Origin: Nitrosospira sp. Nsp11
GTDB lineage: Bacteria; Pseudomonadota; Gammaproteobacteria; Burkholderiales; Nitrosomonadaceae
Assembly (NCBI RefSeq): GCF_900142705.1
Contig: NZ_FRBV01000001.1
Span: 558,001 to 622,000 of the forward strand
Reading direction: 5' to 3'
Length of the DNA stretch: 64,000 nt
The position numbers and the translations under genes are program-made. Within the stretch, counting starts at the first letter, position 1. Each line of letters starts with the position of its first letter. Positions 1 to 64,000 of this stretch are shown here, piece by piece. A model generated the notes under the pieces. The model saw only the letters and a list, made by a program, of their open reading frames with translations. It was not told where the DNA came from and ran no database searches.

Positions 1-287
1 TTACTTGAGACGAGGGAAAGGTCCCGGATCACAAGGCCGGCGGCATATACGCGATCGATACAGCCGGATTCTGCGTCCTCCGGATTAGTACCTGTATTGC
101 CGATGTGTGGATAAGTCAACGTAATGATTTGCCGGCAATAGGAAGGATCAGTAAGTATTTCCTGATAGCCGGTCATGGAAGTGTTGAATACGACTTCGCC
201 CGTACTGACGCCTTCGAGGCCGATAGATGTGCCGCGGAAAACTGTGCCGTCGGCGAGTGCGAGAACGGCATACGGGCGTTGTGACAC
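1..287 (-). CDS. carA: carbamoyl-phosphate synthase small subunit, N-terminal part (cut by window edge)
   Basis: This is the first 95 codons or so of the glutaminase subunit of carbamoyl-phosphate synthase, which releases ammonia from glutamine for pyrimidine and arginine synthesis. Translation of the minus strand from a GTG at 287 gives [19 protein letters not shown], then the family signatures [14 protein letters not shown] and [11 protein letters not shown], and reads off the edge at [10 protein letters not shown]. The GTG start is chosen because AGGAG lies seven bases upstream and there is no earlier in-frame ATG. It follows dapB on the same strand after about 160 bases, the usual betaproteobacterial order. 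The glutaminase catalytic domain is outside the window. Identification is firm. Confidence 0.93.
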
Positions 288-317
288 GGGAGACTCCTGC
301 GAACGAGACAAGACATG

Positions 318-349
318 AAAATGGGACAAGCTTCCCATTGTCCCATTTT
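318..349 (-). terminator. A-stem-T hairpin between dapB and carA
   Basis: A perfect inverted repeat, AAAATGGGACAA (318-329) and TTGTCCCATTTT (338-349), separated by eight bases. The stem is flanked by AAAA and TTTT on either side, the form of a short bidirectional intrinsic terminator. Since it lies after dapB and 31 bases before the carA start, it could end part of the dapB transcript or attenuate carA. The function is inferred from shape only. Confidence 0.5.
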
Positions 350-447
350 ATAAGTGCGAGATTATACTTCGAAAAGCTGCCTGCTTCAATGAAACCCCGG
401 CAGTAACCCCCGATCGCGGAGGTGTGAACGGCATACCTGATACATGA

Positions 448-1263
448 TTACTCGCGCAATCCCAGCACGTCCTGCATATCGAACAATCCGCTTTGCCTAT
501 CGGCAAGAAATCGCGCAGCACGCAGCGCTCCCTCGGCGAAAGTTGCGCGACTGCCAGCCTTGTGTGAAATCTCGATGCGCTCGCCTGTCCCTGCAAACAT
601 CACGATGTGATCACCGACGATGTCTCCGCCGCGCACAGTGGCAAAACCAATGGTGCCGGGCGCGCGTTCTCCGGTATTGCCTTCGCGTGCGTAAATTGCG
701 ATTTCGGAGAGCTCTTTGCCGAGCGCTCCCGCGATCACCTCGCCCATCTGCAACGCAGTGCCGGACGGTGCATCAACCTTGTGCCGGTGGTGCGCCTCAA
801 TAATTTCTATGTCGTAACCCGTGTTCACGTTTAATGCCTTGGCCGCCATTTCCAGCAATTTGAAGGTAACGTTCACACCCACGCTCATATTGGGAGCAAA
901 TACCATTGATATGTCTTTTGATGCAGCCTTGAGCTCTTCTTTTTGTTGGGTCGAAAAACCGGTTGTGCCGATTACCATTTTCACCCCTGCCGCACGGCAC
1001 GCCGCCAGATGCGCGAGCGTTCCTTCAGGCCGGGTGAAATCAATCAGTACATCGGTTGCCCGCAACCCGGAAGCAACATCATCGGTAATATTAACGCCGC
1101 ACGGCGCACCCGCCAATTCCCCCGCATCCCTTCCGAGAAATGGGCTACCGGTACGCTCCAGTGCAGCGCTCAATTGCATGTCCGGGGCTTGGGCGATAGC
1201 CTCGAGCAAAGCGCGCCCCATCCGGCCCGAGCTTCCAGCGATGGCAATATTCAATGTCGTCAT
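448..1263 (-). CDS. dapB: 4-hydroxy-tetrahydrodipicolinate reductase
   Basis: DapB reduces 4-hydroxy-tetrahydrodipicolinate with NAD(P)H in the diaminopimelate/lysine pathway in the cytoplasm. The 271-residue product has the usual length. An N-terminal Rossmann nucleotide site, GSSGRMG, lies at residues 10-16, and the catalytic and substrate-binding segment [15 protein letters not shown] is at about 156-170, with the catalytic His at 158 and Lys at 162. The ATG is at 1263. It sits between bamE upstream and carA downstream on the same strand, as in many Betaproteobacteria. A repeat-like segment lies between this gene and bamE, so the two may not share one transcript. Confidence 0.97.
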
Positions 1264-1264
1264 T

Positions 1265-1397
1265 TATCCTAAATCCGCCCTTGTAGCGAGCGCGCCCCGG
1301 AAGGTGAAGCTCATGGAGCATGAGAAATCTTTTTTAGTTATAGCGCTTAATTGAAAAGAGCTGAAAAATGAGTGGTCAGCTGCCGGATTCAGGTTTA
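1265..1397. repeat. small element with imperfect terminal inverted repeats
   Basis: The 133-bp segment starts TATCCTAAATCCG (1265-1277) and ends CGGATTCAGGTTTA (1384-1397); these ends are imperfect inverted repeats. Its right end, 1367-1395, matches 25 of 29 bases (all differences transitions) with the right end of the better-preserved element between coxB and coxA (23665-23693). I infer a degenerate or internally deleted copy of the same non-coding repeat family, placed just upstream of the dapB start codon. The interior shows no gene. Confidence 0.5.
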
Positions 1398-1434
1398 TCC
1401 AAGCAATATCTTTTTCGGATCGCCCAAGGTGATC

Positions 1435-2160
1435 CTATTCTTTCTGCAGGTCTGCTTCCTTATTGCCCAAATCCGCCGATGGAGATGGCACCAGCTTGGG
1501 GCCGCGTTTTTCCGGCTCCGGCAAACCTGAAGCCTCACTCACATATGGAATTCCACTTGAGGCAGCCATACTGGCGGCAGCCGGCGTTTCGCGCTGGGCG
1601 GCGATATCGCTGGAAGCTGGAACACCGGATACTTCTTTATTGGAAGCGGGAATATCGGTCACGGCATGAGTCTCGGGGTAAGAAAGGCCTTCCTCTCTAC
1701 TCGACGCAGGGATATCGGCGGGTATTTGATCAGCGCCCTCTTTCTTGGTAATTTGAGTGCTGCTTTCGTCCTTTACCATGGGCCTGGTTGACTCACCCGG
1801 CATGGAAGGCTCGACTGACGGCGGCTGAACAAAAGCAAGCGAAGGCGTAAAAGTGCCATTCGTGCGCACCAGTTTATCGCCTTCAAAAAAAACTGCCAGA
1901 TGTCTTTGCTCGACCAGCTTGCCCTTCTGCTCAAGGCGATATACATAATCCCAGCGGTTTTCATGGAAAGCGTCACTAATCATGGGGGAACCCAGCGCGA
2001 AGCGTACCTGCGACCGAGTCATGCCGGGCTTTAGTTTGTTCACCATTTCCTGGGTAATGACATTACCCTGCTGGATTTCGATTTTGTAGAGCAAGGATGG
2101 AATAGACGAACATCCGGCGAGCAATAGCAAACCGACCAACGTGAGTATTCTTGCGCGCAT
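1435..2160 (-). CDS. bamE: outer membrane assembly lipoprotein BamE (OmlA) with long C-terminal extension
   Basis: BamE is a small lipoprotein of the BAM complex that inserts beta-barrel proteins into the outer membrane. The start is placed at the ATG at 2160, because it gives a clean lipoprotein signal, [17 protein letters not shown], with the lipobox Cys at residue 17; an earlier in-frame start would add seven residues. The SmpA/OmlA domain follows (for example [18 protein letters not shown], then HENRWDYVY). Family members are usually 110-180 residues; here about 241, the extra 100 being a low-complexity Ser/Pro/Ala/Glu-rich tail after about residue 110. It is divergent from fur, the classic arrangement. 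The tail is unexplained. Confidence 0.92.
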
Positions 2161-2174
2161 CGCGACGACGTAGG

Positions 2175-2203
2175 TTTCCAAAGCGAACTCAACGTTATAT
2201 GAT
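2175..2203 (+). promoter_or_regulatory. candidate promoter of fur
   Basis: TTTCCA (2175-2180) and TATGAT (2198-2203) are separated by 17 bases in the bamE-fur intergenic region, a plausible sigma-70 promoter placing transcription start about 25 bases before the fur ATG. The -35 is weak (four of six to consensus), so this is a prediction. Confidence 0.4.
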
Positions 2204-2234
2204 ACAGCAAATAACCTTACGGATGAATATAGCT

Positions 2235-2690
2235 ATGAGCAAGCCAAACAATCTCAAAACCATGGGCTTGAAGGCCACGCTGCCCCGCCTTAGAATACTC
2301 AGCTTGTTTGAAAGCAGCGCGGTACGCCATCTCTCGGCCGAGGATGTTTACAGAACCCTCATCGGAGAAGGGGAGGACATCGGCCTTGCCACCGTATACC
2401 GGGTGTTGACCCAATTCGAGCAGGCAGGATTGCTCGAACGCCACCACTTCGAAGGCGGCAAGGCAGTGTTTGAACTTGCCAGCGACAGTCACCACGACCA
2501 TCTGGTTTGCCTGCAATGCGGCAGAGTGGAAGAATTTTACGACGCTGAAATCGAGAAGCGTCAAATTAAAATTGCCAAAGATCGAGGCTTTGCCATACAT
2601 GAACACTCGCTTTCACTTTACGCGGATTGTATTAAACATGCTTGTCCCTATCGAAAAACCGACGAAAAGGGCGGGAACGTGAAAAGCTGA
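2235..2690 (+). CDS. fur: ferric uptake regulator
   Basis: Fur is a dimeric metal-dependent repressor of iron-uptake genes. From the ATG at 2235 the product is 151 residues, the family length; it opens [20 protein letters not shown], the typical Fur N-terminus. A winged helix occupies about 1-85 ([20 protein letters not shown]). The dimerisation domain has the His-rich metal site [14 protein letters not shown] with the zinc CxxC at 92 and 95, and a second Cys pair near the end (DCIKHAC). Upstream in-frame starts exist, including an ATG at 2223, but would add residues not seen in the family. It is divergent from bamE. Assignment to Fur rather than Zur is by sequence style and locus. Confidence 0.95.
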
Positions 2691-3010
2691 GCTTAATTTT
2701 TTTCTGAAGCGTGCAGATTCAGGCTATAGTTATGCACTTGAATGCTCCGGATATCGATTCTTTAACCCGGAAAACGCTTAGATTCGGCTTGCACCATTTA
2801 CGGTCCGCCGAATTTACCGTGCTCCTCGTTCTCAACTGATTGGGGCAATCTGTTCGATAAATCGACTTCCCGGGCATACGCGGCTATCAACCTGCCATGT
2901 CCCCGCTGACCCCTTATCAAAGCAGTTGACCAAAGACCACCTAAACATTACTGTTCAGCTTTTATTCATATATTTTTTGCTGTCACTCAACATTGGAAAT
3001 TCAAGGAAGC
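2691..3010 (+). promoter_or_regulatory. leader region of the ilvBHC genes with candidate promoter
   Basis: No convincing gene lies in these 320 bases. TTGACC (2926-2931) and TACTGT (2949-2954), 17 bases apart, form the best promoter candidate, about 55 bases before the ilvB start. I looked for a branched-chain-rich leader peptide followed by a terminator, as in enteric ilv attenuators, and did not find a clear one. Confidence 0.4.
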
Positions 3011-4714
3011 ATGAGCACGGAATTGACGGGCGCTGAGATTGCAGTGCGTTGCTTGCAAAAGGAAGGGGTAGACTATATTTTTGGTTACCCTGGCGGCGCC
3101 GTGCTGTTCATTTATGACGAATTGTTCAAGCAGGACAAGGTCAAGCACGTGCTGGTGCGGCACGAGCAAGCGGCGGTGCATGCAGCGGATGGCTACGCTC
3201 GCTCCAGTAATAAGGTAGGGGTGGCGCTGGTGACATCCGGACCCGGCGTGACGAACGCCGTAACCGGTATCGCCACCGCCTATATGGACTCGATTCCCCT
3301 GGTCATCATCAGCGGGCAAGTGCCAACCCATGCTATCGGATTGGATGCATTTCAGGAAGTGGATACCGTAGGCATCACACGTCCCTGCGTTAAACATAAT
3401 TTTCTGGTTAAAGATATCACTGAACTGGCTGCCACTATCAAAAAGGCGTTCTATATTGCTTCCACCGGCCGCCCGGGGCCGGTGCTGGTGGATATTCCAA
3501 AGGATGTGAGCCAGCAGAAAACAGAATTTGATTATCCCGCGAGTGTCACCATGCGCTCCTACAACCCGGTCACCAGGGGGCACGCCGGACAAATCAGGAA
3601 AGCGGTACAGCTGATACTGGAAGCCAAGCGTCCGATGATCTACGCGGGCGGCGGCGTCATCCTGAGCGACGCGGCGGCGCAACTGACCGATCTGGTACGA
3701 ATGCTTGGGTTCCCATGCACCAACACACTGATGGGATTGGGCGGTTATCCGGCAACCGACAAGCAGTTTGTCGGCATGCTGGGCATGCACGGCACCTACG
3801 AAGCCAACATGGCGATGCAGCATTGCGACGTATTGGTGGCGGTGGGCGCCCGCTTTGATGATCGAGTCATAGGCAACCCCAAGCATTTTTCCAATGAAGA
3901 CCGAAAAATAATACACATAGATATCGATCCTTCCTCCATTTCAAAACGGGTGAAGGTGGATATTCCCATTGTCGGCAACGTCTCCGATGTCCTGGACGAG
4001 CTGATAAAATTAATCAGGGCGCGCAAGGAAAAGCCCGATCGGGTTGCTCTTGATGCGTGGTGGACGCAGATTGATTTATGGCGCGCACGCGATTGCCTCA
4101 AGTATGACCGCGCAAGCTCGATTATCAAGCCGCAGATGGTGGTGGAAAAGCTATACGAGGTGACCGGAGGTAACGCATTCATTACTTCGGATGTCGGCCA
4201 GCATCAAATGTGGGCAGCCCAGTTCTATAAGTTCGACCTGCCGAGGCGGTGGATCAATTCCGGCGGTTTGGGCACCATGGGTTTTGGTCTTCCGGCAGCG
4301 ATGGGCGTGCAGTTTGCCAATCCGGGGGAAATGGTGGCTTGTGTCACTGGCGAGGCCAGCATCCAGATGTGTATTCAGGAACTGTCCACCTGCAAGCAGT
4401 ACAACCTGCCGTTGAAGATCATTAATTTGAACAACCGTTACATGGGGATGGTGCGGCAGTGGCAACAATTTTTCCATGGGAATCGTTATGCTGAATCCTA
4501 TATGGATGCGCTGCCCAATTTCGTCAAACTGGCGGAGAGCTACGGCCATGTAGGCATGCAGATCGACCAACCCGGTGACGTGGAAAGCGCGTTGCAAGAG
4601 GCCTTCAAACTCAAGGACCGGTTGGTATTCATGGATTTCATAACGGACCAGACCGAGAACGTTTTCCCCATGGTGCCCGGTGGAAAAGGTCTCTCCGAGA
4701 TGATTCTGGTATAA
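3011..4714 (+). CDS. ilvB: acetolactate synthase large (catalytic) subunit
   Basis: The enzyme condenses two pyruvates, or pyruvate and 2-oxobutyrate, using thiamine diphosphate (TPP), in valine, leucine and isoleucine synthesis. The start is the ATG at 3011 with AAGGA just upstream; a TTG at 2993 is in frame but lacks support. The 567-residue protein has the N-terminal TPP domain with catalytic Glu52 in RHEQAAVHAADGYARS, the central FAD/linking domain, and a C-terminal TPP domain. There the metal-binding motif reads GEASIQMCIQELST followed by INLNNRYMGMVRQW; the usual GDGS is GEAS, keeping an acidic residue. ilvH follows after three bases. Valine feedback would act through IlvH. Confidence 0.97.
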   Translation: MSTELTGAEIAVRCLQKEGVDYIFGYPGGAVLFIYDELFKQDKVKHVLVRHEQAAVHAADGYARSSNKVGVALVTSGPGVTNAVTGIATAYMDSIPLVIISGQVPTHAIGLDAFQEVDTVGITRPCVKHNFLVKDITELAATIKKAFYIASTGRPGPVLVDIPKDVSQQKTEFDYPASVTMRSYNPVTRGHAGQIRKAVQLILEAKRPMIYAGGGVILSDAAAQLTDLVRMLGFPCTNTLMGLGGYPATDKQFVGMLGMHGTYEANMAMQHCDVLVAVGARFDDRVIGNPKHFSNEDRKIIHIDIDPSSISKRVKVDIPIVGNVSDVLDELIKLIRARKEKPDRVALDAWWTQIDLWRARDCLKYDRASSIIKPQMVVEKLYEVTGGNAFITSDVGQHQMWAAQFYKFDLPRRWINSGGLGTMGFGLPAAMGVQFANPGEMVACVTGEASIQMCIQELSTCKQYNLPLKIINLNNRYMGMVRQWQQFFHGNRYAESYMDALPNFVKLAESYGHVGMQIDQPGDVESALQEAFKLKDRLVFMDFITDQTENVFPMVPGGKGLSEMILV

Positions 4715-4717
4715 ACA

Positions 4718-6305
<1,588 letters not shown>

Positions 6306-6342
6306 GGAACGAAGAAACAACGGGTAGATCAATACGGATTTT

Positions 6343-6387
6343 TGACAGCTTCCGCTTTGCTTGAGGCTTGCAAAGCGGAAGCTGTCA
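6343..6387. repeat. 18-bp perfect inverted repeat after ilvC
   Basis: TGACAGCTTCCGCTTTGC (6343-6360) and its exact reverse complement (6370-6387) are separated by nine bases. A transcript would form a very stable stem. It could end the ilv transcript, but no T-run follows on either strand, so it is not a standard intrinsic terminator. It may instead be an RNA-stabilising stem or part of a dispersed repeat. Confidence 0.7.
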
Positions 6388-6572
6388 GTAAAGCGGCTGT
6401 CGCCTAGCTGTCGAATTCGGGGGAAACTCATGAAAAGCTGCCGGATTGGTTGTAATGCGGATAGCCGGGCGCTTAACGTTGGGAATCTCCCGATTTCGGG
6501 TCCCGCGCAGCGACTGTTTACCAAAGGCTCATAAGCGCCTAACATGCATCAGTCTCCTATGGGATTGCACAC

Positions 6573-7346
6573 ATGATGCATGATCCTCATTCACGCCTCA
6601 TACTCAAATCCAAACTGCGCCGTCGCGGCATTTATTTACTGCCCAACCTGTTTACCACTGCGGCCTTGTTTGCGGGATTTTATGCCATCGTGCAGGCGAT
6701 GAACGGCCGTTTTGAACATTCCGCGGTCTCCATTTTCATTGCAATGGTGCTGGATGGGCTGGACGGGCGGGTAGCCCGGTTGACTCATACTCAAAGTGAA
6801 TTTGGAGCGGAGTACGACAGCCTGTCCGACATGGTGTCATTCGGCGCTGCACCCGCGCTGGTCATATACGAATGGGCCTTGAAAGGCATGGGCAAACTGG
6901 GATGGATTGCAGCATTTATTTATTGCGTCTGTGCCGCGCTTCGCCTGGCGCGTTTCAATACTAACATAGAGGTCGTCGATAAGCGTTTTTTTCAGGGGCT
7001 GCCCAGCCCCGCCGCGGCTGCGCTGATTGCAGGACTGGTCTGGGTAATGCTAGACTTTGGCATAGCGGGTACGGATATCAGATGGCTCGCCTGGTGTATC
7101 ACCCTATTCGCGGGCCTCACAATGGTCAGTAATATCCCCTATTACAGCGGCAAGGAAATCAATTTACGCAAAACCGTGCCATTCGTCACCGTTTTGCTAC
7201 TGGCGCTGTTTTTTTTCGTTTTGATCCCGAGTCATCCACCGGTTGTGCTGTTCTGTCTCTTTTTACTTTATGCCTTGTCGGGCTATGTCATGTGGATGTG
7301 GCGGTTCACCAAGAGAAAAAGAATACCTGATGGGCCGCAACCGTGA
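6573..7346 (+). CDS. pssA: CDP-diacylglycerol--serine O-phosphatidyltransferase
   Basis: PssA makes phosphatidylserine, the precursor of phosphatidylethanolamine, in the inner membrane. The 257-residue polytopic protein carries the complete CDP-alcohol phosphotransferase motif: D61, D64-G65, A68-R69, G78, D82 and D86 (DGLDGRVAR, then GAEYDSLSD). About six to eight hydrophobic segments follow. Two consecutive ATGs occur; the first is used here. In many Betaproteobacteria psd lies between ilvC and pssA; here it is missing from that position. The stop codon overlaps the pgi start. Confidence 0.93.
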
Positions 7347-8983
7347 TTTCATTCGCGACACCGACTCTGACCGGGCGTCCCGCCTGGAAAGCGCTGGAAG
7401 TGCACTATCAGTCAATCAAAGCCCTGCATCTGCGCCAGCTTTTCGCGAATGATCCTACCCGCGGCGAACGATTTACAGCCGAAGCCGCCGGAATTTATCT
7501 GGACTATTCAAAGAATCGGATAACCGACGAAACGCTCCGGCTACTTGTCCAGCTTGCCGAGGAATGCAACTTGCGTGGTCGCATTGACGCAATGTTCAGG
7601 GGCGATCCAATTAATTTATCCGAGCAGCGTCCCGCATTACATATTGCCCTACGCGCCCCGAAGGGCGAACGAATTTGCGTCAATGACATTGACGTTGTAC
7701 CCGAGGTGCAGGCGGTTCTGGACCGAATGGGCGATTTCGCTGACGGTTTGCGCACTGGGCAATGGCGTGGATATACCGGCAAACGAATTCGCAATATTGT
7801 CAACATCGGCATAGGCGGCTCGGATCTTGGTCCGGTGATGGCCTATGAAGCGCTACGTTATTACAGCTTGCGCGACATGAACTTTCGCTTCATATCCAAC
7901 GTGGACGGCACGGATTTCAAAGAAGCCACGAGGGATATCGATCCCGAAGAAACGTTATTCATCGTCTGCTCGAAGACTTTTACTACGAAAGAAACGCTCG
8001 CGAACGCCAACTCGGCGCGTGAATGGGTTCTGGATAAGGTAAAAGACGTGCGCGCGGTGGCCACGCACTTCGTCGCTGTTTCGACAAACGCGGATGAAGT
8101 GGCCAAGTTCGGTATCGATACGGGCAACATGTTCGGTTTTTGGGATTGGGTAGGTGGCCGCTACTCGATGGATTCTGCAGTCGGCCTCTCGACGATGATC
8201 GCCATCGGGCCCGAGAATTTCCGTGCCATGCTGGCAGGCTTTCACGCCATGGATCAGCACTTCCTCACCACCCCGATCGAGAAAAACTTGCCCGCTCTCA
8301 TGGGGCTGCTTGCCATCTGGTACAACAATTTCTTCCAGGCGCAGACAATTGCTGTGCTGCCGTATGAGCAATACCTCAAGCGGTTCCCGGCTTATCTGCA
8401 GCAACTCGCAATGGAGAGCAACGGCAAGAGCGTTACGCTCGACGGCGCTCGCGTTAACTACCAGACATCGCCCATTGTCTGGGGCGAACCGGGCACTAAT
8501 GGCCAGCATTCTTTCTATCAACTCATACACCAGGGCACCCGCCTGATCCCGTGTGACTTCATTGGTTTTTGCCAGACTTTGCAGCCGCTGGGTAATCATC
8601 ACGACATGCTCATGGCCAATCTGTTCGCACAGACTGAAGCACTGGCATTTGGAAAGACCCCGGACGAAGTGAAAGCGGAGGGGGTCCCGGATTGGTTATG
8701 TCCCCACCGAAGCTTCGAAGGAAACAGTCCAACCAGCACCATCCTTATCGAGCGCCTCACGCCTTACGCGCTGGGCACATTGGTAGCCCTTTATGAACAC
8801 AGTGTTTTTACACAGGGATCGATCTGGAACATAGACTCGTTCGACCAATGGGGCGTCGAATTGGGCAAGGCGTTGGCTAAGCGCATCATGCCGGAACTGG
8901 AGAGTATCAGCGAGTTACCGCTGAAGCATGACAGCTCAACCAATGCACTGATACGACGCTACAACCGGCAAAAACTGAAATAG
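7343..8983 (+). CDS. pgi: glucose-6-phosphate isomerase
   Basis: Pgi interconverts glucose-6-phosphate and fructose-6-phosphate. The 546-residue product aligns along its length with the Escherichia coli type enzyme: [12 protein letters not shown] for phosphate binding, FVSN-type [18 protein letters not shown], the catalytic Glu in MESNGK, the catalytic His in [17 protein letters not shown] and the catalytic Lys in [10 protein letters not shown]. The start is a GTG overlapping the pssA stop (GTGA at 7343-7346), which implies translational coupling to a lipid gene; no later start is better placed, because conserved sequence begins within about 15 residues. Confidence 0.95.
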
Positions 8984-9230
8984 TTGCACGTCGCCCGTCG
9001 CGCGACCCTTACCTTGCCCCGTTCTTTATATATGGAATAATATCCGTCTCAAACCTGTTTTTTAATAACTCTGCAATTCAGGGGACTGCAATACTTTCAT
9101 AGAGGATAGCGATACGCCGGGGCCTGCAAACGACAGACACAAGGGCAGACACAAGAGCGGGAGATTAAAAGTTTAAAGGGGCAAATCTTTTTCAGGCAAG
9201 CGTAGTGGCTTGCTCCACTGGAACCATGCC

Positions 9231-11324
9231 ATGACCCAACAAACGCAATCAGACCAGCTTTGTATCAATACGCTTCGCACGCTGTCGATCGACGCGGTGC
9301 AACAGGCAAACTCCGGTCATCCCGGAACACCGATGGGCGCGGCGCCCACAGCATATTGCCTCTGGCAGCGCTTTCTTCGCTACGATCCGAACGATCCCGA
9401 ATGGCTGAATCGCGACCGCTTCGTGCTTTCGGCTGGCCATGCCTCGGCCTTACTCTACAGCCTTCTCTATCTGACCGGTGTAAAAGCGACCAGTCCTCGT
9501 TATGACAAAGCTGACAGGCTGGCTGTGATGCTTGATGACCTTAAGAGCTTCCGGCAGGCGGGAAGCCGCTGCACCGGCCACCCTGAATACGGCTGGACCT
9601 CCGGTGTCGAAACCACTACCGGCCCGCTCGGGCAGGGCGCGGCCACGAGTGTTGGCATGGCGATCGCGCGCCAATGGCTGGCGGCAACCTATAACCGGCC
9701 CGGTTTCCAACTGTTTAACAATAATGTTTATGCACTCTGCAGCGACGGCGACATGATGGAGGGCATAAGCAGCGAGGCCGCGTCCCTCGCGGGGCATCTC
9801 AAGCTGGCGGATCTTTGCTGGATTTATGACGATAACCGGATCACCATCGAGGGATCAACCGATCTCACGTTTTCGGAAGATGTGGCCGCCCGTTTTGCCG
9901 CCTATGGATGGCATGTTGCGCGTGTCGGAGACGCCAACGACCTGGGCCAGCTGTCTCATGCTTATGAGTCATTCCTGAATACATCGGATCGCCCCACGCT
10001 TATTATCGTGCGTAGCCACATTGGCTATGGCGCACCTCATAAGCATGATACAAAGGAAGCGCACGGCGAGGCGCTTGGCGCTGAGGAGGCACGGCTGGCG
10101 AAAGAATTTTACGGCTGCGACCCCAATAAGCAGTTCGATGTACCGGAAGGTGTTCGGGAACATTTTAAAGCACAGTTCGGCGAGCGCGGAACCGCGGCAC
10201 ATGCGGCCTGGAAGCTGCTGCTGGAGGCCTACCGGGCACAATATGCCGATCTGGCCGAACAGATAGATTGCATGCAACGGCGCGGCGTGCCGGTGGGCTG
10301 GGATAGCGCATTACCGACATTTCCGGCGGATGCAAAAGGCATCGCGACGCGTGATTCATCAGGTAAGACGCTGAATGCGATTGCAGAAAAAATGCCGTGG
10401 TTACTAGGCGGTGCGGCAGACCTGGCTCCTTCGACAAAAACGGAACTGAAAGGGAAGGACACGTTCTACGGCAATTTTCAAGCGCCGGGGCAGGACGGAA
10501 AACCGGATAACAGTTATTCAGGACGAAATTTTCATTTCGGACTTCGTGAGCACGCAATGTGCGCTATCGCCAACGGGATGAGCCTATCGAAGCTGCGCCC
10601 CTACGCTGCGAGCTTTCTGATCTTTTCCGATTATGCCCGCGCGGCGATCAGGCTAAGCGCAATGATGGAAATCCCGGTTATCTACATCTGGACTCACGAC
10701 TCGATCAGCCTGGGAGAAGATGGCCCCACGCATCAGCCAATCGAGCAACTTGCGTCTTTACGGGCGATGCCGGGGATGACTGTGTTACGCCCGGCGGATG
10801 CGAATGAAGTCGTCGAGGCATGGCGCGTCATCATGCACTATACAGATCGGCCGGCTTGCCTGATATTGACGCGGCAGGCCATACCCACGCTGGATCGCTC
10901 ACGGTATGCTTCTGCAAGCGGGCTTTCTCGTGGTGCATACATACTGGCCGACGCGGAAAATTGCAAACCTGAAGTGCTGCTGCTGGCTACCGGCAGTGAA
11001 GTCTCGCTGTGTGTTACGGCTTATGAACAACTCAAGTCGGCAGGAATCAAGGCCCGCGTCATCAGCATGCCATCGTGGGAACTATTTGAGAATCAGAGCC
11101 AGGAATATCGTGACAACGTTTTGCCGCCCGAAATTCCGGCGCGTGTTGCAGTTGAAGAAGCTTCCACCTTTGGTTGGGAGCGTTACACCGGTGTAGCGGG
11201 ATGCACTCTCGGCATGCGCAGCTTCGGCTTGTCGGCGCCAGGCAAGGCCGTTGCACAGCACTTTGGATTCGAGCCTGGGCACGTTGTTGCCGCAGCCCGG
11301 GAACAAATTGCACGTCATGCGTAG
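9231..11324 (+). CDS. tkt: transketolase
   Basis: Transketolase moves two-carbon units between sugar phosphates in the pentose phosphate and Calvin cycles, using TPP. The start chosen is the ATG at 9231 (MTQQTQSDQLCINTLRTLS), giving 697 residues; TTG at 9210 would add seven. Seen in order are the N-terminal TPP domain (NSGHPGTPMGAAP, GPLGQGAATSVGMA and the metal motif GDGDMMEGISSEAA), the pyrimidine domain (FHFGLREHAM, THDSISLGEDGPTHQP) and the C-terminal domain (LLATGSEVSL). At about 700 residues it is somewhat longer than the usual 660-670. It opens a sugar-phosphate gene block. Confidence 0.96.
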   Translation: MTQQTQSDQLCINTLRTLSIDAVQQANSGHPGTPMGAAPTAYCLWQRFLRYDPNDPEWLNRDRFVLSAGHASALLYSLLYLTGVKATSPRYDKADRLAVMLDDLKSFRQAGSRCTGHPEYGWTSGVETTTGPLGQGAATSVGMAIARQWLAATYNRPGFQLFNNNVYALCSDGDMMEGISSEAASLAGHLKLADLCWIYDDNRITIEGSTDLTFSEDVAARFAAYGWHVARVGDANDLGQLSHAYESFLNTSDRPTLIIVRSHIGYGAPHKHDTKEAHGEALGAEEARLAKEFYGCDPNKQFDVPEGVREHFKAQFGERGTAAHAAWKLLLEAYRAQYADLAEQIDCMQRRGVPVGWDSALPTFPADAKGIATRDSSGKTLNAIAEKMPWLLGGAADLAPSTKTELKGKDTFYGNFQAPGQDGKPDNSYSGRNFHFGLREHAMCAIANGMSLSKLRPYAASFLIFSDYARAAIRLSAMMEIPVIYIWTHDSISLGEDGPTHQPIEQLASLRAMPGMTVLRPADANEVVEAWRVIMHYTDRPACLILTRQAIPTLDRSRYASASGLSRGAYILADAENCKPEVLLLATGSEVSLCVTAYEQLKSAGIKARVISMPSWELFENQSQEYRDNVLPPEIPARVAVEEASTFGWERYTGVAGCTLGMRSFGLSAPGKAVAQHFGFEPGHVVAAAREQIARHA

Positions 11325-11398
11325 AAGAGTAGTTTCAAGGAAAACTGAATTCCGGTTGACGCTCTTGCGTCGGTTACCGCACGGTGAAGAGAGGCAGC

Positions 11399-13084
11399 AT
11401 GGCCGCTGAAAAAATTACCGAAAAGATCAGTCCGCTGGCAGGGAAACCTGCCCAGACGGCAATGCTGGTAGACGTGCCCAAGCTTGTTACTGCTTATTAC
11501 GCACTGATTCCCGATTGGACGGTGCCGGTACAAAGGGTCGCATTCGGCACCTCGGGACATCGCGGGTCCTCACTGGACGCAAGCTTCAATGAATGGCACA
11601 TCCTGTCTATGACCCAGGCGATCTGCCTCTATCGCCAACGGCAACACATCGATGGTCCACTATTCCTTGGAATTGACACGCACGCGCTTTCAGAGCCGGC
11701 ATATACCAGCGCACTTGAAGTGCTGGCCGCGAATGGCGTTGAAGTCATGCTGGCAAAAAATGGCGAATATACGCCTACCCCCGCTGTTTCCCACGCCATA
11801 TTGACGTATAACCGGGGACGGACGGACGGATTTGCCGATGGCATCGTCATTACGCCTTCTCACAATCCGCCGGAGAGTGGCGGCTTTAAGTACAACCCGC
11901 CACACGGTGGCCCGGCGGGCGTTGAAATCACTGGCTGGATCGAAATCAAATCCAATGAGTTCCTGGAAAAGAATCTGGCAGAAGTGAAAAGAATGCGTTT
12001 TCAAAACGCGTTGCGCGCCTCTACAACACATCGGCATGACTTTCTCAACACTTATGTGAATGATCTTCATAATGTAATCGATGTAGACGCCATACGCAGC
12101 ACGAATATCAGCATGGGAGTCGATCCGCTTGGCGGCGCGGGGGTCCACTACTGGAGCGCGATTGCTGACCACTACCGGCTCAATCTCGCGGTGGTGAACA
12201 ATGTTGTCGACCCAACCTTCCGCTTCATGACAGTCGATTGGGACGGCAAAATTCGCATGGACCCGTCGTCGCGCTACGCCATGCAAGGCTTGATCAATTT
12301 GAAGGATCGCTACGACATTGCCTTCGCTTGTGATACCGACCATGATCGGCATGGTATCGTAACCCGAAGCGCAGGCCTGCTGCCAGCGGACCATTATCTT
12401 TCGGTGGCTGTTTATTATTTGCTCCAGTATCGCCCAGAATGGGGTAGTGGCATTGCGATAGGCAAAACAGTGGTAAGCAGCCAGATAATCGATAGGGTGA
12501 CCGCGAAACTGGGCCGGAAGCTTTACGAAGTGCCGGTCGGTTTCAAATGGTTCGCAAATGGGCTGTGCGACGGCTCGCTCGGTTTTTGCGGTGAGGAAAG
12601 CGCGGGAGCATCTTTCCTCCGCCGGGACGGCACGGTCTGGACGACGGACAAGGATGGGATCATCCCCGCGCTACTATCGGCCGAGATCACCTCGCGCATG
12701 GGTCGGGACCCCGGTGAGATATACCGCCAGCTCGAAGGGGAATTTGGCCATTCTGTCATTAAACGCATCGATGCGCCCGCCACCCGGGAGCAAAAAGGGC
12801 TGCTGGCTAAACTTTCTCCACAGCAGGTCCACTCCTCGGACCTGGCCGGTGAAAAGATAAAGAATATTCTCACCCAAGCGCCAGGGAATCATGCACCTAT
12901 CGGCGGGATCAAGGTTATCGCTGAAAACGGATGGTTCGCAGCGCGCCCGTCCGGTACCGAAGATATCTTTAAAATTTATGCGGAAAGCTTTCGGGGAACC
13001 GATCACCTGCATCATATCGTGGAGGAAGCGCAGGCAATTGTCGGTGACGCGCTTGCCGCAGCGTCCGATTGCAGACCTGCCTGA
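11399..13084 (+). CDS. pgm: phosphoglucomutase (alpha-D-glucose phosphate-specific)
   Basis: Pgm interconverts glucose-1-phosphate and glucose-6-phosphate, linking glycolysis to glycogen and nucleotide-sugar synthesis. The ATG at 11399 follows GAGAGGC; a GTG at 11384 is in frame but less likely. The 561-residue protein matches the E. coli type: FGTSGHRGS near the N-terminus, the phosphoserine loop TPSHNPPESGG, the magnesium loop DTDHDRHG (DPDYDRHG in E. coli), the sugar-binding GEESAGASFLR and the C-terminal phosphate loop ARPSGTED. It follows tkt by 74 bases. Confidence 0.96.
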   Translation: MAAEKITEKISPLAGKPAQTAMLVDVPKLVTAYYALIPDWTVPVQRVAFGTSGHRGSSLDASFNEWHILSMTQAICLYRQRQHIDGPLFLGIDTHALSEPAYTSALEVLAANGVEVMLAKNGEYTPTPAVSHAILTYNRGRTDGFADGIVITPSHNPPESGGFKYNPPHGGPAGVEITGWIEIKSNEFLEKNLAEVKRMRFQNALRASTTHRHDFLNTYVNDLHNVIDVDAIRSTNISMGVDPLGGAGVHYWSAIADHYRLNLAVVNNVVDPTFRFMTVDWDGKIRMDPSSRYAMQGLINLKDRYDIAFACDTDHDRHGIVTRSAGLLPADHYLSVAVYYLLQYRPEWGSGIAIGKTVVSSQIIDRVTAKLGRKLYEVPVGFKWFANGLCDGSLGFCGEESAGASFLRRDGTVWTTDKDGIIPALLSAEITSRMGRDPGEIYRQLEGEFGHSVIKRIDAPATREQKGLLAKLSPQQVHSSDLAGEKIKNILTQAPGNHAPIGGIKVIAENGWFAARPSGTEDIFKIYAESFRGTDHLHHIVEEAQAIVGDALAAASDCRPA

Positions 13085-13288
13085 GATTATTGATGAATGC
13101 CAGGTTCTACGGCGCCGCAGCGTCCGGATACGGCCGAAAGGAACTGAGTAGAAGATACTTATCGGTTTGGCAGGCGTACATTCAAGCAAGGGAGCGACCT
13201 GAAATGTTTGGCTGAAGCGCTGAATTCGAAAAAGCGATTATTCGCCTGCTCATCAGCATTGTAATACCCAATCGTGGGCGGCAACGAT

Positions 13289-14206
13289 ATGGCTACCAGT
13301 TCGCCAAAAACGAAACTCGTCATTTATGTGGCCATTGCTGGCAATCTTACGATTGCCCTCATGAAATTCCTGGCAGCTGCACATACCGGCAGTTCGGCCA
13401 TGCTGTCTGAAGGCATTCATTCCATGGTCGACACAGGCAATCAACTATTGCTGCTCCTCGGCGTCAATCGCAGCCAACAGCCTGCGGATTCGGGGCATCC
13501 TTACGGATATGGCAAGGAGCTTTACTTCTGGAGTCTGATTGTCGCCATGGTGCTCTTCGGAGTCGGTGGGGGGATGGCAATTTATGAAGGGACTATTCAT
13601 ATCGCGCATCCAAAGCCTCTTGAAGAGCCATTTTGGGCATACGCGATACTCGGTATCTCCGTATTACTGGAAGGAATCTCGTGGTCTTTTGCATTACGTG
13701 CGCTTCTGGCGGAAAAAGGGAAACATACTTTATGGCAGACCTTGCGTCGCAGCTACGACCCTTCCGTGCTGACAGTATTGCTCGAGGATACAGCTGCGCT
13801 GATCGGCCTGACAGTCGCCTTTGTCGGCGTATATCTCGCCCATCGTTTCGGCAATCCCTATTTTGACGGCGCGGCATCGATACTGATTGGTATAACCTTG
13901 TGCATCGTATCCGCGATACTGATCCGCGAGAGCAAAGGACTCCTGGTAGGCGAAGCAGCAACACCGGAGGTTGTGGCAAGTGTAACCACATTGGCCCTCC
14001 GCGATCCTGCGGTAATAGCAGTGAACCAGGTTCTAACTCTGGTGTTCGGCCCGGAGGAAGTATTGTTGAATATTAAAGCCCAATTTGTTCCTTCGTTGTC
14101 AGTGAATGAACTGGCGGAGATTGTTTCCCGGCTGGAATTGGCAATCCAGCGTTACCACCCGAGCATCAAGAGAATATTCATCGAGGTGGCACCGACGACT
14201 CAATGA
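13289..14206 (+). CDS. cation diffusion facilitator family transporter
   Basis: Members export divalent cations such as zinc, cobalt, iron or manganese in exchange for protons. The start used is the ATG at 13289, five codons into a longer frame. About six membrane helices are visible between residues 10 and 210, with the metal-site histidine and aspartate in helix II (MLSEGIHSMVDTGNQ) and a second motif in helix V (LLEDTAALIGL), and a short cytosolic C-terminal domain of about 85 residues. The HSMVD motif resembles the SLC30A9/ZNT9-like subgroup, which does not define the metal. It is placed between pgm and gnd, unlike its metabolic neighbours. Confidence 0.9.
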   Translation: MATSSPKTKLVIYVAIAGNLTIALMKFLAAAHTGSSAMLSEGIHSMVDTGNQLLLLLGVNRSQQPADSGHPYGYGKELYFWSLIVAMVLFGVGGGMAIYEGTIHIAHPKPLEEPFWAYAILGISVLLEGISWSFALRALLAEKGKHTLWQTLRRSYDPSVLTVLLEDTAALIGLTVAFVGVYLAHRFGNPYFDGAASILIGITLCIVSAILIRESKGLLVGEAATPEVVASVTTLALRDPAVIAVNQVLTLVFGPEEVLLNIKAQFVPSLSVNELAEIVSRLELAIQRYHPSIKRIFIEVAPTTQ

Positions 14207-14298
14207 CAATTGAGGGGGGCGCAGGCGGAAGATATGCCGTACGTTCGAACCAGCTTAGCGTGCACGAAATTCGATTCTTAACTGCAAGGAGGATCAAG

Positions 14299-15318
14299 AT
14301 GCAAATCGGGATGATCGGACTAGGACGTATGGGTATCAACATGGCGGCTCGCCTGATACAAGCTGGAAGTGAATGCGTGGTTTACGACCCCCGCACCGAA
14401 GCTGTCCAGGAACTGGAGCAAAAAGGCGCCGTCGGAGCAGACTCACTGGAAGATTTGATCACTCGTCTGGCCAAGCCGCGCGTAGTGTGGTTGATGGTAC
14501 CCGCGGCCGCGGTTGATGCAATTCTTTCAGAACTGGTACCTATTGTGGAGGAGAATGACATTATCATCGACGGCGGTAATTCCTATTACCACGACGATAT
14601 CAGGCGTGGCGCCGAACTACAGTCCAAGGGGATTCATTACGTCGATGTGGGAACAAGCGGAGGCGTTGCCGGCCGTGAGCGCGGATACTGCCTGATGATT
14701 GGCGGGGAAAACCGGATTGTCGAGCACCTCGATCCGATCTTTGCCGCACTGGCGCCCGGAATCGCGGCAGCGCCACGTACCTTCGGCCGCAACAGAACCG
14801 GCAGTACTGCGGAGGAAGGCTACCTTCATTGTGGACCATACGGCGCGGGGCATTTCGTCAAAATGGTCCATAACGGAATTGAATATGGCCTCATGGCAGC
14901 TTATGCCGAGGGTTTGAATATTCTGCACAGCGCCAACGCCGGCAAAGCAGCACGCGACACGGATGCCGAAACGGCACCGATGCGCAATCCCGAATTCTAC
15001 CAGTATGAACTGGATCTTCCGGAAATCGCGGAAGTCTGGCGTAGAGGCAGCGTTGTGGCGTCGTGGCTACTTGATCTGACAGCGGAGGCTTTGATTGAGG
15101 ATGCAGATCTCACCAAATTTTCGGGACGCGTGTCGGATTCGGGCGAGGGACGCTGGACAACCCTGGCGGCCGTTGACGAGGGCGTGCCGGTACCGGTAAT
15201 CAGCGCCGCGCTTTTCAGCCGTTTTGAGTCCCGGGGTAATGCCGATTACGCCGATCGGCTGCTCTCCGCAATGAGAAAGCGGTTTGGCGGACATGATGAG
15301 AAAAAAGGAACCAGCTGA
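14299..15318 (+). CDS. gnd: 6-phosphogluconate dehydrogenase, decarboxylating (short YqeC/GndA-type)
   Basis: Gnd oxidatively decarboxylates 6-phosphogluconate to ribulose-5-phosphate. The ATG at 14299 has a strong AAGGAGG site just upstream, which sets the start inside a longer open frame. The 339-residue product is the short bacterial form, not the 470-residue E. coli form. It shows the NAD(P) site [14 protein letters not shown], substrate motif [25 protein letters not shown], and the catalytic Lys in [16 protein letters not shown]. The next gene, zwf, starts one base after its stop, so the two are probably co-translated. Confidence 0.94.
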
Positions 15319-15319
15319 G

Positions 15320-16738
15320 ATGGCCGGGGGAAATAAGGCAAACGACGGAGAGACTGCATCCGATGCGCTCGTGCTGTTCGGCGTGACGGGCGACCTTGCT
15401 TATAAGAAGATCTTTCCGGCGCTTTATGCAATGGTGAAACAAGGCTCTCTGAATGTACCCGTAATCGGCGTGGCCTCGTCGTCATGGGATATCGCCCAGC
15501 TTCGCGACAGGGTAACGGATGCTGTAAAACGCTCCGGAAAAATCGATGACCAGCCAGCGCTTGACCGTCTTCTTTCGTTGTTCCGATACGTTTCCGGCGA
15601 TTACAATAATCCGGAAACTTTCAAAGTACTCAAGCAGGCGCTGGGAAATGCACGGCGACCAACACATTACCTCGCCATACCCCCTGCTCTTTTCGCTACT
15701 GTTATAAAAAACCTGGATGCCGCCGGCCTGGCCGATGGTGCCAGAGTCATTGTCGAGAAGCCGTTTGGACGCGACCTAGCCTCTGCGCGCAAGCTCAACC
15801 GCACCGCGCGCGAGGCATTTCCGGAAAATTCCATTTTCCGTATCGACCATTTTCTGGGGAAGGAGGCGATAATGAACATCCTCTACTTCCGCTTCGCCAA
15901 CTCATTCCTGGAACCAATCTGGAACCGGAACTATGTAGCCGGCGTCCAGATAACGCTGGCCGAGGATTTTGGCGTAGAGGGGCGCGGAGGATTTTACGAA
16001 TCCGCGGGTTGCCTGCGCGACGTAGTTCAAAACCATATTTTTCAGATCGTTGCGCTGCTTGCCATGGAACCTCCAACCTACAGGGGCTTCGGTGCGGTAC
16101 AGGGCGAAAAAGCTAACGTGTTCCGCGCAATGCGGCCGTTAAGCCCGGATGATCTGGTGCGAGGTCAATATGCCGGTTATCGTGAGGAACCAGACGTAGC
16201 AAAGAATTCCGACGTCGAAACATTTTGCGCCTTGCGTCTATTTATCGACTCCTGGCGCTGGGGCGGGGTGCCGTGGTATTTGCGCTCGGGCAAATTTCTC
16301 GCCGAAACAGTCACGGAAGTTCTTGTCCAGCTAAAACCCCCGCCGCAAAAGCTTTTCGCCGACTCGGTACCTGACCTTCAAACTTGCGGCGCCAACTACT
16401 TGCGCTTCCGGCTTTCCCCTATTTCCACCATCGCTATCGCCGCACGCGTTAAACGTACGGGAAAAGAGTTTATTGGCGACGAGCGAGAGCTCTGCCTGGT
16501 CGAAGAACATTTCGGACAGGAATTGCCTTACGAACGGCTGTTGCATGACGCGATGATAGGCGACGGAGCGTTGTTTACGCGGGAGGATACAGTAGAGGCC
16601 GCTTGGGCAACGCTCGATAATGTCCTGAAGACGCACCATCCGGTCCTTCCGTACGCACGCGGGAGCTGGGGACCCGAAGCCGCGGATACATTGATAGCAC
16701 CCGATAATTGCTGGCACAATCCAAAGTCGGGAATCTGA
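15320..16738 (+). CDS. zwf: glucose-6-phosphate 1-dehydrogenase
   Basis: Zwf catalyses the first step of the oxidative pentose phosphate pathway, making NADPH. The start is taken as the ATG at 15320, directly after the gnd stop (GGAACC upstream), though two ATGs at 15293 and 15296 inside gnd are in frame. The 472-residue protein has [18 protein letters not shown] for coenzyme, [10 protein letters not shown], and the active-site RIDHFLGKE with its catalytic His. It is slightly shorter than the usual 490. Order gnd-zwf rather than zwf-gnd is noteworthy but not rare. Confidence 0.95.
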
Positions 16739-16919
16739 TATGAAAAAAGCAACCAAGCCCTTCTGCAGTGACAAGCGGCTTAATACCTAAGCAAGTAGGG
16801 TTAACACATTCTTAACATTTAGGCGATTGTTTTTTCACACCGGGCATGTTATTTTTAAATCGCATAACGTCATACCCATGCCCTTCATTTCGAGCATCAC
16901 ACTTTTGAGGATACCTACT

Positions 16920-17759
16920 ATGATCACACCATCGACTCGGTTACTACCGCTGGCATCGATTGTTTCCGCCCTTTTCCTGTCCGGCATGCCTGCTGCGCAG
17001 GCGGCTCCCCAGCAAAGTCCTATTGATATCACTGCCCAGAATACAAAGTTCCAGCAGCTATCACCGATGCTATTTGACTTGAGCTCTGACACCACGCTAA
17101 GCGTTATCAATAATGGTTCGCCTGGTGTGTTCAAAACCGCTGCCAGAGCTAATGTCGACGCTGGTGCCGGATCGGTAACCGTTGATGGAGATACCTATCA
17201 ATTGGCCCAGTTTCACTTCCATACCCCCGCGGAGCATCTGGAGAATGGCAAGGTGTTTCCGATGGAAATGCATATGGTATTTGAAGACCCAAGCAAGAAC
17301 ATTCTTGTCGTCGGGAGGTGGGTCGAGGAAGGCGCGTCCAATGCCGCGCTTGAGCCCATTTTCTCCGATTTGCCCAAGACCACAACGCAGACACATGTTT
17401 TCAACCACTTCGATTTGAACGCCCTCCTTCCGTCCAACCTGGAATCTTTCCGCTATGATGGCTCATTAACGACACCTGATTTCAACGAGGGTGTAAAATG
17501 GATCGATCTGGCTCAGCCGATGCAAATGTCCGCGGCTGAAATCAATGCGTATAGTTCGCTCTTCCCGAATGGCGATGCGCGGGAGATTCAGGACCTTAAC
17601 GGGCGAATCGTGCTTACGGATGTACCGGGCTTCGCTTCAGCGGTTCCCGAGCCGGAAACCTATGCAATGTTGCTAGCCGGACTGGGCTTGATAGGTTTTG
17701 CCGCACGCCGCAAAAATGGGCGCTTGGGCAAGCCGGGGCTTGTCGGGTCTATAGCGTGA
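16920..17759 (+). CDS. secreted alpha-carbonic anhydrase with PEP-CTERM tail
   Basis: The enzyme hydrates carbon dioxide to bicarbonate. The ATG at 16920 follows GAGG and gives a signal peptide cut after AAQA (residue 28). The alpha-CA fold is recognised by QSPIDI, the zinc ligands His99 and His101 in FHFHTPAEH, His118 in EMHMVF, and GSLTTPDFNEGVKWIDL. The usual TTPPCSEGV is changed to TTPDFNEGV, losing the common Cys. The C-terminus carries VPEPETYAM (242-250), a hydrophobic stretch and AARRK (261-265): a PEP-CTERM exosortase sorting signal. I infer export, then exosortase processing and attachment to the cell surface or matrix. Exosortase itself is not in the window. Confidence 0.93.
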   Translation: MITPSTRLLPLASIVSALFLSGMPAAQAAPQQSPIDITAQNTKFQQLSPMLFDLSSDTTLSVINNGSPGVFKTAARANVDAGAGSVTVDGDTYQLAQFHFHTPAEHLENGKVFPMEMHMVFEDPSKNILVVGRWVEEGASNAALEPIFSDLPKTTTQTHVFNHFDLNALLPSNLESFRYDGSLTTPDFNEGVKWIDLAQPMQMSAAEINAYSSLFPNGDAREIQDLNGRIVLTDVPGFASAVPEPETYAMLLAGLGLIGFAARRKNGRLGKPGLVGSIA

Positions 17760-18149
17760 GCGCCAGAGTCAGTTAAATACTATATGCATCCGCCATCGCG
17801 AGATGGTGGATAGCCAGCCTTCTTCCAATCCAATTTCTTGCCGACAATCTGATTTTCGCACTAGCCCGGGACGAACGGCTCTGTTCGTCACTCAATCCCG
17901 CTCGTCTTCTTTTCCTGTTTATCTTTGAATCTTTCGCCCATACGAGGAAGCAGGAACGCATCAACCACTAATGATGGAACCCGCATGCTCCTCTTTTGTC
18001 CAAACCCCCGCATTCACCAGTTGTTCATTGTGGCGTAATGGAGCAAAATTTATGAACATGAAGCTGCCAGTTGGTCTACTTTGCGTTAACATTTGAGAAA
18101 TGGGTGTAATTTCATTGTTGTCTTCTCCCGACCTGAATAAAAGGAGCAT
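17760..18149. other. intergenic region without a recognisable gene
   Basis: Nothing coding is convincing in these 390 bases. One small perfect hairpin, GACGAAC (17870-17876) with GTTCGTC (17883-17889), lies in the middle. An AAGGAG site directly before 18150 belongs to the next gene. Confidence 0.5.
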
Positions 18150-18575
18150 ATGAAACATACTTTCATTCTGAAAAATTCAATCCAGTCTTTAATATTTGCC
18201 GGGACCCTTATTTTCGGCGCAGTCGGAGTATCCCATGCACAGCCTGGTATGGCCGCACAAGGTGGAGCCCATTTGCTCGCGCAGGCTGGTTCAGGCGCCG
18301 AGCAGCAGGCTTCCGGCTGGAAAGACCCTGTAACAGGCCGGTCTGCTGCTCCCGAGGATAACACCGGTGCGCTTACCCAGGCTGCGCCGAGCCAAACGGA
18401 TCCCTCGTCAGGCTGGTCATCAGGTGGGCAGACATCGGGCTCATGCAAGCACGCCACTCCTGAGCAGGAAAGTTTTCTCTGTAAGGTTGTACGGATCCTG
18501 TATCGAGCTGAGACGCCACGCGGGCCGAACCGTGACATGGACGAAAACGTCTCGGCTGGCGGTGCTGGAGGTTGA
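18150..18575 (+). CDS. small secreted protein of unknown function, copy 1
   Basis: I do not recognise this 141-residue protein. It starts after AAAGGAGCAT and has a signal peptide ending near GVSHA (residue 30). The mature part is rich in Gly, Ser, Ala and Gln. The last 34 residues are different in character: SFLCKVVRILY, then TPRGPN, then a tail ending SAGGAGG. The following gene has the same tail and a related upstream region, so the two are a duplicated pair. Two Cys (near residues 99 and 111) may form a disulfide in this copy; they are not both kept in the other. The role is unknown; secretion is inferred. Confidence 0.72.
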   Translation: MKHTFILKNSIQSLIFAGTLIFGAVGVSHAQPGMAAQGGAHLLAQAGSGAEQQASGWKDPVTGRSAAPEDNTGALTQAAPSQTDPSSGWSSGGQTSGSCKHATPEQESFLCKVVRILYRAETPRGPNRDMDENVSAGGAGG

Positions 18576-18627
18576 TTTTGCAGTCAGGGATATAATCAGA
18601 CACGTCGGCGAATAAAGGAGAGCAGAC

Positions 18628-19011
18628 ATTAAACATACTTTTTGTGCTGAAAAAAACGCGGTGGTTCGCTTTATATTGTTTGTTGCTATCATGATTTTCC
18701 TTCCAATAGGCCCACTCCAGGCGCAGGCCGGCGGAGAGCCTCCCACCTCCCAAGACGAGAAAGGCAAGGTCATCTTTCAAGATATTCCCCCGTCGGGAAG
18801 CGGAAACTCGACATCCGCGAAGAACGCGCCTGATCAGGCAAGCGCAACAAGCAAGATATGTGAAGAACAGGCAGCCGCAAGTTGGGCTGCGCCTCCGAAG
18901 GAGAGCCTGTTAAGAAAAATTCTAAGGGTTCTCTACGGACCTAATACGCCCCCTGGACCCAATACCGAGGTGGATACGAATATTTCAGCCGGAGGAGCGG
19001 CGGGAGGGTAA
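18628..19011 (+). CDS. small secreted protein of unknown function, copy 2 (possible ATT start)
   Basis: A paralogue of the preceding gene. Its C-terminus, SLLRKILRVLYGPNTPPGPN then DTNISAGGAAGG, matches the neighbour closely. The upstream DNA also aligns, but where copy 1 has ATG-AAA-CAT-ACT-TTT-type codons, this copy has ATT-AAA-CAT-ACT-TTT at 18628, preceded at good distance by AAAGGAG. ATT is a very rare start codon; otherwise translation must begin at GTG 18661, giving 116 residues with hydrophobic segment RFILFVAIMIFLPIGPLQA as signal. I give the outer limit. The alternative is that the gene is poorly expressed or decaying. Confidence 0.62.
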   Translation: MKHTFCAEKNAVVRFILFVAIMIFLPIGPLQAQAGGEPPTSQDEKGKVIFQDIPPSGSGNSTSAKNAPDQASATSKICEEQAAASWAAPPKESLLRKILRVLYGPNTPPGPNTEVDTNISAGGAAGG

Positions 19012-19053
19012 TTTCCGGGTAAGTTTACAACTTGAAAAAAACGAGCGGGATTG

Positions 19054-19079
19054 GCCTGCTTGACGTAGGGCAAGCAGGC
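19054..19079 (+). terminator. hairpin after the small secreted protein pair
   Basis: GCCTGCTTG (19054-19062) and CAAGCAGGC (19071-19079) form a perfect nine-base stem with an eight-base loop, 43 bases after the second gene's stop. No T-run follows, so termination would be imperfect. Confidence 0.45.
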
Positions 19080-19276
19080 ATTACGAGGACGAGCGCCCGC
19101 GAAGACTTCGGTTAAATATTGCTATTAAAGTCATGCGACGATTCGTTGGGGGAATTCTCGGCACCGCGTCCCGTCTTGTCGCGTATTCAATGCTCGAGCT
19201 ACCGAGCAAAGCTGGCTGACAGCAAAAGAGCAAAATGCCACTCCCTGTCGCGGCAGCGGAACAGATTTCCATTATT

Positions 19277-19677
19277 TTATTTCTTCAGCGTCGTGACCTC
19301 GTCGACCTTATTGTCCTGATCGTATGAAACCTCGTATGCCATCTCTTCGCCGCTGAAGATTGCTTCCGTGGGCGTTGCGACAACCTCCCACAGCCCGAAT
19401 GTGGCTACATCAGCAGCGCCATGAACTAGCGCCTGTCAGCTTTTGCTCCCGTGCTGTAACCTTGAATGAACTTGAAAATTTCGTATTTCCTTCCACTTCG
19501 CGTTTCTGACACGGCCGGCGCGCCAAACTCACCAAGAAGCACGCTTCCAGGGGTTCCTACCCTGAACAAATCCACATTCTTCTTGCCTGGCTGATCAATC
19601 GCCATGAACACGGAACAACCTGAGCTAAAAAACAGTATTGCCGTAAAAAGAAATCTTGCCTGATGATTGCATATCAT
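19277..19677 (-). pseudogene. lipoprotein gene broken by a single-base frameshift
   Basis: Reading the minus strand from the ATG at 19677 gives a lipoprotein signal with lipobox FFSSGC (Cys21), then DQPGKKNVDLFRVGTPGS, LLGEFGAP and KYEIFKFIQGYSTGAKADR before a stop near 19426. In the next frame the sequence continues sensibly: ALVHGAADVATFGLWEVV, ATPTEAIFSGEEMAYEVSY and a stop at 19277. Restoring one base near 19428-19434 joins them into a 133-residue protein. I do not know its function; only the outer-membrane lipoprotein type is clear. It could be a real null allele or a sequencing error. Confidence 0.75.
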
Positions 19678-19812
19678 GGTTTCAAATTCTCATGGCCGAT
19701 CCGCGTTCTGCATTCGCCGATGACGACGATCGTATCAGGTAGATCTATCCGTGACGCGCTATACCCACCGCAACATGATAACCCCTTATGCATAGTGGTT
19801 TTGCATAACGCC

Positions 19813-19841
19813 TTGACTAACTCGTCACTTCTATTTAATAT
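19813..19841 (+). promoter_or_regulatory. strong sigma-70-type promoter candidate upstream of the porin
   Basis: TTGACT (19813-19818) and TAATAT (19836-19841) are spaced by exactly 17 bases, close to consensus. Transcription from here would give the porin gene at 20035 a leader of roughly 185 bases, long enough to hold a regulatory structure. Confidence 0.6.
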
Positions 19842-20034
19842 TCCTCACGCTTTTTTCACATTCCCGTAACGTTTTTTTCATGGGCACAGTGTTACTTTTC
19901 AACTCAGGCATAAATCCTAACAACAGCATCAACTGAGCGATTCCCATCTGACGGAGATAGTTTTACAAATAAAACATGGACATTTTTTGAATCTTCAAGT
20001 CTTTGCCGTTCAACTTTGATATCGGGAGTAACTG

Positions 20035-21624
20035 ATGAAGTTTCGCTTTCCCCTAAGTCTTTTGTCCTGCTGCCTGTTTCCAGCTTCTCTATATGCCCAA
20101 GCCATTGATCTGTATGTAGATACCAAGACCAAGCAGATCTATGCCGAACCAGGAGTCGATCGCGTCCGCATGGGCTCTTTCGAAAGGGTTTCAGATAAAC
20201 CCGCAAAACCCGCCTCCAGCGCAGAAGCGGGTCCATTACCTCCCGGTGTACAGATGGGCCCGGGAGCTGGCCAAGCCATTCCCATGGGGCCGGGGGCGAC
20301 GGTAGCAGGCGTGAAAAAGCCGGAGGGCGGTTTTGGCTTCGCAAACTGGAAGGATAAAGATCCGTTCAAATGGAACCTGAACGGCGATGGAAGCCAGTAC
20401 ATCAAATTCGGCCTTCTTAACCAGGTTCAGTTACGGTACGAACAGAATAATCCAGGCTCCTTGATACAAGACCAACCTGTGGATGATTCAACGGATATTG
20501 GCCTGCGCCGGACCCGTCTTGTCGTACAAGGACAGCTTACCGATAGGGTGTACTTTTACACCCAATACGGGATGAATAATCAAAACTTCCTGACTCAACA
20601 GAACGGTAATCGACACATCGCCGCTTATTTTCATGACGCCTTCGCTGAACTGCGATTGACCGAGGGAAATCAAATGACCATAGGGGGGGGACTTGGCATG
20701 TTTAACGGCCTGTCCCGCTTCAGTGCGCCCAGCGTCAGCACCATCATGACACTGGATGTTCCGCTTCTTGCTCAATACACGACGGAACGGACATCCTCGT
20801 TCAACAGGCAATATGGCGTCTATCTTCGCGGTCAGATCAGCAAATTTCGCTATATGATAGCCGCGAACGATTCGTTTCCGATAACAACCGACGGAATAAC
20901 GAATGACGGAGCCATCAACGCGTCGGTGGCCAATTTTGCCCAGGTTGGTCATAAGAAAAATTACACCGGGATGTTCTACTGGAATTTCTGGGATACGGAA
21001 CCAAATACCAACCCCTACATGCAAGGAACTTATCTCGGCAAGAAGAGCATACTGAATCTTGAAGCAGGTTTTGCCACACAGAAAGCCGCCATGTGGACGG
21101 GCACTTTGGATAATCCGCAGTTTCATGACATGACCCACTGGTCGGTTGCCGGTTACCTGGATGCACCGTTGGACAAGGAAAAGGAAACCGCCATATCCGC
21201 TTACGTTGGGTACTTCCACATGAACTACGGGCCCAATTATCTTCGCATGAATGGAAATGGCCAGAATTCGGCTAACGGATCAGGCCTTGGCGTCAGTCGA
21301 AACGGTCCCGGCAATACTTACCCAATGTTTGGCACGGGCGACATGTGGTACGCGCAGGCGGGATATCTGTTGCCTAAAAGCTTGCTTGGGTCAAATAATG
21401 GCCAACTGCAGGTCTACACGTCGATAACAAGCGCAGGCTGGGACGCACTCCATGATCAGATGAACGTGTTTAACGGTGGCGTCAACTGGCTGCTACACGG
21501 TCATAATAGTAAAATCACCTTTGATTACCAGAACAGGCCAATATTCCGCGCCAACTCTGCCGGCGATATCGTCAAAACTTCCAGCAGAGGACAGTTCGTA
21601 TTGCAATATCAGGTCGCCTTCTAA
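20035..21624 (+). CDS. outer-membrane porin (phosphate-selective porin O/P-like)
   Basis: A 529-residue outer-membrane beta-barrel protein. The signal peptide MKFRFPLSLLSCCLFPASLYA is followed by a Pro/Gly-rich linker (about residues 50-100), then alternating beta-strand sequence with many aromatic residues and a terminal Phe (VLQYQVAF), the BAM recognition signature. The segments YIKFGLLNQVQLRYE, DIGLRRTRLVVQGQLTDRVY and FHDAFAELRLTEG resemble OprP/OprO-type porins. The substrate cannot be read from sequence; phosphate is only the family name. A strong promoter candidate lies 194 bases upstream and a hairpin 30 bases downstream, so it is probably transcribed alone. Confidence 0.82.
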   Translation: MKFRFPLSLLSCCLFPASLYAQAIDLYVDTKTKQIYAEPGVDRVRMGSFERVSDKPAKPASSAEAGPLPPGVQMGPGAGQAIPMGPGATVAGVKKPEGGFGFANWKDKDPFKWNLNGDGSQYIKFGLLNQVQLRYEQNNPGSLIQDQPVDDSTDIGLRRTRLVVQGQLTDRVYFYTQYGMNNQNFLTQQNGNRHIAAYFHDAFAELRLTEGNQMTIGGGLGMFNGLSRFSAPSVSTIMTLDVPLLAQYTTERTSSFNRQYGVYLRGQISKFRYMIAANDSFPITTDGITNDGAINASVANFAQVGHKKNYTGMFYWNFWDTEPNTNPYMQGTYLGKKSILNLEAGFATQKAAMWTGTLDNPQFHDMTHWSVAGYLDAPLDKEKETAISAYVGYFHMNYGPNYLRMNGNGQNSANGSGLGVSRNGPGNTYPMFGTGDMWYAQAGYLLPKSLLGSNNGQLQVYTSITSAGWDALHDQMNVFNGGVNWLLHGHNSKITFDYQNRPIFRANSAGDIVKTSSRGQFVLQYQVAF

Positions 21625-21653
21625 GTTAGTTAATTTTTCCCTCCTTCACTCAG

Positions 21654-21691
21654 CCCCAAGTGCAGCCATGATGGTTCAGGCTCGCTTGGGG
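21654..21691 (+). terminator. terminator-like hairpin after the porin
   Basis: CCCCAAG (21654-21660) pairs with CTTGGGG (21685-21691); a T-G and a G-C pair extend the stem to about nine. The sequence after it is TCATCCTTT, a weak tail. Confidence 0.55.
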
Positions 21692-22386
21692 TCATCCTTT
21701 CAGTATATTTCTTCTGGTACTTTTCCCGATGCTTAAAAAGCAGACTCCACCGAACGCTGCTCACTCACACCCGTAATTTTTTCGCTGCTTAGAGTAAAGA
21801 CAAAGCACCCGCCCGTTTATTCTCCCACTTTGCCCTCGATTCGAAACTCACCTGAATCGGTCCTGCAACTCCGCTTCTCTTCTCGCTCTTTGTTCTGATT
21901 CACTCGCTTGTAATAAGTTCAATAATCAAAAACCGCTTACTCACTCGTCCAACTGCCGGGTTCACGATTATGAATAGCAAAATTGAGTCGTGAGTGCGAT
22001 GGCGAACAGAAACATTGCGTGCAGAGCGTAGCATTTAACCATTCTCCTCGGCTCGGCCGAAAGGTTGCAGCAAGACGACGAAATCAGCGATGGGGTCGCC
22101 TATCCAGACCACAAGATCAAACAGGACATTGCGAAATGAAGGGAAATGTCAGCGAACCTACCCGTCTCGATTCCCGCCAGCCATCGCTGGCACTGATGAG
22201 TACAACAGCCTATCCACTAGGCACTACATGATGAGCCGCAACGCATGTCTGCCAACTTCAGCTGCAATCTGACCACCCCGACGACTGGGCTGCCACACTG
22301 CTGGGAGCACACCGTCGGAGGTCCGTTCCCATAAGCCTTATAGCCATTAGCTGGAGAATGATCGTTTTTTGTTGCCTAGCCTGAAA
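21692..22386. other. non-coding region between the porin and the oxidase operon
   Basis: Almost 700 bases with no supported gene. Short open frames (for example 21983-22231) show no recognisable motif or ribosome site. A promoter for the oxidase operon is expected near the right end but I could not pick one with confidence. A decayed gene is possible and not visible to me. Confidence 0.45.
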
Positions 22387-23454
22387 ATGAAAATTATCAA
22401 GTCAGGATTTTATTCTCATGCGGCCTTAAAACAGGCATCAGGCCTGGCTGCACGGCTGGCTGTGATATCCGCCACAGTGGTAATAATGACACCTGCGGCC
22501 GACGCAGTGGAGGCGCCGCTAAATTATTTCCTGCACAGTTATGGGCCCGCATCCAGGCCGACAATGTATCTCGGATGGGTGCTGGCCGGGCTATCGGGGC
22601 TGGTATTCCTCGTTATCACGCTACTGCTGCTGGGAGCTTTGCTCCGCAAACGTCCAGCCATGGACCCTCGCACAATTGGGCGCGAAGGCGAAGGGCTTCG
22701 ATGGATATATATCGGAACGGGAATTTCCACCTGCATATTATTCGGCCTCGTTATTTACGCGATGATGGTGCTGAACGCGGTCGCCAAGCCGGCGCAAACC
22801 CCGACCGTTACGCTGACTGTTACGGGGCATGACTGGTGGTGGAAAATCGAATATGACCATGACGATCCTTCGCAACGCTTCATCACTGCTAACGAGCTGC
22901 ATGTTCCTGTAGGCCAACCTGTCCTGATCAAGTTGAAAAGCGCCGATGTTATCCACGCCTTCTGGATACCGAAGCTCGCCGGAAAAACGCAGATGATCCC
23001 GGGACTGACGAATCAGCAATGGATCCAGGCTGATGTGCCCGGTGTATATACCGGGCAATGTGCCCAGTTTTGCGGCGCCGGTCATGCTCACATGGGTTTC
23101 GAGATCGTTGCGGAAAGTGCCGGCGATTTTAAAAAATGGCAGGATGCCCAGCGACAAACCGTTTCGCTCGCGCCGGCGGCGAATGTAATTCCTGGCCACA
23201 AACTGTTCATGGATCGTTGCGCTGGCTGCCACACGGTCCGGGGAACCCATGCTTCCGGCCAGCACGCTCCCGATCTGACCCATTTGAACTCACGGCGTCG
23301 GCTTGCGGGAGGACTACTAACGAATACGCCTGAACATGTGATGAAGTGGGTTGTTAACGCACAACAACTCAAACCGGGATCGCGTATGCCCAGCATGGTG
23401 TTATCGGAATCTGAAAAGTCCGCACTCGCGTTATTTTTGTCGAAACTGGATTAA
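22387..23454 (+). CDS. coxB: cytochrome c oxidase subunit II with fused cytochrome c (caa3-type)
   Basis: Subunit II carries the CuA centre and, here, a C-terminal haem c domain that delivers electrons. Numbered from the ATG at 22387 (a TTG at 22369 is an alternative) it has 355 residues: an N-terminal signal/helix, two membrane helices (about 60-85 and 107-130), aromatic HDWWWKIEY (148-156), CuA ligands His190 and C225-x3-C229-x3-H233-x2-M236 in GQCAQFCGAGHAHM, and haem motif CAGCH (278-282). The residue between the CuA cysteines is Gln227, where mitochondrial and classical bacterial enzymes have Glu, a ligand of the Mg site. Its stop codon lies in the duplicated flank of the following repeat. 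Confidence 0.94.
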   Translation: MKIIKSGFYSHAALKQASGLAARLAVISATVVIMTPAADAVEAPLNYFLHSYGPASRPTMYLGWVLAGLSGLVFLVITLLLLGALLRKRPAMDPRTIGREGEGLRWIYIGTGISTCILFGLVIYAMMVLNAVAKPAQTPTVTLTVTGHDWWWKIEYDHDDPSQRFITANELHVPVGQPVLIKLKSADVIHAFWIPKLAGKTQMIPGLTNQQWIQADVPGVYTGQCAQFCGAGHAHMGFEIVAESAGDFKKWQDAQRQTVSLAPAANVIPGHKLFMDRCAGCHTVRGTHASGQHAPDLTHLNSRRRLAGGLLTNTPEHVMKWVVNAQQLKPGSRMPSMVLSESEKSALALFLSKLD

Positions 23455-23692
23455 ACCTAAATCCAGTAGTTGGACGGGGTGAAGTGTATGGTTTTTGGGG
23501 TGCAGGGCAAGGCGCAACGACGCGGAATGGTCGTTCCATTCCAAGGAGTTGCAACGCAGCCATGTGCCGCAAAAACTGTGCAATTCTTCCAGTAGCGCCC
23601 TCACCCGGAAGGTGAGCGTCAAATAAATTGAAATATTGTTATTAATCATAATGTTGATCTATCAAATGAGCGGTCAACTACCGGATTTAGGT
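23455..23692. mobile_element. 238-bp MITE-like palindromic element between coxB and coxA
   Basis: The ends, ACCTAAATCCAGTAGTTGGAC (from 23455) and GTCAACTACCGGATTTAGGT (to 23692), are imperfect terminal inverted repeats, and TAA flanks both sides (23452-23454 and 23693-23695), consistent with a 3-bp target duplication; the left TAA is the coxB stop. Inside is a long imperfect palindrome centred on GGAATGG-TCGTT-CCATTCC (23524-23542) and a CTCACC/GGTGAG hairpin. It holds no gene. Its right end matches the element at 1265-1397. I infer a non-autonomous mobile repeat lodged in an operon, where its structured RNA may change expression of the downstream genes. Confidence 0.72.
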
Positions 23693-23702
23693 TAAAATAT
23701 TT

Positions 23703-25724
23703 ATGGCTATCTCTGACTTGACCCATAGCCCAGCGGATGTCAGCCCAAGCGACCCTCCTGGCGACGATCGCCTGAGCCGCGTGCCGGACTTTGGCCGTGC
23801 ACCGGTTGGTTCGGCCGCCGAAACGCACCTCGTCCATATCTGGGAAGCGGCCCCAGGCTGGCGCGGCTCGCTCTCCACGGTCGACCATAAGACGATCGGC
23901 CTCCGATATATCGTCACGGCATTTATTTTCCTACTGATTGGCGGCATCGAGGCGCTGATCATGCGCTTGCAGCTCGCTGGACCAAGCCTTACGCTGCTGA
24001 CGCCGGAACAATATAGCCAATTGTTCACGATGCACGGCGTAACGATGATCTTCCTGTATGCCTTGCCGATATTGTCCGGATTCTCCAACTATCTCTGGCC
24101 GCTGCTGCTGGGCTCGCGCGATATGGCATTTCCCCGCTTGAATGCACTCTCGTACTGGATATTTTTATTTGCGGGCATATTCATGTATGCGAGCTTCCCC
24201 ATCGGCCAGGCACCGAATGCCGGCTGGTTCAACTATGTTCCCTTTGCGGGACCCATCTATAACACCGGTCCCAATATCGATGTTTTCGCGCTCGGCATGG
24301 TGCTGCTGGGAATATCGACAACCGTCGGATCGGTCAATTTTGTGGTTACGCTATTCCGGATGCGGGCGCCGGGCATGACAATCAATCGCGTACCCATTCT
24401 GGTCTGGGGCACGCTCACTGCATCCGTAGCCAATCTCCTGGTTATCCCCGCAGTCAGCCTGGCGTTTTTTCTTCTGTGGCTTGACCGTCAGATGGGCACC
24501 TACTTCTTTGACGTGGCCAATGGCGGTAAGCCGCTGCTGTGGCAACATCTATTCTGGATTTTTGGCCACCCATGGGTTTACGCGATAGTGCTTCCCGCCA
24601 TGGGCATTGTTTCGGATGCTTTACCCACGTTTTGCCGCCGCCCCCTGGTGGGTTACGCAGCCATGGCCCTTGCTACGATGGCGACCATGCTGATTGGATT
24701 CGAGGTATGGATTCACCATATGTTCGCTACTGGCTTGCCGACTGTCGCCCTATCCATTTTCGGTGCCGCCAGCATGGTGATTTCAATCCCGAGCTCAGTC
24801 GCCGTGTTTTCGTGGATTGCAACTATCTGGCTTGGAAGGCCGGTGTTCAAGACGCCATTTCTGTTTTTTGCCGGGTTTGTCATTCTGTTTGTAATCGGCG
24901 GCTTATCGGGTGTGATGACGGCAGCCGTATCGCTCGATTGGCAGCTTAACGACACCTACTTCATCGTCGCACACCTGCATTATGTGCTGCTGGGAATCAA
25001 CGTATTTCCGGTCATAGGCGGCATCTATTACTGGTTCCCCAAATTCACGGGACGCATGATGGATGAGAAAATGGGCAAATGGAGCTTTTGGGTCATGTTC
25101 ATTGGTTTCAATGCAGGATTTTTTCCGATGCACATATCGGGTCTACTGGGCATGCCGCGCCGTGTCTACACCTATTCATCGCGGATGGGATGGGATACGG
25201 TCAATATGATCACCTCCATCGGATCTTTCGTATTTGCCATTGGTGTCCTGATTTTTCTCGTCAATGTCGCGATCAGCCTTAAGCGTGGGGCTCGGGCAGG
25301 CGCAAACCCATGGGATGCCGCCACGCTGGAATGGTCCGTACCCTCGCCGCCCCCCGCTTATAACTTTGCCGTTATTCCCGTTGTCGCAAGCCGGCATCCG
25401 CTATGGGAGGATCGCATTGGCGAAAGCGGGAATCGTTCGAGTCTTGAAGAAGGCTACCTTCTGATGGAAGGCCGGGAAACGATTGGCACCTCTCCGATCG
25501 ATGCGGTACCGGAAATCATCCTGAAGATGCCCGATGACTCCTATACGCCCTTCTTTGTCGGGCTGTTCGTTTCACTGGTGTTCGTCGGTATGCTGCTTCA
25601 CTGGTGGAATTTCACCGGGCTGATGATTATATTGACCATTGTCGCGCTTATCGTCTGGATGTGGCCCAGAAAAACGCTTGTTCAACGCTTGCCTGACGCA
25701 CCACAGCGAGAAGCCCATGGTTAA
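23703..25724 (+). CDS. coxA: cytochrome c oxidase subunit I, non-canonical proton-channel residues
   Basis: The catalytic haem-copper subunit reduces oxygen to water. All six metal histidines are present: His111, His289, His338, His339, His424 and His426; the cross-linked Tyr293 and the propionate arginines (GMPRR) are also present, and the D-channel entry Asp140 and Asn147 are kept. However the motif GHPEVY reads GHPWVY (Glu to Trp291), SIPTGIK reads SIPSSVA (Lys to Ala367) and LHDTYY reads LNDTYF (His to Asn416). The gating Glu, the K-channel Lys and one Mg ligand are thus replaced. Of 673 residues, about 50 N-terminal ones are extra-hydrophilic. coxC overlaps its end. Confidence 0.94.
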   Translation: MAISDLTHSPADVSPSDPPGDDRLSRVPDFGRAPVGSAAETHLVHIWEAAPGWRGSLSTVDHKTIGLRYIVTAFIFLLIGGIEALIMRLQLAGPSLTLLTPEQYSQLFTMHGVTMIFLYALPILSGFSNYLWPLLLGSRDMAFPRLNALSYWIFLFAGIFMYASFPIGQAPNAGWFNYVPFAGPIYNTGPNIDVFALGMVLLGISTTVGSVNFVVTLFRMRAPGMTINRVPILVWGTLTASVANLLVIPAVSLAFFLLWLDRQMGTYFFDVANGGKPLLWQHLFWIFGHPWVYAIVLPAMGIVSDALPTFCRRPLVGYAAMALATMATMLIGFEVWIHHMFATGLPTVALSIFGAASMVISIPSSVAVFSWIATIWLGRPVFKTPFLFFAGFVILFVIGGLSGVMTAAVSLDWQLNDTYFIVAHLHYVLLGINVFPVIGGIYYWFPKFTGRMMDEKMGKWSFWVMFIGFNAGFFPMHISGLLGMPRRVYTYSSRMGWDTVNMITSIGSFVFAIGVLIFLVNVAISLKRGARAGANPWDAATLEWSVPSPPPAYNFAVIPVVASRHPLWEDRIGESGNRSSLEEGYLLMEGRETIGTSPIDAVPEIILKMPDDSYTPFFVGLFVSLVFVGMLLHWWNFTGLMIILTIVALIVWMWPRKTLVQRLPDAPQREAHG

Positions 25725-26316
25725 CGCCGATCAATTGCTGGTACAGCCACTACCCGTAGGGAGCAAGGACAAACTATCGGGGGGGTGGTGGGGCGTTCTG
25801 GCGCTGATCGTGACGGAGGGATCCCTATTTGGATATCTGCTGTTTGCTTACTTCTATCTGGCATCTCAAGCCGAGCAGCATTGGCCACCGGCAGGTTTGC
25901 CTGATTTGCTCCTGCCCAGCATAAATACAGCGATTTTGCTTGCGAGCAGTGTCTGCGTTTGGGCAAGCGAACGCTGCATCCGGAAAAAACAAACCCAGTG
26001 GGCCATTGCGGCGATGGCGCTCGCAATCGTGCTGGGCGCTTTTTTCGTCGGAATTCAGCTCAACGAATGGGATAAAAAGACTTATGGCATGAGTTCGGAT
26101 CTGTATGGGTCGCTGTATTTTACGATCACGGGATTTCATTTGCTTCACGTCGTCATCGGATTGGCCATCCTGTCGCTCCTATTGGTATGGATATCGTTCA
26201 GCTACTTTAACGAGAAGCGCCATGTCGCCATCACCATCGGGGGAGTTTATTGGCACTTTGTCGACGTTGTCTGGCTGTTCGTTTTCGCTACCTTGTACCT
26301 ATTTCCTTACCTCTAA
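25717..26316 (+). CDS. coxC: cytochrome c oxidase subunit III
   Basis: Subunit III is a membrane protein without metals that stabilises proton uptake. The ATG at 25717 overlaps the coxA stop by eight bases, behind GCGAGAAG; the longer frame inside coxA is not used. The 199-residue protein has about five membrane helices, ending GGVYWHFVDVVWLFVFATLYL, a hallmark of the family; FHLLHVVIGLAIL is the preceding helix. It is the short five-helix form typical of caa3 and quinol oxidases. Confidence 0.93.
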   Translation: MVNADQLLVQPLPVGSKDKLSGGWWGVLALIVTEGSLFGYLLFAYFYLASQAEQHWPPAGLPDLLLPSINTAILLASSVCVWASERCIRKKQTQWAIAAMALAIVLGAFFVGIQLNEWDKKTYGMSSDLYGSLYFTITGFHLLHVVIGLAILSLLLVWISFSYFNEKRHVAITIGGVYWHFVDVVWLFVFATLYLFPYL

Positions 26317-26323
26317 AATTCAA

Positions 26324-26782
26324 ATGAGCTCTACCGGCAAACAGGACATGGCGAAAGAACATCGTGCTCCTCCTGATAGTTCGGTGAGTACATATAGAAC
26401 ATTGCTGGCACTTTTTGGTGCGCCTACCTCTTGGGTAGGCCAGATGTCTTTAAGCGAACCGCTTGCCGCCTATGCTTGCTATCCACATCAGGTTCCGCTC
26501 CCCGCCCCATTGTGGGCGGACCTGTCGGTAATTCTGGCAATGATCAGCCTGATTTGTCTGGCGGGTGGCTTGCTTTCGGGATACGTTGCGTGGAATCTAT
26601 GGCGACAAGCGAGCCCTCGGCCAGTCGTGACAGGAGCAGGAGAACACGCCTTCGAAGCAGATGGGGGACAGACACGCTTTCTCGCAAGGCTGGGGACAAT
26701 GTCGAGCTTCGTGTTTATCGTCGCAATTTTATTTACCGGGTGCGCTGTTTTATTGGTGCCACCTTGTAGCGCATGGATTTAA
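26324..26782 (+). CDS. small membrane protein of the oxidase operon (subunit IV/CoxP position)
   Basis: A 152-residue membrane protein that I cannot assign to a named family. It starts at the ATG at 26324, eight bases after coxC (an ATG at 26348 is also possible), and its end overlaps the next gene. Three hydrophobic helices are visible: around LADLSVILAMISLICLAGG, the continuing GYVAWNLW region, and FVFIVAILFTGCAVLLV. By position it resembles the extra small membrane gene found after subunit III in some alternative oxidase operons such as coxMNOP of Bradyrhizobium; that comparison rests on gene order only. Confidence 0.75.
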   Translation: MSSTGKQDMAKEHRAPPDSSVSTYRTLLALFGAPTSWVGQMSLSEPLAAYACYPHQVPLPAPLWADLSVILAMISLICLAGGLLSGYVAWNLWRQASPRPVVTGAGEHAFEADGGQTRFLARLGTMSSFVFIVAILFTGCAVLLVPPCSAWI

Positions 26783-28140
26783 CAGGGATGAAGATATCAG
26801 GAAGGGTATTCAGGGATTGGATAAGCCGGGTTTTAGCTGCAGGTCGTTCATGGGTTGCATGGATTGCCCGGGTTGCCGTAGGGGGAATGATTGTCGCAAA
26901 CGCCCAGGCTGCCGATCCCGAAACCATCGCCCTCGGCGAATATCTTGCGAAGGTGGCTGATTGCGCCGGTTGCCACACGGCCGGACCGCATCATCCGCCT
27001 TTTGTGGGCGGCTTACCGATCAATTCACCTTTCGGGGTTATTTATTCAACTAATATCACGCCAGATCCGGCCACCGGCATTGGTCAATACAGTTATGCTG
27101 ATTTTAGCCGCGCCGTTCGCGAAGGCATCGCCAAGGACGGCAGACGCCTCTATCCGGCAATGCCTTATGCCTCGTTCGCGGCGATATCGGATAGCGATAT
27201 ACAGGCGTTATATGCCTACTTCATGAAAGGAGTGAAGCCGGTTCGCCACACGCCACCCCAGACCAGACTTGTTTTTCCTTTCAGCCAGCGCTGGGGCCTG
27301 ATGTTCTGGAGCGCGGCATTTGCCAATCAGAAAACGTACCAGCCGCGCGCCGATCGTGATACGCAGTGGAATCGCGGCGCTTACCTGGTGCAATCATTGG
27401 GCCACTGCGGCGCCTGCCACACGCCTCGCGGCCTGGCTTTCCAGGAAAAAGCATATTCGGAATCATCGCCGGACTACTTGACCGGCTCAGTGATAGATAA
27501 CTGGTTTGCCGGGAACCTGACTGGAACGGATGCATCGGGTCTGGGCAGATGGTCCGAGTCGGAAATTTCCACATTCCTGGAAACAGGCCATAGCGGACAT
27601 AGTGTCGCCTTCGGCAGTATGGTCACCGTTATCGAAAACAGCACCCAGCATTTACGTAAGGCTGATCTGGATGCCATTGCGCGCTATCTAAAATCCCTAC
27701 CGGCGAAGAAGGGAAAGACGTCCTACAAACCACCCGCCATGCAAGGCCAGTTCGTCCTGACCGGAACCGTTGCGAGCAAATTTGAACGTCCCGGCGCGGG
27801 CCTCTACTCAGGGTTTTGCGCCAAATGCCATCGAGATAATGGCACAGGCAAGTCACCGCAAATTCCACGGCTCGGCGGTAGCGCGATGGTTCTCTCCGAA
27901 AACGCATCCTCCCTCGTTCGCCTCATGCTGGAAGGAGGAAAAGCGCCGCTAACGAAAAATGGGCCGAAACCGAAAAAGATGCCGGCTTATGAAAAAAAGT
28001 TTTCTGACCGCGAGATAGCGGACGTCCTTACCTTCGTACGCAATAGCTGGGGGAACGCGGCGCCCGCAGTGACACTGCGCGATGTATCCTTATTGCGAAA
28101 AGCGCTGCGCGATGATCGGCTCCCGCAATCCGCACTGTGA
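26773..28140 (+). CDS. triheme cytochrome c (alcohol-dehydrogenase cytochrome subunit type)
   Basis: The protein carries three haem c motifs, CAGCH (64-68), CGACH (213-217) and CAKCH (350-354), each in its own cytochrome domain of about 130 residues. Such triheme proteins serve as electron-transfer subunits of membrane-bound alcohol or gluconate dehydrogenases. The N-terminus contains a hydrophobic segment ending VANAQA (about 46), an export signal or anchor. The ATG at 26773 overlaps the preceding gene by ten bases; a second ATG lies at 26788. No dehydrogenase flavoprotein or quinoprotein is adjacent, so I infer it feeds electrons to the oxidase encoded upstream. Confidence 0.9.
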   Translation: MDLTGMKISGRVFRDWISRVLAAGRSWVAWIARVAVGGMIVANAQAADPETIALGEYLAKVADCAGCHTAGPHHPPFVGGLPINSPFGVIYSTNITPDPATGIGQYSYADFSRAVREGIAKDGRRLYPAMPYASFAAISDSDIQALYAYFMKGVKPVRHTPPQTRLVFPFSQRWGLMFWSAAFANQKTYQPRADRDTQWNRGAYLVQSLGHCGACHTPRGLAFQEKAYSESSPDYLTGSVIDNWFAGNLTGTDASGLGRWSESEISTFLETGHSGHSVAFGSMVTVIENSTQHLRKADLDAIARYLKSLPAKKGKTSYKPPAMQGQFVLTGTVASKFERPGAGLYSGFCAKCHRDNGTGKSPQIPRLGGSAMVLSENASSLVRLMLEGGKAPLTKNGPKPKKMPAYEKKFSDREIADVLTFVRNSWGNAAPAVTLRDVSLLRKALRDDRLPQSAL

Positions 28141-28146
28141 CGGGGT

Positions 28147-28166
28147 TCCATCGCTTTTTCGATGGA
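28147..28166 (+). terminator. short hairpin after the oxidase operon
   Basis: TCCATCG (28147-28153) and CGATGGA (28160-28166) close a six-base loop of CTTTTT, seven bases after the last oxidase-operon stop. No T-run follows the stem, so efficiency is uncertain. Confidence 0.5.
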
Positions 28167-28469
28167 CGCAACGAGGATAAGTTGGTGATACGAGCGCAGG
28201 AAATCGATTGCTGTAATTGCTTATCCAATGATCATTTGGTCCTCCCACGGATTAAAGATGCTGTGATAGACGATCAATCAAAAATCAGATCGGTATCTAT
28301 TGAGAGGATTGTGGGAGGTTTAAACTATCTATCACTAGGGCTAGCCCTAAAGAAAGATAGGTGCGGACAGACCCTTCCTACCTTTCATGCAACCACCGGG
28401 GAGTAAAAAAGACTTCAAGCCTGAAGTCGAAAAGTTATTCAACTTTACGTCTGACTCTGCTATGCAGGA
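28167..28469. other. convergent intergenic region with a 12-base palindrome
   Basis: About 300 bases between two converging genes. The only structure I see is AGGGCTAGCCCT (28337-28348), a perfect 12-base palindrome with CTATC and GATAG placed symmetrically outside it. An open frame from 28137 to 28406 lacks motifs and is not called. Confidence 0.4.
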
Positions 28470-29624
28470 TCACTCCCGTTTTCCCTCGAGTGTTGGGGCA
28501 TGCTGATAGGGCCTTGCATCCGCTGGCATGCTTATCAGGAAAGTTGTTCCACGCTGTTCTGCAATCAACTTCAATACTTCCGCCATGGCTTTCCGCAACA
28601 CTGCGGACGTACGGCAGGCCTATGCCCCAGCCGTCCCTGTTCCCCTCTTTTGCAGCGGCTGCTCTTTGGAATACCTGGAATAGGCTTTCGATCTGTTCCG
28701 GAGGAATGGGCTCTCCTTCGTTATGCACGGTCAGCATCACACGCCCATGCACTGGATCAATTTTGATCCTTACAGGAGCGTCAGGAGTGCCATATTTAAG
28801 GGCATTGCCAAGAAGGTTTTCCATTGCCCTTTTGACGGCCTCCCGGTCCCACCAGACTCTGGCCGATTGGGCAATGAGTTGAAAACGCGGTCCATGCGCG
28901 AAGGTGAATTGTTCACACACTTCCTTCGCAAGCTCCTGCATGTCGAATTCCTCGAGACGAAGTTTTAGCCGTTCTCCGCTCTGGAATTTGGCAGCATCGA
29001 GCAAATCCTGAATCATTCCATCCATACGCTCGAGGCTTGCAACAATTTGTCCCGCAAATTCCTTTATCCTGTCGGGATCTGATGACCGTTCAATCAATTG
29101 GGCAGCAAGTTTTGCATTTGATAATGAGTTTCTCAGATCATGCGTCAGGGCGGCCATGAATCTTTCGCGCAGTGCTAATGCGCAAGAGCGAAAGCATTTA
29201 CGGCCTCACGCACTGATCCATCGATGGAAGCATTGATCCGATAAATTTCGTTGTCGTTAAGCTGAACATCATTCGCCTTTAAAACATCAAAGATCGTCCA
29301 TCGCAGTATTTGATATTCAAATATGACTGAATGGACGTTGTAGTTCGTCAGCCTCGCGCGCTCGCCGCCATGCTCACTCGCTACCGTGTTGCTTTCATTA
29401 CCTGTTGCCCTAGGGTAGCCCGGTGTAATCGCTTCTGCGATGTTGTCGTATAGGGACGGGAAGGTATTGATCAGGATCGGGTGGGGCAGCTGTTCAGCTT
29501 TCTTGAGGGATTGCCGAACCCTTTCTGCCCATTCCCAAAGGACATCATCCCGGAGCTCCAGCATTCTTCTGGCAGTTGGAGAAAGCCTATGGGGATCGAG
29601 ATTCTGGTCGGTTGCTAAAGTCAT
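28470..29624 (-). pseudogene. sensor histidine kinase with RsbR-like N-terminal domain, two frameshifts
   Basis: Frame 1 from the ATG at 29624 encodes about 149 residues resembling the RsbR/histidine-kinase N-terminal sensor domain (LSPTARRMLELRDDVLWEWA) and stops at 29175. The next frame continues ALRERFMAALTHDLRNSLSN, the phospho-acceptor H box, then NLLGNALKYG (N box) and GWGIGLPYVRS (G box). Near 28563 the frame changes again: removing one base restores AEQRGTTFLISMPADARPYQ, a normal ATPase end, stopping at 28470. One missing and one extra base leave the total (385 codons) in register. No response regulator is adjacent. It may be a true pseudogene, or the indels may be errors. Confidence 0.8.
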
Positions 29625-30479
29625 AAATGATTGCTCTTGTCTGTAGGGATTTAAAAAACAGCATCTGACAGGTAAGGTCTTTCAAGGGCTGTCTTATGTC
29701 GTTTCCAAATGTGCAATTCGAGGTGTGGCCGCTGCGGCTGCCATGTCTGCCTGTGGATATCAAGGGGAAACAAATTGGGCTTTACCACGTGCTGGATCAG
29801 GGGTACGGGGTGGGTGACTGATGGAACGGCGCGCATTTTAGCGTCCCGTCAGGGGCTTGGTCTAGGAGATTGTGAGATTGCCAAGGACATTCGTGAGCCG
29901 GCGCGCGATGCTTCTGCAAAAGAAAATGTTCTCCCAATAGTATGGCACTTACTTTATCTGGTAGTGGGCGACATTCAGTGTAGGTAAATCAGCCATAAGG
30001 TTCCTGTAATGAAAATACCGCGCCGAGCCCTGGCCTTGAAATTCGCAGCCGGCGCAAGTAAAGGGAATGAAGTGTTTACAGCAAACCTAATTCCATTTTT
30101 ACCCCTTGCCCCTTCCAATAAACGGTCTTTTTGTGGAGATATAAACAAAAGGGCCGAAGGTAACTTCTGCTTTCCATCTGTTGAGCCAAGGTTCCCCAGC
30201 TGTTTGCTCCGCCTATCGGGAGCAGATCAATGGGCTAAATATCGACCTTTTATCGCATCTTATTCTCGGTTTGACACTCAAGGAGACCAACTAAACTCAG
30301 TCAACTCTTAAGATCCAAAAAGTGATCAAGTGCCCCAGAGAGGAAATAAAAAACATTAACAAAAACGAAAGGAAGAGCTGGGAAAACGCAGCAACCTCCA
30401 GCGTCAACGCTTCGGGAAGCGTCGAGTACATCATTACCGACACAGAAGTAGGGACATTTGGTATTCAAGACGAGAATCT
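29625..30479. other. degenerate non-coding stretch
   Basis: No gene here is convincing over 850 bases. A short open frame from GTG 30322, with protein-like sequence around SSVNASGSVEYIITDTEVGT, runs to the right and ends inside the transposase remnant; it might be a gene truncated by that insertion, but I recognise no family. The rest looks like unselected DNA. Confidence 0.4.
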
Positions 30480-30800
30480 CAAGAATGCCACCCGCCGCCT
30501 GGATTTCGTGCATTGATCCTTCAGCGCACAGTCACCACAGGCCTTGGTGGTGTAATCCTTCTTCTGCGCGGTCAATGAAACGCTGGATCGGGTCAAGGTT
30601 GCGCCGGCCGGGCAGCGCCAGCTGTCCGTTTTGGCATCGTAGGCGAACTCATCGCGGCTAAAGTGTACCTTGCCGCGCTTGTTGACGATCCTTGGCCGCG
30701 GCACGATGGCCGTAATGCGCCCTGCTCGCATTGGCTGCCTTGTTCCCCATTTGAATAACCGGAATCTGCAACGACTGTCGCACTCTTGACTGCAGGAGTG
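30480..30800 (-). pseudogene. fragment of an IS1182-type transposase
   Basis: In one minus-strand frame SATVVADSGYSNGEQ is found at about 30795-30745, the conserved end of the catalytic core of IS1182-type transposases. A frameshift later the match resumes with ITAIVPRPRIVNKRGKVHF, FAYDAKTDSWRCPAGATLTR and ACGDCALKDQCTKSRRR, the Cys-rich region of these enzymes. The match stops near 30480, and nothing upstream supplies the N-terminal half. It is a truncated, frameshifted relic with no visible terminal repeats. Confidence 0.8.
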
Positions 30801-30903
30801 CGTGGTCCAAACTGTATGAGCTAGCAAAAAGTATTAATCTGATTTCCCGGACGCGACAAGCTTTAAGCAGCTTTCCGATATTTTCCATCTCAAACCCGCT
30901 TCG

Positions 30904-30935
30904 GCTGGTCTTTTGTTTTGCTGGTCTTTTGTTTT
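30904..30935. repeat. 16-bp tandem direct repeat
   Basis: GCTGGTCTTTTGTTTT occurs twice with no spacer (30904-30919 and 30920-30935), in the AT-rich flank of the transposase relic. It may be a slippage duplication or a target-site footprint. Confidence 0.8.
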
Positions 30936-31211
30936 ATTGGCTCCTTTTTAGCCTTGTTCTTTTTCTACTTTGACCTGTTTCAAATACACTCTGCCCTTGG
31001 CACCCGTTGGTACAAATGTAGGCGCCTTTAATCAAGAGGGACCAATATTCGTGGCAATAAGGTAAGGAAGGCGCCATTTCTTGAGTAGTAGGCGACTTTC
31101 TTTCCCTCCGGTGTTGGTGTTGCCGCACCCAGCCCATCGATTTACTGTTCGCGCGAAAATTGCTTAGGAGCCCCTCTTCTATTCTGCTTTACAAAAGATC
31201 TTATAGCTATC

Positions 31212-31253
31212 AAAGCTCGAGCATGTAATCGCACCTAGGTTGAGCTTTTTTTT
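31212..31253 (+). terminator. T-tailed hairpin between the relic and the GGDEF/EAL gene
   Basis: AAAGCTC (31212-31218) pairs with GAGCTTT (from 31242) across a 23-base loop and runs into a tract of eight T. It resembles an intrinsic terminator, but no intact plus-strand gene lies directly upstream. The remaining 180 bases before 31436 show no clear promoter. Confidence 0.4.
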
Positions 31254-31435
31254 GCCGCTATGTTACTTTGCCATGCAAACAAGCGGTAAGGAGCAATAAG
31301 CGTTTTTTGCTTAAATTGGATTTGTTCGAGAGCGTCAAATGAGTATTTCATAGAGTACCTAGACTCTGTGCCTACCTAAATTCGAATCTTGAGCGCCTAC
31401 ATTCTGGCTCAAGAAGCCTTCTTAAGGAAAATCAA

Positions 31436-33859
31436 ATGAGCAGTCAAATGGATGATCTTTTCGGTCATGACGGGTTTTACTATGGGCATGACCATCTTTG
31501 GGGGTCTGACGTTTGGCTGCACATTATCTCCAACGCGATTTCTGCTCTGGCATATTTTTCCATTGTTTTTTTGCTAGCTTGTTTCCTAAGACGCCGCCCT
31601 GATTTAGGATTCAAATCTGCGTTTATGATGTTCGGGCTATTTATTATGTTGGGTGGGGTTAGCCATTCAGCAAATATCGTAACGCTTTGGACGCCGACAT
31701 ATTGGCTGGGAAGCGTCATCAAGGTTTTAAGCGCCTTTACCTCACTTGCCACCGCGGTAATGTTATGGCCATTAATAATCAGGGCCCTAGCTCTTCCCAA
31801 GCCGAGCGAGCTGTTGAGGCATGCTTCGGAGATACAAACAGAACTCCGCCGTAATACTGCCGAGGGCAATGCAATAGAAATTGGGCTCCGTCTGAACATT
31901 AAGAACGGCCATGAAATACAAATTGGGCTCCGTCGGAACATTACGGAAGGCAACGAAACACAGATGGGGCTTCGGCGCGATATTACCGAGGGGAACGAAA
32001 TACAGGCAGGGCTCCGCCGAAACATTACGGAAGGCAACGAAACACAGATGGGGCTCCGTCGCGATATTACCGAGGGGGATGAAATACAGGCGGGACTCCG
32101 CCGGAACATTGCGGAAGGTAATGAAATACAGACAGGACTCCGTCGGAAAATTACTGCCGGCCAGTTTGCAGAAAAGGTGCTATTTGAAGAAAAGGAGCTC
32201 TTGCGCATTACATTAAACTGCATTGGGGACGCGGTTATAACAACGGACACTTCCGGCACAGTTACTTATCTAAACCCGGTCGCCGAATGCATGACCGGCT
32301 GGACTTCAGCAGAAGCTAATGGCCTTCCGCTGCGCGATATTTTTCATATCATAGACGCATACACACGTGAACTCGCTCCGAGCCCGGTCGAGTTGGTTCT
32401 TCAGCAAGAGCAGTCTGTGCGTCTGGCAATTAATACGGTCCTGATACAACGCGGCGGCACGACTTATCCTATTGAAGACTCGGCGGCGCCGATACGGGAC
32501 CAAAATGGAAGAATCGTAGGCACAATTCTTGTGTTCCATGACGTAACGGAAGCGAAAGAAATGGCGGCCCAGGTAACTTATCAGGCATCGCATGATGCGT
32601 TGACCGGCCTTCTTAACCGGCGCGAGTTTGAACGACGCGTGGAGCACGCATTGCTGACGGGCAAACAGGACTCTAAGCAGCATACGTTGCTGTATCTCGA
32701 TCTTGATCAGTTCAAGATCGTGAACGATACCTCCGGCCACGTGGCTGGCGATGAATTATTGAGACAACTAACCGGCATACTGCAAGCCAAGCTCCGCAAA
32801 AGCGATACGCTGGCTCGTCTAGGTGGCGATGAGTTTGGCGTGTTGCTGGAATCTTGCCCCACGGAAGCTGCCTTTAGGGTGGCGGAGCTACTGCGAAAAA
32901 CGGTGCGAGAATTTCGTTTTGTTTGGGAAGAGAAGGTGTTCCAGCTCGGTTTAAGTGTCGGACTGGTTACTTTCAGCGACGGCAAAGAGACACTCGGGGA
33001 TGTCCTACGTATGGCTGATGCGGCCTGCTATCTTGCCAAGGACAAGGGCCGCAATCGCGTGCAGATCTATTCACCGGAAGACACAGGACTCGCGCTACGT
33101 CATGGAGAAATGGGATGGGTAGTGCGGATTCAGAAAGCACTGGAAGAGAATCGTTTCGTCCTGTACTCGCAAAAAATATTGGGATTGAATAGTTTAGAGG
33201 ATGGCGATCACTATGAACTACTACTTCGAATGCAAGGCGAGGACGGAACACTAATACCGCCGATGGCATTCATCCCGGCAGCGGAGCGCTACGGCTTGAT
33301 GCCTCAACTCGATCGTTGGGTGGTCACTACCGCTTTTTCGCAATACGAGGGCCGGCATCCGCCGGGTACTTCTGTCGGCACATGCTCTATCAACCTTTCC
33401 GGCGCATCAGTCTGCGATGAAAATTTTTATGAATTCGTAATCGAGCAATTCGCCCTGTATAAGGTTCCGCCTGAGGGGATCTGTTTCGAAATCACGGAAA
33501 CCTCGGCAATTGCAAATCTGACTCAAGCGGTTATTTTGATGGGAAAATTAAAAAAAATTGGCTGCCGGTTTTCCCTTGATGATTTTGGGAGCGGGATGTC
33601 TTCATTTACTTATCTCAAGCGTTTGCCAGTCGATTATTTAAAAATCGACGGCGGGTTCGTAAAGGGCATGGTGGATGATCCCATTGACAAGGCAATGGTC
33701 GAGGCAATCAATTCCATAGGGCATGTCATGCATATCAAAACGATCGCTGAATTTGTGGAGAACAGTGCAATTTTGGATCTGTTACGACGTATGGGCGTGG
33801 ATTATGCCCAGGGATATGGAATCGAAAAGCCGCGTTTGAATTGTCTTTCAGAAACCTAA
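31436..33859 (+). CDS. ethylene-receptor-like membrane domain, PAS, GGDEF and EAL protein (cyclic di-GMP turnover)
   Basis: An 807-residue membrane signalling protein. Residues 20-125 form three helices closely like the plant ethylene receptor ETR1 sensor: VWLHIISNAISALAYFSI, FGLFIMLGGVSHSANIVTLW and TYWLGSVIKVLSAFTSLATA. ETR1 binds Cu(I) through Cys65 and His69; here they correspond to Gly73 and His77, and Asp25 corresponds to Asn33. Residues 132-243 are eight 14-residue repeats. A PAS domain (about 255-370) precedes GGDEF (463-467) with an RKSD inhibitory site (454-457), and an EAL domain with ELLLR (594-598), EITET and DDFGSG (715-720). Both output domains keep key residues, so it may make and degrade cyclic di-GMP. 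The gene stands alone. Confidence 0.92.
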   Translation: MSSQMDDLFGHDGFYYGHDHLWGSDVWLHIISNAISALAYFSIVFLLACFLRRRPDLGFKSAFMMFGLFIMLGGVSHSANIVTLWTPTYWLGSVIKVLSAFTSLATAVMLWPLIIRALALPKPSELLRHASEIQTELRRNTAEGNAIEIGLRLNIKNGHEIQIGLRRNITEGNETQMGLRRDITEGNEIQAGLRRNITEGNETQMGLRRDITEGDEIQAGLRRNIAEGNEIQTGLRRKITAGQFAEKVLFEEKELLRITLNCIGDAVITTDTSGTVTYLNPVAECMTGWTSAEANGLPLRDIFHIIDAYTRELAPSPVELVLQQEQSVRLAINTVLIQRGGTTYPIEDSAAPIRDQNGRIVGTILVFHDVTEAKEMAAQVTYQASHDALTGLLNRREFERRVEHALLTGKQDSKQHTLLYLDLDQFKIVNDTSGHVAGDELLRQLTGILQAKLRKSDTLARLGGDEFGVLLESCPTEAAFRVAELLRKTVREFRFVWEEKVFQLGLSVGLVTFSDGKETLGDVLRMADAACYLAKDKGRNRVQIYSPEDTGLALRHGEMGWVVRIQKALEENRFVLYSQKILGLNSLEDGDHYELLLRMQGEDGTLIPPMAFIPAAERYGLMPQLDRWVVTTAFSQYEGRHPPGTSVGTCSINLSGASVCDENFYEFVIEQFALYKVPPEGICFEITETSAIANLTQAVILMGKLKKIGCRFSLDDFGSGMSSFTYLKRLPVDYLKIDGGFVKGMVDDPIDKAMVEAINSIGHVMHIKTIAEFVENSAILDLLRRMGVDYAQGYGIEKPRLNCLSET
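31829..32164 (+). repeat. eight tandem 42-bp repeats encoding a 14-residue coiled-coil-like linker
   Basis: Eight head-to-tail units, typically EIQAGLRRNITEGN or ETQMGLRRDITEGN, encode residues 132-243 of the GGDEF/EAL protein. Units 3 to 8 are the most alike, with alternating pairs (4 and 6, 5 and 7), suggesting growth by duplication of an 84-bp double unit. Fourteen residues equal two heptads, consistent with a helical signalling linker of variable length. Confidence 0.93.
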
Positions 33860-33953
33860 TGGAAATTTGACGCTGGCTTTCCGACGGATTTGTTTTCCCC
33901 GCCTCGCTCGGATGGCAGGAACCACTGTTCTCATCTCATATCTTCTCGTGCCA

Positions 33954-34754
33954 TCAGTGTTTTTGCTGCATCAATTCCCCGCGCACCACAATCAAAATAC
34001 CAATCGCGCTCATCATCGCTCCATGAATCCATAGAATTATTCCGCCGATCTGCTGATCCGCTATCGCGCCCAATCCCCCGATCGCGCGGCCGCAAATCGT
34101 GTATATCGGGTAGAGTTCGCTGGAAGCGAAGAATATCATTGCGCCTATCACGATTTGTGGCGGAATGACTGCGAGCATCATGGCAATGCGCGAACCTGGC
34201 GATAGCCGGACCGAAAATATGGGCCCACGATGGAGAACGATCCCCCAGAAGAATAAACCGTTTATAAACATGCTCCAGTTCATCAGGCGATACAAGCGCC
34301 AGTCGATCATTGCGGTAAAGTGGACGGAAGGCAATAACCAGAAACCGATGAGCCCACAGAACAGGGTGACGGCTACAACGGGATTACATAAGGCAGACAA
34401 GAGATATTGAACCGGTTTCCACTCCGCGATGAGACGGCACGCTCGCTGCCCAGCCTCAGGCATGCCCGCCCGGAGCGTAGCCACGGGACTGCTCAGCACG
34501 ACGAGAAACGGTCCAAGGTGGTGCAATACGAGATGCTGAAGCCGATGAATGAAGAATTGATGTTCGGCGTAATAATCGAACTGCGTGTGAGAAACCAGAT
34601 AGATAAAGGCAAGTCCCGTCCAGAAATATAGTTTCTGTTGAAATCGTGGATTGCTTCTGGCGCGACCTCTCAAAAACAGCGCCGCCACAACAACCGTGGC
34701 AATAAAAACGGGCGCTGACTCTTCCCAAGGTGTGAACCAATACAACAAATCCAT
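33954..34754 (-). CDS. ctaG: cytochrome c oxidase assembly protein, CtaG (caa3) family
   Basis: This Bacillus-type CtaG family helps assemble the caa3 oxidase, probably in copper or haem delivery. The 266-residue protein has about seven membrane helices and the family's histidine-rich segments FIHRLQHLVLHHLGPFL and WGIVLHRGP. It is unrelated to the Cox11/CtaG of mitochondria. It is followed on the same strand by no gene and preceded by an SCO gene, and it lies about 6 kb from the oxidase operon, which is also caa3-like; the pairing suggests a common function. Confidence 0.88.
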   Translation of the reverse strand: MDLLYWFTPWEESAPVFIATVVVAALFLRGRARSNPRFQQKLYFWTGLAFIYLVSHTQFDYYAEHQFFIHRLQHLVLHHLGPFLVVLSSPVATLRAGMPEAGQRACRLIAEWKPVQYLLSALCNPVVAVTLFCGLIGFWLLPSVHFTAMIDWRLYRLMNWSMFINGLFFWGIVLHRGPIFSVRLSPGSRIAMMLAVIPPQIVIGAMIFFASSELYPIYTICGRAIGGLGAIADQQIGGIILWIHGAMMSAIGILIVVRGELMQQKH

Positions 34755-34875
34755 TACCGGAGAGGTTCCAAAGGTGGCGTTCGGCGCACTCTCGCAATAA
34801 AACCGAGCCTTATTCCAGCGTCAGTCTTATTTCAAGCCGGTGCAGTTATTTGGCGTTACTTGGTTTGGGTTTTAC

Positions 34876-35502
34876 CTAATGAGCAGTTTCAAGCAAGCGC
34901 CGCACGTCTTGCGCCAAGTGCTCGTCGGAATCGGCGGACGTAGCAAGCAAGCGCGCTCGACCTTGTGAATCAAAAATATATACCGCATCACCATGATCGA
35001 TACCGCCGGCTTCGCCAATCTTTGACCGAGGACGATAAGCTGCTCGATATTGTTTCGTAAGACGTTCGATATCGCTTGTTGTCCCGGTTAGTCCGATTGC
35101 ACGGTCAGGATCAAATTGCGTGACATAACGGTGGAGGACTTGCGGCGTATCGCGTCCCGGATCAAGTGTGACAAACAGGATGCGCACTCGGTTCGCATCG
35201 TTTCCCAACAACTGCATTACGCGCGCGAGGCGAGCCATTGAAACCGGACACTCGGAATCGCAATTTGTAAACCCGAAGTACATCAATAGTAAATGCCCTT
35301 CATAAGTCGTTGGAGTTACAAGCCTGCCGTTATCGGCAGTCAGGGAAAACTTCAGGTCCGGCAGATGTCCGGTCACCTCTTCCACATGCCAGGGCTTCTG
35401 GGAAATGCATGCATTCAGGGCAAATGCGGCAAACGCTATCATCAGCGCCAAAATAAACCGGCCTGATACGAAACATTCCATTCTGATTACACTCTTGTTC
35501 AT
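34876..35502 (-). CDS. SCO1/SenC copper chaperone lipoprotein
   Basis: SCO proteins deliver copper to the CuA centre of oxidase subunit II. The 208-residue product has a lipoprotein signal with Cys32 (FALNAC), a thioredoxin fold, the copper CxxxC at Cys81 and Cys85 (FTNCDSECPVSMARL) and the third ligand His170 in GIDHGDAVYIFD. FVTLDPGRDTP is also typical. It lies upstream of ctaG on the same strand with a 121-base gap. I infer that it loads CoxB of the same region. Confidence 0.93.
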   Translation of the reverse strand: MNKSVIRMECFVSGRFILALMIAFAAFALNACISQKPWHVEEVTGHLPDLKFSLTADNGRLVTPTTYEGHLLLMYFGFTNCDSECPVSMARLARVMQLLGNDANRVRILFVTLDPGRDTPQVLHRYVTQFDPDRAIGLTGTTSDIERLTKQYRAAYRPRSKIGEAGGIDHGDAVYIFDSQGRARLLATSADSDEHLAQDVRRLLETAH

Positions 35503-35762
35503 CGATAATTTTTTCAGGAATTATTCGTGGTGGAGTTGGCGCGCCTGATTTAATATAGCATTCAATATCGCTATTGCACGAATCGAGGAAACCCTTTATA
35601 TTTCTCGCATGAAGCAAACAAACTACATTTCCCCGCTCCGCCTTTTACACCGCCCGCAGCTTCTCGCACGGCCGCTGCTGCGCTTCGCGCGCTAATATTA
35701 TTCCCCCTCTCTAGTTTTTATCCTGCGGAATCGGTTCCTGGATTCTGTATCGCACTTCAAGT

Positions 35763-37319
35763 ATGCTTCCAGAAACGGAGAAGTCATTGAAAGATCATTT
35801 AATTATTTTCGACACCACGCTGCGTGATGGTGAGCAGAGTCCCGGTGCGTCCATGACCAGAGAGGAAAAGGTGCGTATCGCACGGCAACTGGAGCGCATG
35901 CGCGTGGACGTAATTGAAGCAGGCTTCCCGGCCGCGTCCAACGGTGACTTCGAGGCGGTGAAAGCGGTAGCGGATTCGATCAAGGACAGCATTGTTTGTG
36001 GCCTCGCCCGCGCGACTGAAGCCGATATCAACCGCGCTGGTGAAGCTTTGCGGGGTGCGAGTTCGGCACGTATTCATACTTTTATTGCCACCTCACCCAT
36101 TCATATGGAGAAGAAATTGCGCATGTCTCCAGACCAAGTGGTGGAACAGGCCGTAAAAGCAGTGAAATGGGCACGTCAATATACGGATGATGTGGAATTC
36201 TCACCCGAAGATGCAGGCCGCTCGGACATCACGTTCCTCTGCCGTATTCTGGAGTCCGTTATTAATGCGGGCGCCACCACCGTGAATATACCGGACACCG
36301 TTGGCTACACGATGCCGGAGCAATTTGGAAAGCTCATTCATACTCTGCGCGAGCGTATACCCGATTCCGATAAGGTGGTGTTTTCGGTGCATTGCCATAA
36401 CGACCTCGGGTTGGCGGTAGCAAATTCCTTGTCGGCAGTCATGAACGGAGCGCGACAAGTTGAATGCACTATAAATGGCCTGGGTGAGCGTGCCGGCAAC
36501 GCTGCGCTGGAGGAAATTGTGTTGGCGGTACGGACTCGCCAGGATTTTTTCCCCTGCGATACACGCATAGATACGGTTCATATTGTACCCGCAAGCAAAC
36601 TGGTATCAGGCATTACCGGTTTTCCGGTTCAGCCGAACAAGGCCATCGTCGGCGCCAACGCGTTTGCTCATGAATCCGGCATACATCAGGATGGTGTACT
36701 CAAGCACCGCGAAACGTACGAAATCATGCGGGCCGAGGATGTTGGCTGGGGCGCCAACAAATTGCTGCTCGGCAAACATTCCGGACGCAACGCATTTCGC
36801 CGCCGTTTGGCGGAGCTCGGGATCGAATTGGAATCAGAAGAGGTGCTCAACGCCACATTTATGCGTTTTAAGGAGTTAGCGGATAAGAAGCACGACATCT
36901 TTGACGAAGATCTGCATGCGCTGGTTTCGGACGATGCCATGGCCTTACATGAACACTATAAGCTTCTGTCGCTCACGGCTCACAGCGAAACGGGAGAAAC
37001 GCCCCATGCGAGTATCGTGATTGCGGAAGAAGGCAGGGAATCACGCGCCGAATCGGACGGAAGTGGGCCAGTCGACGCCACCTTCCGGGCGATTGAAAAA
37101 ATCCTGGCCAGCGGCGCCGAGCTGCAGTTATTCTCTGTCAATGCCATAACGAGCGGTACCGATTCACAAGGGGAGGTCACGGTACGATTGCAGAAATCCG
37201 GCCGCATCGTCAATGGCAACGGGGCGGATACGGATATTGTCGTGGCCTCTGCCAAAGCCTATCTCAGCGCACTTAACAAACTTCACAGCAAGCTCGAGCG
37301 GGCCCACCCACAAGTGTAA
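35763..37319 (+). CDS. leuA: 2-isopropylmalate synthase
   Basis: LeuA condenses acetyl-CoA and 2-oxoisovalerate in leucine synthesis. The 518-residue frame begins at ATG 35763; a TTG at 35787 has the better ribosome site (GGAG six bases before it) and gives [18 protein letters not shown] near the start, so the true N-terminus may be eight residues shorter. The TIM-barrel has the metal motifs [14 protein letters not shown] and [14 protein letters not shown], plus [14 protein letters not shown] and HESGIHQDG. The C-terminal leucine-binding regulatory domain covers about 390-518. In many Betaproteobacteria leuA follows ilvC-pssA; here it is 28 kb away. Confidence 0.95.
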
Positions 37320-37437
37320 TCGGGGACTAGAAGGGCAGCATCATGGATCAGATGCAAGACCCGTTGTCTTGCTTCAAAAGCATAGGATACGCATTGGGTT
37401 TTTCTCTCAATCCTGTCGACTGGTCTCACAACTACTC

Positions 37438-38673
37438 ATGAAATCCTCGCGGTCGCTGGATTTTATACGCTATGTTCTTGTGCGCTTTTTTCAACATAAC
37501 TGCACACAGATCGCCGCAAGCCTCACCTTTACGACACTGCTCTCATTGGTGCCGTTGATCGCTATCGCACTGTCCGTAGTGGCGGCATTTCCCGCTTTCG
37601 GAGAAATGTCGGATCAGATAAAAACATTTATCCTCACTACGATGATGCCGGAAGCGGCAAACAAGGTGATCGCAGTATATATGCAACAGTTCGCTGATAA
37701 TGCGGTAAAACTTACTGCCATTGGCACTGCTTTTCTGGGCGTGACTGCACTTGCCCTGATGTTGACGATCGATAAAGCGTTGAATTCCATTTGGCGCGTG
37801 GCGCGGTTGCGTCCGCTCTTGCATCGGCTGCTCATCTATTGGGCTGTGCTGACCATCGGCCCGTTGTTGATTGGCGCAAGCTTGTCGCTTACTTCCTGGT
37901 TGATCGGGATATCCATGGGCCTGACCCGGGATATTCCAGGCATTGATGTCGCACTTCTGCAGCTGGGGCCCCTAATGCTGACGAGTATCGCATTTTCGGT
38001 TCCCTATCTTATCGTGCCCAATCGTCAAATTTCCTTGCGTCATGCTGTAGCCGGCGGCTTGGCCGCAGCGGTGGGATTTGAGATAATGAAACAGGGATTC
38101 GCGTTTTACATCACCCGGTTTCCCACGTATCAGGCAGTATATGGAGCATTTGCCACTATACCTATATTTCTGATGTGGATTTATCTCTCATGGCTGATGG
38201 TGCTGCTCGGCGCTGTCATTGCCGCTTCCCTGTCAAGCTGGCGTTTTGGTGATTGGCGGCACGACGCGGCGGTTCAGGGTAAGCAATTCCTGGACGCATT
38301 ACGCCTGTTGCAGATATTGGGCGAAGCCCTCAGGAAAGGTACGGTTGAAACCTATTCCAGTTTGCAACGACAACTAAAGCTGAATATGGAAGAAATGGAG
38401 CCGATACTGGCGCTCTTGACCCAGGCGAACCTGGTTCAGCAGGTAAAAACAGGAGGATGGGTTCAAATAATCGAACCCGAGCAGGTTACGGTGGCGGATA
38501 TTTATCGCCTCTTTACATTTCGCCCCGAGGCGCTGCGGTCGACAGCGGCAGGTAGTGTAGAGCTGGAGCGTCTGCTGGAGAACATTACGACGGGTATGAA
38601 TGAAAAAATGAATGTATCGCTAGCGCAACTTTTTGCGCCAAAACCCAATAATGAAGGGCATGTTTTCGCGTGA
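37438..38673 (+). CDS. YihY/UPF0761 family inner-membrane protein
   Basis: The family was once named ribonuclease BN, but that activity belongs to another protein; its role is unknown. The ATG at 37438 gives 411 residues starting MKSSRSLDFIRYVLVRFFQ. Six membrane helices span about 30-280, with the signatures QIAASLTFTTLLSLVP and YGAFATIPIFLMWIYLSW. A C-terminal cytosolic domain of about 130 residues, resembling a winged helix, is common in Betaproteobacteria but absent from E. coli YihY. The open frame reaches back into leuA, but the upstream part is not family-like. Confidence 0.9.
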   Translation: MKSSRSLDFIRYVLVRFFQHNCTQIAASLTFTTLLSLVPLIAIALSVVAAFPAFGEMSDQIKTFILTTMMPEAANKVIAVYMQQFADNAVKLTAIGTAFLGVTALALMLTIDKALNSIWRVARLRPLLHRLLIYWAVLTIGPLLIGASLSLTSWLIGISMGLTRDIPGIDVALLQLGPLMLTSIAFSVPYLIVPNRQISLRHAVAGGLAAAVGFEIMKQGFAFYITRFPTYQAVYGAFATIPIFLMWIYLSWLMVLLGAVIAASLSSWRFGDWRHDAAVQGKQFLDALRLLQILGEALRKGTVETYSSLQRQLKLNMEEMEPILALLTQANLVQQVKTGGWVQIIEPEQVTVADIYRLFTFRPEALRSTAAGSVELERLLENITTGMNEKMNVSLAQLFAPKPNNEGHVFA

Positions 38674-38704
38674 GTATTCCTTATAAAAGCGGATTCGGCA
38701 AGAA

Positions 38705-39241
38705 ATGATTCGCTGCCTTTCTCAAGCCTCGTACCTGGTGCTGTGCCTGTTGATTTCGCTGCCGGTCAACGCGCAAGCGGTTAACGCCCAGACAACGGGC
38801 TTTACGTTCACGGATCATACCGGGAAAAAGCTCACGCTCTCCGACTATAAGGGCAAGTGGGTACTGATAAACTTCTGGGCGACGTGGTGTCCGCCGTGTC
38901 TGAAAGAAATTCCGGATCTCGTGTCGCTCTACGAGAGTCGAAAAAAAGATGTCATGATAATTGGCGTAGCAATGGATTATCGCGATCCGAAAACCGTGTT
39001 GAAATTCGTAAAATCCCTGTCCATTTCCTATCCAATCGTACTTGGCAATAGAAAAATTGCCGCGCAAATCGGCCCGGTGTCCATGCTGCCCACCACTTAC
39101 TTGTTTAATCCGGATGGCAAGCCGGCAGCCTATAAGGTAGGGTTGATTTCCCGCGAAGACCTGGAAGAATTCATGCGGGAAGATTCCCGTGATTCAAAGG
39201 ATGCGCGCTCAGGCAGGGTACCAAAACGAAAAGACCGGTAA
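38705..39241 (+). CDS. TlpA/ResA-like thioredoxin-fold protein, exported
   Basis: A periplasmic disulfide-reducing protein of the type used in cytochrome c maturation or for thiol protection. The 178-residue product has a signal peptide ending near PVNAQA (residues 20-25), the redox motif WCPPC in NFWATWCPPCLKEIPDL and the cis-Pro loop GPVSMLPTTYLFNPDG. The C-terminal 25 residues are highly charged. It follows the YihY gene by 31 bases. Whether it serves the many haem c proteins here is inference. Confidence 0.9.
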   Translation: MIRCLSQASYLVLCLLISLPVNAQAVNAQTTGFTFTDHTGKKLTLSDYKGKWVLINFWATWCPPCLKEIPDLVSLYESRKKDVMIIGVAMDYRDPKTVLKFVKSLSISYPIVLGNRKIAAQIGPVSMLPTTYLFNPDGKPAAYKVGLISREDLEEFMREDSRDSKDARSGRVPKRKDR

Positions 39242-39367
39242 TTTCCGCGCTTGATTCTTATGCTTGAGAGTCGTCCGCTTGCCACACCATCATCGCACCT
39301 GAATCAACGCCGGGATCGCAACTGAGTAACGGCAAGCGCAGGTGAAAGCGAGAAGGGAACGTTTGCA

Positions 39368-41077
39368 TCACGCCCCACATATTTGTAATTTTAAAAAATC
39401 ACTCACATCCGTCAGAGGGACAATCTGCGATTTTTCATCCCGCCGTCCTTGATACTCGATATTTCCGGCCTTCAGGCTCCGGTCGCCGATGACAACACGA
39501 TGCGGAATGCCGATCAACTCCATGTCCGCAAACATTACGCCGGGCCGTTCATCACGGTCATCAAGCAAAACATCGATACCAGCGCCGAGTATATTGGCAT
39601 ACAACCTCTCTGTTTCGATCCTGATCTGTGCGTTTTTCTTTAAGCCAATAGGAATGATGACGACTTGGAAGGGTGCGATCGCTGCCGGAAAAATAATACC
39701 GCGCTCATCATGGCTCTGCTCGATGGCCGCCGCTACGATACGCGATACGCCTATTCCGTAGCACCCCATTTCCATGGGCCGGGCTTGCCCGGATTCATCA
39801 AGGTAGGTGGCTTTCATCGCTTCGGAATACTTGGTGTGTAATTTGAAAATATGCCCCACCTCTATGCCACGGCAGATATCCAGCTTTCCCAGGCCATCCG
39901 GGGAGGGGTCGCCGGCAACCACGTCGCGGATGTCGAAAATATGGTCAGGCTCTTGCACGTCCCGGCCAAAATTAACATTGACAAGATGGTAATCCTCTTC
40001 ATTCGCCCCGCAGACGAAATCGCTCATTGCAACTACCGCACGGTCCGCGATAAGCGGAAGGCGCAGGCCGACCGGCCCTATATACCCGGGAAGACAACCG
40101 GTTTGCACGCGGATTTCTTCTTCGCTAGCCAACCTGAAATCGGAAAGGAAAGGAATTTTGCGAGTTTTAGTCTCATTGAGATGATGATCGCCGCGTAGCA
40201 ACAATAGATACATTTTTCCATCCGCAACGACCGCCAGCGTTTTTACGGCCTGCTCGACAGGAACGTTCAGCGCTGCCGCGACCTCTTCGCAGGTTTTTTT
40301 TGACGTTGTTTCGACTTTACGCATCAAGCCGTTTGCAGCCCCGCGGGGCTTTACCGGCTGTAGCGACTCGGCCATTTCAATGTTGGCGGCGTAATCAGAA
40401 TCGGGGCAGAAAGCGATGGTATCTTCGCCCGAATCCGCCAAAACATGAAACTCATGCGAGCCACTTCCTCCTATCGGCCCGGTATCCGCCGTCACGGCGC
40501 GAAATCTCAATCCCAGGCGGGTAAATATGCGGCAATAGGCGTCATGCATTGCGCGATAGGTTTGCTCCAGGCTATCAATACCAGCGTGAAATGAATAAGC
40601 GTCTTTCATTACGAATTCGCGCGCGCGCATGACACCGAAGCGGGGCCGGATCTCGTCGCGAAATTTGGTCTGAACCTGGTAGAAAACGATGGGCAACTGG
40701 CGATAACTCTTGATTTCTCGCCGCGCTATGTCGGTAACAACTTCCTCGTGCGTGGGGCCAAAGCAGAAGTCGCGCTGGTGCCTATCCTTTATTTTCAACA
40801 TTTGTGGACCGAATACATCCCAGCGACCGGTTTCTCGCCATAATTCGGCAGGTTGAACCGCGGGCATCAGAAGTTCCAGTGCGCCATTCGACTCCATCTC
40901 CTCCCGCACAATATTTTCAACCTTGCGCAATATTTTCAGGCCCAGCGGCATCCAGGTGTAAAGTCCGCTCCCTAGACGCTTGATGAGGCCTGCGCGCAGC
41001 ATCAGCTTGTGGCTGACCAGCTCTGCTTCGGCAGGCGCTTCCTTAAGCGTGGAAATGAAAAAACTCGATAAGCGCAT
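39368..41077 (-). CDS. proS: prolyl-tRNA synthetase (bacterial type with editing domain)
   Basis: ProS charges tRNA-Pro. The ATG at 41077 ([20 protein letters not shown]) matches the family start; an upstream TTG would add ten residues. The 569-residue protein has class II motif 1 around [20 protein letters not shown], motif 2 in [20 protein letters not shown], the inserted editing domain (about 225-405, ending before [10 protein letters not shown]), motif 3 in [19 protein letters not shown], and the anticodon-binding domain at the end. It is divergent from rppH. Confidence 0.96.
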
Positions 41078-41517
41078 ACGTGGTCCATCGTAACGATCAA
41101 TGTGCAATTCTACTCTGAAAAGCGCTAACGTATTTTATCCGATCAGCATGTAATTGAATTTCATCGGGAAAATAGGAGCTATAATAAAAAGCCTGGCGCG
41201 ATCTCTTCCTGAAAGATGTTATTCAGGCCCTTGCTACGCCAACTGGTGACATACTTGGGGCTGCCTTTTATTAAACCGTATGCCCGACATACCGTCACTC
41301 GTGAGTGACAAGCGCCTTTAAAATCCACCGGTGGAAACGGCGGTTTGAACGGATCCTCGTCATCCTTGGCATTGGGATAACGCGTTAAATAGCCCACTAC
41401 CGGTCCCGCATAGCTTATTTGTACCTTACTTGTTTTATTAAACTCTGCACGCTTTCAATCTGGGACAAAGTGTGGAAAAATCGAATCCTATTGTAATGGA
41501 TCAAACGGGTGAATCGC
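41078..41517. other. divergent region between proS and rppH
   Basis: Promoters for both genes must lie here but none was clear. GTCACTC-GT-GAGTGAC (41294-41309) is a perfect seven-base stem with a two-base spacer, a possible protein-binding site. A 72-residue minus-strand open frame (41179-41397) has no recognised features and is not called. Confidence 0.4.
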
Positions 41518-42090
41518 ATGATCGACCGTAACGGATATCGCTCGAATGTCGGTATCATTTTACTGAACTCGAAAAACGAAGTATTTTGGGGTAAACGCAT
41601 CAAGCAGGATTCCTGGCAATTTCCACAAGGGGGCATCAAACCGGGCGAGAGCCCGGAACAGGCAATGTATCGGGAATTGACGGAAGAAGTGGGTTTGCAT
41701 CCTTGGCATGTGGAAATTATCGGCCGCACGCGGCACTGGTTGCGCTACGAGGTGCCCGATCAATGGATAAGACGCGATTGGCGGGGAAACTATAAAGGGC
41801 AAAAACAAATCTGGTATCTGTTGCGTCTCGTTGGGCGTGATTGCGACGTATCGCTGCGCACGAGTGTCCGCCCTGAATTTGATGCGTGGCGATGGAACCA
41901 GTATTGGGTCGAACTGGAATCCGTGGTGGAATTCAAAAGGCAAGTCTATCGCCAGGCTTTGACCGAATTGGCGCGCTTGCTTAACCGCCCTCTCCCGCCA
42001 TTTGGTGGCGATAATAATAACGGTCGGTCCGGTTATGATGCCAGAGAACAGATTGTGTCCGCGCCTGCGAAACAGGGTGACCAACAGTGA
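41518..42090 (+). CDS. rppH: RNA pyrophosphohydrolase
   Basis: RppH removes pyrophosphate from the 5' end of mRNA, starting decay. The ATG at 41518 gives [17 protein letters not shown], the family start; GTG 41509 is three codons earlier. The Nudix box [23 protein letters not shown] is intact at about 38-60, as is the preceding WQFPQ. The 190-residue length is normal for Betaproteobacteria; the last 30 residues are variable. Confidence 0.95.
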
Positions 42091-42380
42091 CTAAACCAGG
42101 AACTGGAGTTTTTATCGCGCAGCGTGAAATAAGTTGCGCTGTCACGGTTTTTTCGGCACCTTTGCACCTCACCGGTTGGTGGATGAGCCGGGCGTTCACT
42201 ATTGCTCATGGTATTGCTGGAAGGCCTTGCTTTCCGGATACACCCCTTTTTTAAAGAGTATATTGTTGTGTCGGATATTTTTATTCTCGTCTTCGATCGG
42301 CAGATAAGCTTGCCCATGCTGCGATTTTATTAGGCGTAATCGGCTGCGCCATTACAGCCGCGTTTTTTAGGAGATTACCG
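42091..42380. other. intergenic region before the diheme peroxidase gene
   Basis: No gene, promoter or stable repeat could be supported in these 290 bases. The sequence CTGTCACGGTTTTTTCGG near 42140 is the only terminator-like tract after rppH. Confidence 0.35.
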
Positions 42381-43376
42381 ATGATAATGCGGGCATTGAT
42401 CATATCGCTGCTATCTGTTGGAACCATTGCCGCGCCCCCCGGGATGGCCGCTGATGAGCCCATCCAGCCGATTCAGGCCGCTGCGCCGAAGAATCAAAAC
42501 ATGGTAGAGCTGGGCAAGATGCTTTTTTTTGACCCACGTTTATCGAAGTCTGGATTCATTTCCTGTAACTCCTGCCACAACCTGAGCATGGGCGGCACGG
42601 ACAATCTACCAACATCCATCGGCCACAACTGGCACGAAGGACCGATCAATTCACCGACGGTATTGAACTCGAGCATGAGTCTGGCGCAGTTTTGGGATGG
42701 CCGCGCCAAAACCTTGAAAGAACAGGCTGGAGGCCCCATTGCGAATCCCGGGGAAATGGGGTTCACCCACGAATTGGCGGTGGGTGTAGTACAGTCCATT
42801 CCCCAGTACCGGGCTCGCTTCAAAGAGGTGTTCGGTTCCGACAAAATTGACATTGGAATGGTGACTGATGCAATCGCCGCATTTGAAGAAACCCTGGTCA
42901 CACCTGATTCTCGCTTCGATAAGTGGCTGAAGGGCGACAAGACCGCGCTCAATCAAAATGAACTGGAAGGATACAAGCTGTTCAAGGAGAGTGGATGTAC
43001 CGGTTGTCACAACGGTCCTGCCGTGGGTGGGGCTTCCTATCAAAAAATGGGGGTGGTTGAACCTTATAAAACAAAGAGCAAGGCTGAAGGCCGGTTTGGC
43101 GTAACCGGCGCAGATGCTGACCGCATGATGTTCAAGGTGCCGACCTTGCGAAATGTGGAACTGACTTATCCCTATTTTCACGATGGCGCTGCTGCGACGC
43201 TGGAAGAAGCAGTAGATACCATGGGAAGACTGCAATTGGGCCGCAAATTCAGCAAGGACGAAAACGCAAAGATTGTGGCGTTCCTGAAGACACTGACCGG
43301 GAAGCAACCGGAATTCAAGCTACCGATCCTGCCTCCCTCAATCAACGAAACGCCAAAACCTAAACCATTTGGTTAA
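42381..43376 (+). CDS. diheme cytochrome c peroxidase (CcpA/MauG family)
   Basis: The periplasmic enzyme reduces hydrogen peroxide with electrons from cytochrome c. The 331-residue product has a signal peptide ending near PGMAA and two haem c motifs, CNSCH (62-66) and CTGCH (206-210), each with the family context FDPRLSKSGFISCNSCHNLS and YKLFKESGCTGCHNGP. TPDSRFDKWLKGD and FKVPTLRNVELTYPYFHDGA are typical of CcpA-like peroxidases. It stands alone, with a strong hairpin after it. A MauG-like oxygenase role is less likely given the context. Confidence 0.93.
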   Translation: MIMRALIISLLSVGTIAAPPGMAADEPIQPIQAAAPKNQNMVELGKMLFFDPRLSKSGFISCNSCHNLSMGGTDNLPTSIGHNWHEGPINSPTVLNSSMSLAQFWDGRAKTLKEQAGGPIANPGEMGFTHELAVGVVQSIPQYRARFKEVFGSDKIDIGMVTDAIAAFEETLVTPDSRFDKWLKGDKTALNQNELEGYKLFKESGCTGCHNGPAVGGASYQKMGVVEPYKTKSKAEGRFGVTGADADRMMFKVPTLRNVELTYPYFHDGAAATLEEAVDTMGRLQLGRKFSKDENAKIVAFLKTLTGKQPEFKLPILPPSINETPKPKPFG

Positions 43377-43429
43377 TTACAGGATGTGTGATCTGGCAAA
43401 CACAGGGCTGAAGTTTCATTGGATGTCCT

Positions 43430-43470
43430 GAACGCTTGCCCGGGCTGAATGATGGCCTGGGCAAGCGTTC
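43430..43470 (+). terminator. strong hairpin after the peroxidase gene
   Basis: GAACGCTTGCCC (43430-43441) and GGGCAAGCGTTC (43459-43470) are perfect 12-base arms with a 17-base loop that can itself pair (GGGC/GGCC). No T-run follows. The rest of the stretch up to hfq holds no supported gene. Confidence 0.65.
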
Positions 43471-43741
43471 GACCGCGGGGGGACTTATCATTCATTGCAG
43501 ATTCAAGCCCACCGAGCGTCGCCCACGACTGTGCCCGCAAAAGTAGCAAATACTTTCTTATTGCTCTTTTTATTTCCTCCGATTTCATTTTCTGAAGGAT
43601 CGGGATCGATCAGATTATCGATCACCGATGTGATCGGATATACAGGAATGACTTCCTGCGGCCTTAGCCTTCAGAAATATGGATTTACTCTTGAAAATCA
43701 AGTAGAGTTACTTCTTGAATAATTACAATACGGAGTCCCCG

Positions 43742-43987
43742 ATGAGCGCTAAAGGGCAATTGTTACAAGACCCGTTTTTAAATACCTTACGGAAGGAACA
43801 TATTCCGGTATCGATCTACCTGGTGAACGGAATCAAGCTACAAGGGCATATCGACTCATTTGATCAGTATGTGGTACTGCTGAAGAATACCGTAACTCAG
43901 ATGGTGTACAAGCACGCCATTTCTACCGTGGTTCCCGCAAGGGCCGTAAACATTCCATTTGAGGCGCCCCCTATACCTGATGCTTGA
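43742..43987 (+). CDS. hfq: RNA chaperone Hfq
   Basis: Hfq is a hexameric Sm-fold protein that pairs small RNAs with mRNAs. The ATG at 43742, with GGAG upstream, gives 81 residues: [20 protein letters not shown], Sm1 motif [20 protein letters not shown] and Sm2 motif [12 protein letters not shown], all standard. It overlaps the next gene, hflX, by eight bases, and the order hfq-hflX-hflK-hflC is conserved in Proteobacteria. Confidence 0.98.
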
Positions 43988-45146
43988 CCAACCTGTCGGG
44001 AATACGCTTAAAACCGACTCTGCTGCTGATTCCGCTGTATTGGTCAGCCTCGATCTTGGCGGCGGCGACTCGGCTGAAAATCTGGAAGAATTACGTCGGT
44101 TGGCGGCAAGTGACCAGCTTGCGGTTTCTGCAGTGATTAAAGGTAAACGCGCCAGGCCCGATCCAGCCACCTTTGCAGGTAGCGGAAAGGTGGCTGAAAT
44201 TTTGCTTGCCCTCGAGCAAACCAACGCCTCGCTGGTTGTCTTCAATCATGATCTGTCTCCTGCCCAGCAGCGCAATCTGGAGCGTAACCTGGGGCGTCGC
44301 GTTGTAGATCGTACCAGCCTGATCCTCGATATCTTCGCACAGCGTGCCAAAAGCCATGAGGGTAAGTTGCAGGTGGAACTGGCGCAACTTGAGCATCTCG
44401 CCACTCGCTTGGTACGTGGCTGGACGCATCTGGAACGCCAAAAAGGGGGTATTGGCCTGCGCGGCCCCGGCGAGACCCAGTTGGAGACCGACCGGCGCTT
44501 GATCGGGAAGCGCGTAAAGCTTCTTAAAGAAAAACTCGTTAAATTTCAGCGCCAACGCACATTACAGCGTCGTTCCAGGCAGCGGGCTCAGGTGACGGCT
44601 GTTTCCATTGTAGGCTATACCAACGCCGGAAAATCCACGCTATTCAATAGCCTGACTCATGCCCAGGCCTACGTCGCCGATCAGTTATTCGCCACGCTGG
44701 ATGCCACCACCCGCAAAATGTTTATCCCTGATCGGGGACCGCTTGTGCTTTCAGATACGGTGGGCTTTATCCGGGACTTGCCTCATACGCTCGTTGCTGC
44801 GTTCCAGGCCACACTTGAAGAAACCGTACAGGCCGATTTATTGCTACATGTGGTGGATGCGGGGAGCCCTAATCGCGCTGAGCAGATCGATGAAGTAAAT
44901 AAGGTGCTGAAGGAAATCGGCGCTGACAGGATTCCCCAGATACTGGTGCTGAACAAGGTAGACCTGATCAATTTATCCGTGGGGCGCGCGGGTTATCGGC
45001 GTGATGAGTATGGTAGAATCGAACAAATTCGGCTGAGCGCGAAAACGGCCGAGGGGCTGGAGTTTATCAAGTTGGCATTATCGGAAGCAATCGAGGCGCG
45101 CACTTTACAAGAAGTCGATAAGCGACTGGGAAGTGGCGGTGCTTGA
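43980..45146 (+). CDS. hflX: ribosome-associated GTPase HflX
   Basis: HflX splits stalled or heat-damaged 70S ribosomes. The ATG at 43980 lies inside the end of hfq. The 388-residue protein has an N-terminal HflX domain (GSGKVAEI), a glycine-rich linker [18 protein letters not shown], and a GTPase domain with GYTNAGKST (G1), [10 protein letters not shown] (G3) and NKVD (G4). It is somewhat shorter than the 426-residue E. coli form, which has a longer C-terminus. Confidence 0.97.
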
Positions 45147-45274
45147 TTGGCGAATAATGATTAAACTATTGGGCAAATAATACGATTTGTATTTCTACGA
45201 TAGGCTGAAGTTTAGCGTTTTTCACCGTATCGTTTGATGGTTTTATCTACATTAAACAGAAAATAGGAATCATC

Positions 45275-46465
45275 ATGGGATTAAACGATCCTCAGTGGGG
45301 AAGAAAAAAAGGTAATTCCGGTCCACCTGATCTGGATCAAATGTGGCGCAACTTCAACAAGAAGCTCAATAATCTTCTAAAACGCAAAGGTGGGAGCGGC
45401 GGCGGATCGAGCGGTGAAGGGGGCGGCGATAATCCCCGGCGATATGGCGGCGGTATAGGACTGCTTCTTGGATTGCTTCTGCTGCTGTGGGTAGCCAGTG
45501 GATTCTATATCGTGAACGAGGGCCAGCGAGGCATCGTATTACGTTTTGGTAAATATGTGGAAAGTACCCAGGCAGGCCTGCGGTGGCACTTGCCATATCC
45601 GGTGGAAGTAGTGGAAGCCGTTAACGTGAGCGGGGTGCGTACGGTAGAAATTGGCTATCGGAACAATGTAAGAAGCAAGGTATTGAAGGAATCGCTGATG
45701 CTGACCGATGATGAGAATATCATTGATATTCAATTTGCCGTGCAATACATCCTCAAGAATCCTGAAGAATTCTTGTTTAACAATCGCGAGCCCGAAAATG
45801 CGGTGCTACAGGCAGCAGAAACGGCAATACGTGAAATTATCGGTAAAAGCAAAATGGATTTCGTGCTCTATGAGGGACGCGAACAAGTAGCGGCGAAAGC
45901 GACCGAGCTGATGCAGGGTATTCTCGATCGTTACAAGATAGGAATTGCCATTAGCAAAGTGACTATGCAAAATGCGCAACCGCCGGAGCAGGTTCAGGCG
46001 GCCTTCGACGACGCTGTTAAAGCGGGCCAGGATAGGGAGCGGCAGAAAAATGAAGGCCAGGCCTACGCTAATGATGTCATTCCCAAGGCCAAGGGTAACG
46101 CCGCGCGTCTGCTGGAAGAGTCCGAAGGATACAAGCAACGGGTGATCGCAAGTTCAGAGGGTGAAGCCAACCGGTTTAAACAGGTTCTTGTTGAATATAA
46201 CAAAGCGCCCGTTGTAACGCGTGACCGGCTTTATCTGGATATGATGGAACAGGTGTTGTCCAACACCAGCAAAATTCTTGTGGATCAGAAAGGTGGCAAC
46301 AATCTGCTTTATCTGCCGCTTGATAAACTGATTCAAGCGAGTGGTCCCTCGTCCTCATCCGCGGTAGCGCCCGAGGTGGCATCCGCCTCGGCGCAAGAGG
46401 TTGTGCCTGACAGTGCCGCACGCACCCGCGAGGCGTTTCGTGGCCGTGAACGGGAGACAAGATAA
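45275..46465 (+). CDS. hflK: HflK, FtsH protease modulator
   Basis: HflK and HflC form a membrane cage around the FtsH protease. The 396-residue protein has a Gly/Ser-rich N-terminal stretch (about 38-60), one membrane helix (GIGLLLGLLLLLWVASGFYI), and a prohibitin/SPFH domain (GFYIVNEGQRGIVLRFGKY onward), then a long helical region. GGAA precedes the ATG. hflC begins immediately after its stop codon. Confidence 0.96.
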   Translation: MGLNDPQWGRKKGNSGPPDLDQMWRNFNKKLNNLLKRKGGSGGGSSGEGGGDNPRRYGGGIGLLLGLLLLLWVASGFYIVNEGQRGIVLRFGKYVESTQAGLRWHLPYPVEVVEAVNVSGVRTVEIGYRNNVRSKVLKESLMLTDDENIIDIQFAVQYILKNPEEFLFNNREPENAVLQAAETAIREIIGKSKMDFVLYEGREQVAAKATELMQGILDRYKIGIAISKVTMQNAQPPEQVQAAFDDAVKAGQDRERQKNEGQAYANDVIPKAKGNAARLLEESEGYKQRVIASSEGEANRFKQVLVEYNKAPVVTRDRLYLDMMEQVLSNTSKILVDQKGGNNLLYLPLDKLIQASGPSSSSAVAPEVASASAQEVVPDSAARTREAFRGRERETR

Positions 46466-47344
46466 GTGAAAAAGTATACTTCAATGCTGCTGGGCACTCT
46501 TGTCGCCCTGATTGTTCTCGCTGCATCTTCACTGTATATCGTGGATCAGCGCCAGCTGGCGATCTTATTTCAGCTGGGTGAGGTGGTTGACGTAAAAACA
46601 TCGCCTGGTCTGTATTTCAAGATTCCTTTGGCGCAAAACGTGCGTTACTTTGATTCGCGTATCCTGACCATGGATACGGCCGAGCCGGAGCGTTTCATCA
46701 CTTCCGAAAAGAAGAACGTGCTGGTAGATCTGTTCGTAAAATGGCGAATCGTCGACGTCAAGCAGTATTACGTCAGTGTTCGGGGAGACGAAATGCTGGC
46801 GCAAACCCGGCTTGCGCAAACCGTGAATTCCAGCCTGCGTGATGAGTTCGGCAATCGCACGGTACATGATGTTGTTTCGGGAGAGCGCGACAAGATCATG
46901 GAAATCATGCGCCAGAAAGCTGATGCCGACGCACGCAAAATTGGCGTGGAAGTCGTGGACGTGCGGCTGAAGCGGGTGGATTTGCCGCAGGAAGTGAGTG
47001 AATCGGTCTACCGCCGTATGGAAGCAGAGCGGAAGCGCGTGGCTAATGAATTGCGCTCCACCGGGTCGGCGGAGTCCGAAAAAATTCGTGCCGACGCTGA
47101 CCGCCAGCGCGAAGTCATTCTCGCTGAAGCTTATCGGAAGGCCCAAGAGGCAAAGGGTGAGGGCGATGCGAAGGCCTCGGCGATCTATGCCGCCGCTTTT
47201 CAGCCAAATCCGGAATTTTATGCTTTTTATCGTAGCCTGGAAGCCTATAAGCAGAGCTTCAAGAACAAGAGCGACATGCTGGTTCTTGAGCCCAGCTCCG
47301 AATTCTTCAAGTATTTGAGAAACTCCGGTCGCGGCGCTAAGTGA
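46466..47344 (+). CDS. hflC: HflC, FtsH protease modulator
   Basis: The partner of HflK. The start is a GTG placed directly after the hflK stop, giving 292 residues: KKYTSMLLGTLVALIVLAAS as membrane anchor, then YIVDQRQLAILFQLGEVV opening the SPFH domain, and a charged helical region (RMEAERKRVANELRS). The GTG start with no gap implies translational coupling, keeping the two subunits in balance. Confidence 0.96.
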   Translation: MKKYTSMLLGTLVALIVLAASSLYIVDQRQLAILFQLGEVVDVKTSPGLYFKIPLAQNVRYFDSRILTMDTAEPERFITSEKKNVLVDLFVKWRIVDVKQYYVSVRGDEMLAQTRLAQTVNSSLRDEFGNRTVHDVVSGERDKIMEIMRQKADADARKIGVEVVDVRLKRVDLPQEVSESVYRRMEAERKRVANELRSTGSAESEKIRADADRQREVILAEAYRKAQEAKGEGDAKASAIYAAAFQPNPEFYAFYRSLEAYKQSFKNKSDMLVLEPSSEFFKYLRNSGRGAK

Positions 47345-47537
47345 ACTGCGAATATTGATGACTCGCCCGAAGGCGGTTGCTTGCAAAACTTGACCTGCTG
47401 ATGGGCCGCAAGCGTGGAGAATATCGCAAACACGGGCTGGCATGCGAATGCTGGCTGTTTCTTACGTGTTTTCCCATCGAAAGATGAGTTCGCTTACGCT
47501 ACAAATTATCGGACGCGTATAGCGAGGTTATGCCGGC

Positions 47538-47723
47538 ATGTGGGATACTTTATTAATGGCCTTCGCGCTGGTGCTGGTGTTGGAAGGGCTTTTTCCGTTT
47601 CTGATACCTGGCATCTGGCGCGAGACCTTCAAGAAATTGACCGACGTTGACGACAATCACCTACGTTTTATCGGCCTCACCTCTATGCTGGCAGGGCTTC
47701 TTCTACTTTACCTCGTAAATTAG
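47538..47723 (+). CDS. DUF2065 family small membrane protein
   Basis: A 61-residue membrane protein of the DUF2065 (YjeT-like) family, whose role is unknown. It has two hydrophobic helices, LLMAFALVLVLEGLFPFLIP and FIGLTSMLAGLLLLYLV, joined by a short charged loop. Its position between hflC and hisZ/purA is conserved, which suggests a link to the HflKC membrane complex; that is inference. Confidence 0.9.
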   Translation: MWDTLLMAFALVLVLEGLFPFLIPGIWRETFKKLTDVDDNHLRFIGLTSMLAGLLLLYLVN

Positions 47724-47769
47724 ACCTGCGCTGTCGCGCTTCTCTTCAGAATGCAATTGGAACATAAAC

Positions 47770-48939
47770 ATGCGCGCATGGGTTCTCCCCGAATATATTG
47801 AGGATATCCTGCCTGCCGAGGCGCTTCGCATAGAGATGATGCGCCGGCGCATCATGGATTGGCTATTCGTACACGGGTATGAACTGGTGGGCCCGCCTTT
47901 GCTGGAGTATGTGGAATCCTTGCTTAAGGGCAGTGGTGGCGGCACGAATTTACGCATGTTCAAGGTGGTGGATCAATTGAGCGGACGCATGATGGGACTA
48001 CGTGCCGACATGACGCCTCAGGTTGCCCGTATCGATGCGCACCTGCTTAACCGCAAGGGCATTACCCGCCTCTGCTATGCGGGTAGCGTATTGCATACCG
48101 TGCCATCGGGTTTGACTCGTACCCGGGAGCCGCTCCAGGTGGGTGCGGAACTTTACGGCCATGCCGGCTTGGAAAGCGACCTGGAAGTCCAGCGCCTTAT
48201 GCTGCAATCTCTGGCAATCGCCGGGATAGGCAAAATTCATCTCGATCTCGGCCATGTTGCCGTATTCCGCGGGCTGGTGAGAGGCGCCGGCATCCCATCC
48301 GAGCTGGAGGCAGAGTTATTTGGCGTATTGCAGGCCAAGGATGTTTGTGGGCTGGAGAACCTTTGCGCTGGTCTGGATAAACACGTCGATGCGGGTGCTC
48401 AGCGGGCGTTGCTACTGCTACCCGAGCTGTACGGCGGCAAGGAAATACTGTCGCTTGCGCGTAAGCAGCTTCCGGCTTATCCGGAAATCATGACAGCGCT
48501 GGATGAACTGGAAACGATAGCCGTGGAACTGGAACCCCTGGTCGATACCCTGGCGTTTGATCTGGCTGATCTACGCGGCTATCACTACCACAGTGGCATG
48601 GTCTTTTCCGCCTATACCCGCGATAGTCCCAACCCGATCGCCTTGGGTGGACGTTACGATGAGGTCGGCAAGGCGTTCGGAAGAGCCCGTCCAGCCACCG
48701 GATTCAGCATGGACTTGCGGGAATTGTCCGGTTTGGTGCGGCCTGATCTCTACCCCAGGGGGATTCTGGCTCCGTACGTTAAGGGGGACAAAATCCTGGA
48801 AAAAAAAATTGAGCAGCTTCGTAGCGAAGGCAAAATCGTGGTGGTTGAATTGCCCGGGCATGGGGATGAGCAAGACACTTTCAACTGTGACAGAAAGTTG
48901 ACACTGAAAGGCAACGTTTGGTCAGTAGTCGAAATCTGA
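47770..48939 (+). CDS. hisZ: ATP phosphoribosyltransferase regulatory subunit
   Basis: HisZ resembles histidyl-tRNA synthetase but lacks aminoacylation; it partners the short HisG in the first step of histidine synthesis. The 389-residue product begins with LPEYIEDILPAEALRIE and shows LRADMTPQVARIDAH (motif 2-like) and YHYHSGMVFSAYT, GGRYDEVG. It lacks the anticodon-binding domain of HisS. hisG is not in the window. The hflC-DUF2065-hisZ-purA order is a betaproteobacterial hallmark. Confidence 0.95.
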   Translation: MRAWVLPEYIEDILPAEALRIEMMRRRIMDWLFVHGYELVGPPLLEYVESLLKGSGGGTNLRMFKVVDQLSGRMMGLRADMTPQVARIDAHLLNRKGITRLCYAGSVLHTVPSGLTRTREPLQVGAELYGHAGLESDLEVQRLMLQSLAIAGIGKIHLDLGHVAVFRGLVRGAGIPSELEAELFGVLQAKDVCGLENLCAGLDKHVDAGAQRALLLLPELYGGKEILSLARKQLPAYPEIMTALDELETIAVELEPLVDTLAFDLADLRGYHYHSGMVFSAYTRDSPNPIALGGRYDEVGKAFGRARPATGFSMDLRELSGLVRPDLYPRGILAPYVKGDKILEKKIEQLRSEGKIVVVELPGHGDEQDTFNCDRKLTLKGNVWSVVEI

Positions 48940-49027
48940 ACTCGAAGCCTGACGATGCGGCACAAGAAAACTTTTCTGAAACTCTTTCCTTTTTTCCCTG
49001 CATTGCCAAGGTTCGGCAGTGTACTAA

Positions 49028-50350
<1,323 letters not shown>

Positions 50351-50416
50351 CCTGACAATCAGTACCTTAAAGGCGGGGCTGTTTGGAAAACCCGAGTATT
50401 TCCGGATCGGCGCGCG

Positions 50417-50863
50417 ATGACACTATTCGTCAAAAAAGACTTGAGCGCCTACGCCGTGCGCGCCGCAAGCTGGCATGAGGATATTCAGGCGCTACGCGGA
50501 ATACGCGAAGCAGTTTTTATCCGCGAACAAGGTGTTCCCCCCGAACTGGAATGGGACGAATTTGACATGAATTGCATTCACGCACTGGCGTCAAACTCAG
50601 CGGCTAATCCTGTCGGCACGGCACGATTATTACTGGATGGTTCTATCGGACGGATGGCAGTGTTAAGGGAATTCCGAGGAAAACGGGTCGGCACCGCATT
50701 GATGCACTGGTTATTAAGAGAAGCAGAGAGTCGTCAGATGCAGCACGTCACCTTGAATGCACAGGTACAGGCTATCGAATTTTATAAGAAATTCGGTTTT
50801 CAGGTGACGGGGAAAGCGTTCCTCGATGCGGGGATCTCACACGTCAGAATGGTTTTGCGATAG
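50417..50863 (+). CDS. GNAT family N-acetyltransferase
   Basis: A 148-residue acetyltransferase of unknown substrate. AVRAASWHEDIQALRGIREAV and FIREQGVPPELEWDEFD are typical of the YjcF/ElaA-like subgroup; the acetyl-CoA loop is RMAVLREFRGKRVGTALM, and EFYKKFGFQVTGKAFLDAGI follows. The gene lies 66 bases after purA and converges with a porin gene. Of the possible roles, small-molecule acetylation is as far as the sequence goes. Confidence 0.88.
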   Translation: MTLFVKKDLSAYAVRAASWHEDIQALRGIREAVFIREQGVPPELEWDEFDMNCIHALASNSAANPVGTARLLLDGSIGRMAVLREFRGKRVGTALMHWLLREAESRQMQHVTLNAQVQAIEFYKKFGFQVTGKAFLDAGISHVRMVLR

Positions 50864-50928
50864 CTTATTCGACAACCGCGGTTCTTATCCGCTACCTGTA
50901 CCTGATGCTTTCTTTAAAGCCACTTTAA

Positions 50929-52281
50929 TTAAAAGGGAACCATAAAATCGAGGGATAGCACAACCTGATCTTTCTTTCCGCCAAAGGGCCGATAAGTTGC
51001 ACCGTGCAGCGCATCCACGTTGTCATACCGTACGTTTGGACGAACGTTAAACTGTTGCATCGGCTTCCAGTCAAGCTTCAGCGCCTTTGCCGCTTTCCAG
51101 TTCGCACCGACCGTGACCGCGTAGTAGTCGGCAGGCATACTTGTGCTGTTGCCGGGAAGGCCATGTCCTAACGCGTAGCTGATACCCCGGTTATTCGTGG
51201 CGGCGCTCACCCGACCGGGCGAGAAAACACGAAACCCGTCTCTATCACGGAACCACTCGCCACGTATGCCCACAGACAATTCGGACGTAAGATCATAGTA
51301 CAAATGGGTGTTGATGCCATACCACTCGGCGTTCTTGTTGACGCCGTTCAATAAAACGCCGCCGGCATAACCATGGTCATGTTGCAAAACAAAATGAGTT
51401 TTGCTCGTGATCCTGTGCTTCAGCACAACGCTATACATTCCCCAAGGCTCGTTGCTTCGCGTGGAGGTTTCACCGTAGGTGCCGCTTATGTTGGCCGAAC
51501 TGCCCATATCGTCGCTGGTCCAGGTGATACCGGCTATCCCGCCCCAGTTGCCTAATTGCTTATCAAAACCGCCGTCCCAGCCACCGGTGGCGCTACCGGT
51601 GGTAACCGCGCCTATAGTCGACCAGTTCCCGTTGATCTTGTAATTACCCAGAACCCCCGTATGGGTGAAGGGTTCGCCATACTGCATCGTGTAGGCATGG
51701 GTGTAAAAGAAATTGTCGGGGGCTGGAACAGACTCATAACCGATAGGCGTATAAAAATGGCCAGCCTTGACGTTCAGGCCATTGCCGACCGGAACATACA
51801 CCTCCGCGTACGCTTGGGGGATCGCGATACCGTAATACCGCGTCGAAGCACAGCACAAGTCGAGATCCCAATTGCTTCTGCTCAAAGGCTGCCCGGAATT
51901 CACGTCGAATGCCGGAACACCATAAGCTTGGGTAAAAATGGCGTCCGTACCGAACATGAAATCAAAGCGCCCGCCAATATCCCACGTGCTGCCCTCAGCC
52001 ACTACGGGGCGTTCTATAAATATATTGAACTGGTTCAGTTGGAATCGATTGGAACGATCAGCAAAAGTCACCGGACCATTAAAGCCGCTGGCCTGGCCGG
52101 GATTGAAAGTGGCTCCACCATTGATCCAGCCACCCATCCTTATCCCGCTGTCTTTTACCCATTCAATCGCGGAATCAACACTGGCATCGGCGTGCGCATT
52201 GGTTGAGCTATCAACCGCTGCGAACAGGCTAACCGCAGAGGCAAATATCATCCGGCTTCGACGTTTGGGCACGCATGACAT
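50929..52281 (-). CDS. outer-membrane beta-barrel porin (OmpL-like), copy 1
   Basis: A 450-residue outer-membrane protein with a signal peptide ending near NAHA (residue 30) and a barrel ending in Phe (LSLDFMVPF). Features include MGGWINGGATFNP, FADRSNRFQLNQFNIFIERP, WDIGGRFDFMFGTDAIFTQ and DNFFYTHAYTM, matching the putative beta-barrel porin-2 family. Two adjacent Cys (LCCAST) lie in a likely outer loop. A paralogue with the same segments lies about 700 bases upstream, in the same orientation. Substrate unknown. Confidence 0.85.
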   Translation of the reverse strand: MSCVPKRRSRMIFASAVSLFAAVDSSTNAHADASVDSAIEWVKDSGIRMGGWINGGATFNPGQASGFNGPVTFADRSNRFQLNQFNIFIERPVVAEGSTWDIGGRFDFMFGTDAIFTQAYGVPAFDVNSGQPLSRSNWDLDLCCASTRYYGIAIPQAYAEVYVPVGNGLNVKAGHFYTPIGYESVPAPDNFFYTHAYTMQYGEPFTHTGVLGNYKINGNWSTIGAVTTGSATGGWDGGFDKQLGNWGGIAGITWTSDDMGSSANISGTYGETSTRSNEPWGMYSVVLKHRITSKTHFVLQHDHGYAGGVLLNGVNKNAEWYGINTHLYYDLTSELSVGIRGEWFRDRDGFRVFSPGRVSAATNNRGISYALGHGLPGNSTSMPADYYAVTVGANWKAAKALKLDWKPMQQFNVRPNVRYDNVDALHGATYRPFGGKKDQVVLSLDFMVPF

Positions 52282-52308
52282 AAGTGATTCCCCTTAGGTA
52301 AAGACACC

Positions 52309-52322
52309 ACAACTATAGTTGT
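52309..52322. promoter_or_regulatory. 14-base palindrome before porin copy 1
   Basis: ACAACTATAGTTGT is a perfect palindrome 28 bases upstream of the porin ATG. On the minus strand TTGACA lies a little further upstream but only 13 bases from TATAGT, too close for a standard promoter. The palindrome could be a repressor operator. Confidence 0.45.
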
Positions 52323-52537
52323 TATTTTTTTGTCAACTTAACATAACAAATATCAATTAAATGTTGGTTTATTGTGAAATAGTTGTGAACATTCAAGGAA
52401 ATTGCGTACAGGGGTGAGTTAGGCCCTATTAGGAAACGGACTAATCTTTGAAAAAAATCAGCTTTTTCCCTTGGTATATTAGCTTCCTCTGCGCAGATGA
52501 GCCCTCATGTCGCCGTTCATAACACTAATTTCGTAAG

Positions 52538-52867
52538 ATGGTTCAGAACGCGCACATACGCAGCGATCATGACGTCTTGGCTAAGTTCTTTGAAGAGGCG
52601 GCAGAGAAATGGAGACGAAGGCAGCCGAACAAAAGAAGTGCTGGAGCATTATGAAGAAAAAAGCATCTATATGGTAGGGAAGCACAAGATTTAAAATCAC
52701 ATGCTCCCGCTTCGGTGCGCAAATACCACGAAAGCGCTGAGGAGAATGTAAAGGAAGCGGCTGCTCACCGACTAATGGCAGTAGAGCAGGCCCAGCATGA
52801 CTCTAACGGACACGACGGTAAAATGGCGGGTACCGCAGTAGAAAAGGAAAGGCGGGGAAGCAATTAA
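52538..52867 (+). pseudogene. small helical protein gene destroyed by three single-base deletions
   Basis: From ATG 52538 one frame reads MVQNAHIRSDHDVLAKFFEE; successive frames then read EMETKAAEQK, EVLEHYEEKS and LYGREAQDLKSHAPASVRKY followed by ESAEENVKEAAAHRLMAVEQ, ending at TAA 52865. Restoring one base near 52608, 52634 and 52668 joins them into a highly charged, helical protein of about 110 residues. Total length plus three is divisible by three, as this model requires. I believe I have seen this type of small helical protein in other bacteria, but no function is known to me. Confidence 0.72.
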
Positions 52868-52964
52868 ACACAACACGAACGACGACGTGATGGCCTGTTG
52901 TCAACGGCAAGTGCTAACTCCCAGTATGATTTTGAGGTATGTTGCAACCCAGTCAAATTCAGCA

Positions 52965-54290
52965 TCAGAAAGGAATAGTCGCATCGAGAGAAAACAGCAC
53001 TTGGTCCTTTCGACTATTGAAAGGCCGATACGATTGATGAATGCCATCCGCTCTATCATAACGAATATTAGGGCGAATGTTCAGCTTTTGCATGGGTTTC
53101 CAGTCTAACTTCAACCTTTTGGCCGGTTTCCAGTTCATGCCTACTGTGACTGCATAATAATCGGCCGGGGCGCTGATGGGGATGAAGTTTCCCGCAGAAC
53201 TGTGTCCCATGTTGTCGGTAGCAGCAAGCACACGAAAGGGCGAAAAGACGCGAAAACCATCTCTATCGCGAAACCATTCACCTCTTATCCCGATTGACAG
53301 GTCATTCAGGAGATCGTAATACAGGTGCGAGCTGAGACTATACCATTCGACGTTCTTGGGGGCACCGTTCAGCAAAACGCCACCGACGTAGCCATGAACG
53401 TGGTGCAGAACCAAATGGGTTTTAGGGGTAACCCTGTGCTGCAATACCACGTTGTACATACCCCAGGGTCTGGTGCTTCGCGCGGAAGTCTCGCTGTATG
53501 TACCGGTGACATTGATTGAACTTCTCTTGTCATTACTAACCCAGGTAATACCGCCTAACCCTCCCCAATTGCCTAACTGCTTGTCAAAACCCCCGTCCCA
53601 CCCTCCCGTGGCACTGCCCGTGATCGCGCCGGCCATGACGGACCAGTTTGCATTGACTGCGTAGTTGCCCATCAGTCCTGTATGGGTAAACGGTTCGCCG
53701 TTATTAAATGTATAGGCATGGGTGTAGAAAAAATTGTCGGGCGACGGAACAGTCTCATAGCCGGTAGGCGAATAAAAATGACCCGCTTTGATGTTGATGC
53801 CGTTGCCAATCGGCAAGTAGGCTTCCGCATATGCCTGCGGGAGTGCAATGCCGTAGGTACGGGTGGAAGAGCAGCATAAATCCAGATCCCAGTGCCCCCT
53901 GTCCCGCGGTTGGCCGGTATTAACATCAAAAGAAGGGACGCCGAAAGCCTGAGTATAGATAGCGTCTGTGCCGAACATGAAATCGAAGCGTCCACCCAGA
54001 TCAAACGCGTTGCCTTCCGTCACTACAGTTCGCTGTATATATATATTGAATTGATTTAATTGAAATCGGTTCGCCCGATCGGCAAACGTAACGGAGCCAT
54101 TGTATCCATTGCCGGGATTGCTCGGGTTGTAAGTTGCTCCACCGTTAATCCATCCGCCCACTCTTACGCCACTATCCTTGAACAGGTCTACTATTTTAAA
54201 AGCATGCACATTACTCGAGTTCATGAGAACTGACAACAACACACTTATGGCGAATAGAAACCTGCCTTTGCATCTTCGCACACATTTCAT
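52965..54290 (-). CDS. outer-membrane beta-barrel porin (OmpL-like), copy 2
   Basis: A 441-residue paralogue of the porin downstream. After a signal peptide ending near SNVHA it has VGGWINGGATYNPSNPG, FADRANRFQLNQFNIYI, LGGRFDFMFGTDAIYTQ and DNFFYTHAYTF, and it ends FSLDATIPF. The two copies are alike along their whole length, so this is a tandem duplication with later insertion or retention of other sequence between them. The intervening DNA holds a dead gene on the opposite strand. Substrate unknown. Confidence 0.85.
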   Translation of the reverse strand: MKCVRRCKGRFLFAISVLLSVLMNSSNVHAFKIVDLFKDSGVRVGGWINGGATYNPSNPGNGYNGSVTFADRANRFQLNQFNIYIQRTVVTEGNAFDLGGRFDFMFGTDAIYTQAFGVPSFDVNTGQPRDRGHWDLDLCCSSTRTYGIALPQAYAEAYLPIGNGINIKAGHFYSPTGYETVPSPDNFFYTHAYTFNNGEPFTHTGLMGNYAVNANWSVMAGAITGSATGGWDGGFDKQLGNWGGLGGITWVSNDKRSSINVTGTYSETSARSTRPWGMYNVVLQHRVTPKTHLVLHHVHGYVGGVLLNGAPKNVEWYSLSSHLYYDLLNDLSIGIRGEWFRDRDGFRVFSPFRVLAATDNMGHSSAGNFIPISAPADYYAVTVGMNWKPAKRLKLDWKPMQKLNIRPNIRYDRADGIHQSYRPFNSRKDQVLFSLDATIPF

Positions 54291-54564
54291 TTATAATTTT
54301 CCTTAGTTCCCCAGACATAAGGATTTTGAAAAACATCCGAAAATGAAGCGTTTCGGCTTTATAAGACAAAAATCTTTCTACTGGCGGTCCTCTTTAAACT
54401 CGCGCCATACTCATAAGCGAAATGTCATCTGCGCTGTTCGTCCCTCTGTTATCAAGCGCGGGAAATTCCGGGAGAGGCGAAAAAGTTCCTCCTCTTCTCT
54501 ATCCTCATCAAGGCACTCGCTCCGATCAGTGATACCGATGCCATATGAAACACTCAGGTCGCGC
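54291..54564. other. intergenic region between porin copy 2 and ilvA
   Basis: The promoter of the porin on the minus strand and the end of ilvA lie here. No gene or strong hairpin was found. Confidence 0.35.
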
Positions 54565-56076
54565 CTAACCCAAAAACAATTTATAAGCAGGATTTTCGCT
54601 TTCATCCCAGTAATGATTATCAAGCTGTCTTAGAAACGCCTCGAACTCGTCCTTCTCTTCAGGCGGCACTTCCATGCCCACCAGCACCCTTCCGTAATCT
54701 GCGCCATGGTTGCGGTAGTGGAACAGGCTTATATTCCAGTGAAGGCTCATGCTGTTCAGGAATTTCACGAGGGCACCTGGGCGATCTGGAAATTCAAAGC
54801 GGTAGAGAAGCTCATTCTTTATCTCAAGGGCGCGTCCTCCCACCAGATGGCGAACATGGAGCTTTGCCATTTCGTTGTCGCTCAAATCCTCTGTGCGCAA
54901 GCCGCTTTTCTCCAGGCTTCTGATCAGTTTTGCCGCTTCCTCGCGATTGCGCACCGACACGGCGACGAACACATGCGCTTCTTTCGGATCAGCATAGCGA
55001 TAATTGAATTCAGTAATGCTTTTCGTTCCAAGCATGGCGCAAAACTTCCTGAAACTGCCAGGCTCTTCGGGAATGGTAACGGCCATCACCGCTTCACGCT
55101 GCTCGCCCAGTTCCGCTCGTTCGGAAACATGACGCAATCGGTCAAAATTCATGTTGGCGCCAGAGGCTATCGCAATCAAATCCTTATCACGAATTTTCTC
55201 TCTCTTGGCATAAGCCTTTGCTCCGGCGACAGACAGCGCCCCGGACGGCTCCAGAATCGCACGAGTATCCTCGAACACATCCTTGATCGCAGCACAGATA
55301 GCGTCGGTATCGACCAGGATGATTTCGTCTACCAGCTCGCGGCACAAACGAAAAGTTTCTCCTCCAACTTGCTTCACTGCCACGCCATCCGCAAACAATC
55401 CCACCTGCGCGAGCTTGACTCGGCGTTTTTTTTTCAGGGACTGATACATGGAATCGGCATCCGTTGGCTCGACACCGATGATTTTGATTTCCGGATAAAG
55501 CCTCTTTACGTACGAGGCGATACCGGAAATAAGGCCACCACCGCCTATCGGGACAAATATGGCGTAGATTGCTCCGGCGTGCTGGCGAAGGATCTCCATC
55601 CCGATTGTACCCTGCCCCGCAATGACGTCGGGGTCGTCGTAGGGATGCACAAAAGTGGCATGCTCCTCTCTGGAAAATTTCAACGCGTAGGCATACGCCT
55701 CGTCATAGGAATCTCCATGTGTTATTACCGTCGCACCGCGCGCCTCGACCGCCTGCATTTTGATTTGCGGCGTAGTGACCGGCATCACGATGGTCGCGCG
55801 GCAATTCAGCCGTTGCGCCGCAAGCGCCACCCCCTGCGCATGATTCCCTGCTGACGCCGTCACCACGCCGCGTCTAAGCACAGCGGGGGAAAGCTTGACC
55901 ATTTTGTTGTAAGCTCCACGCAGCTTGAATGAAAAAACCTCTTGCATATCCTCCCGCTTCAGCAATAGCCGGTTATGCATGCGTGCAGACAAATTTGGTG
56001 CAAGCTCCAACGGAGTCTCTATCGCGACATCATAAACCCGAGCGGTGAGAATTCTTTCGAGATAATTGTTTTTCAT
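54565..56076 (-). CDS. ilvA: threonine ammonia-lyase, biosynthetic
   Basis: IlvA deaminates threonine to 2-oxobutyrate, the first step to isoleucine, using pyridoxal phosphate. The ATG at 56076 gives MKNNYLERILTARVYDVAIE and a 503-residue enzyme, the usual length; upstream in-frame codons are not family-like. The PLP lysine is in SFKLRGAYNKM; SAGNHAQGVALAA and the phosphate loop PIGGGGLISG follow. Two C-terminal ACT-like domains (about 325-503) bind isoleucine. It is divergent from rpiA. Together with ilvBHC and leuA it completes most branched-chain genes in the window. Confidence 0.96.
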   Translation of the reverse strand: MKNNYLERILTARVYDVAIETPLELAPNLSARMHNRLLLKREDMQEVFSFKLRGAYNKMVKLSPAVLRRGVVTASAGNHAQGVALAAQRLNCRATIVMPVTTPQIKMQAVEARGATVITHGDSYDEAYAYALKFSREEHATFVHPYDDPDVIAGQGTIGMEILRQHAGAIYAIFVPIGGGGLISGIASYVKRLYPEIKIIGVEPTDADSMYQSLKKKRRVKLAQVGLFADGVAVKQVGGETFRLCRELVDEIILVDTDAICAAIKDVFEDTRAILEPSGALSVAGAKAYAKREKIRDKDLIAIASGANMNFDRLRHVSERAELGEQREAVMAVTIPEEPGSFRKFCAMLGTKSITEFNYRYADPKEAHVFVAVSVRNREEAAKLIRSLEKSGLRTEDLSDNEMAKLHVRHLVGGRALEIKNELLYRFEFPDRPGALVKFLNSMSLHWNISLFHYRNHGADYGRVLVGMEVPPEEKDEFEAFLRQLDNHYWDESENPAYKLFLG

Positions 56077-56219
56077 TAAAGCCGGATTTCCTGATTTCAG
56101 GGCTATGCATTTTAGCATGCCGGGAAAGGCTAAATGCCCAGCTTCATTGTTAAAATCAGCGGATAGTATTATCCTCATAAATAATTAAACGTTTACTCCC
56201 AAAACCAAAAAATAACACC

Positions 56220-56885
56220 ATGAACCAAGACGAGCAAAAACGTGCGGTCGCCCGGGCCGCCATCCAATATGTCCCGGCGGGCAGCATAGTCGGGGTGGGC
56301 ACCGGTACGACTGCAAATTACTTCATAGATGAGTTGGCCGCAGTCAAGTATAAAATTGAAGGAGCGGTAGCCAGCTCAGAGGCAACAGCGCGGCGGCTCA
56401 GCAGCCATGGTATCGAGGTCATGGATTTGAACAGCGTTGATGTGCTTCCGGTATATGTGGATGGAACGGACGAAATTACCAAACACCTGCACATGATAAA
56501 AGGGGGTGGTGGGGCATTGACACGAGAAAAAATCGTCGCTGCGGTGGCAAAAAAATTCGTCTGTATCGCCGACCAAAGCAAACTGGTTGATGTGCTCGGT
56601 AAATTTCCGCTACCTGTGGAAGTTGTCCCGATGGCACGTAGTTATGTATCGAGAGAAATAGTACGGCTGGGTGGCCAGCCCAGGCTGCGCGAAAATTTCA
56701 TCACGGACAATGGCAATATCATTCTTGACGTACAGGGACTGCAAATCCTTAACCCGGTTGAACTGGAGGCAGCGCTCAATCAGATTACCGGGGTCGTTAC
56801 CAACGGGTTATTCGCAAAGCGCGGCGCGGACGTGCTATTGCTTAGCAGCGATAGCGGCGTCCAAACAATTGGCTATACGGGGTGA
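56220..56885 (+). CDS. rpiA: ribose-5-phosphate isomerase A
   Basis: RpiA interconverts ribose-5-phosphate and ribulose-5-phosphate. The 221-residue product has [16 protein letters not shown] for phosphate binding, YVDGTDEI with the catalytic Asp, [14 protein letters not shown] with the catalytic Lys/Glu region, and [21 protein letters not shown]. All residues of the family appear present. It starts a rightward group rpiA-phoU-ppx-corA. Confidence 0.97.
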
Positions 56886-56960
56886 GGAACATAAAATTGT
56901 CACAACCGGCGAGTAACATTTCTTGTCATTCTTTGCTTTCAATCGATCAGCAGGTGTGCG

Positions 56961-57668
56961 ATGGTGAGTAGCGAACATATATCCAAGCAGTTTGACGCCG
57001 ATCTCGAGGCCGTAAGGACCCGCGTGTTGCATATGGGTGGATTTGTGGAAGAGCAGATCGAGAAAGCCATTGAGGCGTTAACGAGCGGAAACGAGTGCCT
57101 GATAGAAAGTATCATTGCCGATGATCATCGCGTCAATGCCATGGAAGTTTCGATCGACGAAATTTGTAGCCAGATCATTGCCCGCCGGCAGCCGGCAGCC
57201 GGCGATTTACGCATGATCATGACGGTCATCAAGACCATTACCGATCTGGAGCGTATCGGTGACGAAGCCGAGAAGATTGCACGCATGGCCAAGCTGATAT
57301 ACCAGACCGACCGGATGCATATGCCGCGATTCGTCGAGATCAGGCATGTTGCGCACATCGCGCTGGACATGCTGCGGAAATCACTTGATGCATTTGCCCG
57401 TCTGGATCTGACAGCAGCGGCTCAGGTCGTGCGCCAGGATGAGTTGGTAGATGAGGAATTCCGTTCTATCATGCGCCAGCTCATCACTTTCATGATGGAA
57501 GACCCGCGCAAAATTTCTACCGCTCTCGAAATCCTGTTTATAGCAAAAGCCATCGAGCGAATCGGCGACCACGCCAAGAATATGTCGGAATACGTGGTAT
57601 ATATGGTCAAGGGCAGGGATGTACGCCATGTTACCGTTGAAGAAATTGAACGGGAAGTAAGGGAATAA
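56961..57668 (+). CDS. phoU: phosphate transport system regulatory protein PhoU
   Basis: PhoU links the Pst phosphate transporter to the PhoR kinase and restrains phosphate uptake. The 235-residue all-helical protein has two repeats of three helices with the metal-binding motifs IADDHRVNAMEVSIDE and, in the first half, TVIKTITDLERIGDEAEKIAR; the second half has AKAIERIGDHAKNMSEYVVY. pst and phoBR genes are not adjacent here; ppx follows, a common association in polyphosphate-linked phosphate control. Confidence 0.97.
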   Translation: MVSSEHISKQFDADLEAVRTRVLHMGGFVEEQIEKAIEALTSGNECLIESIIADDHRVNAMEVSIDEICSQIIARRQPAAGDLRMIMTVIKTITDLERIGDEAEKIARMAKLIYQTDRMHMPRFVEIRHVAHIALDMLRKSLDAFARLDLTAAAQVVRQDELVDEEFRSIMRQLITFMMEDPRKISTALEILFIAKAIERIGDHAKNMSEYVVYMVKGRDVRHVTVEEIEREVRE

Positions 57669-57698
57669 ATCCCGCGATATTTGCACACCCGAAAATCC

Positions 57699-59249
57699 AT
57701 GCTCGAATACTCCACTCTCGCGGCGGTAGACCTCGGCTCAAACAGCTTTCGTCTGCAAGTCGCGCGCGTAGTGGGTAAGCAGCTATATCCGCTGGACAGT
57801 TTACGCGAGATGGTACGACTTGCCGCCGGCCTTACCCCCCAGGGGCAATTGGATGAGGATTCTCAGGAACGCGCTTTAGGTTGTCTAAAACGTTTTGGCG
57901 AGCGTTTGCGGGGTTTTCCGCCGCACACGGTACGTGCAGTCGGTACGAATACGCTTAGAGTAGCCAGGAACGCCCCCGCATTTCTAAAAAAAGCGGAGGC
58001 GGCCGTGGGATTCCCCATCGAAATTATCGCGGGGTATGAGGAAGCGCGGCTCATATATCTGGGAGTCGCGCACTGTCTTCCCGCCTCAAGCAACGCTCGC
58101 CTGGTTGTGGATATTGGCGGCGGCTCTACCGAGTTGATCATTGGCAATCGCCTGAAACCGGTCAAACTGGAAAGCCTGTATATGGGTTGCGTCAGTTATA
58201 GCCTGCGTTTTTTTCCAGATGGAAAGATTACCAAGGGTGCGATGAGGCGAGCCGAACTCTCAGCGCGCAGTGAAGTGCAAGCCATCGCCGCAGAGTTCTC
58301 CAGTATCCACTGGCAGGACGCGTTTGGCTCATCCGGTACGGCGCGCGCGCTGGGCGACATCATCAAGCTGAACAATCTCGCTAAAGAAGGCGACGACGGG
58401 GACCTCACCTTGGAAGGGCTGGAAAATTTTCGCGAATGCCTGCTCAAGGTTGGCGATATCAGAAAGCTGGAATTTGCGGGACTCCGTGCTGACCGGGCGC
58501 CCGTTATTGTTGGCGGCTTCGCCATCATGTCGGCAGTATTTTCCGAGCTGGGAATACGCCGAATGTCTCAGGCCATGGGAGCACTGCGGCAGGGCGTGCT
58601 CTACGATATGCTCGGGCGCTTCCATAATCGCGATATGCGCGAAGTTACGGTAAGACAATTTATGCAGCGCTATCGAGTGGATTCCGCCCAGGCGAAGCGG
58701 GTGGAATCGCTGGCCCTTTTGCTTGGTAAACAACTGTTGACGGATTTTCCTGATGAAGCAACGGAATTGCTGCTAATTCTCTCGTGGGCGGCGCGGCTGC
58801 ATGAAGTGGGAATTTCAGTAGCCCATTCCGGCTATCACAAACATTCGGCCTATATTCTCGGTAACGCTGATATGCCGGGTTTCTCAAGAAAAGAACAAGA
58901 ACGCTTGAGCGCGCTTGCCCTCGCCCATAGGGGGGTTGCAAGCAAAATGCGGGAATTTATTACCGACCCCCCGGACTTCGCTCTGCTCCTGGCACTTCGT
59001 CTGGCTGCGCTGTTCCATCGCAGTCGTAGTGATATCCAGTTGCCGGATTTGGAAGTTCGCCTCAGCGGCAAAGAATTCGATTTACACATCGAACGGAAAT
59101 GGCTGGAACGCAATCCCTTGACTGATACAGCGCTGTCCGCCGAAATTGAGCAATGGTCCGCGCTCGGTTTCAATTTTCGTATAAAGCCGCTGGAGGGAAG
59201 CAAGGCGCGCATAGCCGATAAAGCCGCCCCGAACGCAGCCGGTACCTAA
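57699..59249 (+). CDS. ppx: exopolyphosphatase (Ppx/GppA family)
   Basis: Ppx removes terminal phosphate from polyphosphate (or acts on pppGpp in GppA members). The ATG at 57699 gives MLEYSTLAAVDLGSNSFRLQ, the ASKHA-fold phosphate loop; a TTG at 57681 is less likely. VVDIGGGSTELIIG and GSSGTARAL are further signatures. The 516-residue length includes the C-terminal HD-like domain (about 320-500). Next to phoU, the exopolyphosphatase role is favoured. Confidence 0.94.
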   Translation: MLEYSTLAAVDLGSNSFRLQVARVVGKQLYPLDSLREMVRLAAGLTPQGQLDEDSQERALGCLKRFGERLRGFPPHTVRAVGTNTLRVARNAPAFLKKAEAAVGFPIEIIAGYEEARLIYLGVAHCLPASSNARLVVDIGGGSTELIIGNRLKPVKLESLYMGCVSYSLRFFPDGKITKGAMRRAELSARSEVQAIAAEFSSIHWQDAFGSSGTARALGDIIKLNNLAKEGDDGDLTLEGLENFRECLLKVGDIRKLEFAGLRADRAPVIVGGFAIMSAVFSELGIRRMSQAMGALRQGVLYDMLGRFHNRDMREVTVRQFMQRYRVDSAQAKRVESLALLLGKQLLTDFPDEATELLLILSWAARLHEVGISVAHSGYHKHSAYILGNADMPGFSRKEQERLSALALAHRGVASKMREFITDPPDFALLLALRLAALFHRSRSDIQLPDLEVRLSGKEFDLHIERKWLERNPLTDTALSAEIEQWSALGFNFRIKPLEGSKARIADKAAPNAAGT

Positions 59250-59264
59250 CCCATATCATCCACG

Positions 59265-60335
59265 ATGGCGTCACACTCCAGAAAGAGATCGACAAAAGCG
59301 GGCCTTGCTCCAGGCACGCTGGTGCATATCGGCATAAAAAAAAATGTCGCGCCTCGCATCACCCTGCTGAATTACGATACGAATAGTACGCGCGAATATG
59401 AGGTAACCACTGCTGAGCTGGCCGACAAGATTAAGCTCGCGCCGGGCATCAAATGGATCGACGTCCGTGGATTGGGCGACATCGGTATGATGGAACAAAT
59501 CGGTGCGTGTTTTAATCTTCATCCGCTGGTGCTGGAGGATATATTCAATACCGAGCAGCGTTCGAAACTGGAGGACTACGGCGACTATATTTATGTGGTA
59601 CTCAAAACCTTCGGCTATGAGCGCAAAAGTGAAGAAGAAATGATAACCTCTGACCAGATCAGCCTGGTGCTGGGAAAAGATTTCGTGCTCTCATTCCTGG
59701 AAACGGATGGGGTTCAATTCGGGTCGCTGCGTGAGCGCTTACACTCGGGAAAAGGCCAGATACGAAACCTGGGTCCGGACTTTCTGATGTATAGCTTGAT
59801 TGATGCCATCGTGGATAGCTATTTTGTCATTCTTGAGCGACTCGATGAAAAAATCGAAGTACTCGAAACGGAACTGATAGCCCGTCCTCAACCTACCACT
59901 CTGCATTCGATTTATCACCTGAAGCGGGAAAATGCTTTTTTACGCAAATCGCTGTGGCCATTACGCGAAGTGATCAGTTCCATGCAACGAGGGGATTCGC
60001 CGCTGTTCACCCGCAATACTTTGCTTTACCTGCGTGATGTCTATGATCACACTATTCACATCATCGAGTCGGTTGAGTCTCTACGCGACGTGACAGGTGG
60101 CATGCTCGACATCTATATGTCCAGCGTGAGCTACCGCATCAGTACGGTTATGAAGGTTCTCACCGTTATTACAACCATATTCATGCCACTGAGCCTGATA
60201 GCCGGCATTTATGGGATGAATTTCCAACACTTGCCTGGGCTTGACTGGTACTGGGGATTCTTCGCGGTTCTGGGAGCAATGGCTGTGATCAGTGTGGGGA
60301 TGCTGGCGCTATTCCGCTGGAAAAAGTGGTTGTAG
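59265..60335 (+). CDS. corA: magnesium/cobalt transporter CorA
   Basis: CorA is a pentameric channel for magnesium import. The 356-residue protein has a large cytosolic N-terminal domain (about 1-290), a long stalk helix, and two C-terminal membrane helices with the selectivity motif YGMNF between them (SLIAGIYGMNFQHLPGLDW) and a basic end RWKKWL. The length is typical of the longer CorA forms. It follows ppx by 15 bases and is followed by a hairpin. Confidence 0.96.
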   Translation: MASHSRKRSTKAGLAPGTLVHIGIKKNVAPRITLLNYDTNSTREYEVTTAELADKIKLAPGIKWIDVRGLGDIGMMEQIGACFNLHPLVLEDIFNTEQRSKLEDYGDYIYVVLKTFGYERKSEEEMITSDQISLVLGKDFVLSFLETDGVQFGSLRERLHSGKGQIRNLGPDFLMYSLIDAIVDSYFVILERLDEKIEVLETELIARPQPTTLHSIYHLKRENAFLRKSLWPLREVISSMQRGDSPLFTRNTLLYLRDVYDHTIHIIESVESLRDVTGGMLDIYMSSVSYRISTVMKVLTVITTIFMPLSLIAGIYGMNFQHLPGLDWYWGFFAVLGAMAVISVGMLALFRWKKWL

Positions 60336-60364
60336 TCCACTTTAGTAGCTCAGCCGTCCACTCA

Positions 60365-60389
60365 TCGGCGAACCGGGCGGCTTCGCCGA
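60365..60389 (+). terminator. hairpin after corA
   Basis: TCGGCGAA (60365-60372) and TTCGCCGA (60382-60389) form a perfect eight-base stem with a nine-base GC-rich loop, followed by AAATCTTTTC. It is a probable end for the rpiA-phoU-ppx-corA transcript. Confidence 0.6.
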
Positions 60390-60406
60390 AAATCTTTTCG
60401 AGAGTC

Positions 60407-60577
60407 TCTAGCGGCCTGTCGGACCTTAAAGGAAACCGGCTGCAAAAGCGTCTGGCTAGTTCATATTTCGCCGCTTTTTCGGCCAATAGAATAACTATTG
60501 GCCCTCAAAATTCTCAAAATCTGCCCTCAACCATTCATTTTTTCGCTGTGATTCCTTAAGTCCGACAGGCTGTTAGA
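60407..60577. mobile_element. 171-bp MITE-like element with TA-flanked inverted repeats
   Basis: The left end reads TCTAGCGGCCTGTCGGACC and the right end, reversed, TCTAACAGCCTGTCGGACT; both continue into TTAA-GGAA, giving terminal inverted repeats of about 27 bases with a few differences. TA borders both ends (60409-60410 and 60574-60575), as expected for IS630/mariner-type insertion. Inside, GGCCAATAG-AATAA-CTATTGGCC (60481-60503) is a perfect stem-loop. There is no coding capacity. The stop codon of the neighbouring minus-strand hydrolase (TAA at 60575-60573) is formed at its right border. Confidence 0.75.
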
Positions 60578-61337
60578 ACTCGAATATTTGCCCGCGCTTC
60601 AATCTCTCGGGTTTGAATTCTCCTGCTGCTGCCTGAATTTCCGCCATAGTCGCGTCCTCATTGCCCGGTTCCATGTGAGTGATCAGAAGCCGGACCGGCT
60701 TGTTGAGCTGCTTTAACCCCTGGGCCAGCAGTTCAGGGCGCATATGGCCAGAAGCCTCGGCACCCACAACGTTGTGGTTGAGAAAGGTCGTTTCAATCAT
60801 CAGAAAGCGCAGGTTGCTGATTGAGTTCAATGTATTCCAGAACGGCTCATGGTAAGTTGTGTCGCCACTGAATACGAAACTTGCCTTGCCGCTATCAAGC
60901 TGATAGCCCACACCCGGCACAGCATGCCGCGCCGGGAGCGGAGTGATCATCCTTCCCGACGATTCGACGCTCTGTCCCACTGTCACGGGCCGGAATACCA
61001 CATAGGGATTGTCGGGTGAAGGCAATGCGGTGTAATCGGGCCAAAGGCGAAAATTGAACATATCCTGCTTCAGGATGGCAATAGTTTCAGCCAATGCGTA
61101 AACCGTAAGCGGCCTCTCACGACGCGGCCCCACCATATCCGCCACCATGGGAAGCAAGCCCGCATGATCGAGATGCGAATGAGTAAGAAATACCGTATTG
61201 ATACGCAGCATCTCGGCCAGCGTTAAATCCCCCGCGCCGGTACCCACATCAACCAGAATGTCGTCATCCAGCATCAGGCAAGTGGTTCTTAAATTCGCCG
61301 CCACGCCACCGGTGCATCCGAGTATGGTTACCCGCAT
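60573..61337 (-). CDS. metallo-beta-lactamase-fold hydrolase (class III phosphodiesterase-like)
   Basis: A 254-residue hydrolase starting at the ATG at 61337, with GAGG upstream; a TTG at 61361 is less likely. The zinc motif is THSHLDHAG at about residues 51-59; further ligands lie in FVFSGDTTYHEPFW and LLITHMEPGN. GCTGGVAANLRTTCLMLDDD at the start and the overall pattern resemble class III cyclic-nucleotide phosphodiesterases and ribonuclease Z relatives. The substrate cannot be told. The reading frame ends exactly in the inverted-repeat element, so the C-terminus (RGQIFEF) may have been changed by it. Confidence 0.85.
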   Translation of the reverse strand: MRVTILGCTGGVAANLRTTCLMLDDDILVDVGTGAGDLTLAEMLRINTVFLTHSHLDHAGLLPMVADMVGPRRERPLTVYALAETIAILKQDMFNFRLWPDYTALPSPDNPYVVFRPVTVGQSVESSGRMITPLPARHAVPGVGYQLDSGKASFVFSGDTTYHEPFWNTLNSISNLRFLMIETTFLNHNVVGAEASGHMRPELLAQGLKQLNKPVRLLITHMEPGNEDATMAEIQAAAGEFKPERLKRGQIFEF

Positions 61338-61497
61338 CTCATCCTCGCATAACGACCTCAAAAATATGCGCTAAATCCATGACTTGGTATGTGACTTGGC
61401 AATGGAATGATGTGGGAGATACCGGGAATAAAGTTCGAAACACACGCTTCGTAGATATCCTTTCCATCCCATTCAATCTTTCACCGAGGCAGACGAG

Positions 61498-62550
61498 TTA
61501 TTTAGACATTAACTTCGGGGTGACGCTCTGCGCTGCCGAAGCCCACTCCCACGATAAAACCTCGAGGCCGCAGATACGCGCCCACGGCATGATCAACATA
61601 CGTAGCAGACGCGAAGTATCGGGCAGCATCCATATTTGGGAGATGCGCTTTTCTTCGCGCCAGCTGCGCAGCAGGAGCCTTACCACCACCTCCAGGCCCA
61701 TGGCGTAGCTGCGCATCTGCAAGCAAAGAAGCAGTCGCGCCGGCTCCGGCGTTACCCAATAAACGTAACCTCCTTCCCGAAACACGTAATCAAGCGCATC
61801 AAGAAGATCCGGAGGAAGATGTGTCGGCGGGCAATTGGCCGACAGAAGCAGGATATTAAGTGAAGCGTTAGGATAGCGCGCGAAATAAAGGCTGCGGTTG
61901 TGCTTTACCAGCGCCTTGTAAGATCTGCCACGGCCGAAAGACCCCCCACCCTCGTGCTGTATCCTGGCGCCAGGGTGTACGCCAAGGCGCCAACCGCGTA
62001 GGTCAAGGCGGCGGCCAAGATCGATATCTTCATAATATCCGCGGCCGAATGCCGGATCGAAACCGCCGATTTCCTGGAAAACGTGACGTCGGATCAGGAA
62101 TGCATGGCCCCGCAGGCGGTGGGTACGAATATAACCGCCGGGCTCGCGCACATACCGGTCCAGATTGTCTCTGGCATAGTCGTTGCCGGCGGGAATAATG
62201 ACCGCTAGCTGCGGGTCTGCCGCCATCGCTGCGCACAGCGTCGGCAGAAAATCCTCGCTTGACGTCGTGTCCGAGTTGAGTATCAATACGAAAGACGCGT
62301 CGGAGCGACCGACTGCCTCGTTTACCGACGCACCGAAGCCCTGATTTTTCTGTGCGTGATGAACGTAGACCTGTTCATACGGCAATTGATCGAGCATCAT
62401 GCGCGTCTCGACATCGGACGCATCATCCTGCACATAAATATGCCGGATCGATTCACTGAGACATGCAACGACAGAATCGATGCAATGCCGCGTCAGCGCT
62501 GGCGCATTATAGACCGGGATTACCACGTCAATGGATGGCTGTGCCGACAT
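61498..62550 (-). CDS. family 2 glycosyltransferase
   Basis: A GT-A fold enzyme adding a sugar to a growing surface polysaccharide or lipid-linked glycan. The 350-residue product opens SIDVVIPVYNAPALTRHCID, with the nucleotide-sugar motif LILNSDTTSSEDFLP and the acceptor-side GYYEDIDLGRRLDLRGWRLG (an ED-type motif). About 100 C-terminal residues are rhamnosyltransferase-like and hydrophobic in parts. The start at 62550 is well placed. It follows another polysaccharide gene on the same strand. Confidence 0.92.
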   Translation of the reverse strand: MSAQPSIDVVIPVYNAPALTRHCIDSVVACLSESIRHIYVQDDASDVETRMMLDQLPYEQVYVHHAQKNQGFGASVNEAVGRSDASFVLILNSDTTSSEDFLPTLCAAMAADPQLAVIIPAGNDYARDNLDRYVREPGGYIRTHRLRGHAFLIRRHVFQEIGGFDPAFGRGYYEDIDLGRRLDLRGWRLGVHPGARIQHEGGGSFGRGRSYKALVKHNRSLYFARYPNASLNILLLSANCPPTHLPPDLLDALDYVFREGGYVYWVTPEPARLLLCLQMRSYAMGLEVVVRLLLRSWREEKRISQIWMLPDTSRLLRMLIMPWARICGLEVLSWEWASAAQSVTPKLMSK

Positions 62551-62593
62551 ACGGGTCAGTAATCTCCTTGGAACGTCGGCCGGCAGAGGCTAA

Positions 62594-63913
62594 TCAAGCG
62601 AAAGCGAGTTTAGCGGCACGATCATGCGGATGATCCCGGTTCTGGCTGGTTTTTGACCGCACCTGCCCTTCCAGCAGTGCAACATAACGGGACAATACGT
62701 CGGGACCACCAACATCGATCATTTCCCTCACGAAGCGTTGGCGATGCTCTTCTATATAAAAAGAATCGCAGCCGTGGGAAAGAAACCTTTCGATATTTCT
62801 ATATACGTCATCCCGGCAGCGCAACTCTGCCTCAGGTATGAATTCAGCCAGTGCGGAACGCCCAGCATGAAGATAGTCCGCAGCCAATACTGGCTTCTTC
62901 CTTTTGACCGCCTCAAATACAACCGAGGTAGCCAGGTCAATTATTACATCCGCCCAATTCATGAGATAAATGGAATGAATATCTCCCGCCACGCTCACGT
63001 TAGGCAAACGCCGCAGGGACATGTCCTTCGTAAGGGATTGCTGCCACCCACCGCGGGTATGGGGCTTGATTATCAGCTCCACCCCCGGAAAGCCGGCAAC
63101 GATGCGCACGACCTCGCCTACTTCCTCCCAGAACGTTGAAAAATTACTCTTTCTCAAAAACATCACCACTTTGAGCTTGCTATCAGAACGGGTCAGTGGC
63201 GAAGGCGGCATCAATTCGGCCACTTTGGCAAGCCATTCGTCGCAATAGCGTGGTGAACCCAGTACGGCAAGCTTCTGGTTATCCATAAACGGACGAAAGC
63301 GCACCGAGCATAATTCGTTAGGCACCACCACTTTTTCGAAAATTCCTGCATTGGCAAACGTGGTGTCGGGTTCCAGGGTCAGTTCGCGGCGCCTGATCAA
63401 CTGACTCGCATGAGGACTATCCCCATGCGGCAACGAAACCGTGCCCAGACCCATGGCGCGCGCCGTCGATAACACCACCTTGACCCACTCCACGCAGATG
63501 GATGAATTTCTTTCTATCCAGTCGAATACTACTACCCCCTCGCTACTTTCGCCAAAGCTGCGCCTCAACAGTCGGTTGGCGGTACTCTGCCAGATCGGCT
63601 CACGTCTCTTGGCATTGAAAACCTCCGCCAGCACCTTCATGATTGGACCGATGAATGGGCGGCGCAAGCTGCGGATCAATATCAGTGTCTGAAAAAACCA
63701 CCCCAAAAATTCGATAGGGGTCAACACGTCAGCGATGTACGCCATGCGAACACCATTGAGTCCCTTCAGGAATTTGATACGATAGTCATTACGAAACCGC
63801 GAGTTGCCTATCAGAACAATGTCACAGGTATGACCAGAACCGACCCACCTGGAAATTACAGGTGTAATATGATCTATATCGTTATAATGGCGTAGAAAAA
63901 AAAGAGCCTTCAT
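62594..63913 (-). CDS. surface-polysaccharide protein, CDP-glycerol glycerophosphotransferase-like
   Basis: A 439-residue protein with a GT-B-like arrangement. GTVSLPHGDSPHASQL and the C-terminal IKPHTRGGWQQSL, then YLMNWADVIIDLATSVVFEA and KKPVLAADYLHAG, resemble TagF-type glycerophosphotransferases and related capsule proteins. The donor and product are unknown. The ATG overlaps the stop of the upstream gene (ATGA), so the two are coupled. With the next gene it forms part of an envelope-glycan operon reaching past the window. Confidence 0.8.
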   Translation of the reverse strand: MKALFFLRHYNDIDHITPVISRWVGSGHTCDIVLIGNSRFRNDYRIKFLKGLNGVRMAYIADVLTPIEFLGWFFQTLILIRSLRRPFIGPIMKVLAEVFNAKRREPIWQSTANRLLRRSFGESSEGVVVFDWIERNSSICVEWVKVVLSTARAMGLGTVSLPHGDSPHASQLIRRRELTLEPDTTFANAGIFEKVVVPNELCSVRFRPFMDNQKLAVLGSPRYCDEWLAKVAELMPPSPLTRSDSKLKVVMFLRKSNFSTFWEEVGEVVRIVAGFPGVELIIKPHTRGGWQQSLTKDMSLRRLPNVSVAGDIHSIYLMNWADVIIDLATSVVFEAVKRKKPVLAADYLHAGRSALAEFIPEAELRCRDDVYRNIERFLSHGCDSFYIEEHRQRFVREMIDVGGPDVLSRYVALLEGQVRSKTSQNRDHPHDRAAKLAFA

Positions 63914-64000
63914 ACTCGCGCTTTCATTCTTTGCGTGCTGATGGCAAAAAGCAGTATATCCGTCATTTCATTGATTATTCCCATTTGTTTCTTGCGACGA
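63910..64000 (-). CDS. C-terminal end of an unidentified upstream gene (cut by window edge)
   Basis: The minus-strand frame is open from the edge and ends in TGA at 63912-63910, overlapping the ATG of the next gene by four bases. The visible 29 residues include RRKKQMGIINEMTDILLFAI and end MKARV. No family can be told from this much, but the ATGA overlap strongly suggests a real gene of the same polysaccharide operon. Confidence 0.6.
   Translation of the reverse strand, partial: RRKKQMGIINEMTDILLFAISTQRMKARV

Follow-up and report, generated by a model that had tools for sequence, protein, structure and literature searches.

The A1 subfamily of the A-family heme-copper oxidases is defined by a D-channel glutamate in the motif HPEVY (PMC3084760, PMC8361435), and in the A2 oxidases a Tyr-Ser pair takes the place of this glutamate (PMC8361435). 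The roles of D132, E286, K362 and E101 are set out in the accessible parts of PMC8239185, where the D-channel is described as absent from the B and C types and canonical enzymes are said to lose activity when either channel is mutated at its start and end. Archaeal family A oxidases with K-channel losses are reported in PMC8239418, which in its accessible text cites Degli Esposti et al. 2020 for D-channel variants. The described system closest in architecture is COX operon type a-II (Degli Esposti 2014, PMC4013037; renamed A1 subtype a in 2019, PMC6431628), with a COX1 of 630-670 aa, a COX4-like two-helix C-terminal part, a five-helix COX3 and, often, a PQQ dehydrogenase in the cluster; fusion of COX2 to a cytochrome c, as seen also in the locus described here, is frequent in COX operons (PMC4013037). 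Proton-channel residues are not mentioned for type a-II in the accessible text of PMC4013037 and PMC6431628. In A-type oxidases both Glu286 and Lys362 count as essential residues, and there is a long debate on the way in which the glutamate gates pumping. The A2 oxidases keep the K-channel and pump protons. The bo3 quinol oxidase is without CuA and has a quinol site made up of Arg, Asp, His and Gln.

The window, a stretch of 64,000 nucleotides of Nitrosospira sp. Nsp11, carries on its forward strand an oxidase operon in which the reading frames of coxB and coxA are both intact. Subunit II (coxB, 22387..23454, ATG at 22387) has 355 aa with a CuA domain and a C-terminal cytochrome c domain (one CAGCH), and subunit I (coxA, 23703..25724) has 673 aa, with the A-type fold and two further C-terminal helices (residues 615-631 and 635-653 in the model). 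A palindromic interspersed element of 255 nt (23446..23700, given without strand) spans the coxB stop and occupies the gap between the two genes; it is not part of the conserved operon. Downstream are found a short subunit III (coxC, 25717..26316, start codon picked by eye), the one COX3 gene adjoining coxA in the window, whose PF00510 match begins at profile position 77 without the first 76 positions, as expected of the five-helix form; ORF4 (26348..26782), a small protein without Pfam match, by eye a membrane protein; and a triheme cytochrome c (26773..28140; CAGCH, CGACH, CAKCH).

Residues were mapped by PDB alignment of the window CoxA to mycobacterial aa3 and by MAFFT alignment, and by a second route through PDB alignment of a canonical relative to the R. 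sphaeroides and P. denitrificans enzymes. The six metal histidines (columns 111, 289, 338, 339, 424, 426) and the cross-link Tyr293 (Y288 in R. sphaeroides) are conserved and, together with the A-type fold, place CoxA among the A-family heme-copper oxidases; its TIGR02891 score of 700.8 bits exceeds the NCBI equivalog cut-off of 670.75. The AlphaFold model (pLDDT 88.8), which holds neither cofactors nor waters, supports the A-type fold, and its top PDB folds in Foldseek are caa3, bo3 and aa3. Asp140 (codon 24120..24122), at the D132 site of the D-channel entry, Asp417 (D412) and R481/R482 are retained. At the E286, K362 and H411 sites stand Trp291 (24573..24575), Ala367 (24801..24803) and Asn416 (24948..24950; Asp417 follows), so that the A1 glutamate of HPEVY is missing; the motif reads FGHPWVY and is not the YSHPxVY of A2 either. 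The metal histidines, Tyr293, Asp140 and the three replacements had been assigned in a first-pass annotation from the letters of the DNA, and the alignments bear them out. Of the P. denitrificans D-channel residues, Asp124, Asn113, Asn131, Asn199, Tyr35, Ser134 and Ser193 are all retained, the last as Thr206, whereas the K-channel set (Lys354, Thr351, Ser291, Tyr280) is broken, Lys being replaced by Ala367 and Thr by Ser364, with Ser304 and Tyr293 present.

We scanned for the motif FGHPWVY and obtained at least 118 matches, of which at least 97 are W-type loci; 21 of the 118 matches listed were dropped, 15 with the motif in other proteins and six without a frame of at least 120 aa holding it. 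As the pattern misses other flanks, W-type counts are lower bounds, and two W-type genes reading AHPWVY were indeed missed. The listed W-type loci are mostly from Pseudomonadota, Acidobacteriota and Gemmatimonadota, and the clade includes methanotrophs and sphingomonads. By best matches in a whole-protein search, at least 5 of a further 397 sampled Pseudomonadota genomes have W-type genes; within the genus Nitrosospira 11 of 23 genomes carry them, this strain included. Together with the scan, these counts partly answer how widespread the residue set is, a point left open at first. Trp invariance in the 97 listed loci follows by selection, Trp being part of the search pattern; all five genes from the whole-protein search carry it too, one of them sharing its core sequence with one of the scan loci (L009).

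In a quick LG+G4 tree search with SH-aLRT support only, from which 12 short and three identical rows of 163 were excluded, the W-type genes form one clade with the window CoxA inside. Support is 84 with a single long-branched locus (L008) and 95 without it, and the W-type joins a CoxMNOP-like sister clade with support 100; the program warned of long branches meeting between outer groups. By sequence type and literature description the sister clade probably corresponds to the CoxMNOP / fused COX1-3 oxidases, to which the window CoxA, with its place in the W clade, its Trp291 and a single adjoining COX3, does not belong.

The alignment holds 111 W rows, three duplicates among them, and row totals differ by site. 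At position 367 the W rows have Ala in 68, Gln in 21, Ser in 8, Gly in 7 and Thr in 6, with Lys in 0 of 110. In subunit II, readable for 74 W loci (71 distinct; the others are cut off or outside the search pattern), the ExxWT motif, which holds E101 of the K-channel in R. sphaeroides and is missing from the window CoxB, is absent in 74/74; it is present in 13/13 canonical CoxBs. At the sequence level the K-channel has lost both of its ends, with neither Lys362 of subunit I nor the subunit-II Glu101 motif left. The lower D-channel is kept at six sites in 85-100% of W rows: the D132 site in 101/104 (Glu in the others), N121 in 90/104, N139 in 104/104, N207 in 106/106, Y33 in 102/102 and S142 in 89/105; the sister clade keeps N121 in 0/30 and has Glu for N207 in 30/30. 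Clade-specific residues are T207 (97/106), T206 (99/106) and Y119 (97/103), where the 14 canonical rows have Ile, Ser and Ala, and a membrane glutamate in helix I, E83 (codon 23949..23951), found in 101 of 102 W rows. The K-channel was lost first, in common with the sister clade; Glu gave way to Trp later, and E83 arrived together with the Trp. E334 of the window CoxA, considered as a replacement acid, is present in only 10 of 108 rows and is no general solution.

In CoxB the CuA ligands are complete (H190, C225, C229, H233, M236). The CxExC motif reads CAQFC, with Gln227 (codon 23065..23067, counted on the translation) as reported in the first-pass annotation, at the position which we take to be canonical Glu254, the Mg ligand of R. 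sphaeroides. Its further claim, that the Mg-site residues are a paired loss across two subunits, was not supported. Among the 72 rows with both subunits the commonest state is D417 in CoxA with Glu in CoxB (37), followed by E/Q (20), D/Q (7), R/A (3), H/V (2) and three singles, and the Gln variant is limited to some lineages. These counts made a compensated cross-subunit pair attractive, but they amount to about two independent events (two concordant, no discordant and five uninformative pairs; sign test p 0.5), and co-change at the Mg site is suggestive. The argument is weaker also because canonical relatives mostly lack that histidine: the alignment has 14 canonical CoxA rows with the E and the K from the same order, and in 12 of them, both copies of the complete Nitrosospira genome G006 included, Gln stands at this site. 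The clearer paired loss is that of the K-channel.

W-type coxA is under strong purifying selection, with dN/dS of 0.04-0.09 over nine comparisons, on which ground the window oxidase is not a product of decay. Neutral decay of a redundant oxidase could draw on the very probable presence of canonical aa3 copies in the strain, but the dN/dS values already contradict it, the residue set is common to several phyla and the operon is kept, which leaves it a negligible chance. A search of this genome found one A-type CoxA. The W-type as the strain's sole aa3 oxidase was nevertheless rejected: the two canonical coxBAC copies of G006 have flanks that break off exactly at contig ends in this assembly (base 1 of C11, C18 and C27; the last base, 6823, of C12), so the canonical copies most likely fall into assembly gaps, and the W-type oxidase very probably supplements two of them. 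The single clade and the dN/dS agree with the earlier view of a coherent, altered oxidase in place of random damage.

For the neighbourhoods, 20 CoxN-type and 20 canonical loci, all from Pseudomonadota, served as controls. A PQQ alcohol/methanol dehydrogenase lies near 35 of the 97 listed W loci versus 1 of 40 controls (1/20 CoxN-type, 0/20 canonical; Fisher p 1e-5, the rows not being independent), and at 3 of the 5 W loci of the phylum sample; near 62 of the 97 listed loci none was seen. ORF4 relatives follow coxC at 27 of the 97 listed W loci (1e-10) versus 0 of 40 controls. Relatives of the triheme cytochrome occur at 12 of the 97 listed and 2 of the 5 phylum-sample W loci, and as commonly at controls (8/40; 5/20 CoxN-type, 3/20 canonical), so that it is not specific to the clade as its own donor. 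An adjacent PQQ dehydrogenase was rejected as donor in Nsp11, there being no PF01011 match in its genome. The donor in this strain is thus a guess, with the triheme cytochrome a possible candidate relay.

We give about even chances to the reading that the locus encodes a functional cytochrome c oxidase from a separate clade of the A family, one that takes its protons through the D-channel only, pumps weakly or not at all and is fed from periplasmic dehydrogenases. The electrons would be delivered by c-type cytochromes of the periplasm, in many members by the PQQ alcohol/methanol dehydrogenase and in Nsp11 perhaps via the neighbouring triheme cytochrome, and would pass from the fused cytochrome c domain over CuA and the low-spin heme to the heme-Cu site, where, judging from the conserved ligands, O2 would be reduced. 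The entry point for chemical protons is probably Asp132, from where they would move up the lower D-channel, whose residues are retained and which may conduct; they would then pass Trp291 by a water chain, Thr206/Thr207 and Tyr119 perhaps helping. Such a route without Glu needs a hypothetical path, since mutations at the channel starts and ends cost canonical enzymes their activity according to the accessible text of PMC8239185. The branch to the pump site would probably be lost without the Glu valve, and each electron would then store only its own charge and the chemical proton. Ordinary two-channel pumping after loss of Glu286 and Lys362 is unlikely, as had been supposed from the first, and pumping by the W-type is probably weak or absent, although the conserved D-channel could equally serve pumping. 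The wider proposal, to which we give less than even weight, is that the W-type is an A-family clade of D-only, Glu-less oxidases that do not pump and so mirror the K-only B and C types; it would be specialised for the high-potential electrons which periplasmic dehydrogenases deliver, and would have been carried into ammonia- and methane-oxidisers as an extra low-yield electron outlet.

That constraint on the whole lower D-channel is also what (near-)normal pumping would predict, with Thr206/Thr207, Tyr119 and water held by Trp291 replacing Glu286, and waters beside Ser357/Ser364 replacing the K-channel. T206, T207 and Y119 are typical of W rows as against canonical ones, and A2 oxidases have a Tyr-Ser pair in place of the Glu (PMC8361435, in its accessible text). 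Yet none of the candidate residues is acidic or Lys, T206 and T207 occur also in some Cyo rows, which carry Glu, and the proton branch point of the A1 enzymes, Glu286, is here a large indole; we judge this reading unlikely, though the most serious of the rivals. The oxidant might also be other than O2 alone, proton paths altered in this way suiting another oxidant such as NO, for detoxification or as a low-energy electron sink: ammonia oxidisers make NO, and the strain's genome holds what we take to be cNOR-like and sNOR-like clusters. The residues of the A-type active site are complete, however, the cross-link Tyr among them, and the clade spans methanotrophs, sphingomonads and Acidobacteriota, often beside alcohol dehydrogenases, which makes this improbable. 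Hardly more credit, and if anything slightly less, goes to E83 as a second electron-entry or regulatory site, where quinol may bind besides the cytochrome c input because its column is presumably that of the acidic quinol-site residue of CyoB. Asp or Glu stands there in 6/6 Cyo rows (three of the six were scanned with NCBIfam, two above the CyoB cut-off and one below), and the CoxN-type and canonical rows, 44 together, all have Leu, Met or Ser; but the partner Arg of bo3 is missing (102/102 W rows have I/L/V/A/M at column 79), His at column 103 is found in just 1 of 103, and CuA and the cytochrome c domain are retained.

The W-type, a widespread natural clade with the D-channel kept, Trp in place of the Glu and no K-channel at either end, offers a test of what in the channels serves chemistry and what serves pumping. 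It matters too for how much energy ammonia oxidisers, methanotrophs and soil bacteria gain. Annotation would class it as an ordinary aa3/caa3 enzyme, as the window CoxA passes the equivalog cut-off.

In the literature outside subscription papers and supplements, as far as its text was accessible, we found no description of a Lys-less A-type clade with Trp for Glu; an earlier one is possible. The W-type set is probably that of COX operon type a-II, whose architecture, in the accessible descriptions, the window matches by its 673 aa COX1 with the two-helix extension and short COX3, and W-type loci by their frequent PQQ dehydrogenase neighbour, which was not found in Nsp11. The CoxMNOP-like sister has likewise lost the K-channel Lys and the subunit-II ExxWT (eight CoxB rows, six distinct), but it keeps Glu286 and the Mg-site His (each 30/30), has an altered D-channel at N207 and N121, and its COX3 is doubled according to the literature or, judging by long reading frames, fused. 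Canonical A1 aa3 enzymes (R. sphaeroides, P. denitrificans, Nitrosospira coxBAC) share fold, metal ligands, Tyr288, lower D-channel and R481/R482 with the W-type, which differs in lacking Glu286, Lys362 and the subunit-II Glu101 motif and in carrying E83. The A2 oxidases also have no Glu in HPxVY, and the window lacks their Tyr-Ser pair. With bo3 (CyoB) are shared the acidic residue at column 83, extra C-terminal helices and a short subunit III, but the complete CuA ligands and the differing Arg and His positions set the window enzyme apart from it. Like the B and C types, the W-type retains just one of the two A-type channels, and it is the opposite one: they have lost D and kept a K-type channel, whereas the W-type has the lower D-channel and no K.

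The coxB (22387-23454) and coxA (23703-25724) genes are intact; 3' of coxA lie coxC, ORF4, which encodes a small protein, and the gene of a triheme cytochrome c. The window CoxA has the fold of an A-type oxidase, and alignment to PDB structures equates its W291, A367 and N416 with E286, K362 and H411 of Rhodobacter sphaeroides, and its D417, D140 and Y293 with D412, D132 and Y288. This bears out the first-pass annotation, which had reported the loss of the gating Glu, the K-channel Lys and a Mg-site His. The CoxA of three genomes of the same genus is identical over the aligned length to records of Nitrosospira multiformis Nl7 and Nl18 and of Nitrosovibrio tenuis, and on this basis the host is assigned to Nitrosospira. 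The coxB-coxA gap is filled by a 255 nt palindromic element (23446-23700; RNA fold z -7.4) with no match in Rfam. A 91% copy lies between canonical coxB and coxA in another Nitrosospira (L169:9182-9432), and many more partial matches are present elsewhere in the window's own genome.

Scanning the contigs of GTDB with the motif FGHPWVY gave at least 118 stretches. Among the matches listed, 97 are CoxA genes, from Pseudomonadota (63), Acidobacteriota (15), Gemmatimonadota (13), Actinomycetota (2), Myxococcota (2), Chloroflexota (1) and one unplaced genome. The gene is present in 11 of the 23 genomes of the genus, the window's own included. A whole-protein search of 397 other sampled Pseudomonadota genomes found, among its best matches, at least five members, each of which has Trp and Glu83 and lacks the Lys; the following 23 loci carry Glu instead of the Trp and Gln at the Lys site. 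In a tree of 148 CoxA rows, built with the trait columns excluded, the 96 Trp rows fall on one side of a single branch (SH-aLRT 84; 95 without the locus L008). Their neighbour is a group of 30 Glu-plus-Gln rows (support 91; both groups jointly 100), which by sequence we label the CoxMNOP and fused COX1-3 type. The W-type is thus a real clade, and coxA is under strong constraint (dN/dS 0.04-0.09 against nine relatives). Both results support the earlier reading of a coherent, altered oxidase; its further argument, a paired Mg-site loss across two subunits, was overstated, the His position being Gln in 12 of 14 canonical rows of the same order.

In order of change, Lys362 and the subunit II ExxWT motif went first, a loss that the W-type shares with its sister clade (the CoxN type); the motif is found in 0/8 CoxN-type, 0/74 W-type and 13/13 canonical CoxB, in an alignment gapped at the start of that helix. 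The W clade itself is defined by Glu286 to Trp plus a new Glu83 in helix I, present in 101/102 W rows where CoxN-type and canonical rows have Leu, Met or Ser. At column 367 Gln is retained in 21 W rows and has changed to Ala, Ser, Gly or Thr in the rest. The Mg-site residues have drifted within the clade: among 72 W rows with both subunits the CoxA-417/CoxB pairs are D/E (37), E/Q (20), D/Q (7), R/A (3), H/V (2) and three singles, and the co-change of the two sites has only two concordant pairs that are independent. Of the four essential ionisable channel residues named in the part of PMC8239185 consulted (D132, E286, K362 and subunit II E101), the W-type lacks three and retains D132.

Below the Glu site the D-channel is conserved in W rows (Y33 102/102, N121 90/104, D132 101/104, N139 104/104, S142 89/105, S200 105/105, N207 106/106); the N140 site is Ala in 102/104. 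In the sister clade, by contrast, N121 is gone and the N207 site has become Glu. We read this difference as suggesting that selection for proton uptake maintains the channel; protons would pass Trp291, and pumping may be weak or absent. Sister-clade rows (e.g. L179, L191 and L136) keep Glu286, have Glu at the Asn207 site in 30/30 and lack Asn121 and Lys362, which makes them a second case of rewired proton paths, unlike that of the W-type.

Within loci of about 8 kb, PQQ dehydrogenase genes accompany 35 of the 97 W scan loci (among the matches listed) and 3/5 phylum-sample loci, against 1/20 CoxN-type and 0/20 canonical loci; the Fisher value of 1e-5 is only a guide, since the controls are all Pseudomonadota and the rows are related. 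The one such protein scanned with NCBIfam was assigned to the methanol/ethanol family. A MoxJ-like protein occurs at 16 of the 97 scan loci (among the matches listed), 0/5 phylum-sample loci and 0/40 controls. No PQQ dehydrogenase was found in the window's genome, where the triheme cytochrome may serve as electron relay, although its relatives are equally common at control loci (8/40, versus 12 of the 97 W scan loci among the matches listed).

In this genome (3.2 Mb, 35 contigs) the places of both canonical coxBAC copies of a complete Nitrosospira genome coincide exactly with the ends of contigs (C11, C12, C18 and C27), so that the W-type enzyme is very probably a supplementary oxidase in this strain. 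Because the gaps coincide with both copies, presence/absence surveys of draft Nitrosospira genomes can miss canonical oxidases. Elsewhere in the assembly, contig C9 carries genes for small heme-copper subunits I and II, then one resembling SenC/SCO and one for a membrane protein, a set which we take to resemble the sNOR (norSY-senC-orf1) cluster; contig C24 carries what are presumably NorC-, NorB- and NorQ-like genes. The window also encodes a protein labelled by eye as GGDEF-EAL-like (31436-33859), in which a unit of roughly 14 residues (ITEGNEIQxGLRRN) is repeated in tandem ahead of the sensor part, and two adjoining small proteins (18150-19011) with a common C-terminal N-[V/I]-SAGGA pattern, judged by eye to be probably secreted.

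No description of the W-type residue set was found in the literature searched, key papers and supplements lying outside that search. An operon of Cupriavidus necator named coxMNOPQ, which probably belongs to the sister type, did not affect fitness under the conditions tested, according to the portion of PMC11540253 available. The COX1 extension of the W-type matches COX operon type a-II, and its short COX3 and PQQ dehydrogenase neighbours probably do so too, as far as the sections consulted of PMC4013037 and PMC6431628 describe it, and judged from sequence the W-type would be a variant of this known operon type, new at the residue level.
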